Shown here one piece after another: positions 1-64,000 of a stretch of DNA of 64,000 nucleotides. How positions within the stretch are numbered: the stretch's first letter is position 1; each line of letters starts with the position of its first letter. The stretch is from Desulfuromusa kysingii. GTDB taxonomy: Bacteria > Desulfobacterota > Desulfuromonadia > Desulfuromonadales > Geopsychrobacteraceae. The stretch spans positions 310,001 to 374,000 of the forward strand of contig NZ_FNQN01000002.1 in assembly GCF_900107645.1 (NCBI RefSeq), given 5' to 3'. The translations under genes were made by a program, and so were the position numbers. The notes under the pieces were generated by a model. The model was not told the origin of the DNA. It saw only the letters and a list, made by a program, of their open reading frames with translations, and ran no database searches.

Positions 1-637
1 CCGGTGGAACAATTGTCTCAAGACGCACTTCTTCTGTAACAACAGACTCTCCTGGGGCACCAATAAAGGCATCGGTTCCCTGGTCACCACGGAACGTTCC
101 CACTCCGTGACTACTGAATGAGACGCGATCATAGGCCCCAATCCGTCCTGCTCCAGCAGCTAAAATGGCATCACGAACTTTCTCCTCATGACCGAGGGGT
201 ACGTAGACAACCAGTTTGTAATAATGACCGGGTTCAGGAGCCTCCAGGGGAGTTGTTTGAGTGACTCCAAGCCGTGCAGCAAGCCAGTCGTTCAAACCGT
301 CTGCGGCACGATCCAGATTCGTGTGCGCACAGACAACAGCAATGTCGTGTTTGATTGCTTGAAAAAGAACCCGTCCAGTCATATCAGTAGGACTCAGGCG
401 TTTGAGTGGTCTAAAAATCAAAGGATGATGGGAAATAAGAAGTTGCGCTCCACATCGATGAGCGGCTTCAATTGCGATCTCTTCGGGATCTAAAGAAATT
501 AAAATTTTATCAATTTTTGCTCTTGGGTCACCGACCTGAAGACCAACATTGTCCCAATCTTCAGCTAAAACAGGGGGACAAAGACGGTTAAGAAGGCCGA
601 TGATATCAGCGAGACAGGCGATTTTCTGTTTAGCCAT
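1..637 (-). CDS. NIF3-like dinuclear metal-centre protein (partial, C-terminus outside window)
   Basis: The minus-strand reading frame opens at an ATG at 637 and runs off the left edge, giving about 212 residues. It has the NIF3/YbgI family hallmarks: an N-terminal EDWDNVGLQVGD segment, a LLISHHPLIF metal-ligand segment (His70-His71) and a CAHTNLD segment (His105, Asp109). The family forms toroidal hexamers with a two-metal site; the physiological reaction is unsettled, although members are often annotated as type 2 GTP cyclohydrolase I. It lies downstream of rpoD and a tRNA on the same strand, a neighbourhood I associate with desulfuromonads. The terminator-like hairpin just upstream (661-686) suggests that it has its own transcript or is reached by readthrough. 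The family call is strong; the function is not. Confidence 0.88.
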   Translation of the reverse strand, partial: MAKQKIACLADIIGLLNRLCPPVLAEDWDNVGLQVGDPRAKIDKILISLDPEEIAIEAAHRCGAQLLISHHPLIFRPLKRLSPTDMTGRVLFQAIKHDIAVVCAHTNLDRAADGLNDWLAARLGVTQTTPLEAPEPGHYYKLVVYVPLGHEEKVRDAILAAGAGRIGAYDRVSFSSHGVGTFRGDQGTDAFIGAPGESVVTEEVRLETIVPP

Positions 638-660
638 ACAGCCGCCCCCACAAAAAGAAA

Positions 661-686
661 GAGTGCACCGGTTTCTCGGTGCACTC
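661..686 (-). terminator. Rho-independent terminator between tRNA and NIF3-like gene
   Basis: A perfect 10-bp stem (GAGTGCACCG / CGGTGCACTC) with a 6-nt loop is followed on the minus strand by TTTCTTTTTG. It would end transcripts coming from the tRNA/rpoD side, 24 nt before the NIF3-like start codon. Confidence 0.8.
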
Positions 687-844
687 TCTAGTTATTGCTT
701 TCCCTATACTTACCCTCTGCGACGCGACCTTTACGTCTACCCTGGGTTCTATCTCTGGCAACGTAAACTTGGATAAAAGACTGTCTCCGTTCAATCTATA
801 AGGCCTAATAAAGAATGTAGCGTCATTATCGCTAGGGGTTAATC
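687..844 (-). other. Spacer between tRNA and terminator, possibly a structured transcript
   Basis: No convincing protein is encoded here. On the minus strand the segment lies between the tRNA 3' end and a strong terminator. It contains a second 7-bp inverted repeat (TTTACGT at 730-736 with ACGTAAA at 761-767) enclosing a purine-rich loop. It may be only the tRNA trailer, or it may carry a small RNA. I could not match it to a known RNA family by eye: it is not RNase P, SRP or tmRNA. Confidence 0.3.
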
Positions 845-921
845 TGGTGGGCCCACGAGGACTCGAACCTCGGACCAGCCGGTTATGAGCCGGCGGCTCT
901 AACCAACTGAGCTATGGGCCC
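845..921 (-). tRNA. tRNA with CAT anticodon (elongator Met or Ile2)
   Basis: This 77-nt cloverleaf on the minus strand has an encoded 3' CCA (845-847), a GGGCCCA/TGGGCCC acceptor stem, a GTTCGAGTCC T-arm and the anticodon loop CTCATAA between GCCGG and CCGGC stems. A CAT anticodon can mean initiator Met, elongator Met or the lysidine-modified Ile2. The acceptor begins with a G-C pair, which argues against a typical initiator. The C4-G69 and C5-G68 pairs are the kind of acceptor determinants used by TilS, so Ile2 is a real possibility. The exact isotype cannot be settled by eye. Confidence 0.93.
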
Positions 922-1017
922 TTCGCACAAGAGATAAGGATAGTGAATACAGCTGCTTTCTGTCAAGCAAAAGTCTTCCATCCTCTTCAAATTTCTTGCG
1001 ATTTGGTTAAATAAACA

Positions 1018-2769
1018 TCAACTTTCCGTTGAGGCAAACCCTCGCAACCGTTTTGCCCGACTGGGATGACGCAGCTTTCTCAACGCTTTTGCTTCAATCT
1101 GCCGGATCCGCTCACGGGTGACGTTAAAGTCCTGGCCAACCTCTTCGAGGGTATGATCTGATTTTTCACCGATACCAAAACGCATCCGCAGCACTTTTTC
1201 TTCCCGCGGAGTCAGCGACGCAAGGACTCGCGAGGTCTGATCGGAAAGATTCCCTTTAAGAACCGCCTCCAGAGGAGAAACAACCCCTTTGTCCTCAATG
1301 AAATCACCAAGCGAGGAGTCTTCCTCCTCACCGATGGGGGTCTCTAGACTGATCGGCTCTTTTGCGATCTTCAGCACCCTACGGACCTTGTCGAGAGGGA
1401 GATCCATCCGATCAGCGATCTCCTCCGGGGTCGGTTCACGTCCACATTCCTGCACGAGCTGGCGTGTCGTTCTGATCAACTTATTGATCGTCTCAATCAT
1501 ATGGACTGGAATTCTGATTGTCCGGGCCTGATCAGCGATAGCTCGGGTAATCGCCTGACGAATCCACCAGGTGGCATAGGTTGAGAATTTATATCCGCGA
1601 CGATATTCAAACTTGTCGACCGCCTTCATCAAGCCAATATTTCCCTCTTGAATCAAATCGAGAAATTGCAGGCCACGGTTGGTATATTTCTTGGCAATGG
1701 AAACCACGAGGCGGAGATTCGCCTCAACCAGTTCTGCTTTGGCTTTTTTCGCGATCCATTCCCCTTTATAAACTTTTTTCAAATACTCAAGCAGATCACC
1801 GGGCTCAAAACCGGACTCTTCAGTCACCCGCTTGAATTTTCTTTCAGCCGCCAGCAACCGCTTTTCGACCGACAGCAGGACGTCACCGGCGACATTTAAC
1901 TCATCAGCAACGGCATGCGCTTCTTCGTCATTCTGTCGCATCCGGGTCAGATAACTGCTGATTTCGTTATAGGGGCGATTGATCTTTTCTTCGCAATCAG
2001 CAATTTCTGCTTTCCCTTTTTTAACTTGGTTGCCCATATCTTTAAGACGGTCAACAATCTTGGCAACCTGAAAATCTTTGAGCCGGACCTCACGTAACAG
2101 CTTGATCAGTTCTTTCCGGTCGGCCGCATCCTGTTCTTCGAGTTCCTGACGCTTCTTTTTACTGAGAGAACCCTGTAACGCTTCCTGCGTCTCCTGCAAT
2201 CGCTGATCAATAACCTGGATCTGCTCATACGCTTCAAGTAAGCGCTTACGCTGCTTTCCTTCGGCTTCGCCACCCTCTTCTTCGTCATAGTCACGGGTGA
2301 TATCTGATACCCGAATCTGCTCTTTCTCCAGTTTTGCAAGCAACTGCATTACCGCTTGAGCAGCGATCGGGGTCCGCATGACCACCTTCGTCACCTGAGC
2401 CTCACCCTCTTCAATACGTTTGGCGATCTCAACTTCACCTTCACGGGTCAACAGGGCAACTTGTCCCATTTCGCGTAGATACATCCGCACCGGATCGCTG
2501 GTTCGACCAAGAGTCCCGGCCTCAAGCTCAACTTCACGTTCATCACCATCATCATCGTCGTCGTCGTCTTTTGATGTTGATGCTTTACTTTCAGTTTCAA
2601 CAATTTCAATGTCCATCTCGCCAAACATCCCCATCACATCTTCAAGTTGCTCTGAAGACACCATGTTAGCGGGCAACATGTCATTCACCTCATCATAGGT
2701 CAGGAAACCTTTTTCCTTCCCCATGTCGATTAGTTGCTGAATCTCATCCGGATTAATTTTTTTTGCCAT
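1018..2769 (-). CDS. rpoD: RNA polymerase primary sigma factor RpoD
   Basis: This 583-residue protein is the housekeeping sigma-70 factor, which directs core RNA polymerase to -35/-10 promoters. It has an N-terminal region 1.1, a run of seven Asp at residues 68-74, then region 1.2 ([11 protein letters not shown]), a long non-conserved region, region 2 ([34 protein letters not shown]) and the region 4.2 helix-turn-helix ([20 protein letters not shown]). The length is normal for a proteobacterial RpoD. It starts 63 nt downstream of dnaG on the same strand, so the two are probably co-transcribed. The poly-Asp tract is a local oddity, not damage. Confidence 0.98.
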
Positions 2770-2832
2770 TCGTCCCTGATCTCCTCTGCCGTCTGAAAAA
2801 TGCAGACTTCTATATTCAAGTAAGTGTAACCG

Positions 2833-4674
2833 CTACTTCAAATTTTTAAACTGTTTGAGCAAATTATTTGCCTCATTTATCGTCCCTGAATCTCCACCCT
2901 GTTCAAATTTACGCAATTTTTCAATCGATTCCCGCCGTTTTTGCTTTTTCAATTCTCGCTGTAAAGCGGTTAAACAACCGGAAAAAACCGCATCCACTCC
3001 TTCACTGAATTGCCCCTTATCCAAAAGCGATATCGCCATCAATAACCGCGCTTTATCCGCCGGAAGGTCATCAATGAACGTGGCCATATCTAGGCCAGAC
3101 TCAGTCGCCTGATCTAACAGTAGCTGTGCCATGTCCCGAGCTTCTTGATGATTAAAAAGATCAACGCCTCCAGCCTTCAATATCTGCTGACTGCTGACAT
3201 GATTTTGCAACAAAAGACACAACAGCGTCTCCTCGGAACGACTCCAGTCGGGCTTTACTTCAGATCTCCTCGACGGAGGTGCATACCCTCCCGGTGCTTC
3301 CACGGGAAGAGGGGGTTCCGGAAGCGGACAGCTCTCCGTTGCAGGGGGTGACAAGGTCGGTCTTTTTTGTTGTCCCCGACCGATAACCTTGTTGTTCACC
3401 TGACGCAAACGCTCAAGATCAATGCCACTGCGCTGCGCCAACTCCTTCAAATAAAGATCCTGCTCTAACTCACTGCTCAGCTTCGCAATCTGCTCCACAA
3501 TCTGTTCGGCCGCTCTGACCTTTGCCTCAATTCCGTTCCCCGCCTCAGAAAGGACATCTGCCATGAAGAAATCCATAGCCGAACGTGCTTTTCCAAGCCG
3601 GACACGGAAGGCATCGACACCTTCCTTGCGCATAAAGGAGTCGGGATCCTCACCCTTTGGCAATTCAATGACAGCAGCAGGAATCCCCTCCTCCTGCAAT
3701 ACGGTCATCGCCTTGAATGTCGCCTTTTTACCGGCGGAATCCTGATCAAACAAAAGGACAACCCGCTGAACATAACGCTTGAGCAAGTGCGCATGGTCTG
3801 TCGTCAATGCGGTGCCACAGGTCGCAACAACCTGAGGAAATCCAGCCCGATACAGCGCCAACTGATCAAAGTAACCCTCGACTAAAAGAACTTCTCCACA
3901 CTGGCGCATGGCCTGTCGTGCCTGAAACAGACCAAACAGAATCCGCCCTTTATGATAGATGGGCGATTCGGGTGAATTAATATATTTGGGCTTACTATCA
4001 TCCAACACCCGCCCGGCAAAGGCGATAATCCGCCCCGACAGATCATGGACCGGAAAAATCAGCCGTCCACGAAACGGGTCATAGTCACCACGCTCTTGCT
4101 TCCCGGGCCGCAATAGCCCCAGAACGCGAGCATCATCCGTAGCAAGGCCCTGTTCTTCTAAATGGGTCCTCAGCCCGTCCCAGGATTCGGAAAAACCGAT
4201 CTGGTATTCCCCCGAAGCTTTACGACCATAACCACGAACTTTCATATACTGACGCGCAGGCTCACCTGCCGGATGCTCCATCAGCAAGCGATGAAAGTAT
4301 GCCGCCGCCACCTCGTTGACCCGGTATAGGCGCGCCCGTTGCCGTTCTCGTTGCTCCTCTTCCGGTGTCGGGATATGCTCTTCCAGCTCAATCCCGGACC
4401 GTTCTGCCAGCATCCTTACCGCATCCGGGAAGACAAGCCCTTCGATTTTCATCAAAAAGGAGAAGACATCACCACCAACGCCGCAACCGAAACAGTGGAA
4501 AAACTGCCGCGCAGAATTGACACTGAACGAGGGCGTTTTTTCCGAATGAAAAGGGCAAAGTCCGGTATGATTAGCCCCGGAATGTTTCAAACTGACATAT
4601 TGAGAAATTAACTCAACAATATCTGTTCGCTCACGGATTTCATTGATTTTACTCTCTGAAATTTGCCCGGACAT
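2833..4674 (-). CDS. dnaG: DNA primase DnaG
   Basis: This 613-residue primase makes RNA primers at the replication fork in partnership with DnaB helicase. The N-terminal zinc-binding domain has ligands Cys40, His43, Cys61 and Cys64. The TOPRIM catalytic core shows EGYFD (Glu266) and the acidic pair Asp310/Asp312 (LLFDQDSAGKK). The C-terminal part, past about residue 480, is the DnaB-interaction region. The gene sits 3 nt after mutS2 and 63 nt before rpoD, so the dnaG-rpoD macromolecular synthesis pair is retained. rpsU, its usual third member, is not present here. Confidence 0.98.
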   Translation of the reverse strand: MSGQISESKINEIRERTDIVELISQYVSLKHSGANHTGLCPFHSEKTPSFSVNSARQFFHCFGCGVGGDVFSFLMKIEGLVFPDAVRMLAERSGIELEEHIPTPEEEQRERQRARLYRVNEVAAAYFHRLLMEHPAGEPARQYMKVRGYGRKASGEYQIGFSESWDGLRTHLEEQGLATDDARVLGLLRPGKQERGDYDPFRGRLIFPVHDLSGRIIAFAGRVLDDSKPKYINSPESPIYHKGRILFGLFQARQAMRQCGEVLLVEGYFDQLALYRAGFPQVVATCGTALTTDHAHLLKRYVQRVVLLFDQDSAGKKATFKAMTVLQEEGIPAAVIELPKGEDPDSFMRKEGVDAFRVRLGKARSAMDFFMADVLSEAGNGIEAKVRAAEQIVEQIAKLSSELEQDLYLKELAQRSGIDLERLRQVNNKVIGRGQQKRPTLSPPATESCPLPEPPLPVEAPGGYAPPSRRSEVKPDWSRSEETLLCLLLQNHVSSQQILKAGGVDLFNHQEARDMAQLLLDQATESGLDMATFIDDLPADKARLLMAISLLDKGQFSEGVDAVFSGCLTALQRELKKQKRRESIEKLRKFEQGGDSGTINEANNLLKQFKNLK

Positions 4675-4677
4675 CCG

Positions 4678-7062
4678 TTAATCTCTCAATTCAACGATAG
4701 TTATATTATCTCCGCCCTGAGCAATCGGAGCCGCATAAAAAGCTGTCACTCCAGCCTCTGCCGCAAGATGCTCACGCACAGCCCGGCGCAGAATCCCCTC
4801 TCCTGAACCGTGGATGATTTCAATTTTTTGCAAATTATTTAACATGGCGTCATCAATGAAGCGGCCTAGCTGCGCCATCGCTTCATCAACCCGTTGGCCA
4901 ATCAGTTTAATCTCTGGACGAATCTGCCGATCCACCATGCTACGTGAAACCTGACCGCCACCGCTGGAACTGGCAACAAAGCGACGTGGGCTAAACTGTT
5001 CCAACGCTTCAAGCGACTGGCGCATGCGTTTGCCACCAACCAATAAATCAATCTCCGCACCCTGAATCCGCTCGACCTGGGCCTCAACCCCTAACGCAGA
5101 AATCCGCACCAACTCCCCGACCGTTAGCTGGACCGGAACGCTGCCGGACCGCTTTAGTTTCGGTCTATAAGGGGACAAGTCTGCTCTGGCAGCCGAAAAT
5201 TGCTGTTTTTCATCTATGGCCTGTTGCGGTGACACCGTGCCGGGCTTGCTCCTGCGCAAGACCTTCATCCGTGACTCAGTTGCAGCAATCAACTCATCAG
5301 CCTGTCGGGTCGCCCTAGCAAGGATCTCCTTCTTTTTCTCCTTGAGCTGCTGCAGTTGTTGTTTGCGTAACTGTTGAGCTGAGTCAGCTTCAAGCCGCAA
5401 CCGTTTGGTCAGGACAAGTTCCTGATCGAGCTCCTGCTGTCTGCGATTCAACTTTATCAACAAAGCACTATGGTCATGCTCTTCCTGACCAAGGTATTGA
5501 ACCGCACGCTGTAAAACATGTTGCGGCAATCCCAATCGTTTAGCTGTCGTCAACGCACTGCTGGCTCCGGGGATTCCATAACGGAGTCGATACGTTGGTG
5601 CCAGAGTTTCAGGATCAAACTCAACCGCCGCATTCTCAATCGCAGGCTGCCCGTGAGCAAAATGCTTCAACTGACCCAAATGGGTAGTCAGCAGCGTCTT
5701 GGCTCCCTGCTGGCAAAGCTGATCAAGCACCGCTTGAACCAGAGCCGCACCTTCTGCAGGATCGGTTCCCGTCCCCGCCTCATCAAGCAGAACCAGAGTT
5801 TCAGCATCAGCTTGTTCAAGAATTTCCCGCATTTTCAGCAAGTGACCTGAAAAAGTTGATAAACTCTGCGCAATGCTTTGCTGATCACCGATATCAACAT
5901 GCAGATGCTGATAGAGATGCAAGCGGCTCTCCGGGTGACAGGGAACATGTAGCCCTGAACGCAGCATCAGCAACTGTAGACCCAATGTCTTCAAAGCAAC
6001 GGACTTACCCCCGGTATTCGGGCCACTGATCACTAGAGCGTGACAATCCTTCCCCAGCAACACATCGATCCCAACCGCAGCATCATGATCAAAACGACCG
6101 TCGATCTCCATCAACAGAGGGTGCCGCGCTTGTTTTAATTCAATGACCGAATCACTGGCCAACTCTGGCCGGCACCCCTGATATCCACGAGACAACCGCC
6201 CCGCCGCAAAGCGAAGATCAATCCGGGCCAGTGTTTTCTGATTGTTTTGCAGCACCGGCGTATCACGACGCACCAGCCCTGCCAACTCCAGTAAAATCCG
6301 CCGTTCTTCCCGCTGCTCTTCCCGCGCTAATTGTTGTAGACGGTTGTTCCCCTCCAACACCTGCGAAGGCTCCAGATAGAGGGTCTGGCCACTAGCTGAC
6401 TCATCTTGCACAAAACCTTTCAGTTGGCCACGGCAATCACTTTTCAGTGGCACGACATAGCGGTTATTGCGGATAGTTATCAGCCGTTCCTGAAACAGGC
6501 TCGAAGAGTGCTCACCGGTTAACAACTGGTCTAGTTGCTGCTTGATACGACTACGCGTCTGGCGGATCTGATAACGCAAATCTCCCAACACAAATGACGC
6601 ACTATCGAGCAGTTCACCACGGGACCCAATTGAGTCTTGCAGGCGCCGTTGCAATTCAGCCAGAGGAGTTATGTTAAAGGCTAAAGTCGCGAGAGAGAGA
6701 TCTTGACTCTGCGTCTTAAACCAGAGGCGACAATCCTCCATAACCCGCAACGACTGCACAACTTTCAGCAACTCTTCAGTGGCAATCAGACTCCCTTCAG
6801 CCCGGACCTGACCAAGCAACTCGGTCAAATCCCAGCAACCACCAAGGGATGGGGCCTGGCCATCATTGAGACATTGGACAGCCTCATCCACTTCAGTCAA
6901 AGCGGCCTCAATATCAACTTGAGCTGACAGAGGCTGCAATTGCTCAGCAGACAGACGCCCTGGCTCTGACTGAGTTTGACCGGCTAGAAGCCCCTTTAAC
7001 CGGGGATATTCCAGACGTTGCATTGCCGTTTCACTACAGATCATCGCCTGATTATTGTCCAA
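4678..7062 (-). CDS. mutS2: MutS2-family ATPase/endonuclease
   Basis: This 794-residue MutS2 lacks the mismatch-binding domain of MutS. It has a core and clamp region, an ABC-type ATPase domain with Walker A GPNTGGKS at residues 347-354, a Walker B segment ending LVLLDEAGTGTDP, a long Gln/Glu/Lys-rich coiled coil, and a C-terminal Smr domain (IEIIHGSGEG). MutS2 proteins act on branched DNA and suppress recombination. In some bacteria they also rescue collided ribosomes, so either role is possible. The start overlaps the end of cvpA by 11 nt and the stop is 3 nt from dnaG, consistent with a single operon. Confidence 0.97.
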   Translation of the reverse strand: MDNNQAMICSETAMQRLEYPRLKGLLAGQTQSEPGRLSAEQLQPLSAQVDIEAALTEVDEAVQCLNDGQAPSLGGCWDLTELLGQVRAEGSLIATEELLKVVQSLRVMEDCRLWFKTQSQDLSLATLAFNITPLAELQRRLQDSIGSRGELLDSASFVLGDLRYQIRQTRSRIKQQLDQLLTGEHSSSLFQERLITIRNNRYVVPLKSDCRGQLKGFVQDESASGQTLYLEPSQVLEGNNRLQQLAREEQREERRILLELAGLVRRDTPVLQNNQKTLARIDLRFAAGRLSRGYQGCRPELASDSVIELKQARHPLLMEIDGRFDHDAAVGIDVLLGKDCHALVISGPNTGGKSVALKTLGLQLLMLRSGLHVPCHPESRLHLYQHLHVDIGDQQSIAQSLSTFSGHLLKMREILEQADAETLVLLDEAGTGTDPAEGAALVQAVLDQLCQQGAKTLLTTHLGQLKHFAHGQPAIENAAVEFDPETLAPTYRLRYGIPGASSALTTAKRLGLPQHVLQRAVQYLGQEEHDHSALLIKLNRRQQELDQELVLTKRLRLEADSAQQLRKQQLQQLKEKKKEILARATRQADELIAATESRMKVLRRSKPGTVSPQQAIDEKQQFSAARADLSPYRPKLKRSGSVPVQLTVGELVRISALGVEAQVERIQGAEIDLLVGGKRMRQSLEALEQFSPRRFVASSSGGGQVSRSMVDRQIRPEIKLIGQRVDEAMAQLGRFIDDAMLNNLQKIEIIHGSGEGILRRAVREHLAAEAGVTAFYAAPIAQGGDNITIVELRD

Positions 7063-7537
7063 TCAAACTTCGGCTTCCCATAAATATTGATTCTCCGAGA
7101 GTGGCAAACGGTGGCGCCAACTGTGAGGCCTTGATCTTCCCTCTGACAAAATCGGGAGCAACGGAAGAGTTGAGAGCGAGGACGATCATTGACAGGACCA
7201 CTACACCCTGGACCACCCCGAATATCGCCCCTGCTAAGCGGTTAAACCCACCAAGAAAAATAAGTTTAACAAACCGGTTGAGGACAAAACCAATAACGGC
7301 AAAAAGGAAAACCAGAAGTAAAAATATTGCGAGGAATGAGCCCCAGACGCACAGCTTATCTGGCAAGCTGAAAGAATCTTGCAGCAGTTGCGCCAAGGGC
7401 AAGTAAAAGGTAAAAGCAAAGACTCCACCCAAAACCAGCCCGAGTAACGAACAAACCTCTTTCAGTAACCCCCGGAAAATCCCCTTAAAAAGGAAGAAAA
7501 CAAGGACCACCAATATGACAATATCAACCAACCCCAA
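7052..7537 (-). CDS. cvpA: CvpA family membrane protein
   Basis: The protein has 161 residues and four predicted membrane segments. It begins with the family-typical LVDIVILVVLVFFLFKG and continues with a GxxRGLLKEV segment, and its size is normal for CvpA. CvpA is an inner-membrane protein linked to colicin V production and to envelope homeostasis; its biochemical role is unresolved. It is embedded between yqeY (14-nt gap) and mutS2 (11-nt overlap). A mutS2 neighbour is common for this family. Confidence 0.9.
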   Translation of the reverse strand: MGLVDIVILVVLVFFLFKGIFRGLLKEVCSLLGLVLGGVFAFTFYLPLAQLLQDSFSLPDKLCVWGSFLAIFLLLVFLFAVIGFVLNRFVKLIFLGGFNRLAGAIFGVVQGVVVLSMIVLALNSSVAPDFVRGKIKASQLAPPFATLGESIFMGSRSLIGQ

Positions 7538-7551
7538 GAATCACTCCATCG

Positions 7552-7998
7552 TTACCCTGCCAGAAGTTCCCGCACCAACTGATTGACAACCTTGCCATCA
7601 GCAGAGCCTTTCGTCTTCGCCATAACCAGCGGCATCACCTTCCCCATATCTTTCATGGATGCTGCACCAATCTCCGCAATCACTGATGTCACAATACTGC
7701 GAATTTCAGCTTCATCCAGTTGGGCGGGAAGATACTGCTGTAAAACCGCCAATTCAGCCTCTTCTTTAGCTGCCAACTCGGGACGGCCATTGTCGCTGTA
7801 CATCTGTGCGGCTTCGCGACGCTGCTTCACTGCAGTACTGATCACACCAAGAATACCGTCATCATCAAGCTCTTGTTGTATTTCGATCTCTTTATTTTTG
7901 ATGGCACTGCGCAACTGCCGAATCGTTCCAAGACGGTCCGCTTGTTTGGCCTTCATCGCCTCTTTCATATCCTGCATAAGTTGATCTTTGAGATTCAT
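7552..7998 (-). CDS. yqeY: GatB/YqeY domain protein
   Basis: This 148-residue stand-alone YqeY protein (KDQLMQDMKEAMKAKQ at the start, GSADGKVVNQLVRELL at the end) resembles the C-terminal tail domain of GatB, the amidotransferase subunit that contacts tRNA. Free-standing YqeY proteins are thought to have tRNA-related or amidotransferase-like activity, but this is not proven. It is the first gene of the yqeY-cvpA-mutS2-dnaG-rpoD run. In many relatives rpsU precedes it, but no S21-like frame is visible upstream here. Confidence 0.93.
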   Translation of the reverse strand: MNLKDQLMQDMKEAMKAKQADRLGTIRQLRSAIKNKEIEIQQELDDDGILGVISTAVKQRREAAQMYSDNGRPELAAKEEAELAVLQQYLPAQLDEAEIRSIVTSVIAEIGAASMKDMGKVMPLVMAKTKGSADGKVVNQLVRELLAG

Positions 7999-8532
7999 AG
8001 ATTCCCCTGTGAAAAAGAAAGCCTGCCAGATCTATACTCTGGCTCTTTAAATACAAAGAGGGTGTCCGGAAAATTCCGACACCCGCAATAAAATATGGTC
8101 TCTAACAAACGCCACTGATATTTTGCCTTCAGCTTATATACTCATTTAAAATAATCTGGTAGTTTATGTGTTTCAAAGCCATAAAGCAAGATTTCTTTAC
8201 ATGTACCACTTGCTTTTTGCTTTCGCACGTATTTTGGAGCTGAATAAGAATTGATGATCAGCTCCAATAGCACGACAGGAATTGATCGACACCGAGCCCT
8301 TAAGGGAACTTCAAAGGTGAACAGAAGCCATCAGAACGAATGCTAAAGAGCCTATCCCCGGATCCGATTCATCAACGCAAACCGCCAAGATCGCTCCTCA
8401 TATCTGGAGCCGCAGCAGATGAACCCTTTTACCTCTCCTCAAGGCATGATATAAACGCCCATATTCTTCGTATGTTCTTTACTGTTATTCCATAAGATCA
8501 AAGCTGATTGAGATCAAACTTGGCGGGGAAGC
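7999..8532. other. 534-bp divergent intergenic region with two inverted repeats
   Basis: This region separates the yqeY operon (minus) from the sensor kinase gene (plus). It holds an imperfect hairpin at 8060-8084 (GGGTGTC...GACACCC) without a good T-tract, and a clean inverted repeat at 8234-8267. I see no coding sequence and no rpsU. The promoters of both flanking operons must lie here, but I could not assign them with confidence. Confidence 0.5.
8234..8267. repeat. 10-bp inverted repeat, candidate operator
   Basis: TTGGAGCTGA at 8234-8243 is exactly mirrored by TCAGCTCCAA at 8258-8267 across a 14-bp spacer. No T-run follows on either strand, so it reads better as a protein-binding dyad between divergent operons than as a terminator. 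The binding protein is unknown. Confidence 0.45.
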
Positions 8533-10500
8533 ATGATTCGCAATCTTTTTGCATTTTTCAATAACCTGAAAATTCGCTGGAAAATGCTGGTGATCACCCT
8601 ACCTTTGTTGGTCTTCCCCATTTTTTTGCTGGGCGGGATGATCGGTTACATTGCCACGACCGAAGCCTATAAGGGGATCATTGACGCGAGCAAAGCCGAT
8701 CTTGACCACATGGCCAGCTTCACCCTCGACCTTCTGGATGGTCATCATCGCCAATTCGAGGTCTATCGCGAAGACAAAAAAAAGACCGTTCGCCAAGAGA
8801 TGAAAACCCTGGTCGAGTTGGCCTACACGTTGATCAATGAGCAACAACATCAATACGATCTCGGCAATATCAGCCTCTCAGAAGCCCAGCAATCGACCAG
8901 AAACAGCTTCAAAGATGTCAGTATCGGCAGCAGCGGCTATCTGTTCGCAGTCACCAGCAAAGGAGAGCTAAGGGTTCATCCCACCCGTGAGGGGGAGAAC
9001 ATTATTAGCGCAAAAGATAAAAATGGTCGTCTGTTTATCCGTGAACTGGCCGAGCGGGCGCTTAATTCCAAGCCCGGAGAGGTTCTCTACACCATCTATC
9101 CCTGGCGCAATGAAACTCTGGGAGACAAACACCCGCGCAACAAAATTGTCGCGTTCCGATATTACCCACAATGGGACTGGATCGTCGCGGCCGGGGGATA
9201 TCTGGATGAAACATACGATGATCCAGAATTTGAACAACAATCCCTGATCACCCTCTCACAACAAATTAAAAGCAAAAAGGTTGGCATCACCGGCTACGTT
9301 TATTGTATGACGAGCGACGGGGTCATGACCATCCATCCCGATGCAGAGGGTCAAAGTCTCATCTCCGAACAAGACACCACCGGGCACAAATTTATCGCTG
9401 AGATGACAGAGAAGAAAGATGGCTGGATTCGCTATCCATGGCTAAACAAGGGGGATAAAAAAGCACGGATGAAGATCGTCCGTTATCGCTACTTTGCACC
9501 CTGGGACTGGATTATTGCTGTCAGCAGCTACGAAGATGAATTCTATCAAGCGGCCAACAATCTTAAATGGCGCATTGCCGGATATGTCCTGCTGTTACCA
9601 ATCTTAATAGGAGTTGTTGCCACCCTTCTACTATTTTTAGCCTCCAAAGTCATGACCGATCCGATCCATAAAATGATCACCGTCATCCGTAGAGTTAAGC
9701 AAGGACGATTGGATGAGCAGGTGCCGGTCACCAGTCATGATGAAATTGGTGAGCTGGCCATCTCTTTTAACCGGATGACACGCATACTGAAAAAAAACAA
9801 GGAACTGGAAGCCACCCTAGCCCAGCAGGGAAAGATGGCGTCCCTTGGCGTTTTATCCTCAGGTGTGGCTCATGAAATCAACAACCCCCTAGGAGTCATT
9901 CTCGGCTATGCAGGACACTTGGAAAAAAAGATTACCCCAGAAGATCCGAACTACGCCTTCATCCATGAGATAAAACGGGAAAGTAAACGCTGCAAAAAAA
10001 TTGTTCAGAACCTCCTGAGCTATTCACGCACACCGCGACCGGTCCTTGAACCCACCGACATCAACCGCCTGCTCAGTCAAATCATTGATTTTGCCAGCAA
10101 TCACTCTGACCTGTTCAAAATTAATGTTATTGAAAACTTTAGCACGGATATCCCTAAGATTTCTGCTGACATGGACCAACTGCGACAGGTAACGATCAAT
10201 CTGCTCCTCAACGCTGCATCCGCATCTGCGGAAGGGGGAGAGATCCGGGTTGCAACCGGTCTCGACGGTGATCAGTTTGTCCGCATCGAATTTTCAGATG
10301 ACGGTGAAGGTATTTCCGAGGAAAACCTTGAAAAAATCTTTGAACCGTTCTTCACAACAAAAACCAAAGGAACCGGACTGGGTCTGGCTATCACCAAACA
10401 GATCATTGAAATGCATCAGGGAGAAATCTTCATCGATTCAGAGACAGGCAAGGGGACGACAGTCGTCATTCGCTTACCGCTAACCCGTGAAGAATATTAA
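8533..10500 (+). CDS. Membrane sensor histidine kinase with two Cache-type repeats
   Basis: This 655-residue kinase has a TM segment at about 18-41 and a large periplasmic region holding two Cache-like repeats: [19 protein letters not shown] near 132-150 and [19 protein letters not shown] near 251-269, each ending in WDWIVAAG or [10 protein letters not shown] second TM follows at 346-371, then a HAMP linker, a HisKA domain with phospho-acceptor His447 in [10 protein letters not shown], and HATPase boxes ([21 protein letters not shown]). Cache domains usually bind small organic ligands such as carboxylates. The gene is 26 nt upstream of an NtrC-type regulator, its likely partner. The ligand is unknown. 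Confidence 0.94.
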
Positions 10501-10526
10501 ATCGACAAAGAATTTAAAGGCTTATT

Positions 10527-11894
10527 ATGGCAGCTAAAAAAATTATGATTATTGATGATGAGGAGGGGCTCTGCCGCATGATGGCAGCGGTATTGATGGA
10601 CGAAGGCCATGCCGTACGCAGCTTCAATAATCCGCTGGAGGCCGTGGAATTATTTCGTCCCAACCTGTGGGATCTGGTTATTAGCGATATTAAAATGCCC
10701 GGAATCAATGGCCTGGAAGTGCTACAAAGAATCAAAGCGATTGAAGCTGATATCCCGGTGATTGTCATCACCGCCTATGCCACAGTAGAGATGTCCATTC
10801 AGGCTCTACGCAAGGGGGCATACGATATGCTGACCAAACCCTTTGAACCGGAGGAACTGCTATTTCGGGTTCGCAATGCTCTGAATCACAACCAACTCAA
10901 AACAGAGAATCAAAAGCTACGTCAGGAGCTTAAAGGGAAGTTTAATTTTGATAATATCGTTGGCGCTTCGACACGACTGCAACATCTGCTCGACAAGGTT
11001 GAAAAGGTTTCCGTACGTGACACCTCGGTCTTGATCAGTGGTGAATCAGGAACCGGAAAAGAATTGATAGCCCACGCCATCCACTATAATTCACCCCGCA
11101 AAGAGAAAGCCTTTATCGCGATTAATTGCGGAGCGATTCCTGACTCGGTCATGGAGAGTGAACTTTTTGGCCACAAAAAAGGGGCTTTTACCGGCGCTGA
11201 TACCGACAAGGAGGGGCTTCTCAAAGCGGCAGACGGGGGGACCCTGTTTCTGGATGAAATCGGCAATCTACCCCTCAATATTCAAAAGACATTATTGCGG
11301 TTTCTCCAAGAACAGGAGTTCAGACGGGTGGGCGAGACAACCGCGACCCGTGTTGATGTCAGGCTGATCTCAGCAACCAACTCAGACCTGGAAAAAGAGA
11401 TAGAAAAAGGGACCTTCCGTGAAGACCTCTTCTATCGGCTTAACGTCATCAATTTGCATTTACCACCATTACGTCAGCGCAGACCTGACATCCCGCTACT
11501 AGCAGCTCACTTTATCGTTGCACAGAATAAAAAGTTCAAAACCGAGATCCGTGGACTTTCCCCTGAAGCCCAACAAGCGGCGATTGAATATTCGTGGCCC
11601 GGCAATATCCGCCAACTGAAGAACGTGATTGAAGCCTGCATCACGATTGAGACAGAGCCCCATATCAGCCTGACAACCCTAGCGCAGTTTATCGAAACCG
11701 ATGAGACCTTAACCGATAGTGATGATTACAACAAAGCACTGGCCCACTTTGAAATTGATTACCTGCGGCAGCTGCTGAGTTCAGTGGATGGCAACATTGA
11801 GGAGGCTGCGAAGAAGGCGAGTATGAACATGGCGACCATCTACCGCAAGTTGAAAAAGTACGGTCTTCGCAAACAAGACATACTGAAGTCGTGA
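10527..11894 (+). CDS. NtrC-family sigma-54-dependent response regulator
   Basis: The protein has 455 residues. The receiver domain has the acidic pair Asp10/Asp11, phospho-acceptor Asp54 (VISDIKMPG) and Lys104. The AAA+ domain has Walker A GESGTGKE at 172-179 and the sigma-54-contacting GAFTGA loop at 219-224. A Fis-type helix-turn-helix lies at the C-terminus (EEAAKKASMNMATIYRKLKKYG). It should activate sigma-54 promoters after phosphorylation by the adjacent kinase. Three sigma-54 promoters are visible in this window (29.5, 31.6 and 38.1 kb), but nothing in the sequence shows that this protein controls them. Confidence 0.96.
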   Translation: MAAKKIMIIDDEEGLCRMMAAVLMDEGHAVRSFNNPLEAVELFRPNLWDLVISDIKMPGINGLEVLQRIKAIEADIPVIVITAYATVEMSIQALRKGAYDMLTKPFEPEELLFRVRNALNHNQLKTENQKLRQELKGKFNFDNIVGASTRLQHLLDKVEKVSVRDTSVLISGESGTGKELIAHAIHYNSPRKEKAFIAINCGAIPDSVMESELFGHKKGAFTGADTDKEGLLKAADGGTLFLDEIGNLPLNIQKTLLRFLQEQEFRRVGETTATRVDVRLISATNSDLEKEIEKGTFREDLFYRLNVINLHLPPLRQRRPDIPLLAAHFIVAQNKKFKTEIRGLSPEAQQAAIEYSWPGNIRQLKNVIEACITIETEPHISLTTLAQFIETDETLTDSDDYNKALAHFEIDYLRQLLSSVDGNIEEAAKKASMNMATIYRKLKKYGLRKQDILKS

Positions 11895-11904
11895 CATCAA
11901 TAGA

Positions 11905-12246
11905 TTATTTAAAAGAGAGCAACTCAAGAAATGAAACCCCAACCGGCTTCATAATCCAGATTCCCAAGGCACAAATAATAAACGCCGCCATCACCCAGTT
12001 GAGGATCTGTGTACGTAAAGCCCAATTGGGTTCGGGGGACTGTTTTTTTTCAGCATCGGGGTCAAGATCTTCCCGAGAACGCTTGCGGGCACCGTTACGA
12101 ATCAAGCGGCCCGATGATAAGAAGATAAAGGCAGAGACCAAAAACTGGGGCATGACTTCGGTACTGACCACACCAGTCGCCAATAACACCGCATAATAAA
12201 TCAATGCGGCCAAGCCTAAAAAAGTCATCTGTTGACTTAATTTCAT
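11905..12246 (-). CDS. Small membrane protein, unrecognised
   Basis: The predicted protein has 113 residues from the ATG at 12246. A longer frame from a TTG at 12264 has no advantage. Hydrophobic segments lie near residues 5-27, 29-45 and 85-105, around a charged middle rich in Arg, Lys, Asp and Glu. I recognise no family. It is last in a minus-strand run after the SatP-like permease and the MFS carrier, and is convergent with the response regulator gene, whose stop is only 10 bp away. It could be an accessory membrane component of those transporters. Confidence 0.6.
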   Translation of the reverse strand: MKLSQQMTFLGLAALIYYAVLLATGVVSTEVMPQFLVSAFIFLSSGRLIRNGARKRSREDLDPDAEKKQSPEPNWALRTQILNWVMAAFIICALGIWIMKPVGVSFLELLSFK

Positions 12247-12350
12247 CTTCCCAGCCCCAGACAAAAAGATTGCCTGTCATCAAAAAGGTTGCACCTGCGA
12301 AAAGCTTATCAAACCTGCTTAAAACTTCCCAGACTGCTGCACCCAGAAAT

Positions 12351-12884
12351 TCATTCTGGCAATGCCAACAAAGCGACATAGGCCGCTACTAACGCAGAAA
12401 AAAGGCCAAAGACACAGCCAATTGCCAGAAATACTGAGTCTTCCCTTAGCTGATCTAATGATAATGCCATTAAACAGACCATCATCGTCCCGTAAAGGTA
12501 TTGCATCGCTAACCGTTGTCTAAAGCTGCGGAGAAAGAGGATGGCAACGAACAAGGACCAGATACTCAAATAAGAAAACATTGCAACGGCGTTCGGAGGA
12601 AGACCGATGCCGATTCGGGGAAAAATTTCATAACCGATAATGGATAACCAGAACATCCCGAAGGGAAGTAATGTTGCTGCAGCATAGGGGTGTCCCTGCT
12701 GTTGACTACGCATCCCGATCAGGATTTGAATTGCTCCGGTCACCAGCAGAACAATGCCGATCAAGGTCGCCGACGATTCGAACAACCCGGACATGCAGAC
12801 AACATAAGCCATCAGACTCATTGCCAGTGCCAGCAGACCTGAACGGGGCAACCGCTTTTGCTCTGGAGAATAGTAGTCGGTCAT
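12351..12884 (-). CDS. GPR1/FUN34/YaaH (SatP) family acetate/succinate permease
   Basis: From the ATG at 12884 (preceded by GGAG) the protein has 177 residues and about six TM segments. The Gly-spaced helices and the conserved LLPFGMFWLSIIG element match the acetate uptake (AceTr) family. An in-frame upstream start at 12911 falls inside the terminator hairpin of the preceding gene and is less likely. Members carry acetate or succinate with protons. It follows an OFA-type carrier on the same strand, which suggests a small carboxylate-uptake cluster. The substrate is inferred from the family only. Confidence 0.75.
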   Translation of the reverse strand: MTDYYSPEQKRLPRSGLLALAMSLMAYVVCMSGLFESSATLIGIVLLVTGAIQILIGMRSQQQGHPYAAATLLPFGMFWLSIIGYEIFPRIGIGLPPNAVAMFSYLSIWSLFVAILFLRSFRQRLAMQYLYGTMMVCLMALSLDQLREDSVFLAIGCVFGLFSALVAAYVALLALPE

Positions 12885-12910
12885 GGAGGACTCCGTGGTA
12901 CAGAAACGCA

Positions 12911-12945
12911 TTGAAAGGACCTTGCTTGAGACAAGGTCCTTTCAA
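12911..12945 (-). terminator. Strong hairpin after MFS carrier gene
   Basis: A perfect 14-bp stem (TTGAAAGGACCTTG / CAAGGTCCTTTCAA) encloses a 7-nt loop, 21 bp beyond the stop of the MFS gene. No long T-run follows, so it may attenuate expression or stabilise the mRNA 3' end rather than terminate fully before the SatP-like gene. Confidence 0.6.
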
Positions 12946-12965
12946 CACACAGATTCAGCAAACAA

Positions 12966-14690
12966 TCAGTCCTGAACTTTTTGCAGAACCAATTCTTCCT
13001 CTTCGACAAAAACCGATTCTTTCGCCGGTACAGCCACCTTCTTGGGGCGCAGCGACATTGACATCATCGCCCCCACCAAGAGTAGAACTCCTGCGACAAT
13101 AAAAGAGGATTCCATACTGCCGGTCTTTACTTTGAGCATTTCAGAAACGCGCACCAGAACAAAAGCACCAATGCCCCAGGCTGAAAACAGCAACCCATAA
13201 TTCATGCCGAAGTTTTTCATCCCCCAGTAATCTTTAGCAAAGGAGGGGAACAGTGACAGGTTCGTCCCATAGTTAAAGACCATCGCGGTTACCAACAATG
13301 CCACCAGAATCGGACTGGAGCCATCACTTCCCAAGATGGGAATGGCAGCAAACATCATACAGGCCTGGAAAACCAGCACGATACATAATGTTGTTGCTCG
13401 CCCAATTTTATCTGAAACGACTCCGGCAATCAAACGGCCAGCGGCATTACCAATGGACATGATCACCACGACAAGAAAAGCCATCTCCCCCATTGACGCC
13501 TTGGCTAAACCCTTGGCACTACCAATCACCATCAGTCCGGCACCGGAACCGATAAAGAAACATAACCAGAGGGTATAAAATTTACCGTTGGTAAACAGTT
13601 GTGAAGGTTTAAGATCAATCACCGCGGCCGTCACAGCCTTAGAAACTGTTTTTTGCTGCGGATCAGCAACAAAATCTGCGGGTGGATTTGACACCAGCAT
13701 TCCCAAGCCAGTGACAACCACAGCAAAAGCGATCCCAAAATACATCATTGATTGCTGTAAACCTACTTCAGCAAGCAAATACCGGGCTAAGGGGGCAATA
13801 TACACCGACGCAAGGCCAAAACCAGAGACAACGATCCCGGCAATCAATCCCGTTTTCGCTGGCGAGAACCACTTCAAAGCGGGAGGAGTTGCCGCCGAAT
13901 AACCAAACCCAATCCCGGTTCCGGCCAACATGCCAAAGCCAACAACCCAGGCCCAATAGTTTGTGGTCTGAGAAATCCAGATAAATCCTGCCCCCACCAA
14001 CAAACCACCGATCGCACAGGTGACTTGGGGGCCAAACTTGTCTTGACATTTACCCGCAAGAATCATGGCTCCCGCAAAAGCAAGACAAGCGACGGCATAC
14101 GGATCATTGATACTTGCAGCATCCCAGGTAAAAGCCCCCGGTCCACCAGTGGCAATGGAATCGACAATGGCACTCTTAAAAATACTCCAAGTGTAAAGTA
14201 TGCCCAAGGCCAGGTTAATTCCAGTGCCGGCCAGCACCACCTGCAGACCGCGGTTTTTGATTTTTTGTGGTTGCATAGATTTTCTCTCCTTAGTTGGCAG
14301 TTCCGCTGTCAAAGAATCAACCTCTGCGACATTCGCGGAATGGTATTGAATAGGATCTCGACGAGATATCATGTGTGCAAGGCGGTGAGACAACGGCCAC
14401 CTGTTATTAAATTTTATCTTCAAAGGCACAGTATTTACGGAAGAACTCACTCGCGGCGACACAGCCGCTGAAACCGGTGACAACACGGCTGGTTGTTGCA
14501 ACGATTTAATCCGGGAATCCGTCTGCACCAAAACTTCAGGATACCTCCGGGCTAACAGGTCGAACTTTTCACACTCCCGATAGCGGGAGGAGCAGAAATG
14601 CGACATCGCCACAACATCATATGGAGAGATATAATCTTCACCGACATCACAAAATCTTTCGTCTTGGTCAAAGTACGGACATATCGCCAT
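12966..14690 (-). CDS. OFA-family MFS transporter with N-terminal Cys-rich module
   Basis: Starting at the ATG at 14690 (preceded by GGGAGG), the frame encodes 574 residues. Residues 1-50 form a Cys module with Cys4, Cys14, Cys33 and Cys40 (CPYF...FC...FC...EC). A polar linker follows, then from about residue 139 a 12-TM major facilitator of the oxalate/formate antiporter type (GINLALGILYTWSIF). The MFS part has its own ATG at 14276 behind a textbook AAGGAGA at 8-nt spacing and would be a normal 436-residue carrier. So the frame may yield one fused protein, or a short Cys protein plus a separate carrier. SatP-like and small membrane genes follow. Confidence 0.85.
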   Translation of the reverse strand: MAICPYFDQDERFCDVGEDYISPYDVVAMSHFCSSRYRECEKFDLLARRYPEVLVQTDSRIKSLQQPAVLSPVSAAVSPRVSSSVNTVPLKIKFNNRWPLSHRLAHMISRRDPIQYHSANVAEVDSLTAELPTKERKSMQPQKIKNRGLQVVLAGTGINLALGILYTWSIFKSAIVDSIATGGPGAFTWDAASINDPYAVACLAFAGAMILAGKCQDKFGPQVTCAIGGLLVGAGFIWISQTTNYWAWVVGFGMLAGTGIGFGYSAATPPALKWFSPAKTGLIAGIVVSGFGLASVYIAPLARYLLAEVGLQQSMMYFGIAFAVVVTGLGMLVSNPPADFVADPQQKTVSKAVTAAVIDLKPSQLFTNGKFYTLWLCFFIGSGAGLMVIGSAKGLAKASMGEMAFLVVVIMSIGNAAGRLIAGVVSDKIGRATTLCIVLVFQACMMFAAIPILGSDGSSPILVALLVTAMVFNYGTNLSLFPSFAKDYWGMKNFGMNYGLLFSAWGIGAFVLVRVSEMLKVKTGSMESSFIVAGVLLLVGAMMSMSLRPKKVAVPAKESVFVEEEELVLQKVQD

Positions 14691-14817
14691 AAATTCCTCC
14701 CGTAGCACCACAATGTGCATGCCCCCTTCATCGCAAACTACGTACCAAATCGAAAGATTATTAGTCCCTTTAATTACAGTAAGTTAGTGGTCTTTACCCA
14801 TTCGGGCGAAAATCGCT

Positions 14818-15008
14818 TTTTTCGCATAATTGCAAAAAGGCAACTCTCCTCACCGGCTAAACCAAACAGAAAAACAGAACTATGTTTTATTTATAACTGA
14901 CCGGTTTTCTTGACATTAAATTAAAAAACATCCTCTTTATATTTAAATAGAAAACGTTATTTTGCATTTCTGAAAACAGTCTGAGGGTTTTTCGCAAATA
15001 TGCAAAAA
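14818..15008. promoter_or_regulatory. Two matching 21-bp palindromes upstream of the MFS gene
   Basis: TTTTTCGCA-N4-TGCAAAAA occurs at 14818-14838 and again at 14988-15008, exactly 170 bp apart, in the non-coding stretch 14691-15120. The second copy forms the core of a longer hairpin (CTGAGGG at 14981 pairing with CCCTCAG ending at 15016) that could also terminate the cupin transcript. Two identical half-site arrangements suggest binding sites for one regulator of the transporter operon, possibly acting by looping. Confidence 0.55.
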
Positions 15009-15120
15009 ACCCTCAGGTCACAAACAGTGAGATTTTATTGGCAATAAACGGAGCGGCCCAACAGGAGGGAAAATCGACAAACAAATAACCGCTCAGACAG
15101 GATTAAACTTCAGATGTTAA

Positions 15121-15471
15121 CTATTCATAAGCCAAGGGAACGGCACAGATAAACTTGAAATCCTCAGTCGCTGAAGAGTTGCGATACTGATGTTTTTCGT
15201 TCGGAAGCACCATGGAAAAATCTCCCCCTTTAACCGGATGCTGGTGACCGTCAGCATCGACCAACACCCCTTCACCTTGAAGAATATAATTTAAATGTTC
15301 CACATCATGAATATGATAAGGAGTATTGCCTCCCGGGCTGATCGTAAAAACCCGAAAAGAAAAATTCGGAGCTCCATCGGTCTTCCCCAAAGGGACTTGC
15401 TTGGCAACATTAACCGCCCCCTCCATCGACATCGGTATTGTAGGAACCTGATCTAACGAAGTGATTTTCAT
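15121..15471 (-). CDS. Single-domain cupin protein
   Basis: The protein has 116 residues from the ATG at 15471, behind a GGAGG motif. The conserved beta-barrel metal site is visible as YHIHDVEHLNYILQGEG (motif 1, His-x-His plus Glu/His) and VLPNEKHQYRN (motif 2 His). Small cupins of this kind may be dioxygenases, isomerases or sugar/oxidant-binding proteins, so no substrate can be assigned. It is transcribed towards the MFS cluster, but a hairpin at 14981-15016 lies between them. Confidence 0.85.
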   Translation of the reverse strand: MKITSLDQVPTIPMSMEGAVNVAKQVPLGKTDGAPNFSFRVFTISPGGNTPYHIHDVEHLNYILQGEGVLVDADGHQHPVKGGDFSMVLPNEKHQYRNSSATEDFKFICAVPLAYE

Positions 15472-15681
15472 AAACAACCTCCTTGAGAGCGTAATATAGG
15501 ACGAGTCAGTTAAGATAACAGACCCGCACTCTTACAACAAGAAGCCAAATAGGCACACATTCATAGGGTAATAATGTTGTTATCTCTTCAGCCATTGTGC
15601 TAAATTTCTCGGGTAATTTCTCACAAAGACGCCTGTTTCGAAAGAAAACCTCTTTCTAGCCAACATTTTGGAGAAGAATCG

Positions 15682-16755
15682 ATGAATCCTGCTACACTGA
15701 TTCCCACACCTGATGCCATTTCCGCGCCCTGGGGCTGGTTCTATGTTCTGCTTTTGCTCACCTTCCTGCTACACGTTCTGGTCATGAACGCCATGCTCGG
15801 TGGCGGCATCATTGCCTTATTCAGTGCTCTGCGCGGTGACCAGCAAAACACCCTATTAGGCAAAGAGTTCGGTTATAAATGGCCATACACCATCGCCTTT
15901 GCAGTTAACATGGGAGTTGCACCACTGCTGTTTGTTCAGGTTTTATACGGTCAGTTCATTTATAGCAGTTCGATTCTCATGGCTGTCTGGTGGTTCTCCA
16001 TCTTCGGCCTGGTGATTCTGGCCTACTACAGTGCCTATATTTATGACTTCAAGTTTGAGGCCTTAGGAAATCCACGCATCTTTTTACTGGAATTCTCGGT
16101 CTTCATTTTGCTTTTTGTCGCCTTCCTTTTCAGCAACAATATGACCCTGATGCTCCAGCCAGAAAAGTGGCAAGCTTATTTCAGTAATGGTGGCGGCACA
16201 TTGCTGAACTTAAGCGATCCCACATTGTATCCTCGCTATCTCCACTTTGTCGTTGGGTCTGTCGCGGTCGCAGGATTGTTCCTCGCCCTTGTCGGTCATT
16301 TCCGTTTCACGAAAAGTAACGTCGATCAAAATTTTCTAATTGCGCAGGGGATGACCTATTTCACGTACGCCACGGCTATGCAAATTTTTATCGGTTTCTG
16401 GTTTCTGCTTGCCTTGCCTAAAAACGTGATGATGATCTTCATGGGCGGCAGCGTTCTCAGCACCATTCTGTTATTAGCTGGAATCATTCTTGGATTTACA
16501 GCACTTTATTTCGGTTATAAAAAACGGGTTGTTCTCACCTCTGCCATCGCCCTGGTGACATTAATCGTGATGGTCATTATGCGTGATCTGGTCCGGTCCG
16601 CCTATCTACAACCCTATTTTCAACTTTCGGATCTGACTGTTGAACCACAGTATTCTCCTCTGATTTTCTTCCTGCTCGTCTTTGCTGGTGGACTACTTTT
16701 AATTGGTTACATGCTTAAACTTGCCTTTGGCTGCCGCAAGGAGGTCACAAAATGA
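15682..16755 (+). CDS. CydA-superfamily-like membrane protein (first of a pair)
   Basis: The protein has 357 residues, nine or more TM segments and no c-type heme motif. The first TM has a LLHVLVMNAMLGGG element (His31) that parallels IVHVLVAHFAVGGG in the next gene, so the two look like distant paralogues. The second gene clearly carries CydA-type motifs, so this one is best read as its membrane partner in a bd-like quinol-oxidising or electron-transfer complex. The genes overlap by 4 nt, indicating translational coupling. I could not recognise it from sequence alone, and the assignment leans on that comparison. Confidence 0.65.
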   Translation: MNPATLIPTPDAISAPWGWFYVLLLLTFLLHVLVMNAMLGGGIIALFSALRGDQQNTLLGKEFGYKWPYTIAFAVNMGVAPLLFVQVLYGQFIYSSSILMAVWWFSIFGLVILAYYSAYIYDFKFEALGNPRIFLLEFSVFILLFVAFLFSNNMTLMLQPEKWQAYFSNGGGTLLNLSDPTLYPRYLHFVVGSVAVAGLFLALVGHFRFTKSNVDQNFLIAQGMTYFTYATAMQIFIGFWFLLALPKNVMMIFMGGSVLSTILLLAGIILGFTALYFGYKKRVVLTSAIALVTLIVMVIMRDLVRSAYLQPYFQLSDLTVEPQYSPLIFFLLVFAGGLLLIGYMLKLAFGCRKEVTK

Positions 16756-19394
16756 ACTATCCAGTCTGGGAACTCACAACTTTTGGTGGCGGTTTTCTGA
16801 TTGCATTTGTCGCAATCGTCCACGTTCTGGTCGCCCACTTTGCCGTTGGCGGCGGGCTCTATCTGATCATGCTGGAAAAAAAGGCCTACAAGGACGATGA
16901 CGCCGGCTTACTCGATTATGTCAAAAAACACAGCAAATTCTTTCTATTGGTTTCAATGGTCTTTGGTGGTCTCACTGGGGTCGGCATCTGGTGGACAATC
17001 GCCCTCTTGAATCCTGCGGCAACATCCAGTCTTATCCATATCTTCGTCTTTGGCTGGGCAGCGGAGTGGGTCTTCTTCGTCACCGAAATTGTCGCCCTGT
17101 TTATCTACTTCTATACCTTTGGCAAGATGGACCGCAAGAACCATATCATCATCGGCTGGCTCTACTTCTTCAGCGCCTGGATGTCACTGTTTTTGATCAA
17201 TGGCATCATCGGCTTCATGTTGACCCCCGGCGGATGGATTGAAGACCACAACTTCTGGTCGGGTTTCTTCAATCCGACCATGTGGCCTTCATTGATTTTC
17301 CGTACCGGCATCTCCTTGACCTTGTGTGGAGTCTTCGGCTTTATTACCGCCTCCTTTGTTAAAGATGCAAACCTGCGTCAAAAAGTGATGCGCACCTGCT
17401 CTGCCTGGGTTGGTTTCCCCTTTATCCTGATGATCTTAGGTGGTTGGTGGTACTTTAAAGCCATCCCGGAACCAGCGATAACCCTGATCCTTGAAAAATC
17501 ACCGCAGGTGGGCGACTTCCTACTGCTGCTGGCCTGGGTCATGCCCCTTCTGTTTATCGCCTCAATGATCATGGCAATCCGCTTACCCAACAGCTTTCAG
17601 CGGTTCTTCAGTTTTGTCATCGTCGCTATAGCTCTGATCTATTTTGGTGCGTTTGAATTTGTCCGTGAGGGGGGACGCCACCCCTACATTATCTATGATC
17701 ATATGTATGCCAATCAGGTTTACACCAAAGATGTTCCTGACATCCAGAAAGCCGGGTTCCTCGCCACGGCAAAATGGACCGAGAACTCAGACGTCAGTGA
17801 TCAAAATCTTATCGCCGCCGGTCGGGACCTCTTCAAGTTTCAATGCAGCGCCTGTCACTCTGTCGATGGCATCCTCAATGACATCAAGCCACTGGTTAAA
17901 AAGTATGACAGTGTCTTCGGTATGGATTCAAAACTCAACGGTCTCGGCAAACTAAATCAGTACATGCCTCACTTCATGGGGACCCGTGAAGAGCGCTTTG
18001 CTCTCGCCAGCTATATTGTCTACAGCCTGAATCAAGTTGATGATCTCAACATGGGGAATCCAGTTGTGGAAGCCAAAGAGCTACCCGTCGCTATTCCTGC
18101 CTTCGACAAAGAAAAAGATGACTACGTGCTGCTGGCATGGAATAACCTGGGCATGCATTGCGTCTCTGACAGCGACCCCTACTGGATTCTGTTACCTCCC
18201 GCGAATGACCTCTATGCTCAGCTGGTAAAACGTGGCGATTCTCCAGAAATTATTACTGAGGGGGTTGAAATCACCTATCAGGTCGAAGAAGGTTTTGAAT
18301 ATCCCGAAAAACAAGTCCGTTTTTGGGAATTTGCCGATAAATTGCTCGGCAAAGATCTCGCCCCCGGTGTTGGTGTGAGCGGCTTGAAAGTTGCCGGGAA
18401 AATGGCCCTCGCAGAGGACCATCGTGCCTTCACCGCAGCGTTTGTTCCAGTGGTCCCTTATCCTGCGGATGGCAGCTACAACCCCTATCCGATCTTTACC
18501 ATCACGGCTAAAGACAAGGAGACCGGGAAAATATTAATGACTACCAAAACCGTCGCTCCGACCTCCACCGAGATGGGCTGTAAAAATTGTCATGATGGTG
18601 GTTGGCGAGTCGATGGGGTGGCTGGTTTTTCTGATGAAACCAGTCTTGATGTCCTCGTTGCCCACGATAAGAACAGCGGCACCAACCTCGTTGAGAGGGC
18701 TAAAAATGGGGAACCGATGCTCTGTCAATCCTGTCATGCTGACCCGGTATTGGGGACCAAAGGCAACCCTGAACTCCTGAATTTCCCTGCAGCGATTCAT
18801 GGCTGGCATGCCAACTTCCTCACCGACCGGGAAGGGATGCAGGCCTGCGCAGCATGTCACCCTTCACGTCCCGATGGCCCGACACAGTGCTTCCGCAGTC
18901 ACCATTCCGAATTTATGGATTGCACTAACTGTCACGGCACCATGGAAGACCATTCACTTAGTCTCCTGAAACATGAACTGGATGCTGGCAAAAAAGGGGC
19001 TGCCAGATTAATGGAAAACTTGCAACCGCGAGTTGTTGAGACTGTTGCCGAGATTAATCCACGTCTCCCTTGGCTCAATGAACCGGATTGCCTCAATTGT
19101 CATGAGGAGTTTGAAATGGGGAACACAACCGATGCTTTCAACACCTGGACAGAAAACGCTGAAGGGTTGTACCGAAATCGCCACGATCAAATGGAGGCCA
19201 TGATGTGTGAGGCTTGTCATGGCAGCACCCATGCGGTATATCCAGCAACATTGAATAAGTTCGGGACCAACCGTGACAGTATCCAACCGTTACAATACCA
19301 GGGTAACAACCGCCCCATTGGCAATGATTGTACCGTCTGTCATACCGTTCAACCGGAGTTTGAAGGACATCACCCGAACTCATTACGATTGTAA
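16752..19394 (+). CDS. bd-oxidase-like CydA domain fused to octaheme c-type cytochrome
   Basis: The protein has 880 residues. Residues 1-300 are membrane-spanning with CydA-like landmarks: His24 in the first helix, a Glu-containing helix AAEWVFFVTEI (103-113) and GGRHPYIIYD at 307-316, matching the GRQPW region of bd oxidases. The segment around 180-200, where the b558 ligand is expected, lacks His. A monoheme domain follows (CSACH, 365-369), then an NNLGMHC segment near 464-470 and seven further CxxCH motifs (Cys610, 658, 699, 724, 780, 819, 860). The layout suggests quinol oxidation in the membrane with electrons passed to a periplasmic heme chain. Cytochrome-c-containing branches are known in the CydA superfamily, but I cannot assign this one. 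Confidence 0.85.
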   Translation: MNYPVWELTTFGGGFLIAFVAIVHVLVAHFAVGGGLYLIMLEKKAYKDDDAGLLDYVKKHSKFFLLVSMVFGGLTGVGIWWTIALLNPAATSSLIHIFVFGWAAEWVFFVTEIVALFIYFYTFGKMDRKNHIIIGWLYFFSAWMSLFLINGIIGFMLTPGGWIEDHNFWSGFFNPTMWPSLIFRTGISLTLCGVFGFITASFVKDANLRQKVMRTCSAWVGFPFILMILGGWWYFKAIPEPAITLILEKSPQVGDFLLLLAWVMPLLFIASMIMAIRLPNSFQRFFSFVIVAIALIYFGAFEFVREGGRHPYIIYDHMYANQVYTKDVPDIQKAGFLATAKWTENSDVSDQNLIAAGRDLFKFQCSACHSVDGILNDIKPLVKKYDSVFGMDSKLNGLGKLNQYMPHFMGTREERFALASYIVYSLNQVDDLNMGNPVVEAKELPVAIPAFDKEKDDYVLLAWNNLGMHCVSDSDPYWILLPPANDLYAQLVKRGDSPEIITEGVEITYQVEEGFEYPEKQVRFWEFADKLLGKDLAPGVGVSGLKVAGKMALAEDHRAFTAAFVPVVPYPADGSYNPYPIFTITAKDKETGKILMTTKTVAPTSTEMGCKNCHDGGWRVDGVAGFSDETSLDVLVAHDKNSGTNLVERAKNGEPMLCQSCHADPVLGTKGNPELLNFPAAIHGWHANFLTDREGMQACAACHPSRPDGPTQCFRSHHSEFMDCTNCHGTMEDHSLSLLKHELDAGKKGAARLMENLQPRVVETVAEINPRLPWLNEPDCLNCHEEFEMGNTTDAFNTWTENAEGLYRNRHDQMEAMMCEACHGSTHAVYPATLNKFGTNRDSIQPLQYQGNNRPIGNDCTVCHTVQPEFEGHHPNSLRL

Positions 19395-19425
19395 AAAGAA
19401 CGCCAATAATTTTCAAAACATCCTG

Positions 19426-19453
19426 GACAGGACAGCTAAATAGCTGTCCTGTC
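19426..19453 (+). terminator. Terminator after the CydA-like/octaheme gene
   Basis: A perfect 13-bp stem GACAGGACAGCTA / TAGCTGTCCTGTC with a 2-nt loop begins 32 bp after the stop codon. The trailing T content is modest (TACGTTTGG), so termination may be partial. Confidence 0.7.
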
Positions 19454-19597
19454 TACGTTTGGTCATCATTGTTTTGAAACCTGCCATGTTTACATTTGAC
19501 AGTCACAATAAGCAAGAGTATACAGAAAGATAGCCAATTTTACATATATTCAATTTTTACTATAAATAAGAACCAAGAGATTTATCAGGAGGTAAAG

Positions 19598-21496
19598 ATG
19601 AAATTTTCAGAAGCGTTTGAACTTGGCCAATTAAAGCTGAAAAACAGATTTATCATGGCTCCGGTAAAAAGCGCCTATGGCAACCTTAAAGGGGAAGTCA
19701 CCCCGCGGCACTTGATCTACTATGACAACCTCTCAAAAGGTGGCGTGGCAATGATCATCCTGGAACCCGTCGCCGTCAGCAAATCGGGGAAAGAGCACCC
19801 GAAACAACTCACGGTTCACCTGCCGGAGAGTCAAAAGAATCTGGAAAAGATTGTCACTGTTCTCCATCAGAATGACACTCTGGCCTGCCTGAACATCAAT
19901 CATGCAGGTCGTGCCGCCAACCCGAAAGCGACAGGGATGGCAGCAGAGGCTCCGTCAGCTGTCCCCTGCCCCGCGACTGGTCAGACCCCGGAAATTCTTC
20001 AAAAGGCCGAAATTAAAGGGATCCTCAGTGGCTATCGCCGGGCGATCCGAACCGCAATTGCCGCTGGATTTGATGCTATTGAAATCCAGGCGGGCCACGG
20101 TTATCTCATCCAACAGTTCCTCTCTCCGCGCACCAACCGGCGCGAAGACATCTACGGACGGGACAAATCACTATTCATGAAAGAAGTTTTTGACATTGTT
20201 CGTGAAGAAAGACAACAGTTAACGGTCTTAGTCAGAATCTCAGGGAGTGAGTTTGTCGATGGCGGTTTTGGTCCGGCAGATAACGGAATTATTCTGAAAC
20301 TGGCGCAGGAATATGGCTTTGATGCCATCCACTGCGGATTCGGTAATGCCTGTGACACTCCGCCCTGGTATTACAACCATATGGCATTGCCAGAACAGAA
20401 GCAGCAGGAAGTCGTCCAGGCCATACGCAAACAGACAACTCTCCCGCTCATCGTCGCCGGACGGATGGGAGATATCAATAAACTTGAAACCTATGAGCGT
20501 GAAAATCTGGCCGATTGCATTGCTCTTGGCAGACCTCTTATCGCCGATCCAAACTTTGTTAATAAGATTTTACACCAACAGACAGACGACATCACCTCCT
20601 GTGGCTACTGCCTGCAGGGGTGTCTCGCCAATGTTAAAAATGGCAGCGGCATTGGTTGTATTGTCAATCCACGCATCGATAAACAACCATTACAAACAAA
20701 AGATCCCAAAACAGTCGCAGTTATCGGAGGCGGACCTGCGGGAATGGCCGCAGCAACACAGCTGGCAATGATGGGACATCAAGCTACCCTGTACGAAAAG
20801 CATCCAACCTTAGGCGGTCAGTTTGAATTGGCCTATAAGGCTCCCCACAAAGAGTCCATGCTCCGCCCTTTGCATAGCCTGATTCAGCAGACAGAGAAGC
20901 AGGCCGTTAATATTCTTTTGGGAACCACGGCCACTGCGGCCTCAGTTGAAAACTTTGATTGTTGTATTGTCGCCACTGGGGCCCGACAGATGATTCCTGA
21001 AATCACTGGACTTGACGACCAATATTCAATGACCAGCCTGGAATTCTTCGCCAAGACAAAACCGGTTCAAGGAAAACGGATCTTGATTATCGGAGCTGGA
21101 ATGGTCGGTATAGAGGCGGCTGAAATGCTTGCCGATGAGGGCTACGATGTGGTCATTACCAAGAGAACCGACACGGTTGGCAACGACATGGAAATGATCA
21201 CCAAGAAAATGCTCCTTAAGCGTTTAGAGCAGAAAAAAAACCTGTTAATCTCTGTCAATACGACAGTGCTGGAATTCACCAAACAGCAGGTCAAATATAA
21301 ACATCACCGCAAAGAGGGAGAATGGGCTCCGTTTGACACCGTTATCATCGCTGCAGGAATGTGCCCCGAGGATGATCTGTACGCACAACTTCAAGCCACA
21401 GGAAAATCGGTCCAACTGATTGGCGATGCAGCAACACCTGCTGACATCTATGCGGCCACGCAGATGGGCTACCTAGCAGCGGCAACATTGGTTTGA
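19598..21496 (+). CDS. NADH:flavin oxidoreductase / 2,4-dienoyl-CoA reductase-type enzyme
   Basis: From the ATG at 19598 (AGGAGG at 5-nt spacing) the protein has 632 residues. Residues 1-330 form an Old Yellow Enzyme FMN barrel with NHAGR at 101-105 and SPRTNRREDIYG near 176-187. A 4Fe-4S cluster site follows (Cys335, Cys338, Cys342, Cys354), then an FAD/NAD(P)-binding half starting AVIGGGPAG at 374-382 with a second dinucleotide fold near ILIIGAGMVG. This is the FadH/trimethylamine dehydrogenase architecture, which reduces activated C=C bonds using NAD(P)H. The substrate is unknown. A frame extending upstream to 19496 lacks a comparable ribosome-binding site. Confidence 0.93.
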   Translation: MKFSEAFELGQLKLKNRFIMAPVKSAYGNLKGEVTPRHLIYYDNLSKGGVAMIILEPVAVSKSGKEHPKQLTVHLPESQKNLEKIVTVLHQNDTLACLNINHAGRAANPKATGMAAEAPSAVPCPATGQTPEILQKAEIKGILSGYRRAIRTAIAAGFDAIEIQAGHGYLIQQFLSPRTNRREDIYGRDKSLFMKEVFDIVREERQQLTVLVRISGSEFVDGGFGPADNGIILKLAQEYGFDAIHCGFGNACDTPPWYYNHMALPEQKQQEVVQAIRKQTTLPLIVAGRMGDINKLETYERENLADCIALGRPLIADPNFVNKILHQQTDDITSCGYCLQGCLANVKNGSGIGCIVNPRIDKQPLQTKDPKTVAVIGGGPAGMAAATQLAMMGHQATLYEKHPTLGGQFELAYKAPHKESMLRPLHSLIQQTEKQAVNILLGTTATAASVENFDCCIVATGARQMIPEITGLDDQYSMTSLEFFAKTKPVQGKRILIIGAGMVGIEAAEMLADEGYDVVITKRTDTVGNDMEMITKKMLLKRLEQKKNLLISVNTTVLEFTKQQVKYKHHRKEGEWAPFDTVIIAAGMCPEDDLYAQLQATGKSVQLIGDAATPADIYAATQMGYLAAATLV

Positions 21497-21555
21497 TCAA
21501 CCGTCAGAACGATAGGGACTTGTCTATAACAATTTTAAGCTAAGGAAAAACAACC

Positions 21556-22620
21556 ATGAAAAAAATGATTGTAGGGCTTCTCGTGCTATTTTCCCTCGCC
21601 TTTGCAGCGTCCGCTTATGCCAAGGATGTGAAGGCGGCCTTTATCTATGTAGGACCGGTCGGTGATGGGGGCTGGACCTATGCCCATGACCAAGGACGGA
21701 TCGCGATGGCGGAGCTTCCTTTTGTCACGAAAACGACTTTTATCGAGTCTGTCCCTGAAGGGGCTGATGCAACCCGAGTCATTACCGGTCTTGCCAACAA
21801 AGGCTACAACCTTATCTTCACAACCAGTTTCGGGTTTATGGACTCAACTGTTGAGGTCGCTAACAGGTTCAAAGATATCGCCTTTGAACACTGTTCCGGT
21901 TACAAAACGACGGCCAATATGGGCAACTACTTTGGCCGTTTCTATCAAGGTAAATATCTCTCTGGTATCGTCGCTGGATCGATGACCAAATCTGACAATA
22001 TTGGCTATGTTGCCGCCTACCCGATCCCTGAAGTTATTAGAGGAATCAATGCGTTTACCATTGGTGTCCGTGAAGTAAACCCCAAAGCGACCGTCAAAGT
22101 TGTCTGGACTCAGACATGGTTTAATCCTGGTCTGGAAAAAGATGCTGCAGATTCATTGCTGGATGTCGGCGCAGATGTCCTCTCCATGCATCAGGACACA
22201 CCAGCCACACTCCAAGCGGCTGAAGAGCGGGGCAAATTTGCCATCGGTAATGATTCTGATATGAGACAGTTTGCCCCCAATGCTTTTTTGACTGCTCCGA
22301 TCTGGGACTGGGGGGTGTTGTATAAGGAATTTGCCACCAACGTCCATAATGACACATGGACACCAGAAGAAATCTGGGCAGGAATGGAGACAGGTGTGGT
22401 CAAGCTGGCTCCTCTGAGCGACAAAGTCCCCGCAGCCGTACAAACCCTGGTAGCCGAAAAACAACAGGCTCTTATGGAGCATAAGATGCAGGTCTTTGCT
22501 GGGCCGATCAAAGATCAAGCCGGAGATGTCATCCTCCCGACAGGAAAAACCTATAGCGACAAAGAACTATTGAGCATGAATTTCTTTGTTGAGGGAGTAC
22601 AAGGATCAATCGCTGAATAA
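21556..22620 (+). CDS. BMP-family (PnrA-like) periplasmic substrate-binding protein
   Basis: The protein has 354 residues with a Sec signal peptide ending ASAYA at 22, so it is probably soluble and periplasmic rather than a lipoprotein. The GPVGDGGWTYAHDQGR segment and the later IGYVAAYPIPEVIRGINAF and IGNDSDMRQFAP segments are typical of BMP/PnrA proteins, which bind nucleosides and related ligands for ABC uptake. No ABC ATPase or permease gene follows; a bidirectional hairpin and then thyX come next. It is therefore an orphan binding protein here, either serving a distant transporter or acting as a sensor ligand carrier. Confidence 0.9.
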   Translation: MKKMIVGLLVLFSLAFAASAYAKDVKAAFIYVGPVGDGGWTYAHDQGRIAMAELPFVTKTTFIESVPEGADATRVITGLANKGYNLIFTTSFGFMDSTVEVANRFKDIAFEHCSGYKTTANMGNYFGRFYQGKYLSGIVAGSMTKSDNIGYVAAYPIPEVIRGINAFTIGVREVNPKATVKVVWTQTWFNPGLEKDAADSLLDVGADVLSMHQDTPATLQAAEERGKFAIGNDSDMRQFAPNAFLTAPIWDWGVLYKEFATNVHNDTWTPEEIWAGMETGVVKLAPLSDKVPAAVQTLVAEKQQALMEHKMQVFAGPIKDQAGDVILPTGKTYSDKELLSMNFFVEGVQGSIAE

Positions 22621-22655
22621 GGTTCTTCAACTGCCAACTCGCATCAACAACAAAA

Positions 22656-22688
22656 TGGCCGCTAACCAAAGTCCTTGGTTAGCGGCCA
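22656..22688. terminator. Bidirectional terminator between BMP gene and thyX
   Basis: A perfect 14-bp stem TGGCCGCTAACCAA / TTGGTTAGCGGCCA with a 5-nt loop lies between two convergent genes, 35 bp after one stop and 32 bp after the other. Confidence 0.8.
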
Positions 22689-22720
22689 AAATAATTGCGA
22701 TCTCAATCGGTCTGAAAAAG

Positions 22721-23638
22721 TTATTCCTCCCAGGGTGGAAGCATCCCTAACGTTGTCAATTTGTCTGCAAATTCCAGCGCTTCCCGCGATAAAACGAGTT
22801 GACCGTCTTTATCTTTAAGCCAGCCGCTGTTTTTACACCAATCCAGAGCCGCCTGTTTTTTCTGCCCCGCCAACAGAGCCAATAACTCCTGATCCTGCTG
22901 GGATAAGGTCATCCGCTTAAAACGGTAATCCTTAAACGCTTCCCAAGCCTGAGGAACCCAACGACTGACGATCTGCTCACCAATAGTTTCAGCATAGTTG
23001 CGAATCTCCAGTTGGGCATGAGAATCCATGCGCAAAGCGAGAAAATGAAACAAGTTATGCAGATCAATCTGCCAGAAGGCTTCGGTATAGGTACTTAAGG
23101 GGAGGTCTTTACGTGCCTGTTCTCTGGCAACACCACCATCAAGACGATGGTGGTAGACCTCTTTTGACAAACGGTGCAACTCCTGTTCTGCATGCGTAAG
23201 CTCCTGGCCGATACTTTGATCAAAATACCCGGAACTACCCTGCTTATTATCTTGCGCCTGTTGTCGCCACTGGTCCGCAGCTGTCATTTGGGCACCGTCG
23301 ATGGCAATGGAATAGCGGGTACTGTACTCATTGACGCTGGCAGTACGGTGGCGAATCCACTGGCGCCAGGTATCCATAGGCACCCGAACATGGAGTTTCA
23401 GACTGCACATTTCAAAAGGGGTTGTATGGTAGTTGCGCAGCAGATAACGGATCAGGGCGCGATCCTGTGAAACTTTTTTCGTGCCGTCACCATAAGAGAC
23501 CCGAGCAGCCTGTACGATCGAGGAATCATTGCCCATATAATCAACAACACGGACAAAACCGTCATCAAGAACTGGGAAGGTTTGACCAAGGATGGCATCG
23601 AGCTCTGGGCTAACTGGACGTATTAATTGAGTTGTCAC
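22721..23638 (-). CDS. thyX: Flavin-dependent thymidylate synthase ThyX
   Basis: This 305-residue enzyme converts dUMP to dTMP using FAD, NADPH and methylene-tetrahydrofolate. The diagnostic ThyX motif RHRTASVNEYSTRY is at residues 96-109 (consensus RHRxxSxNExSxR), and DVR/RKDLPLSTYTE-type substrate contacts follow. It is somewhat longer than the roughly 220-250-residue norm because of extra C-terminal sequence (from about residue 240). It lies 12 nt downstream of a LysE-family gene on the same strand and may be co-transcribed, although the functions are unrelated. Confidence 0.96.
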   Translation of the reverse strand: MTTQLIRPVSPELDAILGQTFPVLDDGFVRVVDYMGNDSSIVQAARVSYGDGTKKVSQDRALIRYLLRNYHTTPFEMCSLKLHVRVPMDTWRQWIRHRTASVNEYSTRYSIAIDGAQMTAADQWRQQAQDNKQGSSGYFDQSIGQELTHAEQELHRLSKEVYHHRLDGGVAREQARKDLPLSTYTEAFWQIDLHNLFHFLALRMDSHAQLEIRNYAETIGEQIVSRWVPQAWEAFKDYRFKRMTLSQQDQELLALLAGQKKQAALDWCKNSGWLKDKDGQLVLSREALEFADKLTTLGMLPPWEE

Positions 23639-23650
23639 GTAATTTATCCT

Positions 23651-24283
23651 TTAACGATGTGAAGATGTAGCTAAAAGGGCACCAAAACCTACGAAAATTG
23701 ATCCGCTGACCCGACCAAATATTTTCATCCGCCGTGGCTTCATCAACCAGAATTTGGCTTTGTGGGCCAATAGAGCATAAAACATAAGGAAGGCAAACGA
23801 GAAGAACATTAATGTCGCAATCAAAATAGAGAATTGGGGCAAGATAGGCAGCTCGACATGCATAAACTGAGGGAGCAACGCGGTCAAGAAGACGATTGCC
23901 TTAGGGTTACTCAAAGCCACCCCCAATGCCTGAACAAACATTTTTTTTGCCGATTTCACTTCTGGTTGCAAACACGACTGCACCTGATTGAAATCGATCC
24001 CGCGTTGACAAAACATCTTTATCCCCAGATACGCAAGATATGCGGCTCCCGCATATTTAACCAGATTGAAAACCAATTCAGAGGTATTGAGCAGTGCCCC
24101 CAGGCCGGTTACAGCAATAATCCCCATAATCAACAAGCCGGAAATATTACCAAGAGCGGCAAAAATGGCTTTTTTCCATCCATGTAATGTACTGTTGGTC
24201 ATAATAAACAAAACAGCCGGACCTGGTGTTGACGCTGCAACAAGGACCAATATCAAGTACATGAACCAAGCATGAATCGTCAT
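23651..24283 (-). CDS. LysE/RhtB family amino-acid exporter
   Basis: The protein has 210 residues and about six TM segments. The family signature is at the N-terminus (ASTPGPAVLFIMTNS), with NPKAIVFLTALLPQF in the second half. LysE/RhtB proteins export amino acids or their derivatives. The start is preceded by GGAG. It immediately precedes thyX on the same strand; I see no neighbour that identifies the substrate. Confidence 0.93.
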   Translation of the reverse strand: MTIHAWFMYLILVLVAASTPGPAVLFIMTNSTLHGWKKAIFAALGNISGLLIMGIIAVTGLGALLNTSELVFNLVKYAGAAYLAYLGIKMFCQRGIDFNQVQSCLQPEVKSAKKMFVQALGVALSNPKAIVFLTALLPQFMHVELPILPQFSILIATLMFFSFAFLMFYALLAHKAKFWLMKPRRMKIFGRVSGSIFVGFGALLATSSHR

Positions 24284-24465
24284 AGATCATCTCCAGTATT
24301 ATTTTTTTAAACGCTAAAAATAACACATTTCGCCAAGATTTTATTTCAATTTTTTTCTTTGCGACATTTCTAACAAAATTTAAAACGGATTTGTGGCTGC
24401 AAGCAGGGTCAAGAGACAACGGGAGGGTTCTGCAGAGGAGAGAAAATGACTATTTTTCAGCGTAA

Positions 24466-24493
24466 GGACCTGACAATCAAAGACTGCCAGGCC
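24466..24493 (-). terminator. Imperfect hairpin after the FadL-like gene
   Basis: GGnCCTG-CA pairs with TG-CAGG-CC across a 9-nt loop, just downstream of the minus-strand FadL-like stop codon. Two mismatches and a short T-tract make this a weak call. Confidence 0.4.
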
Positions 24494-24508
24494 CATTGAC
24501 GACGATAA

Positions 24509-25729
24509 TTAAAACTGCCACGCCAGAGAGAAGTCGACCGCGTCCTCGCTGAGATTCGATTCAAGCTCAACCGGGGTACCATCAGGCATGGTTCCGCTCG
24601 ACTTAACACTGCTGTCAAATGCATGCATATAGCCGAGATTAATATTCACGGTTTCAGTAATCTGATAACCCAGACCGACCGTGATATGGTGTTCAGAGAT
24701 GGCCGGAAAGCCAATAATACGCAAGGTCTCATAACCATAGGCATTAACAGACTTACCTTGAATTTTTACCGTGGTTGTACCATCAAAGTTACTATGTTCT
24801 TTAAGCTGATTCTCTGCATAGTTATAGCCAAGGCGCAGGATCAGTTTGGCGGTGGGTTTGAATTGTCCACCAATCGCAATGACGTACTGATCATCCCAAT
24901 CCAGATCATCGTAACCCTTCGCATCAGACCAGTTAAGCCATTTCGCGTCGAGAGCAACGAGGAAACGATCTGAAGGACTATATGAGACGCCAAAACCGAG
25001 GGTTTGTGGGGCTTCCAGAGCAAAATCATCCATAGTGCCATCACCGTCAAGATCATAGACATTTTGATGGTCAGCATTGATCGGGCTCATATAAGTCGCG
25101 CCAATGGAAAATGCGTTTGTCAGTTGATAAATAGCACCGAGTTGTCCGCCAAATCCATAGTTGCCAGAGGTCCCATTGTCCAGATCCAGAGCAGAATTGA
25201 CCAGATGTGCGGCAAAACCCACCGAGAGCTTTTCGTTGATTTGATAGGCAAACGTTGGGGCAAACTTTAAAATCATCAACTGAGTCGAATCAACCGCACC
25301 GGTGTTAGCGATATCGGTATCGCGATAATCAACTCCTAGCCCGGTCACCCCGTAAGCGGCTAAACCAACCCGCATCTTATCGTTAATCGGGGTCGAAATG
25401 CCAAATGCCGGCACCATGTAGACCTTCTGATCCGAATCGGCGGTGAGTGGAGTGCCATTATTGATCGTCACTTTGGCGTCAATCTTTGGGGCAAAAAACG
25501 TTGAAGCAAAATCAAATTGCGATTCGGGACAATAAGGACCAACATTCATCGCCGCAGGATTGCTGAAGGTTGCGCTGATTGCATCCTGTGGTGCGGCGAT
25601 CCCAGTTCCACCCATAGCACGTGAAACCGGGCCAACACCAATCAGATTATCACCATTGGTCGCATAGCTTAAACATGGCAGAAGCATTGCGGCACAACAA
25701 AACATCGACGTCACGAGAAACTTCTTCAT
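24509..25729 (-). CDS. OmpP1/FadL/TodX family outer membrane transporter
   Basis: This 406-residue protein has a signal peptide ending near LSYA (about residue 23). The mature N-terminus carries the family pattern TNGDNLIGVGPVSRAMGGTG followed by SNPAAM, as in the hatch domain of FadL. The protein ends in an aromatic residue (LAWQF), as outer-membrane barrels do. FadL-type channels admit long-chain fatty acids or hydrophobic aromatics. It is 84 nt downstream of an 11-heme cytochrome gene, but a hairpin lies between them. Confidence 0.92.
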   Translation of the reverse strand: MKKFLVTSMFCCAAMLLPCLSYATNGDNLIGVGPVSRAMGGTGIAAPQDAISATFSNPAAMNVGPYCPESQFDFASTFFAPKIDAKVTINNGTPLTADSDQKVYMVPAFGISTPINDKMRVGLAAYGVTGLGVDYRDTDIANTGAVDSTQLMILKFAPTFAYQINEKLSVGFAAHLVNSALDLDNGTSGNYGFGGQLGAIYQLTNAFSIGATYMSPINADHQNVYDLDGDGTMDDFALEAPQTLGFGVSYSPSDRFLVALDAKWLNWSDAKGYDDLDWDDQYVIAIGGQFKPTAKLILRLGYNYAENQLKEHSNFDGTTTVKIQGKSVNAYGYETLRIIGFPAISEHHITVGLGYQITETVNINLGYMHAFDSSVKSSGTMPDGTPVELESNLSEDAVDFSLAWQF

Positions 25730-25770
25730 ATAACCTCCTCACCTCATTATGAGGTGTCGCTCAAAAAATT

Positions 25771-25808
25771 AAGGCCCTCGCAGATTTCATCAAATCCGAG
25801 AGGGCCTT
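25771..25808. terminator. Hairpin between the 11-heme cytochrome and FadL-like genes
   Basis: AAGGCCCT at 25771-25778 pairs with AGGGCCTT at 25801-25808, extended inwards by GATTT/AAATC across a small internal loop. On the minus strand it sits 6 nt after the cytochrome stop and is followed by AATTTTTTGAG, a good U-tract. Confidence 0.8.
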
Positions 25809-25813
25809 GGGCT

Positions 25814-27115
25814 TTACTTCATTGCGTCTTGCAGTTCATCTTTACTGAGCTTCCGTGGCGCATCCATCAACAATTGCTTTTCCAGTTCTGGATACGAGAG
25901 GTCTTTCTCTTGCAGGAAGATGTCATCATTACCGTGGCAGTTTTCACACATCACCTTTCCACCTTCTTTGTGAATCGGAGCAAGTTGCAAGAAGTGAGTT
26001 GTGTAAGGAACCCAGGCAGCCTTAGACTCAAGGTCTTTCTGCTGCAGATGAATCCCCATGTGGTTAAAAGCATCAGCTGAAGTTGTCCCGGTGGTATGAA
26101 CCATGGGATAAACTTTGCCGTCGAATTCACCTAACTTAAAGATATGCTCATCTTCAGGGACCCGGTTGTGACAGGCGACACAGGATTCATACTCAGTCCC
26201 GTGACAAGCCTGACAGCTAACGAACTCGCCATGAATTTCATGGGCTTCGTTTGTTGTCGCCGCATCTTGATGACAATCATAACAGCTGGCTTTGATCAGC
26301 CCCGGGCTCATCATGCCCAGTTGTTCTTGATCACCGCCACGACCATGATATTCCTGCTCGCTCCGATGACAGGAATTACAGTCCATTCCCAAGGCGACAT
26401 GGAGATTTTTCTCCTGGGTAAAGAAGCCAGCGCCTGCCAGATGGTGACAAGGGATACAAACTTGCAGGTTATCAGGCTTGACCTCGACCTTATGGTTGGC
26501 TTGCAGCCCAGCATTAGCTATCGGGGCGGTACCAATATGACAGGTGCCACAGGTCGCATGACAAGCCAGACAGTCCCCTTCCATGATTTGCCCCACCACA
26601 ACTTCTTTCTCATGAGTCTTGCCGAGACGAGCAGAAAGCTTATTGCGAACACCGGTCATATTGAAATGGATTGAAGTCTGGGCATTCTTGACAATATCCT
26701 GATGACAAGATGCGCAAATCTTTTGCCCCCCATCTGCCGTTGGATCTTTAATGATCCCTTCGTGCGCTAGCTTGACATCAGTCGCGTCAGGATTGCCACC
26801 GTGACAGAACTCACAAGATTGCCGACCATGGATGCGGTCGTTAACAAATTCCGGGCCGACATATAATCCTTGGGCCACAGTTTCAGCCGCAACATCATGG
26901 CCATAACCATCTTTAGTGTCTGCGGTGACTGAACGTAAATAATCCAGTTGACCATGACATACGAGACATTGGCTGGCATTTTTGGGGTTTGCATAAGATT
27001 TAGGTTGAACACTTGTATGACTGCTCTGGCCATGTGAGCTAGCGAAAACACCACCAGCCAGAAGTAAACTTAACAGCACGCTGAGACTAGCTACGAACAA
27101 AACTCTTTTAATCAT
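25814..27115 (-). CDS. Periplasmic undecaheme c-type cytochrome
   Basis: From the ATG at 27115 (behind GGAGG) the protein has 433 residues: a Sec signal peptide (cleavage near FASS, about 26) and eleven CxxCH heme-binding motifs (CLVCH at 50-54, CEFCH, CASCH, CLACH, CGTCH, CIPCH, CNSCH, CYDCH, CQACH, CVACH, CENCH). Adjacent CLACH and CGTCH motifs separated by only three residues resemble the packed heme pairs of some octaheme oxidoreductases. It should carry electrons in the periplasm or at the outer membrane. Its long leader contains a promoter flanked by palindromes shared with the tetR gene, so TetR-type repression is likely. The exact partner is unknown. Confidence 0.92.
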   Translation of the reverse strand: MIKRVLFVASLSVLLSLLLAGGVFASSHGQSSHTSVQPKSYANPKNASQCLVCHGQLDYLRSVTADTKDGYGHDVAAETVAQGLYVGPEFVNDRIHGRQSCEFCHGGNPDATDVKLAHEGIIKDPTADGGQKICASCHQDIVKNAQTSIHFNMTGVRNKLSARLGKTHEKEVVVGQIMEGDCLACHATCGTCHIGTAPIANAGLQANHKVEVKPDNLQVCIPCHHLAGAGFFTQEKNLHVALGMDCNSCHRSEQEYHGRGGDQEQLGMMSPGLIKASCYDCHQDAATTNEAHEIHGEFVSCQACHGTEYESCVACHNRVPEDEHIFKLGEFDGKVYPMVHTTGTTSADAFNHMGIHLQQKDLESKAAWVPYTTHFLQLAPIHKEGGKVMCENCHGNDDIFLQEKDLSYPELEKQLLMDAPRKLSKDELQDAMK

Positions 27116-27215
27116 ATTTTCCTCCATTGTTGTTTTAATTCTTACGTGGCAGCGGTTCTGACGATTCAGAATCGGTTAAAGCGCTCCTTTCTAAAGATGA
27201 AGGGTTGAGAAAAAA

Positions 27216-27229
27216 ACCGAACGCTCGGT
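27216..27229. promoter_or_regulatory. TetR-type palindrome in the cytochrome leader
   Basis: ACCGAACGCTCGGT is a near-perfect palindrome matching the two sites at 27523 and 27582. On the minus strand it is followed directly by seven T residues, so it could also act as a weak terminator/attenuator inside the roughly 430-nt leader of the cytochrome mRNA. Confidence 0.6.
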
Positions 27230-27522
27230 CTGTGGCAGAATAAAAAAATATATCCAGTCAGCAGCGCGAAAAAATCCCTCATTGGGAATATATTGTGAAG
27301 CCAACTCTCTCGCTGTTGGATATTTCCTACGTTGTTAAAAGACTCTGTTTCAGCCTGTCTGATATAAATGATGGAGATGATCCCATTCTGAACGGATGGG
27401 TTAAAAAGAAGGGTCGAAATACTGTGTCGATTTAAGGGGAATGTACCTGTGCGCATAAATCCTCTTAATACCATTAAAAATCCAAGTATCAGCGCATAGA
27501 TTTGCCAATCAAACGATTGCAA

Positions 27523-27595
27523 ACCGAGCGCTCGTTCGGCCTGACGCGAAGAGAATAATAGCCTCTCAAACAAAAGTCAAGACCGAACGCTCGTT
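27523..27595 (-). promoter_or_regulatory. Sigma-70 promoter of the 11-heme gene flanked by two TetR-type operators
   Basis: On the minus strand a -35 TTGACT (plus 27575-27580) and a -10 TATTCT (plus 27552-27557) are separated by 17 bp. One operator, ACCGAACGCTCGTT (27582-27595), abuts the -35; the other, ACCGAGCGCTCGTT (27523-27536), lies just past the predicted start site near 27545. The same half-site CGTTCGG occurs ahead of the divergently useful tetR gene at 28342-28355. This is the classic arrangement for repression by a TetR-family protein. Confidence 0.7.
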
Positions 27596-27721
27596 TTGCT
27601 AAATAAATTTAATTTTTTTATTTTACGGGGAAATTAAAAAGGGGGAATGGGGATAATATTGATCTCATGCTGCAACCAGACTGTTGTTTTTCGGCCTCTC
27701 AACAGGTCGAATAGCAACTGC

Positions 27722-28315
27722 TTAGCGGGCGACACCTTTCCAGGCACAATCCCAGACCATTTCCAGATGGGGGGGAAGTGGTTCTTTAAAAATACCATCA
27801 AGACGCAAATTGATCATCCGGAACATGCCGCCAAACAGGCAGGTTGCCGCGAGGGTTACGTCCATTTCCCGGATCTCACCGTTATTGATTCCGGTCTGGA
27901 CAACTTCGCGCATCATTGCCAGAGGGCGGGAAGAACAAACGGGAATGGCTGAAGGCATAAATTCCTTATGCTTGGCGTGGAGCATAAATTCCATCTCGGC
28001 AGGATTGGTTTCAGCCCAATCAAAGAGCATTCTCATGATTGCTTTAGCCCGTTCCTGAGTCGAATCGTATTGAACCATGATCTCATCCATCGACTTCGTC
28101 ATCACTTCGAGCATTTCTGCATAGATCGCCTTGGCAATCTCTTCCTTGCTTTTAAAGTGATGATAAACCGCACCGATGCTAATATCTGCTGTCCGCTTTA
28201 TATCGTGAACAGAGGTATTAAAATATCCTTTACTGGTAAAAAGGATAAGGGCCGTCTTTAAAATTGTTTGTCGCAGGTCAACAGCGTTGCCATTTTTCTT
28301 CTTGGTCTTCGGCAT
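27722..28315 (-). CDS. TetR family transcriptional regulator
   Basis: From the ATG at 28315 the protein has 197 residues. The N-terminal helix-turn-helix is clear (ILKTALILFTSKGYFNTSV, then DISIGAVYHHFKSKEEI), and the C-terminal half is an all-helical ligand/dimerisation domain. A longer frame to 28468 overlaps the promoter region and is unlikely. A half-matching operator lies 27 bp upstream of its start, and three full matches lie between it and the cytochrome gene. I infer autoregulation and repression of the 11-heme cytochrome. The inducer is unknown. Confidence 0.92.
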   Translation of the reverse strand: MPKTKKKNGNAVDLRQTILKTALILFTSKGYFNTSVHDIKRTADISIGAVYHHFKSKEEIAKAIYAEMLEVMTKSMDEIMVQYDSTQERAKAIMRMLFDWAETNPAEMEFMLHAKHKEFMPSAIPVCSSRPLAMMREVVQTGINNGEIREMDVTLAATCLFGGMFRMINLRLDGIFKEPLPPHLEMVWDCAWKGVAR

Positions 28316-28341
28316 AAATGGATCATCCTGTCTAGAAAATG

Positions 28342-28355
28342 AACCTTCGTTCGGC
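28342..28355. promoter_or_regulatory. Candidate autoregulatory operator of tetR
   Basis: AACCTTCGTTCGGC matches the reverse complement of the operator consensus (AACGAGCGTTCGGT) at 10 of 14 positions, with the CGTTCGG half intact, 27 bp upstream of the TetR start codon. Confidence 0.5.
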
Positions 28356-28471
28356 GTAAATAAACAATATAGAGAATATTCAAATAGACCGCAAGGGCTT
28401 CCTCTGTCTTGATTATTATCGACAATGACGAATGCCAAACATGTGGTCGAAACCAATCGTGACAGCAACGC

Positions 28472-28496
28472 AAAAAGGACTCCCGATGGGAGCCCC
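28472..28496 (-). terminator. Terminator after the receiver/small-protein fusion gene
   Basis: CTCCC-GAT-GGGAG forms the core stem, extended by the flanking GG/CC pairs. On the minus strand it ends in CCTTTTTG. It is placed and shaped like the terminators after the two stand-alone type 1 small-protein genes (31262-31293 and 37487-37516). Confidence 0.75.
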
Positions 28497-28522
28497 TTGC
28501 GATCGTGTCAAAGAGATCAAGT

Positions 28523-29179
28523 CTACTTGCTGCTCGACTTTTGCGCCCGCGGGGAAGTTCTCTGCACGGCGGCCTTGGTCATCCCCACCAACACCAGCAC
28601 CGCAGGGACCAGTTGGGCAACAATGAGCAACGCACAAAAACCGATCAACAGCAGGACCAAAATGCCACTGTTGTAGGTTTGCGTCGTATCAACAGCAAAT
28701 GCAGGACTAACAAACATCATGATCATAGCAATCGTCGACAAGGCAGATTTAACGGGAAACATCGCCTTCGCCTTATGCTTTTTATTCGCCTTGATAGCTG
28801 TATTTTCGGCATATTTTTTAAATGCGTAGCTGACGACCTGACGAATCTCTTCACCATTATCTTCACCAACCGTTTTCAGTGCGTGATAAAAAATCCCTTC
28901 TTTACGAATCCGACGCTCCATCTCAATCGGCATTTCATCTGAAACCAAAATAATCGAAATATTGCGGTTACATTTTTTCAACAATGGAATCAACTTGACA
29001 ATATTCTGTTCATCGTAGTGACCATCAATCACAACCACCTGAATATCTTTATTGATAATTCCTTCAAGAGCATTCGCAACAGCATCAACTGTTGTCACCT
29101 GATAATCACTGGCATTAAAGAGGCTCGCCAATTGCTCCCGGGATCCCTGATTTTTATTTGCTATCAATAGACCTTGCAT
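28523..29179 (-). CDS. Degenerate receiver domain fused to type 1 small membrane protein
   Basis: From the ATG at 29179 the protein has 218 residues. Residues 1-115 look like a CheY-type receiver: hydrophobic strand LLIANK, putative phospho-acceptor Asp52 (VVVIDGHYDEQN), Ser80 in ILVSDE and Lys102. The usual acidic pair at the N-terminal pocket is replaced by Ala-Asn-Lys-Asn, so Mg-dependent phosphorylation may be lost. Residues 140-218 are a complete copy of the type 1 small protein, including its signal-like helix, the VDTTQTYNSG joint and the GFCALLIVAQLVPA helix. The receiver would be cytoplasmic and membrane-tethered. It is the second gene of a sigma-54 unit, 46 nt after a type 2 gene. 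Function unknown. Confidence 0.8.
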   Translation of the reverse strand: MQGLLIANKNQGSREQLASLFNASDYQVTTVDAVANALEGIINKDIQVVVIDGHYDEQNIVKLIPLLKKCNRNISIILVSDEMPIEMERRIRKEGIFYHALKTVGEDNGEEIRQVVSYAFKKYAENTAIKANKKHKAKAMFPVKSALSTIAMIMMFVSPAFAVDTTQTYNSGILVLLLIGFCALLIVAQLVPAVLVLVGMTKAAVQRTSPRAQKSSSK

Positions 29180-29225
29180 AATTGCCACCTTTCTATCTTA
29201 AAGATTCCACTTAGGGACCTAGGAA

Positions 29226-29453
29226 TCAATGTGAAGATTTCACTTCCTTGCTGCTCTTACCAGCCAATCCTTTTATTATCCCGATGAGCATGATTGTAGC
29301 TGGAACCAGTTGAAAGACCACAATCAGGGCAAAGAAGCCGATAAACAATGAGAGCAGCAAACTCCCCCCACCAGCACTTCCTTGATCTGCGGCAAAAGCG
29401 GATCCAGAAAAAAAACTCAGGGCAATCAAAGTGTTGCGTAAGGTGTTTTTCAT
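29226..29453 (-). CDS. Type 2 small membrane protein (copy A)
   Basis: This 75-residue protein starts at the ATG at 29453 with GGAGG upstream. It has an N-terminal signal-like helix ending SAFAADQ, a Gly/Ser-rich stretch (GSAGGGS) and one strongly hydrophobic helix carrying FIGFFALIVVFQLVPATIMLIG, followed by a basic tail (KGLAGKSSKEVKS). Copy B at 37825 is closely similar. The GF-x-AL-x4-QLVPA core is shared with the type 1 proteins, so both types probably share an ancestor. A sigma-54 promoter lies about 48 nt upstream of the start. I recognise no family and can assign no function. Confidence 0.8.
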   Translation of the reverse strand: MKNTLRNTLIALSFFSGSAFAADQGSAGGGSLLLSLFIGFFALIVVFQLVPATIMLIGIIKGLAGKSSKEVKSSH

Positions 29454-29512
29454 AATGTCCTCCATCTATATAAAAGATTTATTTTTATTCCGTCTCTTGT
29501 GATTAAAGATAA

Positions 29513-29526
29513 GCACAGCACGTGCC
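29513..29526 (-). promoter_or_regulatory. Sigma-54 (-24/-12) promoter of small-protein unit A
   Basis: On the minus strand TTGGCACG-TGCT-GTGCTT gives the invariant GG (plus 29525-29526) and GC (plus 29513-29514) with exactly 10 bp between. Transcription would begin near 29501, about 48 nt before the type 2 start codon. Confidence 0.85.
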
Positions 29527-29623
29527 AAGTCTGCAAAATATCAACGTTTAAAGATTAACCCCCTGTATTTATTGAAAAAGAAGTTTTCAACTTGAGAATA
29601 TCACGGCATGCAAATAGCTATCT

Positions 29624-29642
29624 TGTATATAATTGACATACA
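29624..29642. promoter_or_regulatory. Candidate enhancer site for a sigma-54 activator (unit A)
   Basis: TGTATATAATTGACATACA, an interrupted TGTAT...ATACA dyad, begins 98 bp upstream of the -24 GG. It matches the site of unit B (38222) at 16 of 19 positions, and the differences are confined to the centre. Location and symmetry fit an NtrC-type binding site. Confidence 0.7.
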
Positions 29643-29855
29643 TCAAGACAACAATAACTGGGAGAAAAATCCAAAGAAAAACACTTAAGGCGCTGATATA
29701 AAAGGGATTTCACTCAAAGGTTGGGTGTATAAAGTTTTTTATCTGGAGATATTTTATTTATTAGCCCAGAGCGATTAAAACGGTAGCTGCTATACTTTTC
29801 AAACAAACACACTTGCGTTGACAACAGCATCACAACCGACTCTTTGGAGGTCTTT

Positions 29856-30254
29856 ATGCCACATCTACAGTTTGAGATAAATCAATCCTTAACGGATGCA
29901 GACAAAATGGATTTTTCCGAACAGGTCCGTCAGTTATTTTCCGAGATTATGGACACTGGCACCGACCATATCAGTATTTCAATTCGTGAATTCGGCACTC
30001 ATAATTTGTCCATAGGTCGAGTAAAAGAACCAGAAAAAGGAATTGCTGTCGTCAATGCCGATATCCGCGAGGGACGGACCATGAAACAGCGGAGGACTTT
30101 GACTTTAGGATTTATGGACCTGCTGCAGAGGACTTGGGATATCCCCAAGGAGCATATGTACGTCACCCTGACCGAACATAAAGGGGAAGATTTTCATCTG
30201 GTCGAGAGATATTTATCCGGTTGGCAAGAGGGGGAAGATCCCCTGGTAGATTGA
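29856..30254 (+). CDS. Tautomerase-superfamily protein
   Basis: The protein has 132 residues from the ATG at 29856, which sits 5 nt after GGAGG. Pro2 follows the initiator Met, as required for the N-terminal catalytic proline of the tautomerase/MIF superfamily. The repeated beta-alpha-beta pattern (PHLQFEINQSL..., later HMYVTLTEHKGEDFHL) fits the family. The substrate is unknown. It ends 4 bp from the convergent rarD gene. A frame extended to a TTG at 29844 runs through the ribosome-binding site and is rejected. Confidence 0.8.
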   Translation: MPHLQFEINQSLTDADKMDFSEQVRQLFSEIMDTGTDHISISIREFGTHNLSIGRVKEPEKGIAVVNADIREGRTMKQRRTLTLGFMDLLQRTWDIPKEHMYVTLTEHKGEDFHLVERYLSGWQEGEDPLVD

Positions 30255-30258
30255 ACGG

Positions 30259-31134
30259 CTAAAACCTATACGTTCGGACAATAGAATCGGCACAGTAAAT
30301 AAATACCCCCAACCAGATCAGCGTAAAAGTTATCCCACTGTGCCAATCAAATGGTTCCCGGTAGACAAACACTCCCAGAGTAAAAGCAATTGTCGGCGCT
30401 AAGTACTGTAAGATCCCTACCGTCGAAAGCTTCAGCTTTCTCGCAGCAGCAGCGAACCAGAGTAAGGGCAAACTCGTCGCAACACCTGCGCCAACCAGCC
30501 AAAGGGTGATGTTAAGATCGACAAAGAAGAGACTGCCAAAAAAGATCTGCCGGTAACAGATATAAGCCAACGCAGGAATGAGCAATACGCAGGTCTCAAT
30601 CAGCAAACCGGGAATCGGTGCGACTTGGATTTTTTTACGGGCATAACCATAAAAAGCAAAAGTAAATGCCAACGTGAGCGCAAACAGCGGTAAATCACCA
30701 TAAGCCAACAATGAATAGCTGACGCCAGCCAATGCACAAAGGATCGACATCAACTGCAAGCGGTTGAATTTCTCACCCAACAACAGAAAACCGAGCAAAA
30801 TATTAACCATCGGCGTAATGTAGTAACCTAAACTGGTTTCGATAACATGCTCCGTATTGACCGCCCAAATATAGATAAACCAATTCAAGCCGATCAGCAG
30901 ACCACTGCCACAGAGTTTTTTCAGATTTGCTGAATTGCTGGCAATCTGTCTGACTTCGGACCATCTATGCTGAAAACTGATAATCAAACAGAGAAAAAGA
31001 CAAGACCAGACAATCCGATGACAGATAATCTCAAACGGGACGACATCATGCAATTGCTTCCAGTAAACAGGTAAAAAGCCCCAGGTGGTAAACGCAGCAA
31101 GGCCGAACAAAATTCCAGATAGTTGTTGGTTCAT
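30259..31134 (-). CDS. rarD: RarD-type EamA permease
   Basis: The protein has 291 residues from the ATG at 31134 and ten TM segments. The RarD signature is strong: GILFGLAAFTTWGFLPVYWKQL at the N-terminus, then HRIVWSCLFL, NWFIYIWAVN and ETSLGYYITPMVNILLG. RarD belongs to the drug/metabolite transporter superfamily. The physiological substrate is not settled despite the chloramphenicol-sensitivity name. It lies downstream of the type 1 small-protein gene (copy A), separated by a terminator. Confidence 0.93.
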   Translation of the reverse strand: MNQQLSGILFGLAAFTTWGFLPVYWKQLHDVVPFEIICHRIVWSCLFLCLIISFQHRWSEVRQIASNSANLKKLCGSGLLIGLNWFIYIWAVNTEHVIETSLGYYITPMVNILLGFLLLGEKFNRLQLMSILCALAGVSYSLLAYGDLPLFALTLAFTFAFYGYARKKIQVAPIPGLLIETCVLLIPALAYICYRQIFFGSLFFVDLNITLWLVGAGVATSLPLLWFAAAARKLKLSTVGILQYLAPTIAFTLGVFVYREPFDWHSGITFTLIWLGVFIYCADSIVRTYRF

Positions 31135-31261
31135 AGTAACCCTTAAAATATCGTAAGCAGTGGGAACGCGAATATAGCACCAACAACCAGAGAAATAACC
31201 CAACAAATCAAAATTAAATTGATCGTTATCCATGCAACTCCATTGTGATCAAGTTACAATG

Positions 31262-31293
31262 CAAAAAGGACAGCCGGTTGGCTGCCCTTTTTG
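31262..31293. terminator. Bidirectional terminator after type 1 copy A
   Basis: CAAAAAGG-A-CAGCC pairs with GGCTG-C-CCTTTTTG around a GGTT loop, giving a 13-pair stem with one mismatch and T-runs on both strands. It is nearly the same sequence as the terminator at 37487-37516, showing that the duplication included the 3' flank. Confidence 0.88.
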
Positions 31294-31317
31294 TGAAATG
31301 GAGTTTGCTCTTATATT

Positions 31318-31542
31318 TTAGTTCTTAGCCGAAACTGTTTTCCGGCCACTTTGCTTGGCGGCCTCCTTGGTCAGACCAAACAGAGCTAATACAGCAGGAA
31401 CCAATTGAGCAATGATCAACAACGCACAGAAACCGACAAACAGAAGAACCAGGATGCCGCTGTTATAGGTCTTGCTTGTATCCACAGCAAAGGCAGGTAC
31501 GGCGAACAAAATCAAACTGAGGGTTGCGATGATAGCTTTCAT
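31318..31542 (-). CDS. Type 1 small membrane protein (copy A)
   Basis: This 74-residue protein has a signal-like helix ending VPAFA (19), a short polar joint VDTSKTYNSG, a hydrophobic helix ILVLLFVGFCALLIIAQLVP and a basic tail ending KTVSAKN. It is identical to copy B (37541) at 67 of 74 positions, which implies recent duplication or strong constraint. If the first helix is cleaved, the mature peptide has a single TM; if not, it is a two-TM hairpin. It stands alone behind its own sigma-54 promoter and ends in a strong terminator. Function unknown. Confidence 0.82.
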   Translation of the reverse strand: MKAIIATLSLILFAVPAFAVDTSKTYNSGILVLLFVGFCALLIIAQLVPAVLALFGLTKEAAKQSGRKTVSAKN

Positions 31543-31629
31543 GATGATCTCCTTGAAATGATTAAGTCAGGGTTATATGTTTTATTGCTGCTTGGTGACT
31601 TTGGCCTTACGCTTACAACTGGAGATATA

Positions 31630-31643
31630 GCAGCGTCCATGCC
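31630..31643 (-). promoter_or_regulatory. Sigma-54 promoter of type 1 copy A
   Basis: On the minus strand CTTGGCATG-GACG-CTGCTA supplies GG (plus 31642-31643) and GC (plus 31630-31631) with exact 10-bp spacing. The predicted start near 31618 leaves a leader of about 76 nt. Confidence 0.8.
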
Positions 31644-31742
31644 AAGCCATATAATCCATCAAAAAAAACCATTCAACCTCCTAGTTTTATTAATAATTAT
31701 GCTTCATCTGCAACTTCGAGGATTAACGTTCTCGAGGTAGCG

Positions 31743-31761
31743 TGTATAAAAAAAATATACG
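31743..31761. promoter_or_regulatory. Candidate enhancer site (type 1 copy A)
   Basis: TGTATA-N7-TATACG begins 100 bp upstream of the -24 GG. It agrees with the unit A site at 13 of 19 positions; the outer half-sites are kept and the centre is an A-run. It is the weakest of the three sites, but its spacing matches the other two. Confidence 0.5.
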
Positions 31762-31806
31762 CAAAGGAGGGTTCAAAACAGCAGAGATAACAGGGATGAA
31801 CAGATA

Positions 31807-31847
31807 ACACCCTGATATTTAATATTTTTATTTAAATACCAGGGTGT
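31807..31847 (-). terminator. Terminator of the desulfhydrase transcript
   Basis: ACACCCTG-A-TATTTAA pairs with TTTAAATA-C-CAGGGTGT around an AT loop, 65 bp beyond the stop codon. The T-tract is poor. Confidence 0.55.
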
Positions 31848-31911
31848 ATATAAAAATATGCAGCAGATATATTTTTTCCGCATACAAGCAGGGTGACGCT
31901 TACAAAGACAG

Positions 31912-32934
31912 TTACAATACCGCTGCCATCTGCTCGGCGATAGAGAATAAACCAAACAGCCCACCGGTGTGCACAAAGACAATCCTTGGGCCAAAACATT
32001 GCGGATTTTTTTCCAGTTCAGAAATCATGGCAAAGTAAGCTTTCCCAGTATAAACAGGATCCAGCACCACCCCCTCTAAACGGGCTAGGTCTCTAATCGC
32101 CTCCAGTTCTGCAGGCTGAGATAACGCATATCCCTTACCGACATAACCATCGAGAATCTCTATATCCGCCGGCGAAACAATAGATTGTGGTAAATATCGC
32201 TCCTGAAAGTCATCCATGATCGTGCCGATAACCCGCTGGAAATATTCCCGGTCATCACAGACATTGACACCGACGACCCGAAAACCCGCAGCAAAGAGCT
32301 TATTACCCAAGACCAATCCAGCCGTGGTTCCACCTGATCCGACTGCTGAGATGACCGTCGTTGTAGCTGCGACTGAAGCATCCAGCTCTTTCACGTCATT
32401 GACAAGTTCTTCAACAGCAGAGACATAACCCCAAGCGCCGAGGGCATTAGAACCCCCTTCCGGGATAATATATGGGCAAGCACCGGCCGCTACCAATTGC
32501 TCTGCCTGCCGGGCAAAGTAAAGATTCCGCTGTTGATACTGTTCTGGTGTGATCCAGATAACCGTAGCATCAGCAAGATAATCGAGTAAAATATTGGCCT
32601 CGGTCGCCGGTGGCTGAGCGGGGTTCGGGGTGCGCAACAGCAGCACCGTCTTGAGCCCCAGTCGTTTGGCCGCAAAAGCAGTTGCACGGCAATGATTGGA
32701 TTGCGCCCCGCCGCAAGTAATCACTGTATCCACACCCATCTGCAGGGCACGGTGGAGCAGAAACTCTAATTTCCGAACTTTGTTTCCCGAAAGCTCAGTG
32801 CCGGTGTAATCATCCCGCTTAAAATAGATATCAACTCCGAAACGATCACTTAAACGTTCCATTTTTTGCAACGGAGTCGGTGTCTGCGCCAGTTGAACCC
32901 GTTCAGGATATTGAAATGAGATAGACTGTGACAT
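31912..32934 (-). CDS. PLP-dependent D-cysteine desulfhydrase / ACC deaminase family enzyme
   Basis: From the ATG at 32934 (GGGAG at 6-nt spacing) the protein has 340 residues. The fold-type II PLP lysine is Lys52 in ELSGNKVRKLEF. The TCGGAQSNHCRATA segment binds the substrate carboxylate, and SAVGSGGTTAG forms the phosphate loop. This group includes D-cysteine desulfhydrase (DcyD), which releases pyruvate, sulfide and ammonia, and ACC deaminase; sequence alone does not separate them here. The start lies 11 nt past the stop of an ATP-grasp gene, so the two are probably co-translated. Confidence 0.88.
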   Translation of the reverse strand: MSQSISFQYPERVQLAQTPTPLQKMERLSDRFGVDIYFKRDDYTGTELSGNKVRKLEFLLHRALQMGVDTVITCGGAQSNHCRATAFAAKRLGLKTVLLLRTPNPAQPPATEANILLDYLADATVIWITPEQYQQRNLYFARQAEQLVAAGACPYIIPEGGSNALGAWGYVSAVEELVNDVKELDASVAATTTVISAVGSGGTTAGLVLGNKLFAAGFRVVGVNVCDDREYFQRVIGTIMDDFQERYLPQSIVSPADIEILDGYVGKGYALSQPAELEAIRDLARLEGVVLDPVYTGKAYFAMISELEKNPQCFGPRIVFVHTGGLFGLFSIAEQMAAVL

Positions 32935-32945
32935 GAGACTCCCTT

Positions 32946-34118
32946 TCATTTTAGGGTGATAAATTCCCGTAAATCAGATTCCAGGATGGTTTGCAATTCG
33001 GCAAAATCCTCTTCTTGCGTCTCCAAAAGGAGAAAACCGAAAACCGGATACTGACGAAAATCAATCTGTCTGAGCTCAAGCGGATGCTTAAACTTTGTCA
33101 GCAACTTTTCGTAGTCAAACGACGCGATGGCATCAATCTCAAAGCCACTTGAGTTATCCAACACAACCATACTGTAGAGCACTCCCTCTTTCCCCTGAAG
33201 AAGCTGTGACCAGTCAGGTTTTTGTTGTCCATAAAAATACCGATAGGGATTAAAGCCATAAGCCATGGCGGTCAGGTCTGCGGTCGTGCACCAGCCTCCG
33301 AAGCGCATTGCGTTGACTTCGATGGGCAGAACGGTACCATCACGCCCCTTACGCAACTCAATGTGTACGGGAAAGTTTTTCACCCCGGCCAGACGACCAA
33401 TTTTATCTGCAAAGCGGGTAAATGCCGTCAGGTTCTCCTCAACAATCTCCTTTGATGAGATATAAACTCTGTCACTGACGTCAGCATCCGAAGAGAAAAC
33501 ATGCTTCAGGATCCCCAGAACAACCGCCTCACCCGCATCATTATAATAGACATCGACGGCGAACTCTTCACCATCAATACATTGCTCAATAATAAAAGCA
33601 TTGGTGTCCAGTACTGAGTCGGGATACAAGCCTTTGACCTGATCGATCTCGGCAACAATTGCCGCCTTGGCTGCCTGCCACTCTTTCTCGTTGGCAACCT
33701 TGTAAACGCCCATGCTCATGAAACCAATACTCGGCTTGATGATAAATGGCAGGGGCAGTTGATCAAATTGAAGATCTTGCAACTCATTGAGGTTGACACC
33801 GCGGAAATAAAAGTCCGGGAAAATTGTTTGCGTCAATTGACGGAATTTCAATTTATCCTTAAACAGTGCAATTTTGTCTGGCAGATCACTAAAAGACAGG
33901 TTCTCCGTTATCCAGCTGATAGCATTCTCAGAGGTTGTGTAGATCGGAAGACTTTGGTTTTGTTGTACCATCTCGATCGCGCGGGATTCACTGATCAGAT
34001 TCGTGCCGGCATAAAGATCCATCTGTCTGGATAACTCAGTCGCTACCACAGGAATGCCGCTATCCATCATCGTCTGTTTAAAAAAATCTGAAATATAGGG
34101 CTTATCGACTAAAAACAT
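32946..34118 (-). CDS. ATP-grasp domain ligase, substrate unknown
   Basis: The protein has 390 residues. The ATP-grasp core is visible as LPLPFIIKPSIGFMSMGVYKV (nucleotide lysine and Gly-rich loop), AFIIEQCIDGEEFAVDVYY and the metal-binding VLPIEVNAMRFGG. Such enzymes form amide or thioester bonds through acyl-phosphates; peptide or amino-acid ligation is typical. The N-terminal 110 residues are probably the pre-ATP-grasp fold. It is tightly coupled to a PLP desulfhydrase, suggesting a shared pathway in amino-acid or D-amino-acid metabolism. I do not recognise a named enzyme. Confidence 0.82.
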   Translation of the reverse strand: MFLVDKPYISDFFKQTMMDSGIPVVATELSRQMDLYAGTNLISESRAIEMVQQNQSLPIYTTSENAISWITENLSFSDLPDKIALFKDKLKFRQLTQTIFPDFYFRGVNLNELQDLQFDQLPLPFIIKPSIGFMSMGVYKVANEKEWQAAKAAIVAEIDQVKGLYPDSVLDTNAFIIEQCIDGEEFAVDVYYNDAGEAVVLGILKHVFSSDADVSDRVYISSKEIVEENLTAFTRFADKIGRLAGVKNFPVHIELRKGRDGTVLPIEVNAMRFGGWCTTADLTAMAYGFNPYRYFYGQQKPDWSQLLQGKEGVLYSMVVLDNSSGFEIDAIASFDYEKLLTKFKHPLELRQIDFRQYPVFGFLLLETQEEDFAELQTILESDLREFITLK

Positions 34119-34324
34119 TTTCTTTCAACTCCCTCTCTCGTATCGACACCATGCTGATAATCGCAGGTGATATTCAGCACACTGTATAACATCCCCATCA
34201 CAGACGGGCAATATAGACACAATGGCTCACACTGTGGTTCTCGGTATGTTGTCGCAAGAGATGAAGATAAAGGGCCAAGTTGAGCCAAAGAGGCCTGAAC
34301 CCCTCAGTCCAAGCGGACGCACAG

Positions 34325-35863
34325 TTATTCAACCACCCGTGCCCGGACTACCTGCCCCCGAACCTTATCCAAGCTGGTAAAGGGCCCGATTCCAGTCGAA
34401 ACGGTCTTTGCCTGCTGCGAACCAAGACGGCCGGGAATCTCCATGCGCACGTTCCGCACTTGCCCCTGAACATCCGTGAATTGGACAACAAAACCAATAT
34501 GGCTAACGCTCTGCTCCGTCCCGTTGCTGACCTGTACCAGAAGATAGTTGCTACGATCGCGACCTAATCTGAGTTGTAAATATTTGTCTGGATTATCAGG
34601 CAGATCGAGCCGGACAAAAGCTTGGGCAGCAGCTTTTCCCGCTGTAGAATTGGAGCTTGCTGCGGCTGAAAAATAGTTTTTCGCCGTCACGATATCGCCA
34701 CTAGCTAAAGATAATTCCCCCAGAGCGTTCATTGCCGGAGCCGTCGGTAGCAAGGTGATACTCTTTTTCAGGTCAGCTTCACCTTGAGCTTTTTCATGCA
34801 ACTGTAAATGTGCCAATCCGCGTTGCAGATAGTAATGAAAATATTCGCGGTTATACTGCACCGCCCGATCATAGTTCGTGATGGCATCCCGATATTGATG
34901 CTGCTTTAAACGCACATCGCCACGCAACGAATGAAATAAAGCCTCGCGAGGTTGCAGCTGCAACGCTTTATTCGCCAGGTTCAGAGCTCGCTCATAATTG
35001 TCCTCGCTCAACGCCTTGCGCCCTGCATCATAGGCCTGATACGCATCGCTATCGCGCAACAACGGTGCCAGCGCCTGCTGATAACGATCCCGACCGATTT
35101 CTCCGCCCTGCGGCAAGTTAGCCGCCGTGATCCGGTTGGCATCCACCCGCTCCTGTGACGGGGGATGACTGGCAAACAATCCGCTGAGCCAGTTGGCGTC
35201 ACCGCCTGCAGACAAGCGGACAAAGGTCTCCTGTAATTTTATTGCCGCGCGGGGATCATAACCTGCCTTGGACATGTATTTCATGCCGTAGAAATCGGCT
35301 TCAGTTTCAGCATCGCGACTATATCGCTGGGTGATTAATTGTGCCGCAATCCCAGCACCACCGATGGCCAGCTGTGAAAACTCACTATTTTGCGAAGCGA
35401 TCCCTGCGGCCATAACCGCTCCTTGCAACAGCATCCCCCGCTCCATCCCTTTGGCCCCATGACGCGCGGCAGCATGGACAATTTCATGGCCCAGCACAGC
35501 AGCCAATTCCGCCTCGCTCTCAAGCTCCACCAGCAAGCCACGGTTGATGACGATTTTCCCACCGGGGAGCGCCCAGGCATTGGGAGTCGAATCATTGATC
35601 ACATTAAATTCATACGGTAGGTCGCGATCACTCACCGCCGCCAGTCGTTGCCCGACCCCTTTGACATAAGTGACAACCTGCGGAGAAACATTATAATCTC
35701 CCCCTTGCATCTGCCGACTGGGAAGATATTGCTCATTACCGATATTAATCTCAGTCGCTTCAGGGACCAGAGCCAATTCATTCTTTCCCGTGACCGGATT
35801 CACAGCACAACCGGACAAACAAAGAAAAACCATCAGCCAGATGAATGCTAATTTTCTCTGCAT
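34325..35863 (-). CDS. M48 family metalloprotease with TPR tail, lipoprotein
   Basis: From the ATG at 35863 (GGAG upstream) the protein has 512 residues. A lipobox ends at Cys19 (LSGC). The M48 zinc site HEIVH is at 126-130, followed by a downstream Glu in ETEADFYGMKYM. The second half holds TPR repeats (near 290-400) and a C-terminal beta-rich region. This arrangement resembles BepA-type periplasmic proteases that help quality control of outer-membrane proteins. It is divergent from the MuiA-like gene, with 85 bp between the starts. Confidence 0.9.
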   Translation of the reverse strand: MQRKLAFIWLMVFLCLSGCAVNPVTGKNELALVPEATEINIGNEQYLPSRQMQGGDYNVSPQVVTYVKGVGQRLAAVSDRDLPYEFNVINDSTPNAWALPGGKIVINRGLLVELESEAELAAVLGHEIVHAAARHGAKGMERGMLLQGAVMAAGIASQNSEFSQLAIGGAGIAAQLITQRYSRDAETEADFYGMKYMSKAGYDPRAAIKLQETFVRLSAGGDANWLSGLFASHPPSQERVDANRITAANLPQGGEIGRDRYQQALAPLLRDSDAYQAYDAGRKALSEDNYERALNLANKALQLQPREALFHSLRGDVRLKQHQYRDAITNYDRAVQYNREYFHYYLQRGLAHLQLHEKAQGEADLKKSITLLPTAPAMNALGELSLASGDIVTAKNYFSAAASSNSTAGKAAAQAFVRLDLPDNPDKYLQLRLGRDRSNYLLVQVSNGTEQSVSHIGFVVQFTDVQGQVRNVRMEIPGRLGSQQAKTVSTGIGPFTSLDKVRGQVVRARVVE

Positions 35864-35948
35864 ATTTTTCTCCAATATCTTTATAGTAATCACTTAAGTC
35901 ATCCACTGAGGATATCACAACTTTAACCAACACGGAAAAGAGGCATTC

Positions 35949-37475
35949 ATGAAATACCTGTTTCTCACTTTATTATCTTTTTCACTGTTGCAATCCAGTG
36001 TCTTTGCAAAACCCACAGCCGTTGTCCTCTATCCTACCGGGGCCACGGTTTCTGAACAGACCATCATTGCTCAAGGGAGTCGTACTGCAACGCTACAATT
36101 GCCGCATGTTGCCATCCCGGAATCTTTACAACTTGCGCTACCTCAGACAACCGGACCAAGGATCACCGGGATAGAGTTCACCTCGATTCTCCCCGACGCC
36201 TCTGACTTCAAAGAGCTTGAAACGCTGATTTCCCGCCTTGAGGGAGAAATTGCCAACCTGGATGACCAGATCCAATCACGCACCTTGGCACTCGATTATT
36301 GGAAAAATCAGCAGGAGCTTCCACTTAAAACCCTTGCGGATACGCGGGAGATGGGCAAAATCATTCGCGCTGAAAGCCTCACCCTGCTGCAAGAGGCAAG
36401 CAAATTTCGGCAGCAGAAAAGCGAACGTCAGGCACAGCTTGACGAGGCGCGCAAGCAATTACAACAAAAAACCGGTGACAATCAACGCAACTGGCAGGTT
36501 CAGATCAGCTTTTCCCAACCACCAACAACGGATCTGGGACTTAGCTATTCCTACCGCATTCGCCGTGCAGGTTGGCAGTCCAGTTACAGCTTAAATGCCC
36601 TGCCCGAGCAGAAAAAAATTCAGTGGGTGTGGACCGCAACCATCAGCCAACAGACAGGGATCGACTGGACCGACGTGAAACTGACAATCGCCACCGCCGA
36701 ACCGGTTTTCACCCTGACACCTCCGGGAAATGCCCCTTGGAATATCCGGGAGCAACAGATAGTAAGAGCACGCAACAGCATGAAAACCATGGCCATGGCA
36801 GTGCCACAAGAAGCACTCATGGACGCTGGAACAGAAATGGAGACCCAACCGCTGCCGGAAAGAGTCACCGGCCAACTGTTCGACAGCTACGATCTGGGAC
36901 AGATCAACATTGCTTCAGGCCAGGAGTCCCGAATGCAAATCAGAGAAGGGATCTGGAACGCCGCCTTTACCTATCTGGCGCGGCCTCTATTATCCGAACA
37001 GGTTTTCCTGCAAGCCAATCTTGGGTTAAACGAGGACTTCCTCCCCCTGCCAACCGGTGTCGCTTCCATCCAGGTCGATGGTGTGCATATCGGTCAGCGA
37101 AATTTTTCCTTGTATGAAAAAAACAATGTCAACATCAGTTTTGGCAGCGACCCAGGTATTGCCGTCGATGTGCAAACCAACCATGTTGCCGGGGAAAAAG
37201 GGTTGTTAGCGCGAAAAAATACCTACAATTGGAACTGGAACATCAGCCTGACGAATCATAAAAATTTCACGATTGATCTCAGAGTGGAAGATTCATATCC
37301 CCATTCCGGACATGAGAAAATTGAACTGCAAGAGTTGTTCTCTCCACCGCTACCGCTTCGGGAAGAAGATCAGTTGGTCTGGAATCTATCCATCCCACCA
37401 CAGCAAGAGCAGCAGATCAATTACGGCTACCAAGTGACCTACCCTGAAGACATGCCGGTCTCGTTAGGACGATAA
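35949..37475 (+). CDS. MuiA family protein (DUF4139/DUF4140)
   Basis: The protein has 508 residues with a signal peptide ending at about residue 20 (SSVFA). The first 50-60 mature residues are the DUF4140-type N-terminal domain (AVVLYPTGATVSEQ), followed by a coiled coil at about 90-180 (Glu, Lys and Gln rich). Most of the rest is the DUF4139 beta-rich domain, with LSYSYRIRRAGWQSSYSL at its beginning and QINYGYQVTYP at its end. The family is named after a mucoidy inhibitor; the molecular role is unknown. It probably acts in the periplasm. Confidence 0.88.
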   Translation: MKYLFLTLLSFSLLQSSVFAKPTAVVLYPTGATVSEQTIIAQGSRTATLQLPHVAIPESLQLALPQTTGPRITGIEFTSILPDASDFKELETLISRLEGEIANLDDQIQSRTLALDYWKNQQELPLKTLADTREMGKIIRAESLTLLQEASKFRQQKSERQAQLDEARKQLQQKTGDNQRNWQVQISFSQPPTTDLGLSYSYRIRRAGWQSSYSLNALPEQKKIQWVWTATISQQTGIDWTDVKLTIATAEPVFTLTPPGNAPWNIREQQIVRARNSMKTMAMAVPQEALMDAGTEMETQPLPERVTGQLFDSYDLGQINIASGQESRMQIREGIWNAAFTYLARPLLSEQVFLQANLGLNEDFLPLPTGVASIQVDGVHIGQRNFSLYEKNNVNISFGSDPGIAVDVQTNHVAGEKGLLARKNTYNWNWNISLTNHKNFTIDLRVEDSYPHSGHEKIELQELFSPPLPLREEDQLVWNLSIPPQQEQQINYGYQVTYPEDMPVSLGR

Positions 37476-37486
37476 AACCGAAACGC

Positions 37487-37516
37487 AAAAAGGGCAGCCG
37501 ACGGGCTGCCCTTTTT
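37487..37516. terminator. Bidirectional terminator between MuiA-like and type 1 copy B genes
   Basis: A perfect 13-bp stem AAAAAGGGCAGCC / GGCTGCCCTTTTT with a GACG loop serves both converging genes. Confidence 0.92.
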
Positions 37517-37540
37517 ATTAAACGGAGGATTATCTGTGCT

Positions 37541-37765
37541 TTAGTTCTTAGCAGAAACAGTTTTCCGGCCACTTTTCTTGACGGCTTCTTTGGTCATACC
37601 GAACAGGGTCAATACCGCGGGAACCAGTTGGGCGACGATGAGCAAGGCACAAAATCCGACAAACAGTAGAACCAGGATGCCACTGTTATAGGTCTGGGTG
37701 GTGTCCACAGCGAAGGCAGGGACGGCGAACAGGATCAGGCTCAGGGTGGCGATAATAGCTTTCAT
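37541..37765 (-). CDS. Type 1 small membrane protein (copy B)
   Basis: This 74-residue protein differs from copy A at seven positions, mostly conservative (for example S/T, I/V, L/M and A/V). It has the same signal-like helix, VDTTQTYNSG joint, GFCALLIVAQLVPA helix and basic tail. The polar joint is identical to that in the receiver fusion (28523-29179). It lies 59 bp downstream of type 2 copy B, matching the order type 2 then type 1 seen at 29 kb. An AAGGAG motif precedes the start. Function unknown. Confidence 0.82.
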   Translation of the reverse strand: MKAIIATLSLILFAVPAFAVDTTQTYNSGILVLLFVGFCALLIVAQLVPAVLTLFGMTKEAVKKSGRKTVSAKN

Positions 37766-37824
37766 GATGGTCTCCTTTAAATTGTTGGGTAAATTATGTT
37801 TCTATATTTGTTGCGTTTATTGTT

Positions 37825-38049
37825 TTAGTGATTTGTCACTTGTTTGCGATCACGGCCAAACAATCCTTTGAGGGTCCCGACCAACATGATCGTCGCAGGG
37901 ACCAGTTGGCAGATAATGATCAGAGCAAAGAAGCCGACAAACAAAGAGATGAGTAATCCAGCACTACCGCCAGTGGTGTTTCCTGCCGCAAAAGCCGAAG
38001 AAGAAAAAGTGATCAGGGCGATTAAGGTATTGCGTAATGTGTTTTTCAT
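37825..38049 (-). CDS. Type 2 small membrane protein (copy B)
   Basis: The protein has 74 residues from the ATG at 38049, behind GGAGG. It shares MKNTLRNTLIAL at the N-terminus, the SSAFAA signal-like end, a Gly/Ser/Thr stretch and FVGFFALIIICQLVPATIMLVG with copy A. The tail is basic (KGLFGRDRKQV). A sigma-54 promoter lies about 48 nt upstream, as in unit A. It is first in a two-gene unit with type 1 copy B. Confidence 0.82.
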   Translation of the reverse strand: MKNTLRNTLIALITFSSSAFAAGNTTGGSAGLLISLFVGFFALIIICQLVPATIMLVGTLKGLFGRDRKQVTNH

Positions 38050-38107
38050 GGCGTCCTCCATCTCTTATGTTTGGTTGCTTTTTGTTTTGCTAATGACCAG
38101 ATATAAA

Positions 38108-38121
38108 GCAGTGAACGTGCC
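38108..38121 (-). promoter_or_regulatory. Sigma-54 promoter of small-protein unit B
   Basis: On the minus strand TTGGCACG-TTCA-CTGCTT gives GG (plus 38120-38121) and GC (plus 38108-38109) with exact 10-bp spacing. The predicted start is near 38097. Confidence 0.85.
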
Positions 38122-38221
38122 AAGTTTAAAAAAATAAACACTAAAGATAGGTAAAATACTGAAAATAAAGGGAGTTTTATTTATGAAACTGGCAAGAAAC
38201 CGTGGAGGTTGCTGATTCAGC

Positions 38222-38240
38222 TGTATATAGAAGACATACA
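38222..38240. promoter_or_regulatory. Candidate enhancer site (unit B)
   Basis: TGTATATAGAAGACATACA starts 101 bp upstream of the -24 GG. Both arms are identical to those of the unit A site; only three central bases differ. Confidence 0.7.
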
Positions 38241-38482
38241 ACTAAACGGATTGAACGATTGAAAAACATCCCGCTAAAAACTGTAACTAGCTAAAATTAT
38301 TAATTTCTAAGCAAGTATATAATTTGTATATTTTTTTATTTTTTAAAAATATTTTATTTATGCAGAGCAAAAAACGCATCAAAGAACAGTCGTTGAGAGG
38401 ATGTCAACGGCGACAACGTTGATCTCCGCTGACAAAATCAGTAATATCGCAACCTCACTCCTGTTGCCATGAGATGATAAAA

Positions 38483-38845
38483 ATGGATAAAACCAAACCA
38501 ATCAACCCGATTGCATATCAGCCCGGTTTAAAAAAAATCCGCAAACGCCGTTGGTTTCTGTGGGCGGTTATCTGTGCCTACCTGCCAGCGATGATGATCG
38601 CCCTTGATTCTCCCGATTACAGGAATCGCGCGACCGTTGTTTTTTGCGTCTGGATTGCTTTGCTTATTATCGCGGTTGTCTTCGCCTGTATTGTCCGCTG
38701 CCCCCGTTGTGGTGAGTGCTTCCATACCCACGGGCCAACCTTTCTCCCCTTGCGCCGCTGTCTTCATTGTGCTCTCCATATCAACGCTGATAAAAGGGGG
38801 GCAGAAGCGATCTCGCCCCAAGCAAAACCGCCGAAGAAAAAATAG
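38483..38845 (+). CDS. Two-TM zinc-ribbon-like membrane protein (tandem copy 1)
   Basis: The protein has 120 residues from the ATG at 38483. The start was chosen because the next gene aligns from MD (MDKTKP with MDETEE), although an ATG at 38474 is in frame. A basic patch (LKKIRKRRW) precedes two TM segments (about 27-44 and 55-75). A cytoplasmic ribbon follows with RCPRCGECFHTHG and RRCLHCALH, supplying Cys/His pairs for one metal. It is paralogous to the next gene. I recognise no family. Function unknown. Confidence 0.78.
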   Translation: MDKTKPINPIAYQPGLKKIRKRRWFLWAVICAYLPAMMIALDSPDYRNRATVVFCVWIALLIIAVVFACIVRCPRCGECFHTHGPTFLPLRRCLHCALHINADKRGAEAISPQAKPPKKK

Positions 38846-38922
38846 TTCATTGCCCTTGGCACACAAACCAAGTAATCTTGGCACATTATTGTCGCTAGCT
38901 TGCTGCTGTCTGGGAGGTCACA

Positions 38923-39252
38923 ATGGATGAAACAGAAGAGGTCAGCCCTGAAGAATTACAGTCCGGTCTCAAGAAAATCCGTCGCCGCCGTTGGTTTTTC
39001 TGGATCCTCATTATGGCTTACTTACCAGCGATGTTGCTTGCGCTGCGGAGTGCACAGCCAAACCAAGCCGTGGGCATCGTCTTTCTCGTCTGGATTATCC
39101 TGTTGATTATTTCTGTCACCCTCCTCGCTCTGGTAAGGTGTCCACAATGTGGAAACTGTTTTCATATGAACGGCTTCCTGTTCCGTCCGGTCAGACGATG
39201 CTTTCATTGCAAGTTACATGTCACCGCTGATAAGCAGAAATCGAAGCAATAA
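38923..39252 (+). CDS. Two-TM zinc-ribbon-like membrane protein (tandem copy 2)
   Basis: The protein has 109 residues behind a good GGGAGG site. It has the same layout as the preceding gene: GLKKIRRRRWFFW, two TM segments, then RCPQCGNCFHMNG and RRCFHCKLHVTAD. The Cys and His positions are conserved between the copies, which supports a metal-binding ribbon. The tandem copies are 77 bp apart. The pair is divergent from small-protein unit B, so an envelope-related role is possible but unproven. Confidence 0.8.
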   Translation: MDETEEVSPEELQSGLKKIRRRRWFFWILIMAYLPAMLLALRSAQPNQAVGIVFLVWIILLIISVTLLALVRCPQCGNCFHMNGFLFRPVRRCFHCKLHVTADKQKSKQ

Positions 39253-39271
39253 CACATTATTGACAACAAAA

Positions 39272-39297
39272 AAGGCCGTCCCTGCTGGAACGGCCTT
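39272..39297 (-). terminator. Terminator of the 65-residue protein gene
   Basis: AAGGCCGT pairs with ACGGCCTT around a 10-nt loop. On the minus strand the stem runs into TTTTTTGTTGTC, 24 bp after the stop codon at 39321. Confidence 0.85.
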
Positions 39298-39320
39298 GCA
39301 TATATTATGGTAATGATTCT

Positions 39321-39518
39321 TTATTCTGCCTTGGGAATCATCCCTTCCAAGGTTCCTTCTATCATCTCTGCAAATTGCTTCAGATTTGCCGCAGCAGAGT
39401 CTTCCAGGTCATTCCACGCCACCCGGATACTATCATCTTCAGCCTCTCCTCTTTTTAAATAGAAATGGGAATCGAGTTCAATTTCTACGGTAACGTTATC
39501 GGTCTGAATCCTAAGCAT
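39321..39518 (-). CDS. Small acidic protein, unrecognised
   Basis: The protein has 65 residues from the ATG at 39518 (GGAG upstream). It is acidic with no TM segment. It begins with an apparent beta hairpin (MLRIQTDNVTVEIEL) and ends in an amphipathic helix (AAANLKQFAEMIEGTLEG). It lies just downstream of hisE on the same strand and has its own strong terminator, so it may be the last gene of the his operon transcript. I recognise no family. Confidence 0.65.
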   Translation of the reverse strand: MLRIQTDNVTVEIELDSHFYLKRGEAEDDSIRVAWNDLEDSAAANLKQFAEMIEGTLEGMIPKAE

Positions 39519-39581
39519 CGTCAATCTCCATCGTTAAAATATCAAATCTTGCGCTGACGTTAACAGGGCAAATGATCACCC

Positions 39582-39923
39582 TTACTTGTTGCGGCTCGCT
39601 TTTTCATCAATCCCCGAGACCCCAAAACGGCGACGCAGCTCGGCGTAAACTTTCTCTGGTGGCAAATCGTAATATCCCAGCAATATCAGCACGTGAAAAA
39701 ACAGATCGGCGGCTTCATAAACAATCTCGTCCGGGTTGCCCCCTTTACCTGCGACGGCGGTTTCAGTCGCCTCTTCACCAATTTTGCTGAGAATTTTATC
39801 CAAACCTTTATCAAATAAAGATTTGACGTAAGATTTTTCCCCGTCAGCCATCTGCTTGCGTTGGAGAACAATCTGGTAGACCGCTTCGAGAATATCCTGC
39901 TCTTGGTTGTTTTCTTCAGACAT
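39582..39923 (-). CDS. hisE: Phosphoribosyl-ATP pyrophosphatase HisE
   Basis: This 113-residue MazG-fold enzyme hydrolyses phosphoribosyl-ATP to phosphoribosyl-AMP, the second histidine step. The metal-binding helices are visible as KIGEEATETAVAGKGG and EIVYEAADLFFHVLILL. The HisI cyclohydrolase domain is not fused to it and is not elsewhere in the window. It follows hisF by 21 nt in the run hisG-D-B-H-A-F-E. Confidence 0.95.
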   Translation of the reverse strand: MSEENNQEQDILEAVYQIVLQRKQMADGEKSYVKSLFDKGLDKILSKIGEEATETAVAGKGGNPDEIVYEAADLFFHVLILLGYYDLPPEKVYAELRRRFGVSGIDEKASRNK

Positions 39924-39944
39924 GATGATCTTCCCTATTATCGA

Positions 39945-40712
39945 TTAAATTCTGGCCGGAACACCGCGCTGCTGCAGATATTCCTTACATTCAGCGATGG
40001 TGTATTCCTTAAAGTGAAAGATAGAGGCTGCAAGTGCGGCACTGGCGCCCCCTTCAACCAACCCTTCGCGAATATGCTCCAGATTGCCAACCCCACCTGA
40101 GGCGATCACCGGAATCTCAACGGCGTCACTCACAGCTCGGGTGAGGGCGATATCATAGCCATCTTTGGTGCCATCACAATCCATCGAGGTCAGGAGAATT
40201 TCACCACAACCCAAACGTTCCATCTGTTGCGCCCAGGCAATAGCATCGATACCGGTCTCTTTACGTCCGCCATGGGTGTAGACCTCCCAAGCTTGCGGCT
40301 GGGAGCAGGGCACTCGACGGGCGTCAATAGCGACAACAATGCACTGACTGCCAAAACGCTCTGCTGCTTTGCGTACAAATTCAGGATTTTGCACCGCTGC
40401 AGTGTTAATGGAAACCTTGTCAGCCCCGGCATTGAGGAGGTTACGGATATCGGCGATTTCCCGCACACCACCGCCGACAGTCAGCGGCATGAACACCCGC
40501 TCTGCAGTTTTAGCCACAACATCGAGAATAATGCCACGATTATCACTACTGGCAGTGATATCCAGAAAAGTCAGTTCGTCAGCACCTTGATCACTATAGG
40601 CTTCTGCCGCTTCAACCGGATCTCCGGCGTCGCGTAAACCGACAAAATTGACCCCTTTGACGACGCGACCGTCTTTGACATCAAGACAGGGTATAATCCG
40701 TTTCGTCAACAT
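39945..40712 (-). CDS. hisF: Imidazole glycerol phosphate synthase cyclase subunit HisF
   Basis: This 255-residue (beta/alpha)8 barrel starts at the ATG at 40712, whose first base overlaps the hisA stop (TGATG). Catalytic Asp11 is in [12 protein letters not shown] and the second Asp is in VVAIDARR. The two phosphate-binding loops (TVGGGV and ASGGVG) are intact. With HisH it forms imidazole glycerol phosphate and AICAR from PRFAR. Confidence 0.97.
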
Positions 40713-41443
40713 CAGCATCCCCCTTTTGTCAGCGCAACCGCTTCGCGCAAATCAATGGCGCCAGAGTAGATCGCTTTGCCGGTAATCACCCCAGTGACCC
40801 CGGAGGATTCAATCTGCAAGAGTTTACGGATATCGTCCAAAGTTGACAGTCCGCCGGAAGCTATGACCGGGATAATGATCGCTTCAGCTAATGCTCGGGT
40901 CGCCTCAATGTTTGGCCCCTGCATCATGCCATCACGGGAGATGTCGGTATAGATGATGGCCTCAACCCCAAAACCTTCCATCTCTTTGGCCATCTCCGTG
41001 GCTTTTTTCTCGGTCACATCGGCCCAACCACGGACAGCCACCAAACCATCTTTGGCGTCAATTCCAACGACAATCTGTCCGGGAAACTTGCGACAGGCTT
41101 CCTTGACCAGAGCAGGATTTTCTTTGGCGACGGTGCCGAGAATCACCCGGGTTATCCCCAGATCCAGATAAGCCTCGATGGTTTCCAGATCACGGATGCC
41201 ACCACCCAATTCAGAGGGAATATTTATGGCGTTGACAATCGACTGTATTGCAGATTTATTTTTTGGCACCCCGGCAAAAGCGCCATCAAGGTCAACAATG
41301 TGGAGAAATTCTCCCCCCTGCTGCTGCCAGAGGAGGGCCTGAGCGGCAGGATCATCATTGTAGACCGTATCTTTATCCATCAGACCCTGCTCCAAACGGA
41401 CGCAGTGTCCCCCTTTAAGATCTATTGCAGGTAGAATAATCAC
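40712..41443 (-). CDS. hisA: ProFAR isomerase HisA
   Basis: The protein has 243 residues if started at the GTG at 41443 ([12 protein letters not shown]), which is 1 nt past the hisH stop and 9 nt after GGAG. A longer frame from a TTG at 41458 would overlap hisH and is less likely. Barrel phosphate sites [10 protein letters not shown] and [10 protein letters not shown] are present. It isomerises ProFAR to PRFAR. Confidence 0.96.
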
Positions 41444-41444
41444 C

Positions 41445-42068
41445 TTATAATTCTCCAAAATTTTTAAATATGTTCAGTCCAACGGCTTGACTTTTTTCAG
41501 GATGAAACTGGGTTGCCATTATATTATCGCGCCACAGGGATGCACAAAAATCGATATCACCATAACGGCAACTGGCTGCAATATCACTGTGATTTTCTGC
41601 GTCACAATAATAGGAGTGGACAAAATAAACGAAACTTTGATCCTCCGTTCCAACAAAAAGGGGGGACTGTTGTTGAATGTTGATATTATTCCACCCCATG
41701 TGCGGCACCTTGAGACGTTCATTGTTCTCCACCATCCCCGAAGGAAAGCGGACAACTTTCCCAGGAATCAGTCCTAACCCCTGATGGCGACCGAACTCTT
41801 CACTCTCGTCAAACAGCATCTGCATGCCGACACAGATCCCCAGCAAGGGTTTTCCCGCATCAATATGTGCCAGCAACGGCTCAACGAAACCGCCATCGCG
41901 AAAATGATGAATACAGTCCCGGAACGCTCCTACGCCAGGCAAAACAACCTTATCTGCGGTCTCGATATCTTTAGGATCAGCGCTCACACGCACCTCGAAT
42001 CCAAGGCGTTCAAAAGCCTTTTCAACGCTGCGCAGATTGCCCATTTCATAGTCAATAACATTAATCAT
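41445..42068 (-). CDS. hisH: Imidazole glycerol phosphate synthase glutaminase subunit HisH
   Basis: The protein has 207 residues from the ATG at 42068 ([15 protein letters not shown]). The class I amidotransferase triad is visible: Cys79 in [11 protein letters not shown] and His/Glu in QFHPEKSQ. It supplies ammonia to HisF. A longer frame to 42107 has no good ribosome-binding site. Confidence 0.96.
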
Positions 42069-42107
42069 CGTGCTATTTACTCCAGCAGGTGGGAAAATTT
42101 CCAACAA

Positions 42108-42158
42108 AGAGGCGCAGAGAAAGGAGATACAATCGTCACAAATAAACTCTGCGTCTCT
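42108..42158. repeat. Imperfect inverted repeat between hisB and hisH
   Basis: AGAGGCGCAGAG at 42108-42119 pairs, with one mismatch, with CTCTGCGTCTCT at 42147-42158, followed by further CTCTC/GTGTCTGTGCG sequence. The roughly 130-bp gap is unusually large for this otherwise tight operon and looks like an inserted REP-like element. No second copy is obvious in this window. Confidence 0.4.
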
Positions 42159-42197
42159 CCCTCTCAGTGTCTGTGCGTTAAAGATTGTCCCGCTTCA

Positions 42198-42788
42198 TTA
42201 TTCCAGTTTCCCTTTTGTCGACAACACTCCATGAATCCGAGGATCGAGCCCGGTCGCTTCATCCAGTGCGCGGCCAAAAGCCTTGAAAATCCCTTCAATG
42301 ATATGGTGCAGATTATCGCCATAAGCCAGATTGACATGGATATTGGCCCCTGAATGGTTACAGAAGGCGACAAAAAATTCCGCGACCAGTTCGGTATCAA
42401 AATCGCCAACCTTCGCTTTGGGCAGATCGACATTAAACACCAGAAAAGGTCGGCCGGAAAAATCGATAACCACCGAAGATAGAGCCTCATGCATGGGCAT
42501 CGTCGAACGTCCAAAGCGGCGGACTCCAGACTTGTCTCCCAAGGCTTTCTTGAACGTCTCCCCGAGGACAATGCCAAGATCTTCAACCGTATGGTGGGCA
42601 TCAATTTCCGTGTCGCCGGTCGCCTGAACGGTCAAATCAAAAAATCCGTGCCGCGCGACGGCGGAGAGCATGTGGTTAAAAAATGGGACCGGACTCTCAA
42701 TATGGTGCTGCCCTGAGCCATCCAGATTCAGTTCAATACTGATGTTGGTCTCTTTGGTTTCACGACTGATTTTTGCTGTACGGATCAT
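42198..42788 (-). CDS. hisB: Imidazoleglycerol-phosphate dehydratase HisB
   Basis: This 196-residue monofunctional dehydratase has no phosphatase domain. The duplicated metal-site motifs are present: [10 protein letters not shown] and, in the second half, [19 protein letters not shown]. It is the sixth step of histidine synthesis. An AGGAG lies upstream of the start. Confidence 0.97.
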
Positions 42789-42829
42789 ATATTTTCTCCT
42801 GTACGGACAACCCCGTGTCTGTCCGGCGG

Positions 42830-44122
42830 CTATTTCTTCAAGCGGATAGAAACCGACTTGGCGTGTGCTTCCAGCCCTTCCAGTTCAGCAATCTGAATAA
42901 TCTCTTGACTGAGCCGTTGCAATCCACCTTCAGTAAATGAGAGGATGCTCGATTTTTTAACAAAATCATCCAGAGACAGCGGTGAAAAGAATCGGGCCGT
43001 TCCGCCAGTTGGCAAGGTGTGATTGGGTCCGGCGAGGTAATCCCCGGCAGCTTCCGGAGTGTGATGCCCCATAAAAATAGCACCAGCGTGGCGGATCGCG
43101 GAGAGAATCGCAAATGGGTTATCAACTGCCAGTTCAAGATGCTCGGGGGCGATCCTATTTGAAAATTCAATCGCTTCAGACAAATCTTCAGCGAGGATAA
43201 TGGCCCCGAAATCATCAATCGATTGGCGGGCAATGGTTTCCCGACTCAGCTGTTGCAGTTGTTTTTCAACTTCGTCCTGAACCGCGATCGCCATCGTCTC
43301 GGAACTGGTCACCAGAATTGCCGAAGCTAACTCATCGTGTTCAGCCTGAGATAACAAGTCCGCAGCAATATGAGCGGCATTCCCGCTCCCATCGTTAATC
43401 ACCAGAATCTCACTGGGTCCGGCGATCATATCGATATCAACCTGCCCGAAGACCAGTTTTTTGGCGATCGCGACATAGATATTCCCCGGTCCAGTAATCT
43501 TGTCGACCCGGGGTACGGATGCTGTTCCGTAAGCCAGCGCGGCAACAGCTTGAGCACCACCCAGCTTGAAGATTCGATCGACACCGGCAATCTTGGCCGC
43601 AGCCAGAACATGGGGATTCACTTCCCCCCCCGGCATCGGAACCACCATAATCACTTCGGCAACTCCGGCTACTTTGGCAGGGACAGCATTCATCAACACC
43701 GAAGAAGGGTAAGCCGCTTTCCCACCGGGGACATAGATACCAACCCGATCCAATGGCCGCACCATCTGCCCGAGGAGGACATCATCTTCATCAGTGGACA
43801 GCCAGGTTTCCTGCTTCTGTTTCGCGTGATAGGCTGCAATCCTGTCAGCAGCCAGTTGTAACCCTGCCATTGATTCGTCACTAACGGCAGCCAATGCTGT
43901 GTCAATTTCAGCAGCACTGACCTCAATCGTTTCAACCGTCAGATCAATCCGGTCAAATTTGGCGCTCAGTTCAAACAACGCGACATCGCCGCGCTTTCTG
44001 ACATCGGCAATAATGGTCTTGACCGTTTCCTCAATGACGTCGGGAACCTCATCCGCCCGCTGTTCAATCCGTTGCAACTGTGCAGAGAAATCGGGATCAC
44101 TAAATTTTAAAATTCGCATCAT
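42830..44122 (-). CDS. hisD: Histidinol dehydrogenase HisD
   Basis: The protein has 430 residues from the ATG at 44122, behind GGAG; a GTG at 44134 is also in frame. Typical features are [37 protein letters not shown] and a final [15 protein letters not shown]. It catalyses the NAD-dependent double oxidation of histidinol to histidine at a zinc site. The gap to hisG is 15 nt. Confidence 0.97.
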
Positions 44123-44137
44123 ACGGAACTCCACAAC

Positions 44138-44800
44138 CTATAAAGATATTTTAACCTCATCGCCAATAACCTTTTCCAGACCATCAATGATTTTGCTGAT
44201 GCGCTCATGTTTGGTTTTTAGACTGGCGCGATTGACAATCAATCGACTGGTGACCTCAGCGATGGTTTCCACTTCAACCATATTATTGGCCTTAAGCGTG
44301 CCGCCAGTTGATACCAGGTCAACGATTCGTTCCGACAACCCCACCAATGGCGCGAGTTCAATAGAACCATATAGTTTAATCAACTCGACCTGCACCCCTT
44401 TGGCAGCGAAATACTTCTCGGTGATATTCGGATACTTGGTCGCAACCCGGATATTTGACCAGTTGAGGGGATTGTCTGATTGCTGCATCGACTTGGGTTC
44501 AGCAACCACCAAGCGGCAATAGCCAAACTTCAGATCCAGGGGTTCGTAGAGATTCTTCCCTTGTTCCAGCAGTGTATCCTTACCGACAACCCCGATATCG
44601 GCACAACCGTACTCGACATAGGTGGGGACATCCGTTGCCCGAACCGCCATAAAACGCAATTTAAGGTCCGCGTTTTCAAAAACCAACTTCCGGCTTTTTT
44701 CGCTCATCTCCGGGCAGGTAATGCCGATTTGAGCAAATAGCTCCATCGAATCCTGCATAATTCGCCCTTTTGGCAAGGCGAAGGTAATCCAATCATTCAT
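44138..44800 (-). CDS. hisG: ATP phosphoribosyltransferase HisG, short form
   Basis: The 220-residue length and the absence of a C-terminal regulatory domain mark the short form (FALPKGRIMQDSMELF; DIGVVGKDTLLE; VDLVSTGGTLKANN). Short HisG needs the HisZ regulatory subunit for activity and histidine feedback. No hisZ is visible in this window, so it must be elsewhere. It is the first his gene after murA, with 157 bp between, and the his promoter may lie in that gap. Confidence 0.96.
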   Translation of the reverse strand: MNDWITFALPKGRIMQDSMELFAQIGITCPEMSEKSRKLVFENADLKLRFMAVRATDVPTYVEYGCADIGVVGKDTLLEQGKNLYEPLDLKFGYCRLVVAEPKSMQQSDNPLNWSNIRVATKYPNITEKYFAAKGVQVELIKLYGSIELAPLVGLSERIVDLVSTGGTLKANNMVEVETIAEVTSRLIVNRASLKTKHERISKIIDGLEKVIGDEVKISL

Positions 44801-44957
44801 TATTCATACCTTTTTCTCTCTCAAATAACTGCAAAGAGGGTTAAGCAAATATTTCTTCTGGAAGATATGACTTCTATCCAGGGTAAAGCGCAGACACCAT
44901 CCTGAGTGTCAAAAATCACAATAATACCGCAGCACAGATTTTTTTACGATACCTTCG

Positions 44958-46211
44958 CTATTCCTGCTCTCGACTGACCTTAGCACCCAATGCGGCCAGT
45001 TTTGTTTCAATCTTCTCGTAGCCGCGATCAAGGTGGTAAATCCGCGAAACCTCCGTGGTGTTATCAGCAGCGAGACCGGCCAGAATCAACGAAGCACTGG
45101 CACGGAGATCGGTTGCCATCACCGGAGCACCCGTGATCTGATCAACCCCTCGGATAATCGCACTGTGCCCTTCAATCTGAATATCAGCACCCATCCGTTG
45201 CAGCTCGCAGACGTGCATAAAACGGTTTTCAAAGACCGTCTCCGAAATCCTGCTTGAGCCTGCAGCCTTGATCATCAAGGCCATGAACTGAGCTTGCATA
45301 TCGGTTGGAAATCCTGGAAAGACGCTGGTACGGATATCAACAGAGGTCAGTTTTTGCGGGCCGATGACTCTTAAGCCATCGGCTTCTGGAATGATTTGCA
45401 CCCCAGCTTCAATCAACTTGCTGATCAAGGCCTCTTGATCCGCTCGCACCGCACCATGCACCAGGACATTCCCTGCCGTGATCGCCGCAGCGATCATAAA
45501 CGTCCCCGCCTCAATCCGATCAGGAATCACCTGACAGTTGAGCGGTTGCAGTTGACTCACTCCCTGAACTCGGATAATGGCCGTTCCGGCCCCTTCGATT
45601 TTTGCGCCCATACTCTTCAGAGCATCGGCTAACTGAACAATTTCTGGCTCACGCGCCGCATTTTCAAGGACAGTTTCACCTTCGGCCAGAGCGGCTGCCA
45701 TCAACAGATTCTCGGTTCCACCCACCGTCGGCATATCGAATGATATTTTTGCCCCACGCAGCTTATCTGCGCGTGCTTCGACATAACCGTGATCCAGCTC
45801 TATCTTGGCTCCAAGGGCTTCAAGCCCTTTGAGATGCAGATTGATCGGTCGCGCACCAATCGCACAACCTCCGGGAAGACTGACGCGAGCCTGCCCGAAG
45901 CGGGCCAACAAAGGACCAAGAACCAGCACCGAAGCGCGCATGGTTTTGACCAGATCATAGGGGGCTTCAATACTCTGCACCAACTTGGTATTAACCCGGC
46001 AGCAATGATTCTCCATGGAGACTTCAGCTCCAAGTTCACGCAGTAATTTACTTGCCGTATTGATATCCCGCAGATTGGGAACATTGCCGATTTCACTGTT
46101 ACCATCGGCCAATAGGGTCGCAAACAGCAAGGGGAGAGCTGAGTTTTTAGCGCCACTCACCTGAACTTCACCATTCAGAGGATGACCGCCTTTGATCACT
46201 ATTTTTTCCAA
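44958..46211 (-). CDS. murA: UDP-N-acetylglucosamine 1-carboxyvinyltransferase MurA
   Basis: This 417-residue enzyme catalyses the first committed step of peptidoglycan synthesis. Lys22/Asn23 ([10 protein letters not shown]) and the catalytic Cys116 ([12 protein letters not shown]) are present, so fosfomycin sensitivity is expected from that residue. It is downstream of prmC with a 15-nt gap. Confidence 0.98.
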
Positions 46212-46226
46212 AAATATCCTGCTTTC

Positions 46227-47114
46227 TTAGTATAAACAACCACCAACAACACGTGGTTGACCGGAATAGTCTTTTCGGACAAAGACATCTTTAAACCCCG
46301 CAGCTAAAAACAGGCTTTTGACTGCTTCTGCTTGCTGGTAACCAATCTCAACCAACAACCAACCATGGGCGTTTAATCGGGTCTGCGCCTGAGTCACAAG
46401 TTGCTGATAACACTCCAAACCGTCATTATCTGCCAATAAAGCCAACTGCGGTTCGAAACAACGCACTTCTGGCATCAGCTCATCCCACTCCTGCCTGGAA
46501 ATATAAGGGGGATTGGAGACAATTAAATCATATTGTCGCTGTGGCAACTCGGCAAGATCTCCTTGCAGCAGTTCGATTCTCTTCTCGAGTTGATGTCTTG
46601 CAACATTTTTCTGCGCGACTGCCAACGCCGGTGAAGAGATATCCAAACCGGTCATCTGCCAAGTGGGTCGTTCGCTTGCCAGACTGATAACGATGGCTCC
46701 ACTGCCAGTTCCAACATCTAACAATTGCCCCTCTGGGCCAGTGTGATTCAAGGCTTCTTCTACGAGGATTTCGGTATCGGCCCGCGGGATCAAAACCGCT
46801 GGGGTGACGACAAATTCAAGAGACCAGAACTCAGTCGTTCCAAGCAGATATTGCAGTGGTTCGCGCTGACCGCGTCGCTTGACAAGTGGTCGAATTTTAT
46901 CCAGTTCAGCAGCAAGCAAAGGGCGATCATAGTTCAGATAGAGGCCGACCCGGTCAAGTTGCAGTGTATGCGCTAGCAACAACTCAGCGTCCAGACGCGG
47001 ACTGTCGATCCCTTTTTCGGTAAAGTAGGTGGTGACCCAACGTAACAGCCGGAGCAAAGTCCAGAGATCATTGTTCTCCTGCTCTACCGGCACTGTCAAA
47101 GAATTTTGCGTCAT
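46227..47114 (-). CDS. prmC: Peptide chain release factor glutamine methyltransferase PrmC
   Basis: The protein has 295 residues from the ATG at 47114. The SAM site is LDVGTGSGAIVI and the glutamine-binding motif is NPPY (DLIVSNPPYIS). It methylates the Gln of the GGQ motif in release factors. Its neighbour prfA encodes the substrate, an arrangement conserved in many bacteria. The first helices form the usual PrmC N-terminal domain. Confidence 0.96.
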   Translation of the reverse strand: MTQNSLTVPVEQENNDLWTLLRLLRWVTTYFTEKGIDSPRLDAELLLAHTLQLDRVGLYLNYDRPLLAAELDKIRPLVKRRGQREPLQYLLGTTEFWSLEFVVTPAVLIPRADTEILVEEALNHTGPEGQLLDVGTGSGAIVISLASERPTWQMTGLDISSPALAVAQKNVARHQLEKRIELLQGDLAELPQRQYDLIVSNPPYISRQEWDELMPEVRCFEPQLALLADNDGLECYQQLVTQAQTRLNAHGWLLVEIGYQQAEAVKSLFLAAGFKDVFVRKDYSGQPRVVGGCLY

Positions 47115-47229
47115 AACGGTTGGTGCCAACAAACAGGAATACAGACACCAACAACGCGATCCGCAGTCGACAAAGTATGAGAGACAGCCCAGCAGGGTAA
47201 AGTTGACAGATCAGCAGATGGCACGATGA

Positions 47230-48297
<1,068 letters not shown>

Positions 48298-48322
48298 AGG
48301 GATCTTTCATATCGTAAGCAAA

Positions 48323-48352
48323 AAAAAAGCGGCCCCATCGGGCCGCTTTTTT
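48323..48352 (-). terminator. Terminator after rpmE
   Basis: GCGGCCC / GGGCCGC with a CATC loop, flanked by A6 and T6, gives an ideal bidirectional terminator between rpmE and prfA. prfA therefore probably has its own promoter or depends on readthrough. Confidence 0.9.
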
Positions 48353-48365
48353 AAATTCTACCCGA

Positions 48366-48569
48366 TTATTTCTGGGCGTACTTTTTGCGGAAGCGCTCAA
48401 TCCGACCAGCGGTATCAATCAGCTTCTGCTTGCCCGTATAAAACGGATGGCATGCAGAACAAATTTCAGTATGGATCTCTTTGTTAAGCGTTGATCTGGT
48501 TTCAAAAGTGTTCCCGCAGTCACAGCGAACGGAACAGACATTATAGTCAGGATGGATGCCGTCTTTCAT
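48366..48569 (-). CDS. rpmE: 50S ribosomal protein L31
   Basis: This 67-residue L31 is of the zinc-containing (C+) type. Cys residues in [10 protein letters not shown] and [12 protein letters not shown] provide the metal site. It starts behind AAGGAG. Placement between rho and prfA is common. Confidence 0.97.
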
Positions 48570-48778
48570 CTTCTTTGTCTCCTTAGCGGCCTGGCTTTTG
48601 TACAGACCTTATGTATTTTTATTTCAAACAAACCATTTAAATATCACTTTTGTCTATCTGGAGCAAGAGAAATTATCCAACCAGCTTGCCCCGCAGATGT
48701 TACAACGACAAAGAGACAGACAAAACTAACATTGACGAAAACGAGGCCACCGTTAGAAGGGGCAAACTTCGCATCCCA

Positions 48779-50026
48779 TTATTGATTCATCGAATCCAAA
48801 AATTCTTGATTTGTCTTAGTTTCAGACATCTTCTCCAGTAAAAATTCCATACTATCGACGGTATTCATCGATGAGAGAACCCGGCGCAGTAACCAGATGC
48901 GCTGCAACTGAGCGGCGGTGAGCAGCAAATCTTCTTTCCGGGTGCCAGAACGATTAATATCCATGGCAGGATATGTTCGCTTATCCGCCAAACGTCGATC
49001 AAGATGAAGTTCCATGTTCCCTGTCCCTTTGAATTCCTCAAAGATAACCTCATCCATCTTGCTACCCGTGTCGATCAACGCCGTAGCAATAATAGTCAAA
49101 CTCCCCCCCTCTTCAATATTCCGAGCCGCACCAAAGAAGCGCTTAGGCTTATGTAAAGCATGAGCATCGACACCACCTGAGAGGATCTTGCCACTGGAAG
49201 GGACAATGGTATTGTAGGCACGAGCAAGACGGGTCAGCGAATCAAGGAGAATCACAACATCGCGTTTATGTTCTACCAGCCGCCGAGCTTTTTCAATAAC
49301 CATTTCAGCGACCTGGACATGACGATTGGCCGGTTCATCGAACGTTGACGAGATAACCTCGCCATTGACGTTACGCAGCATGTCGGTCACTTCTTCAGGA
49401 CGCTCATCAATCAACAAGACTATCAGGTAAACCTCTGGATGGTTCACAGAGATGGCATTAGCGATATTCTGTAGCAGAACAGTTTTACCTGTCCGTGGTG
49501 GCGCGACAATAATCCCACGCTGACCTTTACCGATCGGAGCGGCCAGATCAATCACTCGCGTTGCCTGATTGTCAGGGGTGGTTTCAAGGATCAGTCGTTC
49601 GTCAGGAAATAAGGGGGTCAAATTGTCAAAGAAGGTTTTGTCACGCATTTTCGCCGGGTCTTCAAAGTTGACTTCTGCAACCTTGAGTAAGGCAAAATAA
49701 CGCTCACCTTCTTTTGGCGGTCTGATCTGCCCTGCGACGGTGTCGCCGGTACGCAGAGCAAAACGTCGAATCTGGGAGGGAGAAATATAAATATCATCGG
49801 GGCCCGGCAGATAGTTGGCATCCGGGGCGCGCAGAAAACCAAACCCATCGGGCAGTATTTCCAATACACCTTCGCCAAAAATAGCTTTTTTCTGAGCAGC
49901 AGTCGCCTTCAGGATTGAATAAATCAGATCCTGTCTGCGCATACCACCAATTTCTTCCAATTTCAGCTCTTTACCCAGGGCAATAAGCTCAGCTATTTTT
50001 GTCTTTTTTAAATCTTTCAGGTTCAT
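48779..50026 (-). CDS. rho: Transcription termination factor Rho
   Basis: This 415-residue hexameric RNA helicase has an N-terminal Rho_N/cold-shock RNA-binding region ([22 protein letters not shown] near 61-82), Walker A PPRTGKT at 176-182 and the Q-loop/R-loop region [12 protein letters not shown]. No insertion domain is present; the length is typical of short Rho proteins. About 400 bp of leader precedes it, consistent with autogenous control. Confidence 0.98.
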
Positions 50027-50433
50027 AAAAGGTTCTCCAGCCCTTTACTAAAGGGCATATGCAGAAAGTTGTTTTGGTCTCTGCAGATAAAAAGAAAGTT
50101 GAAACAATTAAAAGTAACAATGATCAAATGACTGCATTCCTACGTGCGAATAAGTATCGTATCAAGCAGAGACCGATTTAATTTGGGGCAGGTATAATAT
50201 TTTCGTTATCGTAGAACTCTTTTTCCGGTAACAATTTTATTTTATATATAAGAATGGCTTTATCAGAATTTATTTTGTTTTGAGGAATTATATCTTCAAA
50301 CCTGTCATCAGCAGGAAATAGAGCGGGTAGGCGCTTTAAGTATTTTCGTTAGCTCCGCTTTTACCCGCTTTATCTCCCGATGTCAACCGTGAACGACCGT
50401 GAAGCATAAATTATTTTTCACATTCAAACCCGA
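50027..50433. other. 407-bp gene-free leader region of rho
   Basis: It separates rho from the lipoprotein gene, both minus strand. I found no ORF or strong terminator. A long untranslated leader is common for rho, where Rho acts on its own transcript. Confidence 0.5.
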
Positions 50434-51210
50434 TTATCGCAAAGAATCGAATAAATTCGGGCTGATTCCAGAAGCGATATCTGAAAATAGATTCTGATAC
50501 ATGCGTGGTAACGTCGCCACCCCATTTTTGTCCGGGGTCTCAGCAAGAAATCTTTCGACTCCAGACAGATCAACATTTTTCACTCGCACGAGGTTGGTTT
50601 TATTGTAATACGCCTCATCAAAATCTGCATACTGAAGCACCAGCGCCTGAAAACTATCTGGCCCCGCCAGCTCCCATAGGACTTGACCTTGACGATCAAC
50701 CACTGCTGCGGTTGCCCTGATATCGCTGAACTGAGTGGTTAATGTTTCTAACTTGGTTCGGGAACGTCTTGTTTCTTCAATCTGCTCACCTGAGAAGACG
50801 ACGACAAGGACAGCATCAAGAACATTTGTTCGGGCTATTTCCGCAACCGTTGTCGCATCAAAAGCATACCCTAGCGGGTGTCCTGATTCGTCATGTGGAC
50901 TTCCGGCACTCAACAGTGAAAGGGCGGTTAGCTCTGGACTGACCGACAGAGAGCGCACATCAAAGTAACCCTTTTTCTCTTTCAAAGCTTCGACCAGATA
51001 CTCATGTTTTCCCTCTGCCGAACGGGTCAAAATGGCAAACAGGTTATCTCTTTGTGGATATTTCAAATTACTATTCGTGTCAACCAACAAGGGAAGAACC
51101 CCTAAAACCTGGACACGCGACTGGTATTCCTGTTTAGGCACCTGAAACGTGCCACTTCCACATCCCGCAAGAAAAATAATCAACAGACCAGCGTACAACA
51201 TTCTTTTCAT
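50434..51210 (-). CDS. Putative lipoprotein, unrecognised
   Basis: The protein has 258 residues. A lipobox LAGC ends at Cys17, so the mature protein should be lipid-anchored. The remainder alternates predicted strands and helices (RVQVLGVLPLLVD; DAVLVVVFSGEQIEE; VVDRQGQVLWELAGP), a pattern reminiscent of secreted proteins with a TolB-N-like or CsgG-like fold. That resemblance is weak and I make no function claim. An AGGAGG sits upstream. Confidence 0.75.
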   Translation of the reverse strand: MKRMLYAGLLIIFLAGCGSGTFQVPKQEYQSRVQVLGVLPLLVDTNSNLKYPQRDNLFAILTRSAEGKHEYLVEALKEKKGYFDVRSLSVSPELTALSLLSAGSPHDESGHPLGYAFDATTVAEIARTNVLDAVLVVVFSGEQIEETRRSRTKLETLTTQFSDIRATAAVVDRQGQVLWELAGPDSFQALVLQYADFDEAYYNKTNLVRVKNVDLSGVERFLAETPDKNGVATLPRMYQNLFSDIASGISPNLFDSLR

Positions 51211-51293
51211 CTTAAACCTCCTGAATCCTTTTCAATTGGAAGGGGGAAACTGTTTCAAAAAGAGGTTAACAGAAGAACTCATCGGATGAAAGC

Positions 51294-52232
51294 TCAGCTC
51301 GCAGAAAATCTTATTTTGCTACTTTTTGCGGGAATGGCAGAGGCTTGAAAATTATCCAGCCCCCACTGAAGAACCTCTCTGGTTGACAGATAAAGTAATG
51401 CTTCCGGAGGGGCTTGACCAAGAAACTCCAGCGCCTGACAAAGCATGAATACACCGTTTTCCTCTGAGACCAGCCCCACATCACCATGACGTTTGCTCAA
51501 CTTTTTACCATTATCAGCAAGCGCCAACGGTAAATGAAAATAGTCAGGGATGGCAGCATGCAAACAACGATACAGATGGATCTGTCGTGGCGTAGATGAG
51601 AGCAAATCAGCACCACGGACAACCTGCGTCACCCCGGTATCAATATCATCGACGACGACTGCCAGTTGGTAGGCGAACAAACCATCGGCCCGGTGGAGAA
51701 TAAAATCACCGACGTCAGTTTCCAGATTTTGCTGTTGTCTCCCATAGACGCCATCGTCAAAATGGATGTTTTCATTGCTCACCCGTAATCGCACTGCCCG
51801 GCCAACGCGACCTACGGGGAGCCCCTCCCTACAAGTCCCTGGATAAACAGGGGCCTCTTCCTCTGGATGGGGAGCACTTGCGAGAATTTCCCGCCGCGTA
51901 CAGCAACAATCAAAAACCTGACCCTGATCACGTAACTGCGCGAGGACTTGTCGATAGCGCTCATAGCGTTGACTCTGATAGAGAATCTTACCGTCCCACT
52001 CAAAACCCAGCGATTCTATGAGCCGGATCATCCGCTCAGCAGCCCCAGGAACAACCCGAGGGGGATCGAGATCCTCAATTCGCAGTAACCAGCTCCCGCC
52101 GGAACATTTTGCCAGCAAATAACTCCCTAAAGCAGCTAAAAGTGTTCCAAAATGTAAGGGGCCAGTCGGGCTCGGCGCGAAGCGACCGATAACAGGTTTA
52201 AACCTTTGATTCAATTGCAATATTTTCTCCAT
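51294..52232 (-). CDS. gluQRS: Glutamyl-Q tRNA(Asp) synthetase
   Basis: This 312-residue truncated GluRS paralogue attaches glutamate to queuosine of tRNA-Asp. The class I signature is FAPSPTGPLHFGT and the KMSKS variant is KKLSKRHG. Zinc ligands are in DCCCTRRE and YPGTC. It lacks the anticodon-binding half of GluRS, which is characteristic. The chosen ATG is at 52232; an in-frame ATG at 52274 would add 14 residues. Confidence 0.93.
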   Translation of the reverse strand: MEKILQLNQRFKPVIGRFAPSPTGPLHFGTLLAALGSYLLAKCSGGSWLLRIEDLDPPRVVPGAAERMIRLIESLGFEWDGKILYQSQRYERYRQVLAQLRDQGQVFDCCCTRREILASAPHPEEEAPVYPGTCREGLPVGRVGRAVRLRVSNENIHFDDGVYGRQQQNLETDVGDFILHRADGLFAYQLAVVVDDIDTGVTQVVRGADLLSSTPRQIHLYRCLHAAIPDYFHLPLALADNGKKLSKRHGDVGLVSEENGVFMLCQALEFLGQAPPEALLYLSTREVLQWGLDNFQASAIPAKSSKIRFSAS

Positions 52233-52366
52233 ACCAAGGAGATGATGCCGAGAGCTGAAGCAACAGTCAAGCACTCTGCACGCCTGACAAGAATAAAACT
52301 GATCATTGACAACAATCCATCTTCGGTGTATTCATCACCTATAGGGTTATCTTTAGGAGGTGAGAA

Positions 52367-52807
52367 GTGGTCATAACAAGAGCTACCGAATATGCAGTAA
52401 GAACAGTCCTTTATCTGGCTCAACAGCCAACAAATGAGATCGTACTGAAGAAAGATATTTGTCGCACTCAGGACGTCACTCCGGCCTTCCTGACGAAGAT
52501 CTTACAGCCATTGATTAAAGCCGGCATCGTCAGTTCCCAGCGAGGTGTCGGCGGTGGTTTTTTATTGGCTAAAGACCCGAATGAAATTACTATGCTTGAT
52601 ATCCTTCAGGCTGAAGAAGGTCAATTAAAATTAAATCATTGCCTTGTTGATACCGAATTCTGTCATCGTGATGGCTATTGTTCAGCGCATGAAGTCTGGC
52701 AGATCACCCAATTAAAAATGGCTGAGATTCTAAATGATCACACAATTGCAGACCTTGTTCGCAGAGAAAAAGAGAAAATAAAAATTTTAAAAGATCGAAA
52801 CATCTAA
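52367..52807 (+). CDS. Rrf2 family regulator with conserved cysteines
   Basis: The protein has 146 residues from a GTG at 52367, behind AGGAGG. The winged helix is clear (ITRATEYAVRTVLYLAQQ; AFLTKILQPLIKAGIVSSQRGVGGG). Cys92, Cys99 and Cys105 are spaced as in the Fe-S cluster ligands of IscR/NsrR, so it probably senses Fe-S status, NO or redox. It is divergent from gluQRS, with no isc or suf genes nearby. Its targets are unknown. Confidence 0.9.
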   Translation: MVITRATEYAVRTVLYLAQQPTNEIVLKKDICRTQDVTPAFLTKILQPLIKAGIVSSQRGVGGGFLLAKDPNEITMLDILQAEEGQLKLNHCLVDTEFCHRDGYCSAHEVWQITQLKMAEILNDHTIADLVRREKEKIKILKDRNI

Positions 52808-52910
52808 CCTGTTATTCGCAAAATTCAATCCGATTGAATCAACAGGGGCAGGACAAAGCTGTTGCCTCTGTTGCTATCTATCCTCAACAGACAACTTCGA
52901 CTCATATGGC

Positions 52911-52996
52911 AAAAAAAACCTTGAAGTCCAAGAGGGGGTAGGACTTCAAGGAAAAGCAGAAGACCGCCACAGTCTTCTGTAAGATAACCGTTTCTT
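52911..52996 (-). ncRNA. Candidate small RNA with C-rich loop
   Basis: On the minus strand a clear promoter (53003-53030) would start a transcript near 52996. It contains two hairpins: CAGAAGAC / GTCTTCTG (52957-52964 with 52972-52979), then an 11-bp terminator stem CCTTGAAGTCC / GGACTTCAAGG (52919-52929 with 52941-52951) followed by T8 at 52911-52918. The terminator loop reads TACCCCCTCTT, an exposed C-rich stretch of the kind that pairs with Shine-Dalgarno sequences. It has no reading frame. It is about 86 nt long and antisense to nothing annotated. Its targets are unknown. Confidence 0.7.
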
Positions 52997-53002
52997 ATTG
53001 TC

Positions 53003-53030
53003 ATTTTACTATGAGAAACACCCCTGTCAA
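53003..53030 (-). promoter_or_regulatory. Sigma-70 promoter of the candidate sRNA
   Basis: On the minus strand a perfect -35 TTGACA (plus 53025-53030) and a -10 TAAAAT (plus 53003-53008) are separated by 16 bp. Confidence 0.75.
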
Positions 53031-53095
53031 AGGGTCTGGAAAATTAATTTTACTTGATCCCTCCCCCTCGTCTCCATGCTGACATTGTGGAATAA

Positions 53096-53123
53096 TTGAC
53101 AAACCTCATACGGGTAAGATAGA
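53096..53123 (+). promoter_or_regulatory. Sigma-70 promoter of the riboswitch-metX transcript
   Basis: TTGACA at 53096-53101 and GATAGA at 53118-53123 are 16 bp apart, about 30 bp ahead of the riboswitch aptamer. The -10 is imperfect. Confidence 0.5.
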
Positions 53124-53149
53124 GTCAGTTTTCAAAAGAAAATGAACAA

Positions 53150-53278
53150 CGTCTTTATCCAGAGTGGTGGAGGGAGAAGGCCCTTTGAAGCCACGGCAAC
53201 CGACATTTCTTGGTAAAAGAGAGGGTTGGTGCCAATTCCTGCCCTGTACACATTACGCGTCGGGGACAGATGGGGACT
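53150..53278 (+). promoter_or_regulatory. SAM-I (S-box) riboswitch
   Basis: The aptamer core is recognisable in order: ATCCAGAGTGGTGGAGGGA, GGCCC, TGAAGCCACGGCAACC, then GGTTGGTGCCAATTCCTGCCC, and a closing GGGGACAGATGGGGAC for the P1 stem. These match the SAM-I consensus. It sits upstream of metX and before an intrinsic terminator, so high S-adenosylmethionine should favour termination. Confidence 0.93.
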
Positions 53279-53311
53279 GTGCCTGAGATACGCTTAATCA
53301 TTGTATCTGAA

Positions 53312-53346
53312 CGGCCCTTTCCTGATACCGGAAAGGGCCGTTTTTT
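53312..53346 (+). terminator. Riboswitch expression-platform terminator
   Basis: CGGCCCTTTCC / GGAAAGGGCCG with a 7-nt loop is followed by T6, 27 bp before the metX start. A separate small hairpin, AGATAC / GTATCT (53286-53308), lies between aptamer and terminator. Confidence 0.92.
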
Positions 53347-53373
53347 ATTGGCAATTGTTGCAGGGGATGGAAC

Positions 53374-54486
53374 TTGAATAACAGTGTTGGCATTGTAACC
53401 ACAAAATATGCAGAATTCGATGTCGAACTCCGGCTTGAGAGTGGGCGTCTCCTCGGCCCTCTGACGCTAGCCTATGAAACCTACGGTGAACTCAACGCTG
53501 ATGCCTCCAATGTCATTTTGGTGACCCACGCCTGGACAGGCAATGCTCACGCAGCAGGGCGTCATTCCGAAGAAGATCGGAAGCCCGGTTGGTGGGATAA
53601 CATGATCGGTCCAGGAAAAGTTCTCGACACCAATCGTTACTTTATCCTCTCCAGCAATACTATCGGCTCCTGTAAAGGGTCAACAGGCCCGACCAGCATC
53701 AATCCCCGGACCCGGAAACCTTATCGGCTGAGTTTCCCCGTTATCATGATCCGGGATATGGTCCGCGCACAAAAGCTGCTCCTTGACCATCTGGGGATCA
53801 CCTCACTGGCCGCAATCGTTGGTGGCTCCATGGGGGCAATGCAAGCGATTGAGTGGGCCATCCACTACCCGGACATGGTTCGCGCTATTGTCCCTATTGC
53901 CGGGACCGGCAAGACGGCACCCATGGCCATTGCTCTGAACGCTCTGGCTCGACAAGCCATTTTTAACGACCCGCTCTGGAAGAAGGGAAACTACCAACCG
54001 GAGCATCCCCCGGCTGACGGCTTCTCACTCGCACGGGCAGTCGGCCATATCTCTTTCTTGTCTGATATTTCCATGCAGTTAAAATTCGAGCGACGTTTTT
54101 CCGTGCGTGACGGGATGTTTGATTTTTTCGGTAAGTTTGAAGTTGAACGCTACCTGGACTATAACGGTAAGAACTTTGTCGACCAGTTTGATCCGAACTC
54201 ATTTCTCTATCTGGCAAAAGCCCTTGATCTCTATGATGTTGCCTGGAACTTTGATTCACTGAGTGAAGCGCTGGAACGAGTCCAGTGTCCATCCATCTGG
54301 TTTGCATTTAATTCCGACTGGCTTTACCCTGCTCAACAAACAGAAGAGCTGGTTGAAGAGTTACAACGGTTAAACAAGACGGTTGACTACCATCTCATTG
54401 ATTCCGATTACGGTCACGACTCATTTCTGGTTGAACCAGAAAAATATATCCCCCTATTAAAAGAATTTCTCGATCAGCTAAATTAA
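53374..54486 (+). CDS. metX: Homoserine O-acetyltransferase MetX
   Basis: This 370-residue alpha/beta hydrolase transfers an acyl group to homoserine for methionine synthesis. The nucleophile Ser152 is in [10 protein letters not shown], and the Asp/His partners lie in FNSDWLYP and [10 protein letters not shown]. The predicted start is TTG at 53374, behind GGGGATGGA. Control by the SAM-I riboswitch supports the assignment. Some MetX-like enzymes use succinyl-CoA, which I cannot exclude. Confidence 0.95.
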
Positions 54487-54491
54487 CCTCC

Positions 54492-54671
54492 CTACTCGTC
54501 CTCCGACTTCTTATCAAACAAATCCAGCTGCTTGAATTTCAACTCTTCCGACTTGAACGGACGGGGTTGAAACCGAGGACAATCAAGCATAACCATGCTA
54601 TCGGGCTGCTTACATTGTCGGATACAACGGCGACAAAGTTTGTTGATCCCAAAGTGTTTTTTTTCCGTCAT
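54492..54671 (-). CDS. Small Cys-rich protein of 59 residues
   Basis: An ATG at 54671, behind GGGAGGG, opens a 59-residue frame in the gap between metX and the hydrolase gene. It has the pattern KLCRRCIRQCKQ...MLDCPRF, with four Cys that could bind a metal, followed by a charged Lys/Glu/Asp-rich tail ending SEDE. It is read on the strand opposite to both neighbours and is convergent with metX. I recognise no named family. The ribosome-binding site and Cys pattern support a real gene. Confidence 0.7.
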   Translation of the reverse strand: MTEKKHFGINKLCRRCIRQCKQPDSMVMLDCPRFQPRPFKSEELKFKQLDLFDKKSEDE

Positions 54672-54793
54672 AGGCCCTCCCTACGGACAGCTCAAGCTGA
54701 GCAGATTTTCTAAACAATTGTTGTCTACAGCTCAGTTAAAATGCTACTTTACATCATTAATCGCAGCGTTCATACCTTCTGGATGATATCAAA

Positions 54794-55585
54794 ATGCAGG
54801 CAGATACCCTCAAAATAACCGTTCTCGGTTCGGGAACCAGTACCGGAGTTCCAGTGATTGGCTGCCATTGTGCGGTCTGCACTTCCAATCATCCTTACAA
54901 TCAGCGGACCCGCTGTAGTGCACTGCTCAGTTATGGAAAATACAACATTCTGATTGATACCTCAACCGATCTGCGACAACAGGCATTACGTGAAAATATC
55001 TGTCATATTGAAGCGGTCTTCTATACCCACTGTCACGCTGACCATGTTCATGGAATAGATGATCTGCGCAGCTTCAATCCGCGCTCAAAAATACCTATTC
55101 CACTTTACGGATCGGAACAGACGCTGACAACGGTCAGAAACAGCTTCAGCTACATATTCAATCAATCTGAACCCCTTAGTTATATCCCGCACCTGGAGCT
55201 CCACCCGATTCATCAGGCGGTTGAACTGTTCGGCCTGAAGATTGTCCCTATCCCGATGCGACATGGGCAGATGGAAACCTTTGGCTATCGTTGTGGCCCG
55301 GTTGCTTATCTAACCGATTGCAACGCTATCCCCCAAAATTCTCTTGAAATGTTGCAAGGACTGGAGTTGCTGATTCTCGATGGACTCCGCTTTTCGCCTC
55401 ACAATACTCATTTCAATATTCCCCAGGCCATCGAAATGGCACAGCAGATCAATGCAAAACAAACCCTGCTGACTCACCTCAGCCATGAAGTGAATCATTG
55501 CGTTCATGATCAGGAACTGCCGAGCGGCATCAATCTGGCTCATGATGGTCAACAATGCAGCTTTCATCTTGAGCTTACAAAATGA
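54794..55585 (+). CDS. Metallo-beta-lactamase fold hydrolase, PhnP-like
   Basis: The protein has 263 residues. The metal motif is HxHxDH: His79, His81, Asp83 and His84 in FYTHCHADHVHGIDD. The N-terminal GSGTSTGVPVIGCHCAVC segment is characteristic of the PhnP/cyclic phosphodiesterase branch, where extra Cys bind a structural zinc. There are no phn genes nearby, so it is more likely a general phosphodiesterase. The downstream gene starts 13 nt after its stop. Confidence 0.88.
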   Translation: MQADTLKITVLGSGTSTGVPVIGCHCAVCTSNHPYNQRTRCSALLSYGKYNILIDTSTDLRQQALRENICHIEAVFYTHCHADHVHGIDDLRSFNPRSKIPIPLYGSEQTLTTVRNSFSYIFNQSEPLSYIPHLELHPIHQAVELFGLKIVPIPMRHGQMETFGYRCGPVAYLTDCNAIPQNSLEMLQGLELLILDGLRFSPHNTHFNIPQAIEMAQQINAKQTLLTHLSHEVNHCVHDQELPSGINLAHDGQQCSFHLELTK

Positions 55586-55598
55586 AACCAAGAACCCT

Positions 55599-57407
55599 AT
55601 GAGCACAGAACTCCGTTTACACGGGCAGATCAATAAACAGATTGAATATTTCGCAACCGCTGCCGGGTGCCGAACAGCGCACCACCATTTCTTTCAGGCC
55701 GTCGACCAGAATCTCCGTTTTTTCGCCCCTGGTAGCGAAATCATCCTCAGCCCGACAGGGATTCAGCAGACAGGAACAGGGGGAACCTTTTGCGAATACA
55801 TGTTTGGGGTCGACCAACCGGTCTCGGACCTGAGCAAGGAGGGGATCTTCAACCGCTTGATCCTCCTTGGTGCCGGATATAATCAAACCGGACAGCTGGA
55901 GATTAACGAACAGAACCACAGTGAACAGAGTTACAAGGATGTCTTTCTCAAAGGACATGCCATTAATAATTATTTCTTTTTTATCAGCGGACTGAAACAG
56001 CCAACACACCGTCAAATTCAGGAAAAAATTCTTCGCTGTCTGGGTAGGATTCTCAAGAGAACCGCCAACCTTAACCGCCGTGATGACTCTAATCTGGCAG
56101 AGTTGCTGCTGGCTCAACTGCCGGAAAACTGTACCATCTACCTGGTGCGATTATCGCAGACCAACCACCACCATTTCCAAAAAGAATTTCAGACCCTCTA
56201 TTATCGCAATCGATCGATCTCCAAAAATACTCATGCTGCGCTCCAAGGGCTTGCCGACAACCTGGGACTTGATCCTTACCAGCAAGAGCGCATCTGCGTT
56301 GATGTTATGTATCAGCACCGCGATAACTACCAGATCATTGATGATTACAAGAAGGTCCTGGTGGAATGTTATCAGCAAGGGGATATCAACCGTCAACAGC
56401 ACGCCCGGTTGACCCGCTTAAAAGCTCTTGCGATGCGCAATGAAATCCCGTCATCTCTCTTGGAAGCGCTTGATAAAAAATTAAAAGCCCAAGTTAAAAG
56501 CACCGCCCAGGAACCTGAATACACGGCCATCGCCCGAGATATTCTGCATGACCTGTTGCTACGTCAGGGAATTAGTCACAAAGACACAATCCAGCTATTG
56601 TTTGCAAAGCAGCAGGCCCGCCGCAACCATGATCACAGTTTTGAAAAACTCCTGTTGGAAACCGGACAGCTGTTCGACGAACAAATACGGGACGGAGCAC
56701 AATTATCATTGTTAGAAGACTTTTCCACGATCATCACCCTTTTTGACCGTTACGACAGCACCTCAACAAATATCAGTCAGATTGCCTTCATGGAAAGTTA
56801 CTGCCCGACAGAAGAACTGCTGCAAAACCTGCTGACCAGTCGACAAGAATTCAACAACCTGGTCCGTGGACTGTTTGACAAACTCTTTTTTGTGGATATC
56901 ATCCATAATCACTATCTGGGTCGGTTTGGACGTCAGAAACTGGTTTGCCTCAGAAAAGGCCTGGAAGAAGTTGCCGCCGGCATTGTGACAGTTAAAAGGT
57001 TAGCCGCCGAATTAAAAGTTATCGATGCCAGAGAAAAACTCTACGGCATCGTCCTCAACCATGCCAAAGACCATATCCGCACCCGTTATTCACGCTACAA
57101 TACTCATTCTGAACAGGATGAACTTTATGCTGAACTGAATGATGAACTGCTGATACGTGGTATAATCAACAAGCCTCTTGATCCACAACTGTTTCAAACG
57201 GTGATCCACGACATCAAGAAAGAGGCGCTCTATTTACGGCAACTGCTCCCTGAGATTATTGCCAACAATAATATTGCCTTACGTCATGACTTTTTCGCTA
57301 ACAGCGGGTTGGATCACTTTTACATAGAAGAACTGGAACGTGAATACTTTACTCTCAACCAACTTTCTCTGGAGCATTTGCGCAAGCTTCGCGCTGGAGC
57401 GATTTAA
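55599..57407 (+). CDS. Conserved large soluble protein, function unknown
   Basis: The protein has 602 residues from the ATG at 55599; an in-frame start at 55506 would overlap the preceding gene. It has no TM segment or signal peptide. The N-terminal part is beta-rich (TGGTFCEYMFGVDQP near 70), and the remainder is mostly helical and charged, with many Leu-rich helices ending in ERREYF-like segments. It resembles a desulfuromonad-restricted family that I remember as TIGR04442, but I cannot confirm that. The genes before and after are 13 and 23 nt away, so it is probably in an operon with the hydrolase and EF-G. Confidence 0.7.
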   Translation: MSTELRLHGQINKQIEYFATAAGCRTAHHHFFQAVDQNLRFFAPGSEIILSPTGIQQTGTGGTFCEYMFGVDQPVSDLSKEGIFNRLILLGAGYNQTGQLEINEQNHSEQSYKDVFLKGHAINNYFFFISGLKQPTHRQIQEKILRCLGRILKRTANLNRRDDSNLAELLLAQLPENCTIYLVRLSQTNHHHFQKEFQTLYYRNRSISKNTHAALQGLADNLGLDPYQQERICVDVMYQHRDNYQIIDDYKKVLVECYQQGDINRQQHARLTRLKALAMRNEIPSSLLEALDKKLKAQVKSTAQEPEYTAIARDILHDLLLRQGISHKDTIQLLFAKQQARRNHDHSFEKLLLETGQLFDEQIRDGAQLSLLEDFSTIITLFDRYDSTSTNISQIAFMESYCPTEELLQNLLTSRQEFNNLVRGLFDKLFFVDIIHNHYLGRFGRQKLVCLRKGLEEVAAGIVTVKRLAAELKVIDAREKLYGIVLNHAKDHIRTRYSRYNTHSEQDELYAELNDELLIRGIINKPLDPQLFQTVIHDIKKEALYLRQLLPEIIANNNIALRHDFFANSGLDHFYIEELEREYFTLNQLSLEHLRKLRAGAI

Positions 57408-57430
57408 TTTTCAAGAAGGGGAGACTTTTC

Positions 57431-59497
57431 ATGGCACACTCTGACCTTCACAAGGTGCGTAACTTCGGTATCATCTCCCACATTGATGCGGGCAAAACCA
57501 CGGTCTCAGAACGTATCCTCTTCTATGCTGGAGAAATCCACAAAATGGGAGAAGTTCACGACGGTCTGGCCGTTATGGACTGGATGGAGCAAGAACAGGA
57601 GCGGGGGATAACCATTACCGCCACCGCCACAACCTGCCAGTGGCAGGATTACACCTTCAACCTCATCGACACTCCTGGTCACATCGACTTTACCATCGAG
57701 GTAGAGCGTTCTCTGCGAGCGCTTGATGGTGCGGTTGCCATCTTCAGCGCCGTAGAAGGGGTTCAACCCCAGAGTGAATCGGTTTGGCGGCAAGCCAGTC
57801 GCTACCAGGTTCCCCGTATTTGTCTGATCAATAAAATGGATCGGGTTGGCTCCGACCATCAGCAGGTTCTGGAATCGATGATCAAAAAGCTTGACGCCAC
57901 CCCGTTGCTGTTACAACTCCCCTTAGGGAGCGAAGAGAACTTTCATGGGGTGATCGATCTGCTTGCCGAAACCACCATTTTATTTGCCGATGATGACCAA
58001 GGAAAGACCCTCGTCACCGGTGAAATTCCAGAAGAAATGAGAGAGACGGCCCGGCAACAGCGTGATAAAATCATCGAAGCCGCTGCCGACTTTGATGATT
58101 CCATCCTCGATGATTTTCTCAATGGCAAAGAAGTTGCGGCAGAGAGAATTCTTCCCGCGTTACGTAAAGGGGTCATCAACTGTGACATCTTTCCAGTGCT
58201 GTTGGGGTCCGCTCTTCGCAATAAAGGGATTCAGCCTTTACTCGACATGATCTGCGCCCTGCTCCCCTCGCCTCTTGAAATACCAGCATCTCCAGCGCTC
58301 CGCATTGATAAACAAGAGCGGTGCCAGATCACCACCGATCCGGCAGCAAACCTGTGTGCGCTGGCGTTCAAGGTGATCTCCGATGAAGGGCGAAAGCTCA
58401 GCTATCTACGCATCTATTCCGGTAGCCTTGCCCCTGGCGATGTCGTCTATAACAGTCGCACTCTGGAAACCGAAAAAGTCGCCCGCCTGTTCCGCATGCA
58501 CGCGCACAAACGCCAGAGAATAAGTTCAGCAGCTGCCGGAGATATTGTCACCGCAACGGGTTTAAAAAATGTCCTCACCGGCGACACCATCAGTCTCCCT
58601 GACTTCCCTTTGCGATTAGCAGGGCTTGAATATCCAGAACCGGTGGTCTCATTGGCGATTGAAGCAAAAACGGTTGATGACCGTGACAAACTGCCGCTGG
58701 CATTAGAAAAGCTACAGTGGGAAGATCCCACCTTCCACGTCACCGAAGATCCAGAAACCGGACAGACACTCTTGACTGGGATGGGAGAGTTGCACTTGGA
58801 GGTTGTTGTGCAGCGGTTGAAAGCGGACTTTGGCGTCGCAACTCAAACCGGCCGACCACAGGTCGTTTATCGCGAGACTGTCCGCTGTGCCGCAGAGCAA
58901 CATGAAGTTTTCGAACGCGAAATTGACGGCAGGATCCACCATGGCGAAGTGACAATCAGGATCAATCCAACCGTCCGAAAAAGTGGGTTGCATATTGATG
59001 TCCCGGAACAGATCCTGAGCGATTGGCCTCCTGAGCTTGCCGATCTGATCAGAGATAAGTTGACCATCGCTTGTCAATCCGGACAAATTGCTGGTTATCC
59101 TCTGACAGATCTGCAATTGAGCCTGGTTGAAGCCCCCTATAGCAGTAATAAAACCACCGACCTTGGCATTTCAACGGCGATCAATAAAGCCATAAGAGTG
59201 GCACTAAAGAGTGCGAAACCGACGCTTCTGGAACCGGTCATGGCGTTGGAATTGGTTTCGCCATCCGATTATACGGGTCGAGTGATGAGCAGTCTAAATC
59301 AAAAACGGGGTCAGGTGGAGGGTATCACATCCCGGCCTGGGCAGGATTTCATTCGCGCCACGGTCCCGCTATTAGAGATGTTCGGTTATATGACTGAACT
59401 GCGCAGCGCAACCAAGGGACAGGGAAGTTTCACCATGGAATTTTCCCACTTCGATCAAGCACCACCGGAAACGTTAAAAAGATTTGGTGCCACTTAA
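57431..59497 (+). CDS. Translation elongation factor G, accessory copy
   Basis: This 688-residue GTPase has the G1 motif SHIDAGKTT at 16-24, switch II DTPGHIDF, NKMD and the downstream domains II-V. It is not in a str operon (no rpsL, rpsG or tuf nearby). It is therefore most likely the second EF-G (FusA2-like) seen in many deltaproteobacteria, of uncertain role in translocation or ribosome recycling. The gap to the previous gene is 23 nt. Confidence 0.93.
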   Translation: MAHSDLHKVRNFGIISHIDAGKTTVSERILFYAGEIHKMGEVHDGLAVMDWMEQEQERGITITATATTCQWQDYTFNLIDTPGHIDFTIEVERSLRALDGAVAIFSAVEGVQPQSESVWRQASRYQVPRICLINKMDRVGSDHQQVLESMIKKLDATPLLLQLPLGSEENFHGVIDLLAETTILFADDDQGKTLVTGEIPEEMRETARQQRDKIIEAAADFDDSILDDFLNGKEVAAERILPALRKGVINCDIFPVLLGSALRNKGIQPLLDMICALLPSPLEIPASPALRIDKQERCQITTDPAANLCALAFKVISDEGRKLSYLRIYSGSLAPGDVVYNSRTLETEKVARLFRMHAHKRQRISSAAAGDIVTATGLKNVLTGDTISLPDFPLRLAGLEYPEPVVSLAIEAKTVDDRDKLPLALEKLQWEDPTFHVTEDPETGQTLLTGMGELHLEVVVQRLKADFGVATQTGRPQVVYRETVRCAAEQHEVFEREIDGRIHHGEVTIRINPTVRKSGLHIDVPEQILSDWPPELADLIRDKLTIACQSGQIAGYPLTDLQLSLVEAPYSSNKTTDLGISTAINKAIRVALKSAKPTLLEPVMALELVSPSDYTGRVMSSLNQKRGQVEGITSRPGQDFIRATVPLLEMFGYMTELRSATKGQGSFTMEFSHFDQAPPETLKRFGAT

Positions 59498-59518
59498 GCC
59501 GCATCGAGGACAAAAATC

Positions 59519-60448
59519 ATGTTGAAAGACCGACGGAAGATTCTGACCAGCTTGATTTTGATTGCTCTGTTTCTGGTGATCGTTCTCGCACCGTTACGAT
59601 CAGTCGTCTTTGAAAACCCATTATTTAAACAGATTGATAACACCGCAACCACGCAGATCGAAGCTTCACTGACACGGGCGCTGGCTAGCTTTGCTCTGGC
59701 ACGGGTCACGAACGGGGTGATCTCGGTCATCCAGGAATCGGAAGTGGCGGTTTCTCCCGCAGGGGTTGGTTTAAATCTAGCCTTCGGACAGATTCTTGAT
59801 CCCCTCAATGATATGGTAGAGCGCTTCTCCTGGGTGATGCTGGTTGCGCTCTCATCACTTGGAGTGCAACGTTTTCTGCTTGAAGCCAGCCCTTGGCTAG
59901 GGATTGAAGTCATCGCCAGCAGTGCATTACTGTTGTGGTTGGCAGGCCTTTGGCTGGGCAACTGGATCCGTCTTGATCTCGCCTCTTTAGGTAAACGACT
60001 TCTCTTTCTTGCCATCATCGTCCGCTTTGCCGTGCCGTTGACAGCAGCTCTCAACCAGACAACCTATGACTATTTTCTAGCTGAGCGTTATACCGTTGCC
60101 AGCCACTCTATCGCCGCGACCAATACGGAGTTACAACAGATTGAAACCACTCCAGACGCTCCCACAACCGAAGGATGGTGGCAACAGTTTACCGCGCACC
60201 TTAAGCAGGCCGAACTGGCGATTGATTTTGCACGGATTCAATCCTGGATGACTGAACGCAGTACGCAGATGATCGACAACTTTCTGGACCTGCTTGTCGT
60301 CTTCCTCCTCAACACAGTGATCCTGCCGCTGGCTTTTCTCTGGGGCATTTTCCGTTTTTTTAAAGTGCTGACCGGGATGTCACTGCTGCCACAGGTTGAA
60401 CAGACGCTGGGCAAAAAAATAGCGGGTTCTAAAACCGCACGGTCATAA
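59519..60448 (+). CDS. Multi-spanning membrane protein, unrecognised
   Basis: The protein has 309 residues. A TM helix is at 8-27; a soluble segment (30-95) with QIEASLTRALASFALARV follows. TM helices come next near 100-115, 128-150 and 160-178, then a soluble segment and a final TM near 255-285. It is 21 nt downstream of the EF-G gene. I recognise no named family and assign no function. Confidence 0.7.
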   Translation: MLKDRRKILTSLILIALFLVIVLAPLRSVVFENPLFKQIDNTATTQIEASLTRALASFALARVTNGVISVIQESEVAVSPAGVGLNLAFGQILDPLNDMVERFSWVMLVALSSLGVQRFLLEASPWLGIEVIASSALLLWLAGLWLGNWIRLDLASLGKRLLFLAIIVRFAVPLTAALNQTTYDYFLAERYTVASHSIAATNTELQQIETTPDAPTTEGWWQQFTAHLKQAELAIDFARIQSWMTERSTQMIDNFLDLLVVFLLNTVILPLAFLWGIFRFFKVLTGMSLLPQVEQTLGKKIAGSKTARS

Positions 60449-60485
60449 TATGTACGGGACAAAAGGGACGGCCAGAGAAGACCAT

Positions 60486-62111
60486 TCAATGAACAACCCC
60501 CGTCTTTTGTAGATAGTATTCATATCCCCCTTCGTAAGGAACCATCTTCCCGTGGTCGATCTCAAACACCCGGTCTACCAGCGAACGAAGAAAATGGCGA
60601 TCGTGACTCACCAATAGTAATGTTCCGGTAAAACCTCGCAACGCCTGTAACAGAACTTCGCGTGACTGAATATCTAGATGATTGGTTGGTTCATCCAGAA
60701 TCAAGAGGTTAAGAGGCCGCCCCAGTAGCGTTGCCAGGACCAGTCGTGACTTCTCTCCACCGGAGAGCTTATCGACCCGCTTATCGACATCATCCCCCTG
60801 AAACAGAAACGCGGCACAAAGATTCCGTAGCACCCCCACCGTTTGCTGCGGCAAGGCATCCTGAACCGTCTCAAATACGGTTCTCTGGGGATTGAGGACT
60901 TCCATCGAGTGCTGGCTGAAATAGCCCGGAAAGATATTGGCGCCTATGGTCACAGACCCTGTTGTCGGTTTCGTTAACCCGGAAAGAGTTTTGAGAAAAG
61001 TTGACTTTCCCGCACCATTGACCCCGACCACCGCAATCTTGTCGCCCCGGGACACCATTCCTGAAATCCCGGAAAACACCGATTTTTCACCACCATCATC
61101 CTGCGGCCAGGTCTTCCCAAGAGACTGAATTGCGATGACATCATCACCACTACGCGGTGGCGTGGCAAACTCAAATTTGACAACCTTCTGCTCTGGTGGC
61201 AGTTCAATCCTTTCGATCTTCTCCAGTTTCTTCACCCGCGACTGAACTTGCGCGGCATGTGAAGCCCGTGCTGCAAACTTGGCGATGAACTCTTCTTCTT
61301 TTGCAAGCATATCCTGCTGTCGTTTATGACTGGCGATCAGCTGTTCGCGTCTTATTTCTCGCTCACGCAAGTAGAAATCATAGTTTCCAGCATAACTGGT
61401 AATCATGCCATGGCCAACTTCAACGATTTTATCGACCAGACGATTCATAAAATCCCGGTCATGGCTGGTCATCACCAGAGCACCTTGATATTCTTCTACA
61501 AGCCAGTTTTCCAGCCAGACAATCGACTCAACATCGAGGTGGTTCGTCGGCTCATCAAGGAGCAGCACATCGGGATTCAAAGTTAAAATCCGCGCCAGCG
61601 CAATCCGCATTTTCCACCCCCCGCTGAAACTCTCAACCGCACGATCATAATCCCCTGGCCCCACACCCAGGCCCGTCAGAACCGCCTGAGCGCGAGATTC
61701 CAGATCATAGCCACCGCGATGTTCAAACTCTTGCTGGACTTCCCCATAGCGCTCCAATAACTGAGTCATCTCATCCTCGGCTAAAGGATCACACATCTGC
61801 GCTTCCATTTTGCGAATCTGTGCGCCAAGAGCGACCGTGACCTCCGAGGCAGCAACCACCTCCTCCAGTGCGCTCCGGCCTGACATATCACCAACATCCT
61901 GCGAAAAATATCCGATGACGGTCTTTTTTGCGCACGAAATTTCGCCACCATCCAGAGACTCTTCCCCGGTAATCAAACGAAAGATAGTCGACTTCCCCGC
62001 GCCATTTGGACCAACCAGGCCAGTGCGACTGCCGGGTAGGATTTGAAAACCGGCATTTTTGAACAGTATCCGGTTACCGTGCTGTTTTGTTATATCAGTG
62101 AGATGAATCAT
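60486..62111 (-). CDS. ABC-F family ATPase
   Basis: From the ATG at 62111 (AAGGAG upstream) the protein has 541 residues. It contains two ABC domains with no TM segments: Walker A GPNGAGKST and GVNGAGKST, and signature loops SFSGGWKMR and KLSGGEKSR. Each Walker B is followed by DEPTNHLD. The linker between the domains is long and charged, the P-site tRNA interaction motif region. ABC-F proteins act at the ribosome, not in transport. Its subtype (YheS or Uup-like) cannot be fixed by eye. Confidence 0.94.
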   Translation of the reverse strand: MIHLTDITKQHGNRILFKNAGFQILPGSRTGLVGPNGAGKSTIFRLITGEESLDGGEISCAKKTVIGYFSQDVGDMSGRSALEEVVAASEVTVALGAQIRKMEAQMCDPLAEDEMTQLLERYGEVQQEFEHRGGYDLESRAQAVLTGLGVGPGDYDRAVESFSGGWKMRIALARILTLNPDVLLLDEPTNHLDVESIVWLENWLVEEYQGALVMTSHDRDFMNRLVDKIVEVGHGMITSYAGNYDFYLREREIRREQLIASHKRQQDMLAKEEEFIAKFAARASHAAQVQSRVKKLEKIERIELPPEQKVVKFEFATPPRSGDDVIAIQSLGKTWPQDDGGEKSVFSGISGMVSRGDKIAVVGVNGAGKSTFLKTLSGLTKPTTGSVTIGANIFPGYFSQHSMEVLNPQRTVFETVQDALPQQTVGVLRNLCAAFLFQGDDVDKRVDKLSGGEKSRLVLATLLGRPLNLLILDEPTNHLDIQSREVLLQALRGFTGTLLLVSHDRHFLRSLVDRVFEIDHGKMVPYEGGYEYYLQKTGVVH

Positions 62112-62159
62112 GGGACTCCTTGCAAGCCAAAAATCTTGTTCAGGTAACATGTTGGACAC

Positions 62160-62436
62160 ATCCGGGCAAGTAAAAAACCGTCTCGGATCGCCCCTTCTAG
62201 TGATAAAAACTTATGGAATTTTAAAATGACAAATGGGGGTCAATAGCGGCCAATCTCAACGATGGGCAAAGGAGAGGGCAAAAACGAAATCCGTGTCTTC
62301 TTGTACCTTAAGGTGATTGATCCCATTTTTTTCATGTAATAGGAAACCGAAGCGAGATTAAAAATCATGGCAGCGACCGTTGCAAATGAAACCTGCCTTA
62401 ACCCCGAAGAGATGTCGGGGGCAACAACCAACGAAC
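62160..62436. other. 277-bp gene-free spacer
   Basis: This lies between the ABC-F gene and gspB, both minus strand. A CCCCGA / TCGGGG hairpin at 62402-62420 may terminate the gspB transcript. No supported gene is present. The GGGGGTCA tract near 62233 faintly recalls IS21-type end sequences, but there is no other sign of an element. Confidence 0.4.
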
Positions 62437-63072
62437 TTAATTCCCCCGTTTTGGTAACAAAAACCGATACCCATCATATTGCAAGACCACACCAGCAGAG
62501 GTTATCTGCTCGATACTGATATCAGCAGAGACCATATCCTTTTCTCGCATCATTCGATCGTTCAATTGAACCATGCTCGCGGTTGCATCATCGCGATTAA
62601 ACGCATGTAACGACATGTGCAACTCCGGTATCTGCTGTTGAATGGATAGTGGTAGTTGGTTAAAACGATAAATCTGCTTTTCACTCCGCGGGACATGAAG
62701 ACCAGTCACTGTTGGGGAGTCTTGGCTCTCATGAGCGGGACTTGGCGGTGCAACCGCAACGGCAGTGGAATTTCTTTGGGGAATCGCAGGGCTCATCTGA
62801 ACAGAAGCTGATTCTTGAAGCATCTCTTGTTGCTGACCGGGAGCAACAATTAAAGGTTCTGCGGTTGTCGGTGTCAACGGTTTCCAGGGATTAAAAAACC
62901 AGACCAGCAACACAATATTAAGCGATAAAACAATCACTATGCCCAAAAACCAGAAACGGGATCTCACTGTATTTTGTGACGTCAGCTCGTGGATGGAAGG
63001 CGATGATTGGTTCGCACTTTTCCCTCTGCGTTTGTTTTCTGACTTTTTGATCGCCTCAAGAATAAACGACAT
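62437..63072 (-). CDS. gspB: GspB-like general secretion pathway protein
   Basis: This 211-residue protein has a cytoplasmic start (SFILEAIKKSENKRR), one TM helix at about 42-62 and a Pro/Ser/Gln-rich linker. The periplasmic C-terminal domain has the GspB signature region (FNQLPLSIQQQIPELHMSLHAF). GspB partners with the GspA ATPase, encoded 14 nt upstream, to support assembly of the type II secretion secretin through peptidoglycan. Confidence 0.88.
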   Translation of the reverse strand: MSFILEAIKKSENKRRGKSANQSSPSIHELTSQNTVRSRFWFLGIVIVLSLNIVLLVWFFNPWKPLTPTTAEPLIVAPGQQQEMLQESASVQMSPAIPQRNSTAVAVAPPSPAHESQDSPTVTGLHVPRSEKQIYRFNQLPLSIQQQIPELHMSLHAFNRDDATASMVQLNDRMMREKDMVSADISIEQITSAGVVLQYDGYRFLLPKRGN

Positions 63073-63086
63073 TCGGCCCTACTCCA

Positions 63087-64000
63087 TCAGTTCTGCTTCT
63101 CGACTTCAGTTTCTACAGGGTTAATTGGCACGACAACATTCTGCTTCTCGATGCTATTTTCCGGGGAAGGTTGTCGGACCAGTACAAACAGAAAATAGAT
63201 TCCCACGACCAGGAGCGCACTCAACACAGCAACCCAAAACCACTGCCAGAAGTTATCGCCCGCTGACTTCTTCCCTCTTTTTGGCCCAAACACTTCATTG
63301 GCCGCCTCGGTAAGGAGGGCCGGACTGACAATATTGACGCTCCTGACGTAAGCACCAAGTAAGCCACGATCACAGAGAAGATTTATCAATCGCGGCACTC
63401 CACCGGTCAGCTTGTAAAGTTTAGCAACTGTCGCTGCGGGGAAAAGGGGGCGTTCGACCCCGGCGATTGCCAAACGGTGATTCAGATAAGCACCTATCTC
63501 ATTTTTTGATAGGGGTTCCAGATGATAACGTGCTGTGACCCGCTGGGCCAATTGTCGCAGCTCCTGGCGTTCCAGCATGTGGTTGAGTTCCGGTTGTCCA
63601 AGCATGATGACTTGCAAGAGTTTACGCTTGTCTGTTTCCAAATTAGTCAACAAGCGAATCTGTTCCAGCACATCGACACTTAAATTCTGGGCCTCATCAA
63701 TAATCAGAACAGTCTGTTTTTCCTGACTGTGCGCATCAAGAAGATAACGATTAATCAGGTCGATAAACACCTTAACGCTCGAATTTTCCTGGGGATAAAC
63801 AATTGCCAACTCATCACAAATGGTCGCCAACAACTCGACCACACTTAGCTTAGGATTAAGAATAAAAGCTATTTCTGAATTTTCCGGGACCTGTCCCAGC
63901 AAACACCGACAAACGGTCGTTTTCCCAGTCCCCACTTCACCAGTTAATAACACAAAACCGCTATCTGACTTCATCCCATAGATCAAATGCGCCAGGGCTT
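63087..64000 (-). CDS. gspA: GspA/ExeA-type AAA ATPase (partial, N-terminus outside window)
   Basis: The frame is open to the right edge, and the first visible residues (ALAHLIYGMKSDSGF) are internal in this family, so about 30 N-terminal residues are missing. Walker A TGEVGTGKTT and Walker B VLIIDEAQNLS are present, then sensor regions and GGVPRLINLLCDR. A single TM helix near the C-terminus (FWVAVLSALLVVGIYFLF) leads to a periplasmic tail. With GspB it should form the complex that aids secretin insertion. Confidence 0.9.
   Translation of the reverse strand, partial: ALAHLIYGMKSDSGFVLLTGEVGTGKTTVCRCLLGQVPENSEIAFILNPKLSVVELLATICDELAIVYPQENSSVKVFIDLINRYLLDAHSQEKQTVLIIDEAQNLSVDVLEQIRLLTNLETDKRKLLQVIMLGQPELNHMLERQELRQLAQRVTARYHLEPLSKNEIGAYLNHRLAIAGVERPLFPAATVAKLYKLTGGVPRLINLLCDRGLLGAYVRSVNIVSPALLTEAANEVFGPKRGKKSAGDNFWQWFWVAVLSALLVVGIYFLFVLVRQPSPENSIEKQNVVVPINPVETEVEKQN

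Follow-up and report, generated by a model that had tools for sequence, protein, structure and literature searches.

Phylogenomic work has proposed that two of the three families of cytochrome bd enzymes use donors other than quinol. According to PMC8509429, these non-quinol families are presumed to have in common the four helices in which both active-site hemes are bound, and their donor is presumed to be cytochrome c or some other molecule. The same source states that every bd enzyme characterised up to 2021 was a quinol oxidase, which counts against the cytochrome-oxidising reading we favour below. One family of the superfamily is OR-C, described by Murali, Gennis and Hemp in 2021 (PMC13189123, PMC10839748, PMC8509429 and PMC11707229, each cited in part), and CydAA' pairs of the OR-N type occur in Nitrospirota and Nitrospinota with cytochrome c as the proposed donor (parts of PMC10839748, PMC12342949 and PMC6606698). 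The bd-like proteins TO_1 to TO_4 of Candidatus Manganitrophus are proposed to be supplied with electrons by carriers in the periplasm or by parts resembling complex III, and have other partner proteins, with a fused multiheme tail not mentioned in the relevant sections of PMC9040806. Oxidation of cytochrome c by a bd-type enzyme has thus been proposed at the level of the family, and no demonstration of it was found in the literature searched.

The gene pair described here lies in a window (the whole stretch of DNA analysed) of 64,000 nucleotides from Desulfuromusa kysingii (contig NZ_FNQN01000002.1, positions 310,001 to 374,000), and encodes two paralogs within the cytochrome bd (CydA) superfamily which we refer to as A' and A. 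The sequence-only reading of this DNA had described two overlapping genes with a common helix motif, and this is confirmed by the open reading frames, which share 4 bases, and by the helix-1 motif found in both proteins (HVLVMNAMLGGG starting at H31 of A' and HVLVAHFAVGGG starting at H24 of A). The features of the pair are as follows, with E. coli residues given as the reference:

15682..16755, + strand: A' gene (P0001), 357 aa, a CydA-superfamily paralog without c heme
15772-15774, + strand: codon of A' H31, at the position of E. coli H19
16243-16245, + strand: codon of A' H188, at the position of E. coli H186 (the b558 His)
16752..19394, + strand: A gene (P0002), 880 aa, with a membrane domain, monoheme c domain, heme-free beta domain and heptaheme tail
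16752..17720, + strand: CydA-like membrane domain of A, residues 1-323, with eight long helices in the model
16821-16823, + strand: codon of A H24, in the column of E. coli H19
17085-17087, + strand: codon of A E112, in the column of E. coli E107
17298-17300, + strand: codon of A F183, which stands in place of E. coli H186
17667-17669, + strand: codon of A E306, in the column of E. coli E445
Within the same domain: A R309, in the column of E. coli R448
17778..18029, + strand: monoheme cytochrome c domain of A, approximately residues 343-426, with C365xxC368-H369
18111..18569, + strand: beta-rich domain of A without a heme motif, approximately residues 454-606
18570..19391, + strand: heptaheme tail of A, approximately residues 607-880, with seven CxxCH motifs and eight conserved further His

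The CydA-fold domain of A was modelled by AlphaFold with a mean pLDDT of 91, and residues 3–323 of the model matched ten solved CydA entries with Z scores of 30–32.5 over 306–317 residues, compared with Z 17.8 for the next family after CydA. The best ten Foldseek matches to the model were all CydA chains (E 3.4e-7 to 1.3e-5), and Pfam PF01654 matched A at 47 bits (cut-off 26.2). In a 149-row tree, a single branch set apart each of four groups: canonical CydA (SH-aLRT 100), A (99), A' (91) and a set of bd-like proteins that have no c hemes (100). Both proteins had earlier been called CydA-like, and we place both in the CydA superfamily (A' by profile only, see below), with A outside canonical cytochrome bd.

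Ligand columns were read from an alignment of the A rows with 24 canonical CydA, in which the H19 column was kept in 58/59 A rows (the other having a gap) and the E107, E445, R448 and P450 columns in 59/59 each, and the ligand residue of the H186 and M393 columns was present in no A row among the residues listed. A 105-row alignment gave similarly high counts for H24 (104/104) and for E112, E306 and R309 (105/105 each). The E. coli H186 column is occupied in A by F183, adjoining the invariant R184, so that the lack of a His at the expected b558 position noticed in the second protein is right for A, and the GRHPY version of the GRQPW motif is likewise found there as GGRHPY at residues 307–312 (residue 310 is R in 80, K in 18, G in 4 and H in 3 of the 105 relatives' rows). 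Only 123 residues separate the H186 and E445 columns in A, compared with 259 in E. coli, leaving no room for a Q-loop. It should be noted, as a point against the reading favoured below, that the E99 column of A is unsettled, as hhalign places E105 there and MAFFT places it at least one column off. As read from these alignments, it is the quinol side that A has lost (both b558 ligands, H186 and M393, together with the Q-loop) and not the oxygen side, and positions H19, E107, E445 and R448 of the diheme site for oxygen reduction are retained in A. Canonical cytochrome bd (CydAB, qOR) is like A in its fold and at these four positions, but differs in having the Q-loop, the b558 ligands and CydB, with c hemes found only in A; the absence of the Q-loop, H186/M393 and CydB rules out A as a canonical enzyme.

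The second protein had also been seen to run on into eight CxxCH motifs, which we locate at residues 365, 610, 658, 699, 724, 780, 819 and 860 (start positions); in 10,000 shuffles of P0002 the mean number was 0.0128 and the maximum 1, ruling out a chance origin. The motifs are arranged as 1 + 7, with a monoheme domain followed by a heptaheme module. The monoheme domain is common to the whole A family (C365 and C368 104/104, H369 105/105 and M405 104/104 in the 105-row alignment), with the invariant M405 likely to be the sixth ligand, and has a weak fold match to the c domain of cytochrome cd1 (Z of about 6 over 72–75 residues). No firm fold match was found for the beta-rich domain (best Z 5.6). 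In the heptaheme tail, each of the eight additional His is conserved in 40 or 41 of 41 rows, so bis-His ligation is possible for every tail heme. The heptaheme module is encoded on its own, by a gene of 498–500 aa, in the close relatives L034 and L037. The number of CxxCH motifs per A homolog (n = 104) is eight in 38, seven in 2, four in 3, three in 25, two in 9 and one in 27. Such variation around a constant core would be expected if the inlet is adapted to different pools of cytochromes.

The partner A' has the b558 His (H188) in 95 of 96 rows but no matching Met, whereas A has F183 and no Met; A' is also without E107 and E445, and M297, R301 and R305 are conserved in addition. A deep profile comparison of A' with A gave a probability of 98.4 (E 5e-15), although a shallow first comparison had been weak (probability 28), and the A' profile gave 53.8 against canonical CydA and 0.4 and 0.3 against CydB (CydB and COX1 controls at most 0.8), by which we reject A' as a CydB. 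Membership of A' in the superfamily is by profile only, as there was no match at E <= 1 to Pfam (PF01654 included) or NCBIfam models and AlphaFold, from 7 sequences, gave a pLDDT of 51.5.

The OR-C hallmark of Murali et al. 2021 is reportedly a heme-c motif on a CydA core without a quinol site, and A has a c-type heme motif and a CydA core from which the quinol site is absent. As far as the cited parts of the OR-C sources go, this family is like A in its two active-site hemes, lack of a quinol site, c heme(s) and presumed cytochrome c donor, and A differs in carrying its c hemes as a fused 1 + 7 chain and in having the paired CydA paralog A'. No report of the fused eight-heme form was found in a full-text literature search whose coverage did not include Murali 2021, the likeliest place. 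The OR-N and archaeal CydAA' are, in the parts of the sources cited for them, like A/A' in having two CydA paralogs instead of CydA plus CydB. However, eight rows that we label OR-N-like by resemblance (L162 was excluded as the right frame was unclear) keep H186 and M393 (8/8) and have no E445 (S in 7/8) or c-heme motifs, which is the reverse of A; as A carries c hemes and forms a clade separate from these rows, the pair is not an OR-N CydAA'.

Further analysis of homologs, mainly from Desulfobacterota, found A and A' to be co-directional in 95/95 scored pairs and overlapping or no more than 60 bases apart in 90 of these. A rows of <380 aa or <100 bits, or identical over the first 200 residues, were left out, as were loci L001–L027 and L098 (repeats of the same genomes) and A' rows outside 320–520 aa or <25 bits. 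A scored A' was missing for 9/104 A rows: two are at a contig end (L039 and L057), in four A' is cut off and hence not scored (L054, L064, L067 and L174), in two it falls outside the length filter (L065 with 289 aa and L111 with an 858-aa frame), and in L103 no A' was found even within the wider stretch L186. The pair is also found in the cultured strains Malonomonas rubra DSM 5091 (L038) and Desulfogranum marinum DSM 2058 (L043), identified in a scan of named genomes which relied on two conserved peptides and is biased toward close relatives. Gene neighbours were mostly unrelated housekeeping genes (29 proteins scanned, chosen by eye from 304 listed).

We consider it probable that A/A' is a cytochrome-c-oxidising bd-type oxygen reductase of the OR-C kind with an unusual fused eight-heme inlet. 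From the fold, residue conservation, gene pairing and architecture observed here, we infer cofactors, a direction of electron flow and a substrate as follows. A and A' would form one membrane complex, with A' in the place of CydB and perhaps bearing one further b heme on H188, and helices 1 to 4 of A, together with the end of its helix 8, would hold two high-spin hemes at which O2 would be reduced with protons from the cytoplasmic side. With the b558/Q-loop quinol site lost from A, electrons would come from the periplasm, where cytochromes would reduce the bis-His heptaheme tail, and then pass to the His/Met monoheme domain placed directly after helix 8 and on to the heme on the E306 side of A. 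In this way, an anaerobe with many multiheme cytochromes might let traces of O2 draw off electrons from its c-type network. More tentatively, we suggest a split and rewired bd oxygen reductase, in which the quinol-side heme has moved to the paralog and an eight-heme wire joins the cytochrome network to O2. Further points count against an oxygen reductase: the alignment of the region upstream of the pair showed no FNR, HcpR, Rex, NsrR or Fur consensus, with no conserved O2- or NO-linked regulator site found there, and the same organism also encodes a canonical cydA and a heme-copper oxidase, leaving the need for a third oxidase unexplained. Co-occurrence does not decide function, as a strong canonical CydA match was present in 11 of 18 sampled genomes with an A match and absent from the other 7.

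The sequence-only reading had instead taken the pair for a quinol-to-cytochrome conduit and not an oxygen reductase. In such an arrangement A' would oxidise menaquinol near a b558-like heme and pass electrons through the hemes of A and the eight c hemes to periplasmic or extracellular acceptors, with O2 not a substrate. Quinol oxidation by A' is possible because the b558 His is kept there, together with H31 and the conserved M297, R301 and R305, and the organisms carrying the pair are mostly anaerobes, which also counts for a conduit. In Geobacteraceae the gene after the pair encodes an octaheme protein, which would also fit a pair feeding electrons outwards, and eight loci in all have such a gene behind the pair (L049, L051, L052, L053, L056, L059, L086 and L093; the one scanned, from L049, is TIGR04315, E 3.1e-160). 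PMC3578206 allows an alternative-complex-III-like role for Nitrospina bd-like proteins if an interaction with quinone is possible. We nevertheless regard the conduit as unlikely and depart from the earlier interpretation, as the features lost are those of quinol oxidation (A no longer has the Q-loop, H186 or M393, and A' has no known quinone site) and the heme d/b595 site positions are kept: the invariant E107, E445 and R448 have no reason under a pure conduit, and the invariant M405 suggests that the monoheme is probably of high potential, which would suit an oxidase over a low-potential outlet.

That the same core uses cytochrome electrons to reduce another small molecule, most likely NO, seems very unlikely to us. 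ODP/flavodiiron-type genes lie directly 3' of A' at L065 and L079, two loci of one small clade, and would fit O2 or NO equally. These two loci, found among the neighbours chosen by eye, tie the pair weakly to the removal of O2 or NO and count as much for the oxygen reductase favoured above. An NnrU-family gene, a name we take to indicate a link to NO metabolism, follows A in L043, but both kinds of neighbour are infrequent and may be there by chance. Moreover, the activity known for bd-type sites is O2 reduction, and we know of no established NO reduction by the cytochrome bd superfamily. Slightly less probable again is that the heptaheme tail is itself an enzyme (e.g. for nitrite, hydroxylamine or tetrathionate reduction) to which the membrane pair only supplies electrons. 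The tail is distantly similar to the OTR family over about four of its hemes, with a partial profile match to a set of that family covering 109 columns (E 1.7e-6, probability 89.9), and has weak matches to PDB 1sp3 (E 8e-4) and the TIGR04315 octaheme tetrathionate reductase family, but the latter scores 20.9 bits, far below the NCBIfam cut-off of 375 bits. All seven tail motifs are CxxCH, and the eight further His supply one for every heme, unlike TIGR04315, with no open or Lys-ligated heme indicated; we therefore reject the tail as a tetrathionate-reductase-type enzyme.

A bd enzyme with a donor other than quinol has been called for (PMC8509429, in the part cited), and the donor question is directly testable with this pair because the presumed donor site is joined covalently to the enzyme, and named strains in culture carry it. 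If A/A' is a cytochrome-oxidising oxygen reductase, no bd enzyme before it would have been shown to take its electrons from cytochromes, and the means by which anaerobes defend themselves against oxygen would include one more O2 sink, supplied by multiheme cytochromes. In its split and rewired form, the enzyme would join a periplasmic, and perhaps extracellular, network to O2 and bypass the quinone pool and complex III in anaerobic metal- and sulfur-reducers. If the pair is not an oxidase, it would represent a new exit route from quinol to cytochromes.

The gene pair comprises A' (protein P0001), a CydA-superfamily paralog without c heme, and A (protein P0002), in which a CydA-like membrane domain continues into c hemes. 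The two ORFs lie on the same strand with a four-base overlap:

15682-16755, + strand, A' ORF, 357 aa
16752-19394, + strand, A ORF, 880 aa

The eight CxxCH motifs of A are far more than occur in shuffled sequence, and A matches the Pfam cytochrome bd subunit I family (47 bits vs. a cut-off of 26.2); the Pfam scan returned zero matches for A'. The nearest named relatives of P0002 come from Desulfuromusa-type Desulfuromonadia. The host genome (3.74 Mb, 27 contigs) also carries a canonical cydA, and PF00115 identifies a heme-copper oxidase there at 492 bits. A further multiheme cytochrome of 437 aa with many CxxCH motifs is found a few kb from the pair (25814-27127, - strand). Upstream there is a small, divergent cupin-like gene (15121-15477, - strand), and several Desulfuromusa-type loci (L028–L034) have a similar-sized minus-strand ORF in its place. 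We also note ACAACAAG and TTGTTGT stretches in inverted orientation, about 40 bases apart, 5' of A' in the window, L028, L029 and L030; these line up across the four sequences and are possibly an operator.

The AlphaFold model of A, built from 58 aligned sequences (mean pLDDT 91.3, pTM 0.87), has the CydA fold. In the Foldseek search of the PDB the best ten matches were CydA chains, followed by CydB chains, and VIA-align gave ten CydA entries at Z 30–32.5 over 306–317 residues; the list was taken up by the membrane domain and scarcely covered the heptaheme tail. Alternative complex III subunits came next at Z 17.8 and polysulfide reductase after them at 16.3, families that have a general helix-bundle arrangement in common with A. 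Residues 349–426 bear a weak likeness to the cytochrome cd1 c domain (Z about 6), and residues 454–606 form a beta domain with no firm fold match. The model has eight long membrane helices vs. seven by a simple hydropathy scan, and these together with the Lys/Arg pattern of the loops would place both ends of the membrane domain on the periplasmic side, and hence probably the c hemes as well.

P0002 was matched in 16 of the 44 genomes of the GTDB family to which the window belongs (14 across the CydA part, by our count), and the CydA part in 54 of 297 sampled Desulfobacterota genomes. Named genomes gave seventy loci. Most of these are from Desulfobacterota, and a few carry the labels Acidobacteria, Myxococcales, Krumholzibacteriia, Ignavibacteriae and Thermoguttaceae. 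CxxCH number varies among 104 A homologs, with eight motifs in 38, seven in two (one of which, L032, ends at a contig edge), four in three, three in 25, two in nine and one in 27.

The first c heme (C365, C368 and H369, with M405; A numbering) is common to the entire A family, being kept in 104 to 105 rows, and begins some 60 residues past E306. The remaining seven are, judging by gene structure, one module. Two close relatives that sit inside the eight-heme clade, L034 and L037, have an A of 446 aa that stops at its first heme, and the other seven are encoded by an ORF of 498–500 aa, the N terminus of which resembles a signal peptide by eye (in L036 this second ORF is interrupted by the contig end). 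Eight further His are conserved in the tail, every one of them present in at least 40 of the 41 rows. This would be enough to give each of the seven hemes two His ligands and suggests a wire rather than an enzyme.

Deep profiles were compared by hhalign, one of A with 105 rows, one of A' with 96, and one of canonical CydA with 26 (the E. coli K-12 protein and 25 Desulfobacterota sequences). A was matched with canonical CydA (probability 92.4, E 5e-7) and A' with A (98.4, 5e-15), while A' and canonical CydA matched weakly (53.8, 1e-4); CydB and heme-copper oxidase controls reached at most 0.8. Ligand positions (E. coli CydA numbering) were compared in an independent alignment, made with MAFFT, which covers 59 A proteins, 58 A' proteins, 24 canonical CydA and eight bd-like proteins without c hemes; these last eight we label OR-N-like. 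H19 is present in 58 of 59 A proteins (one gap), 57 of 58 A' and all OR-N-like and canonical proteins; E107 and R448 are found in every A, OR-N-like and canonical protein, E107 being absent from A', and E445 is found in 59/59 A, 24/24 canonical and 1/8 OR-N-like proteins. H186 is present in 57/58 A', 8/8 OR-N-like and 24/24 canonical proteins, and M393 in the OR-N-like and canonical proteins only; the position of E99 is ambiguous by about one residue. The sequence-only reading that A has no His at the b558 ligand position is borne out, as H186 was not among the residues listed for that column in the 59 A rows, and by the same alignment this His is retained in A'. In cytochrome bd, H19, E107, E445 and their neighbours make up the heme d/b595 oxygen site, and H186, M393 and the Q-loop serve quinol oxidation. 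The columns thus show that A has retained the residues of the oxygen site and that its quinol side is gone.

A 149-row tree placed the A, A', OR-N-like and canonical proteins each on one side of a branch (support 99, 91, 100 and 100, respectively), albeit with long branches, above all L172 among A', and this agrees with the earlier proposal that both proteins are CydA-like and places A outside canonical cytochrome bd. In the 105-row A tree (a quick search with SH-aLRT support only), eight-heme forms fall mainly within one 42-row clade (support 82, or 97 without L047) that also holds four one-heme rows, with three more (L112–L114) placed elsewhere. A' precedes A where A has eight hemes, and in most of the other forms it follows A. 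In all 95 scored pairs the two genes point the same way; they overlap in 60 pairs and lie within 60 bases of each other in another 30. Over 91 loci the distances among A proteins correlate with those among A' proteins (r 0.956, with none of 2000 permutations as high, though these ignore shared descent). Other arrangements were seen in the Ignavibacteria-type L077 and L082 (about 6001–9729), with two A copies and then A', and in the more distant pairs L181 (3360–7141) and L183 (3747–7572), where A' itself has two CxxCH motifs and an ORF of 287–291 aa with two CxxCH lies upstream of A. L172 (1192–2181, - strand) and L173 (1062–2090, - strand) are stand-alone A'-like proteins of 329–342 aa with no A gene within the stretches fetched; PF01654 was matched at both places and L172 also weakly matches the A' profile.

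Neighbouring genes are mostly not conserved. An eight-CxxCH ORF lies directly downstream of the three-heme pair in L049, L051, L052, L053, L056, L059, L086 and L093, seven of the eight having Geobacter/Trichlorobacter/Desulfuromonadaceae-type names, and the one scanned (L049) matched the tetrathionate-reductase family TIGR04315 (E 3.1e-160). In L065 and L079 an ODP/flavodiiron-type gene directly follows A'.

According to the excerpts consulted, the cytochrome bd superfamily is made up of three families, qOR, OR-C and OR-N. OR-C and OR-N lack the quinol site, and their donor is presumed to be cytochrome c or a different one (PMC8509429, PMC13189123, PMC10839748, PMC11707229, PMC12342949). The A/A' pair fits this description as these excerpts give it. 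A c heme on the core, which we take to be the OR-C hallmark, points to that family, a likeness by description. No description of the 1 + 7 heme fusion or of the A/A' split of ligands was found in the literature searched, the scope of which did not extend to the original superfamily paper.

The main alternative, proposed from the sequence alone, is a quinol-to-cytochrome conduit derived from a terminal oxidase, in which quinol would be oxidised by A' and electrons leave via the c hemes. This is a less probable but still plausible reading, weakened because the oxygen-site residues are invariant in A and the His/Met heme adjoins the membrane. The data show the fold, the residue conservation, the pairing and the architecture, while cofactors, direction of electron flow and substrate are inferred. 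In the canonical enzyme b558 sits on the periplasmic side, and most likely the A/A' pair works as an oxygen reductase into which electrons enter from that side, the heptaheme tail being reduced by periplasmic cytochromes and passing electrons through the monoheme domain of A to the diheme oxygen site, with A' in the place of CydB, where it may hold one b heme.
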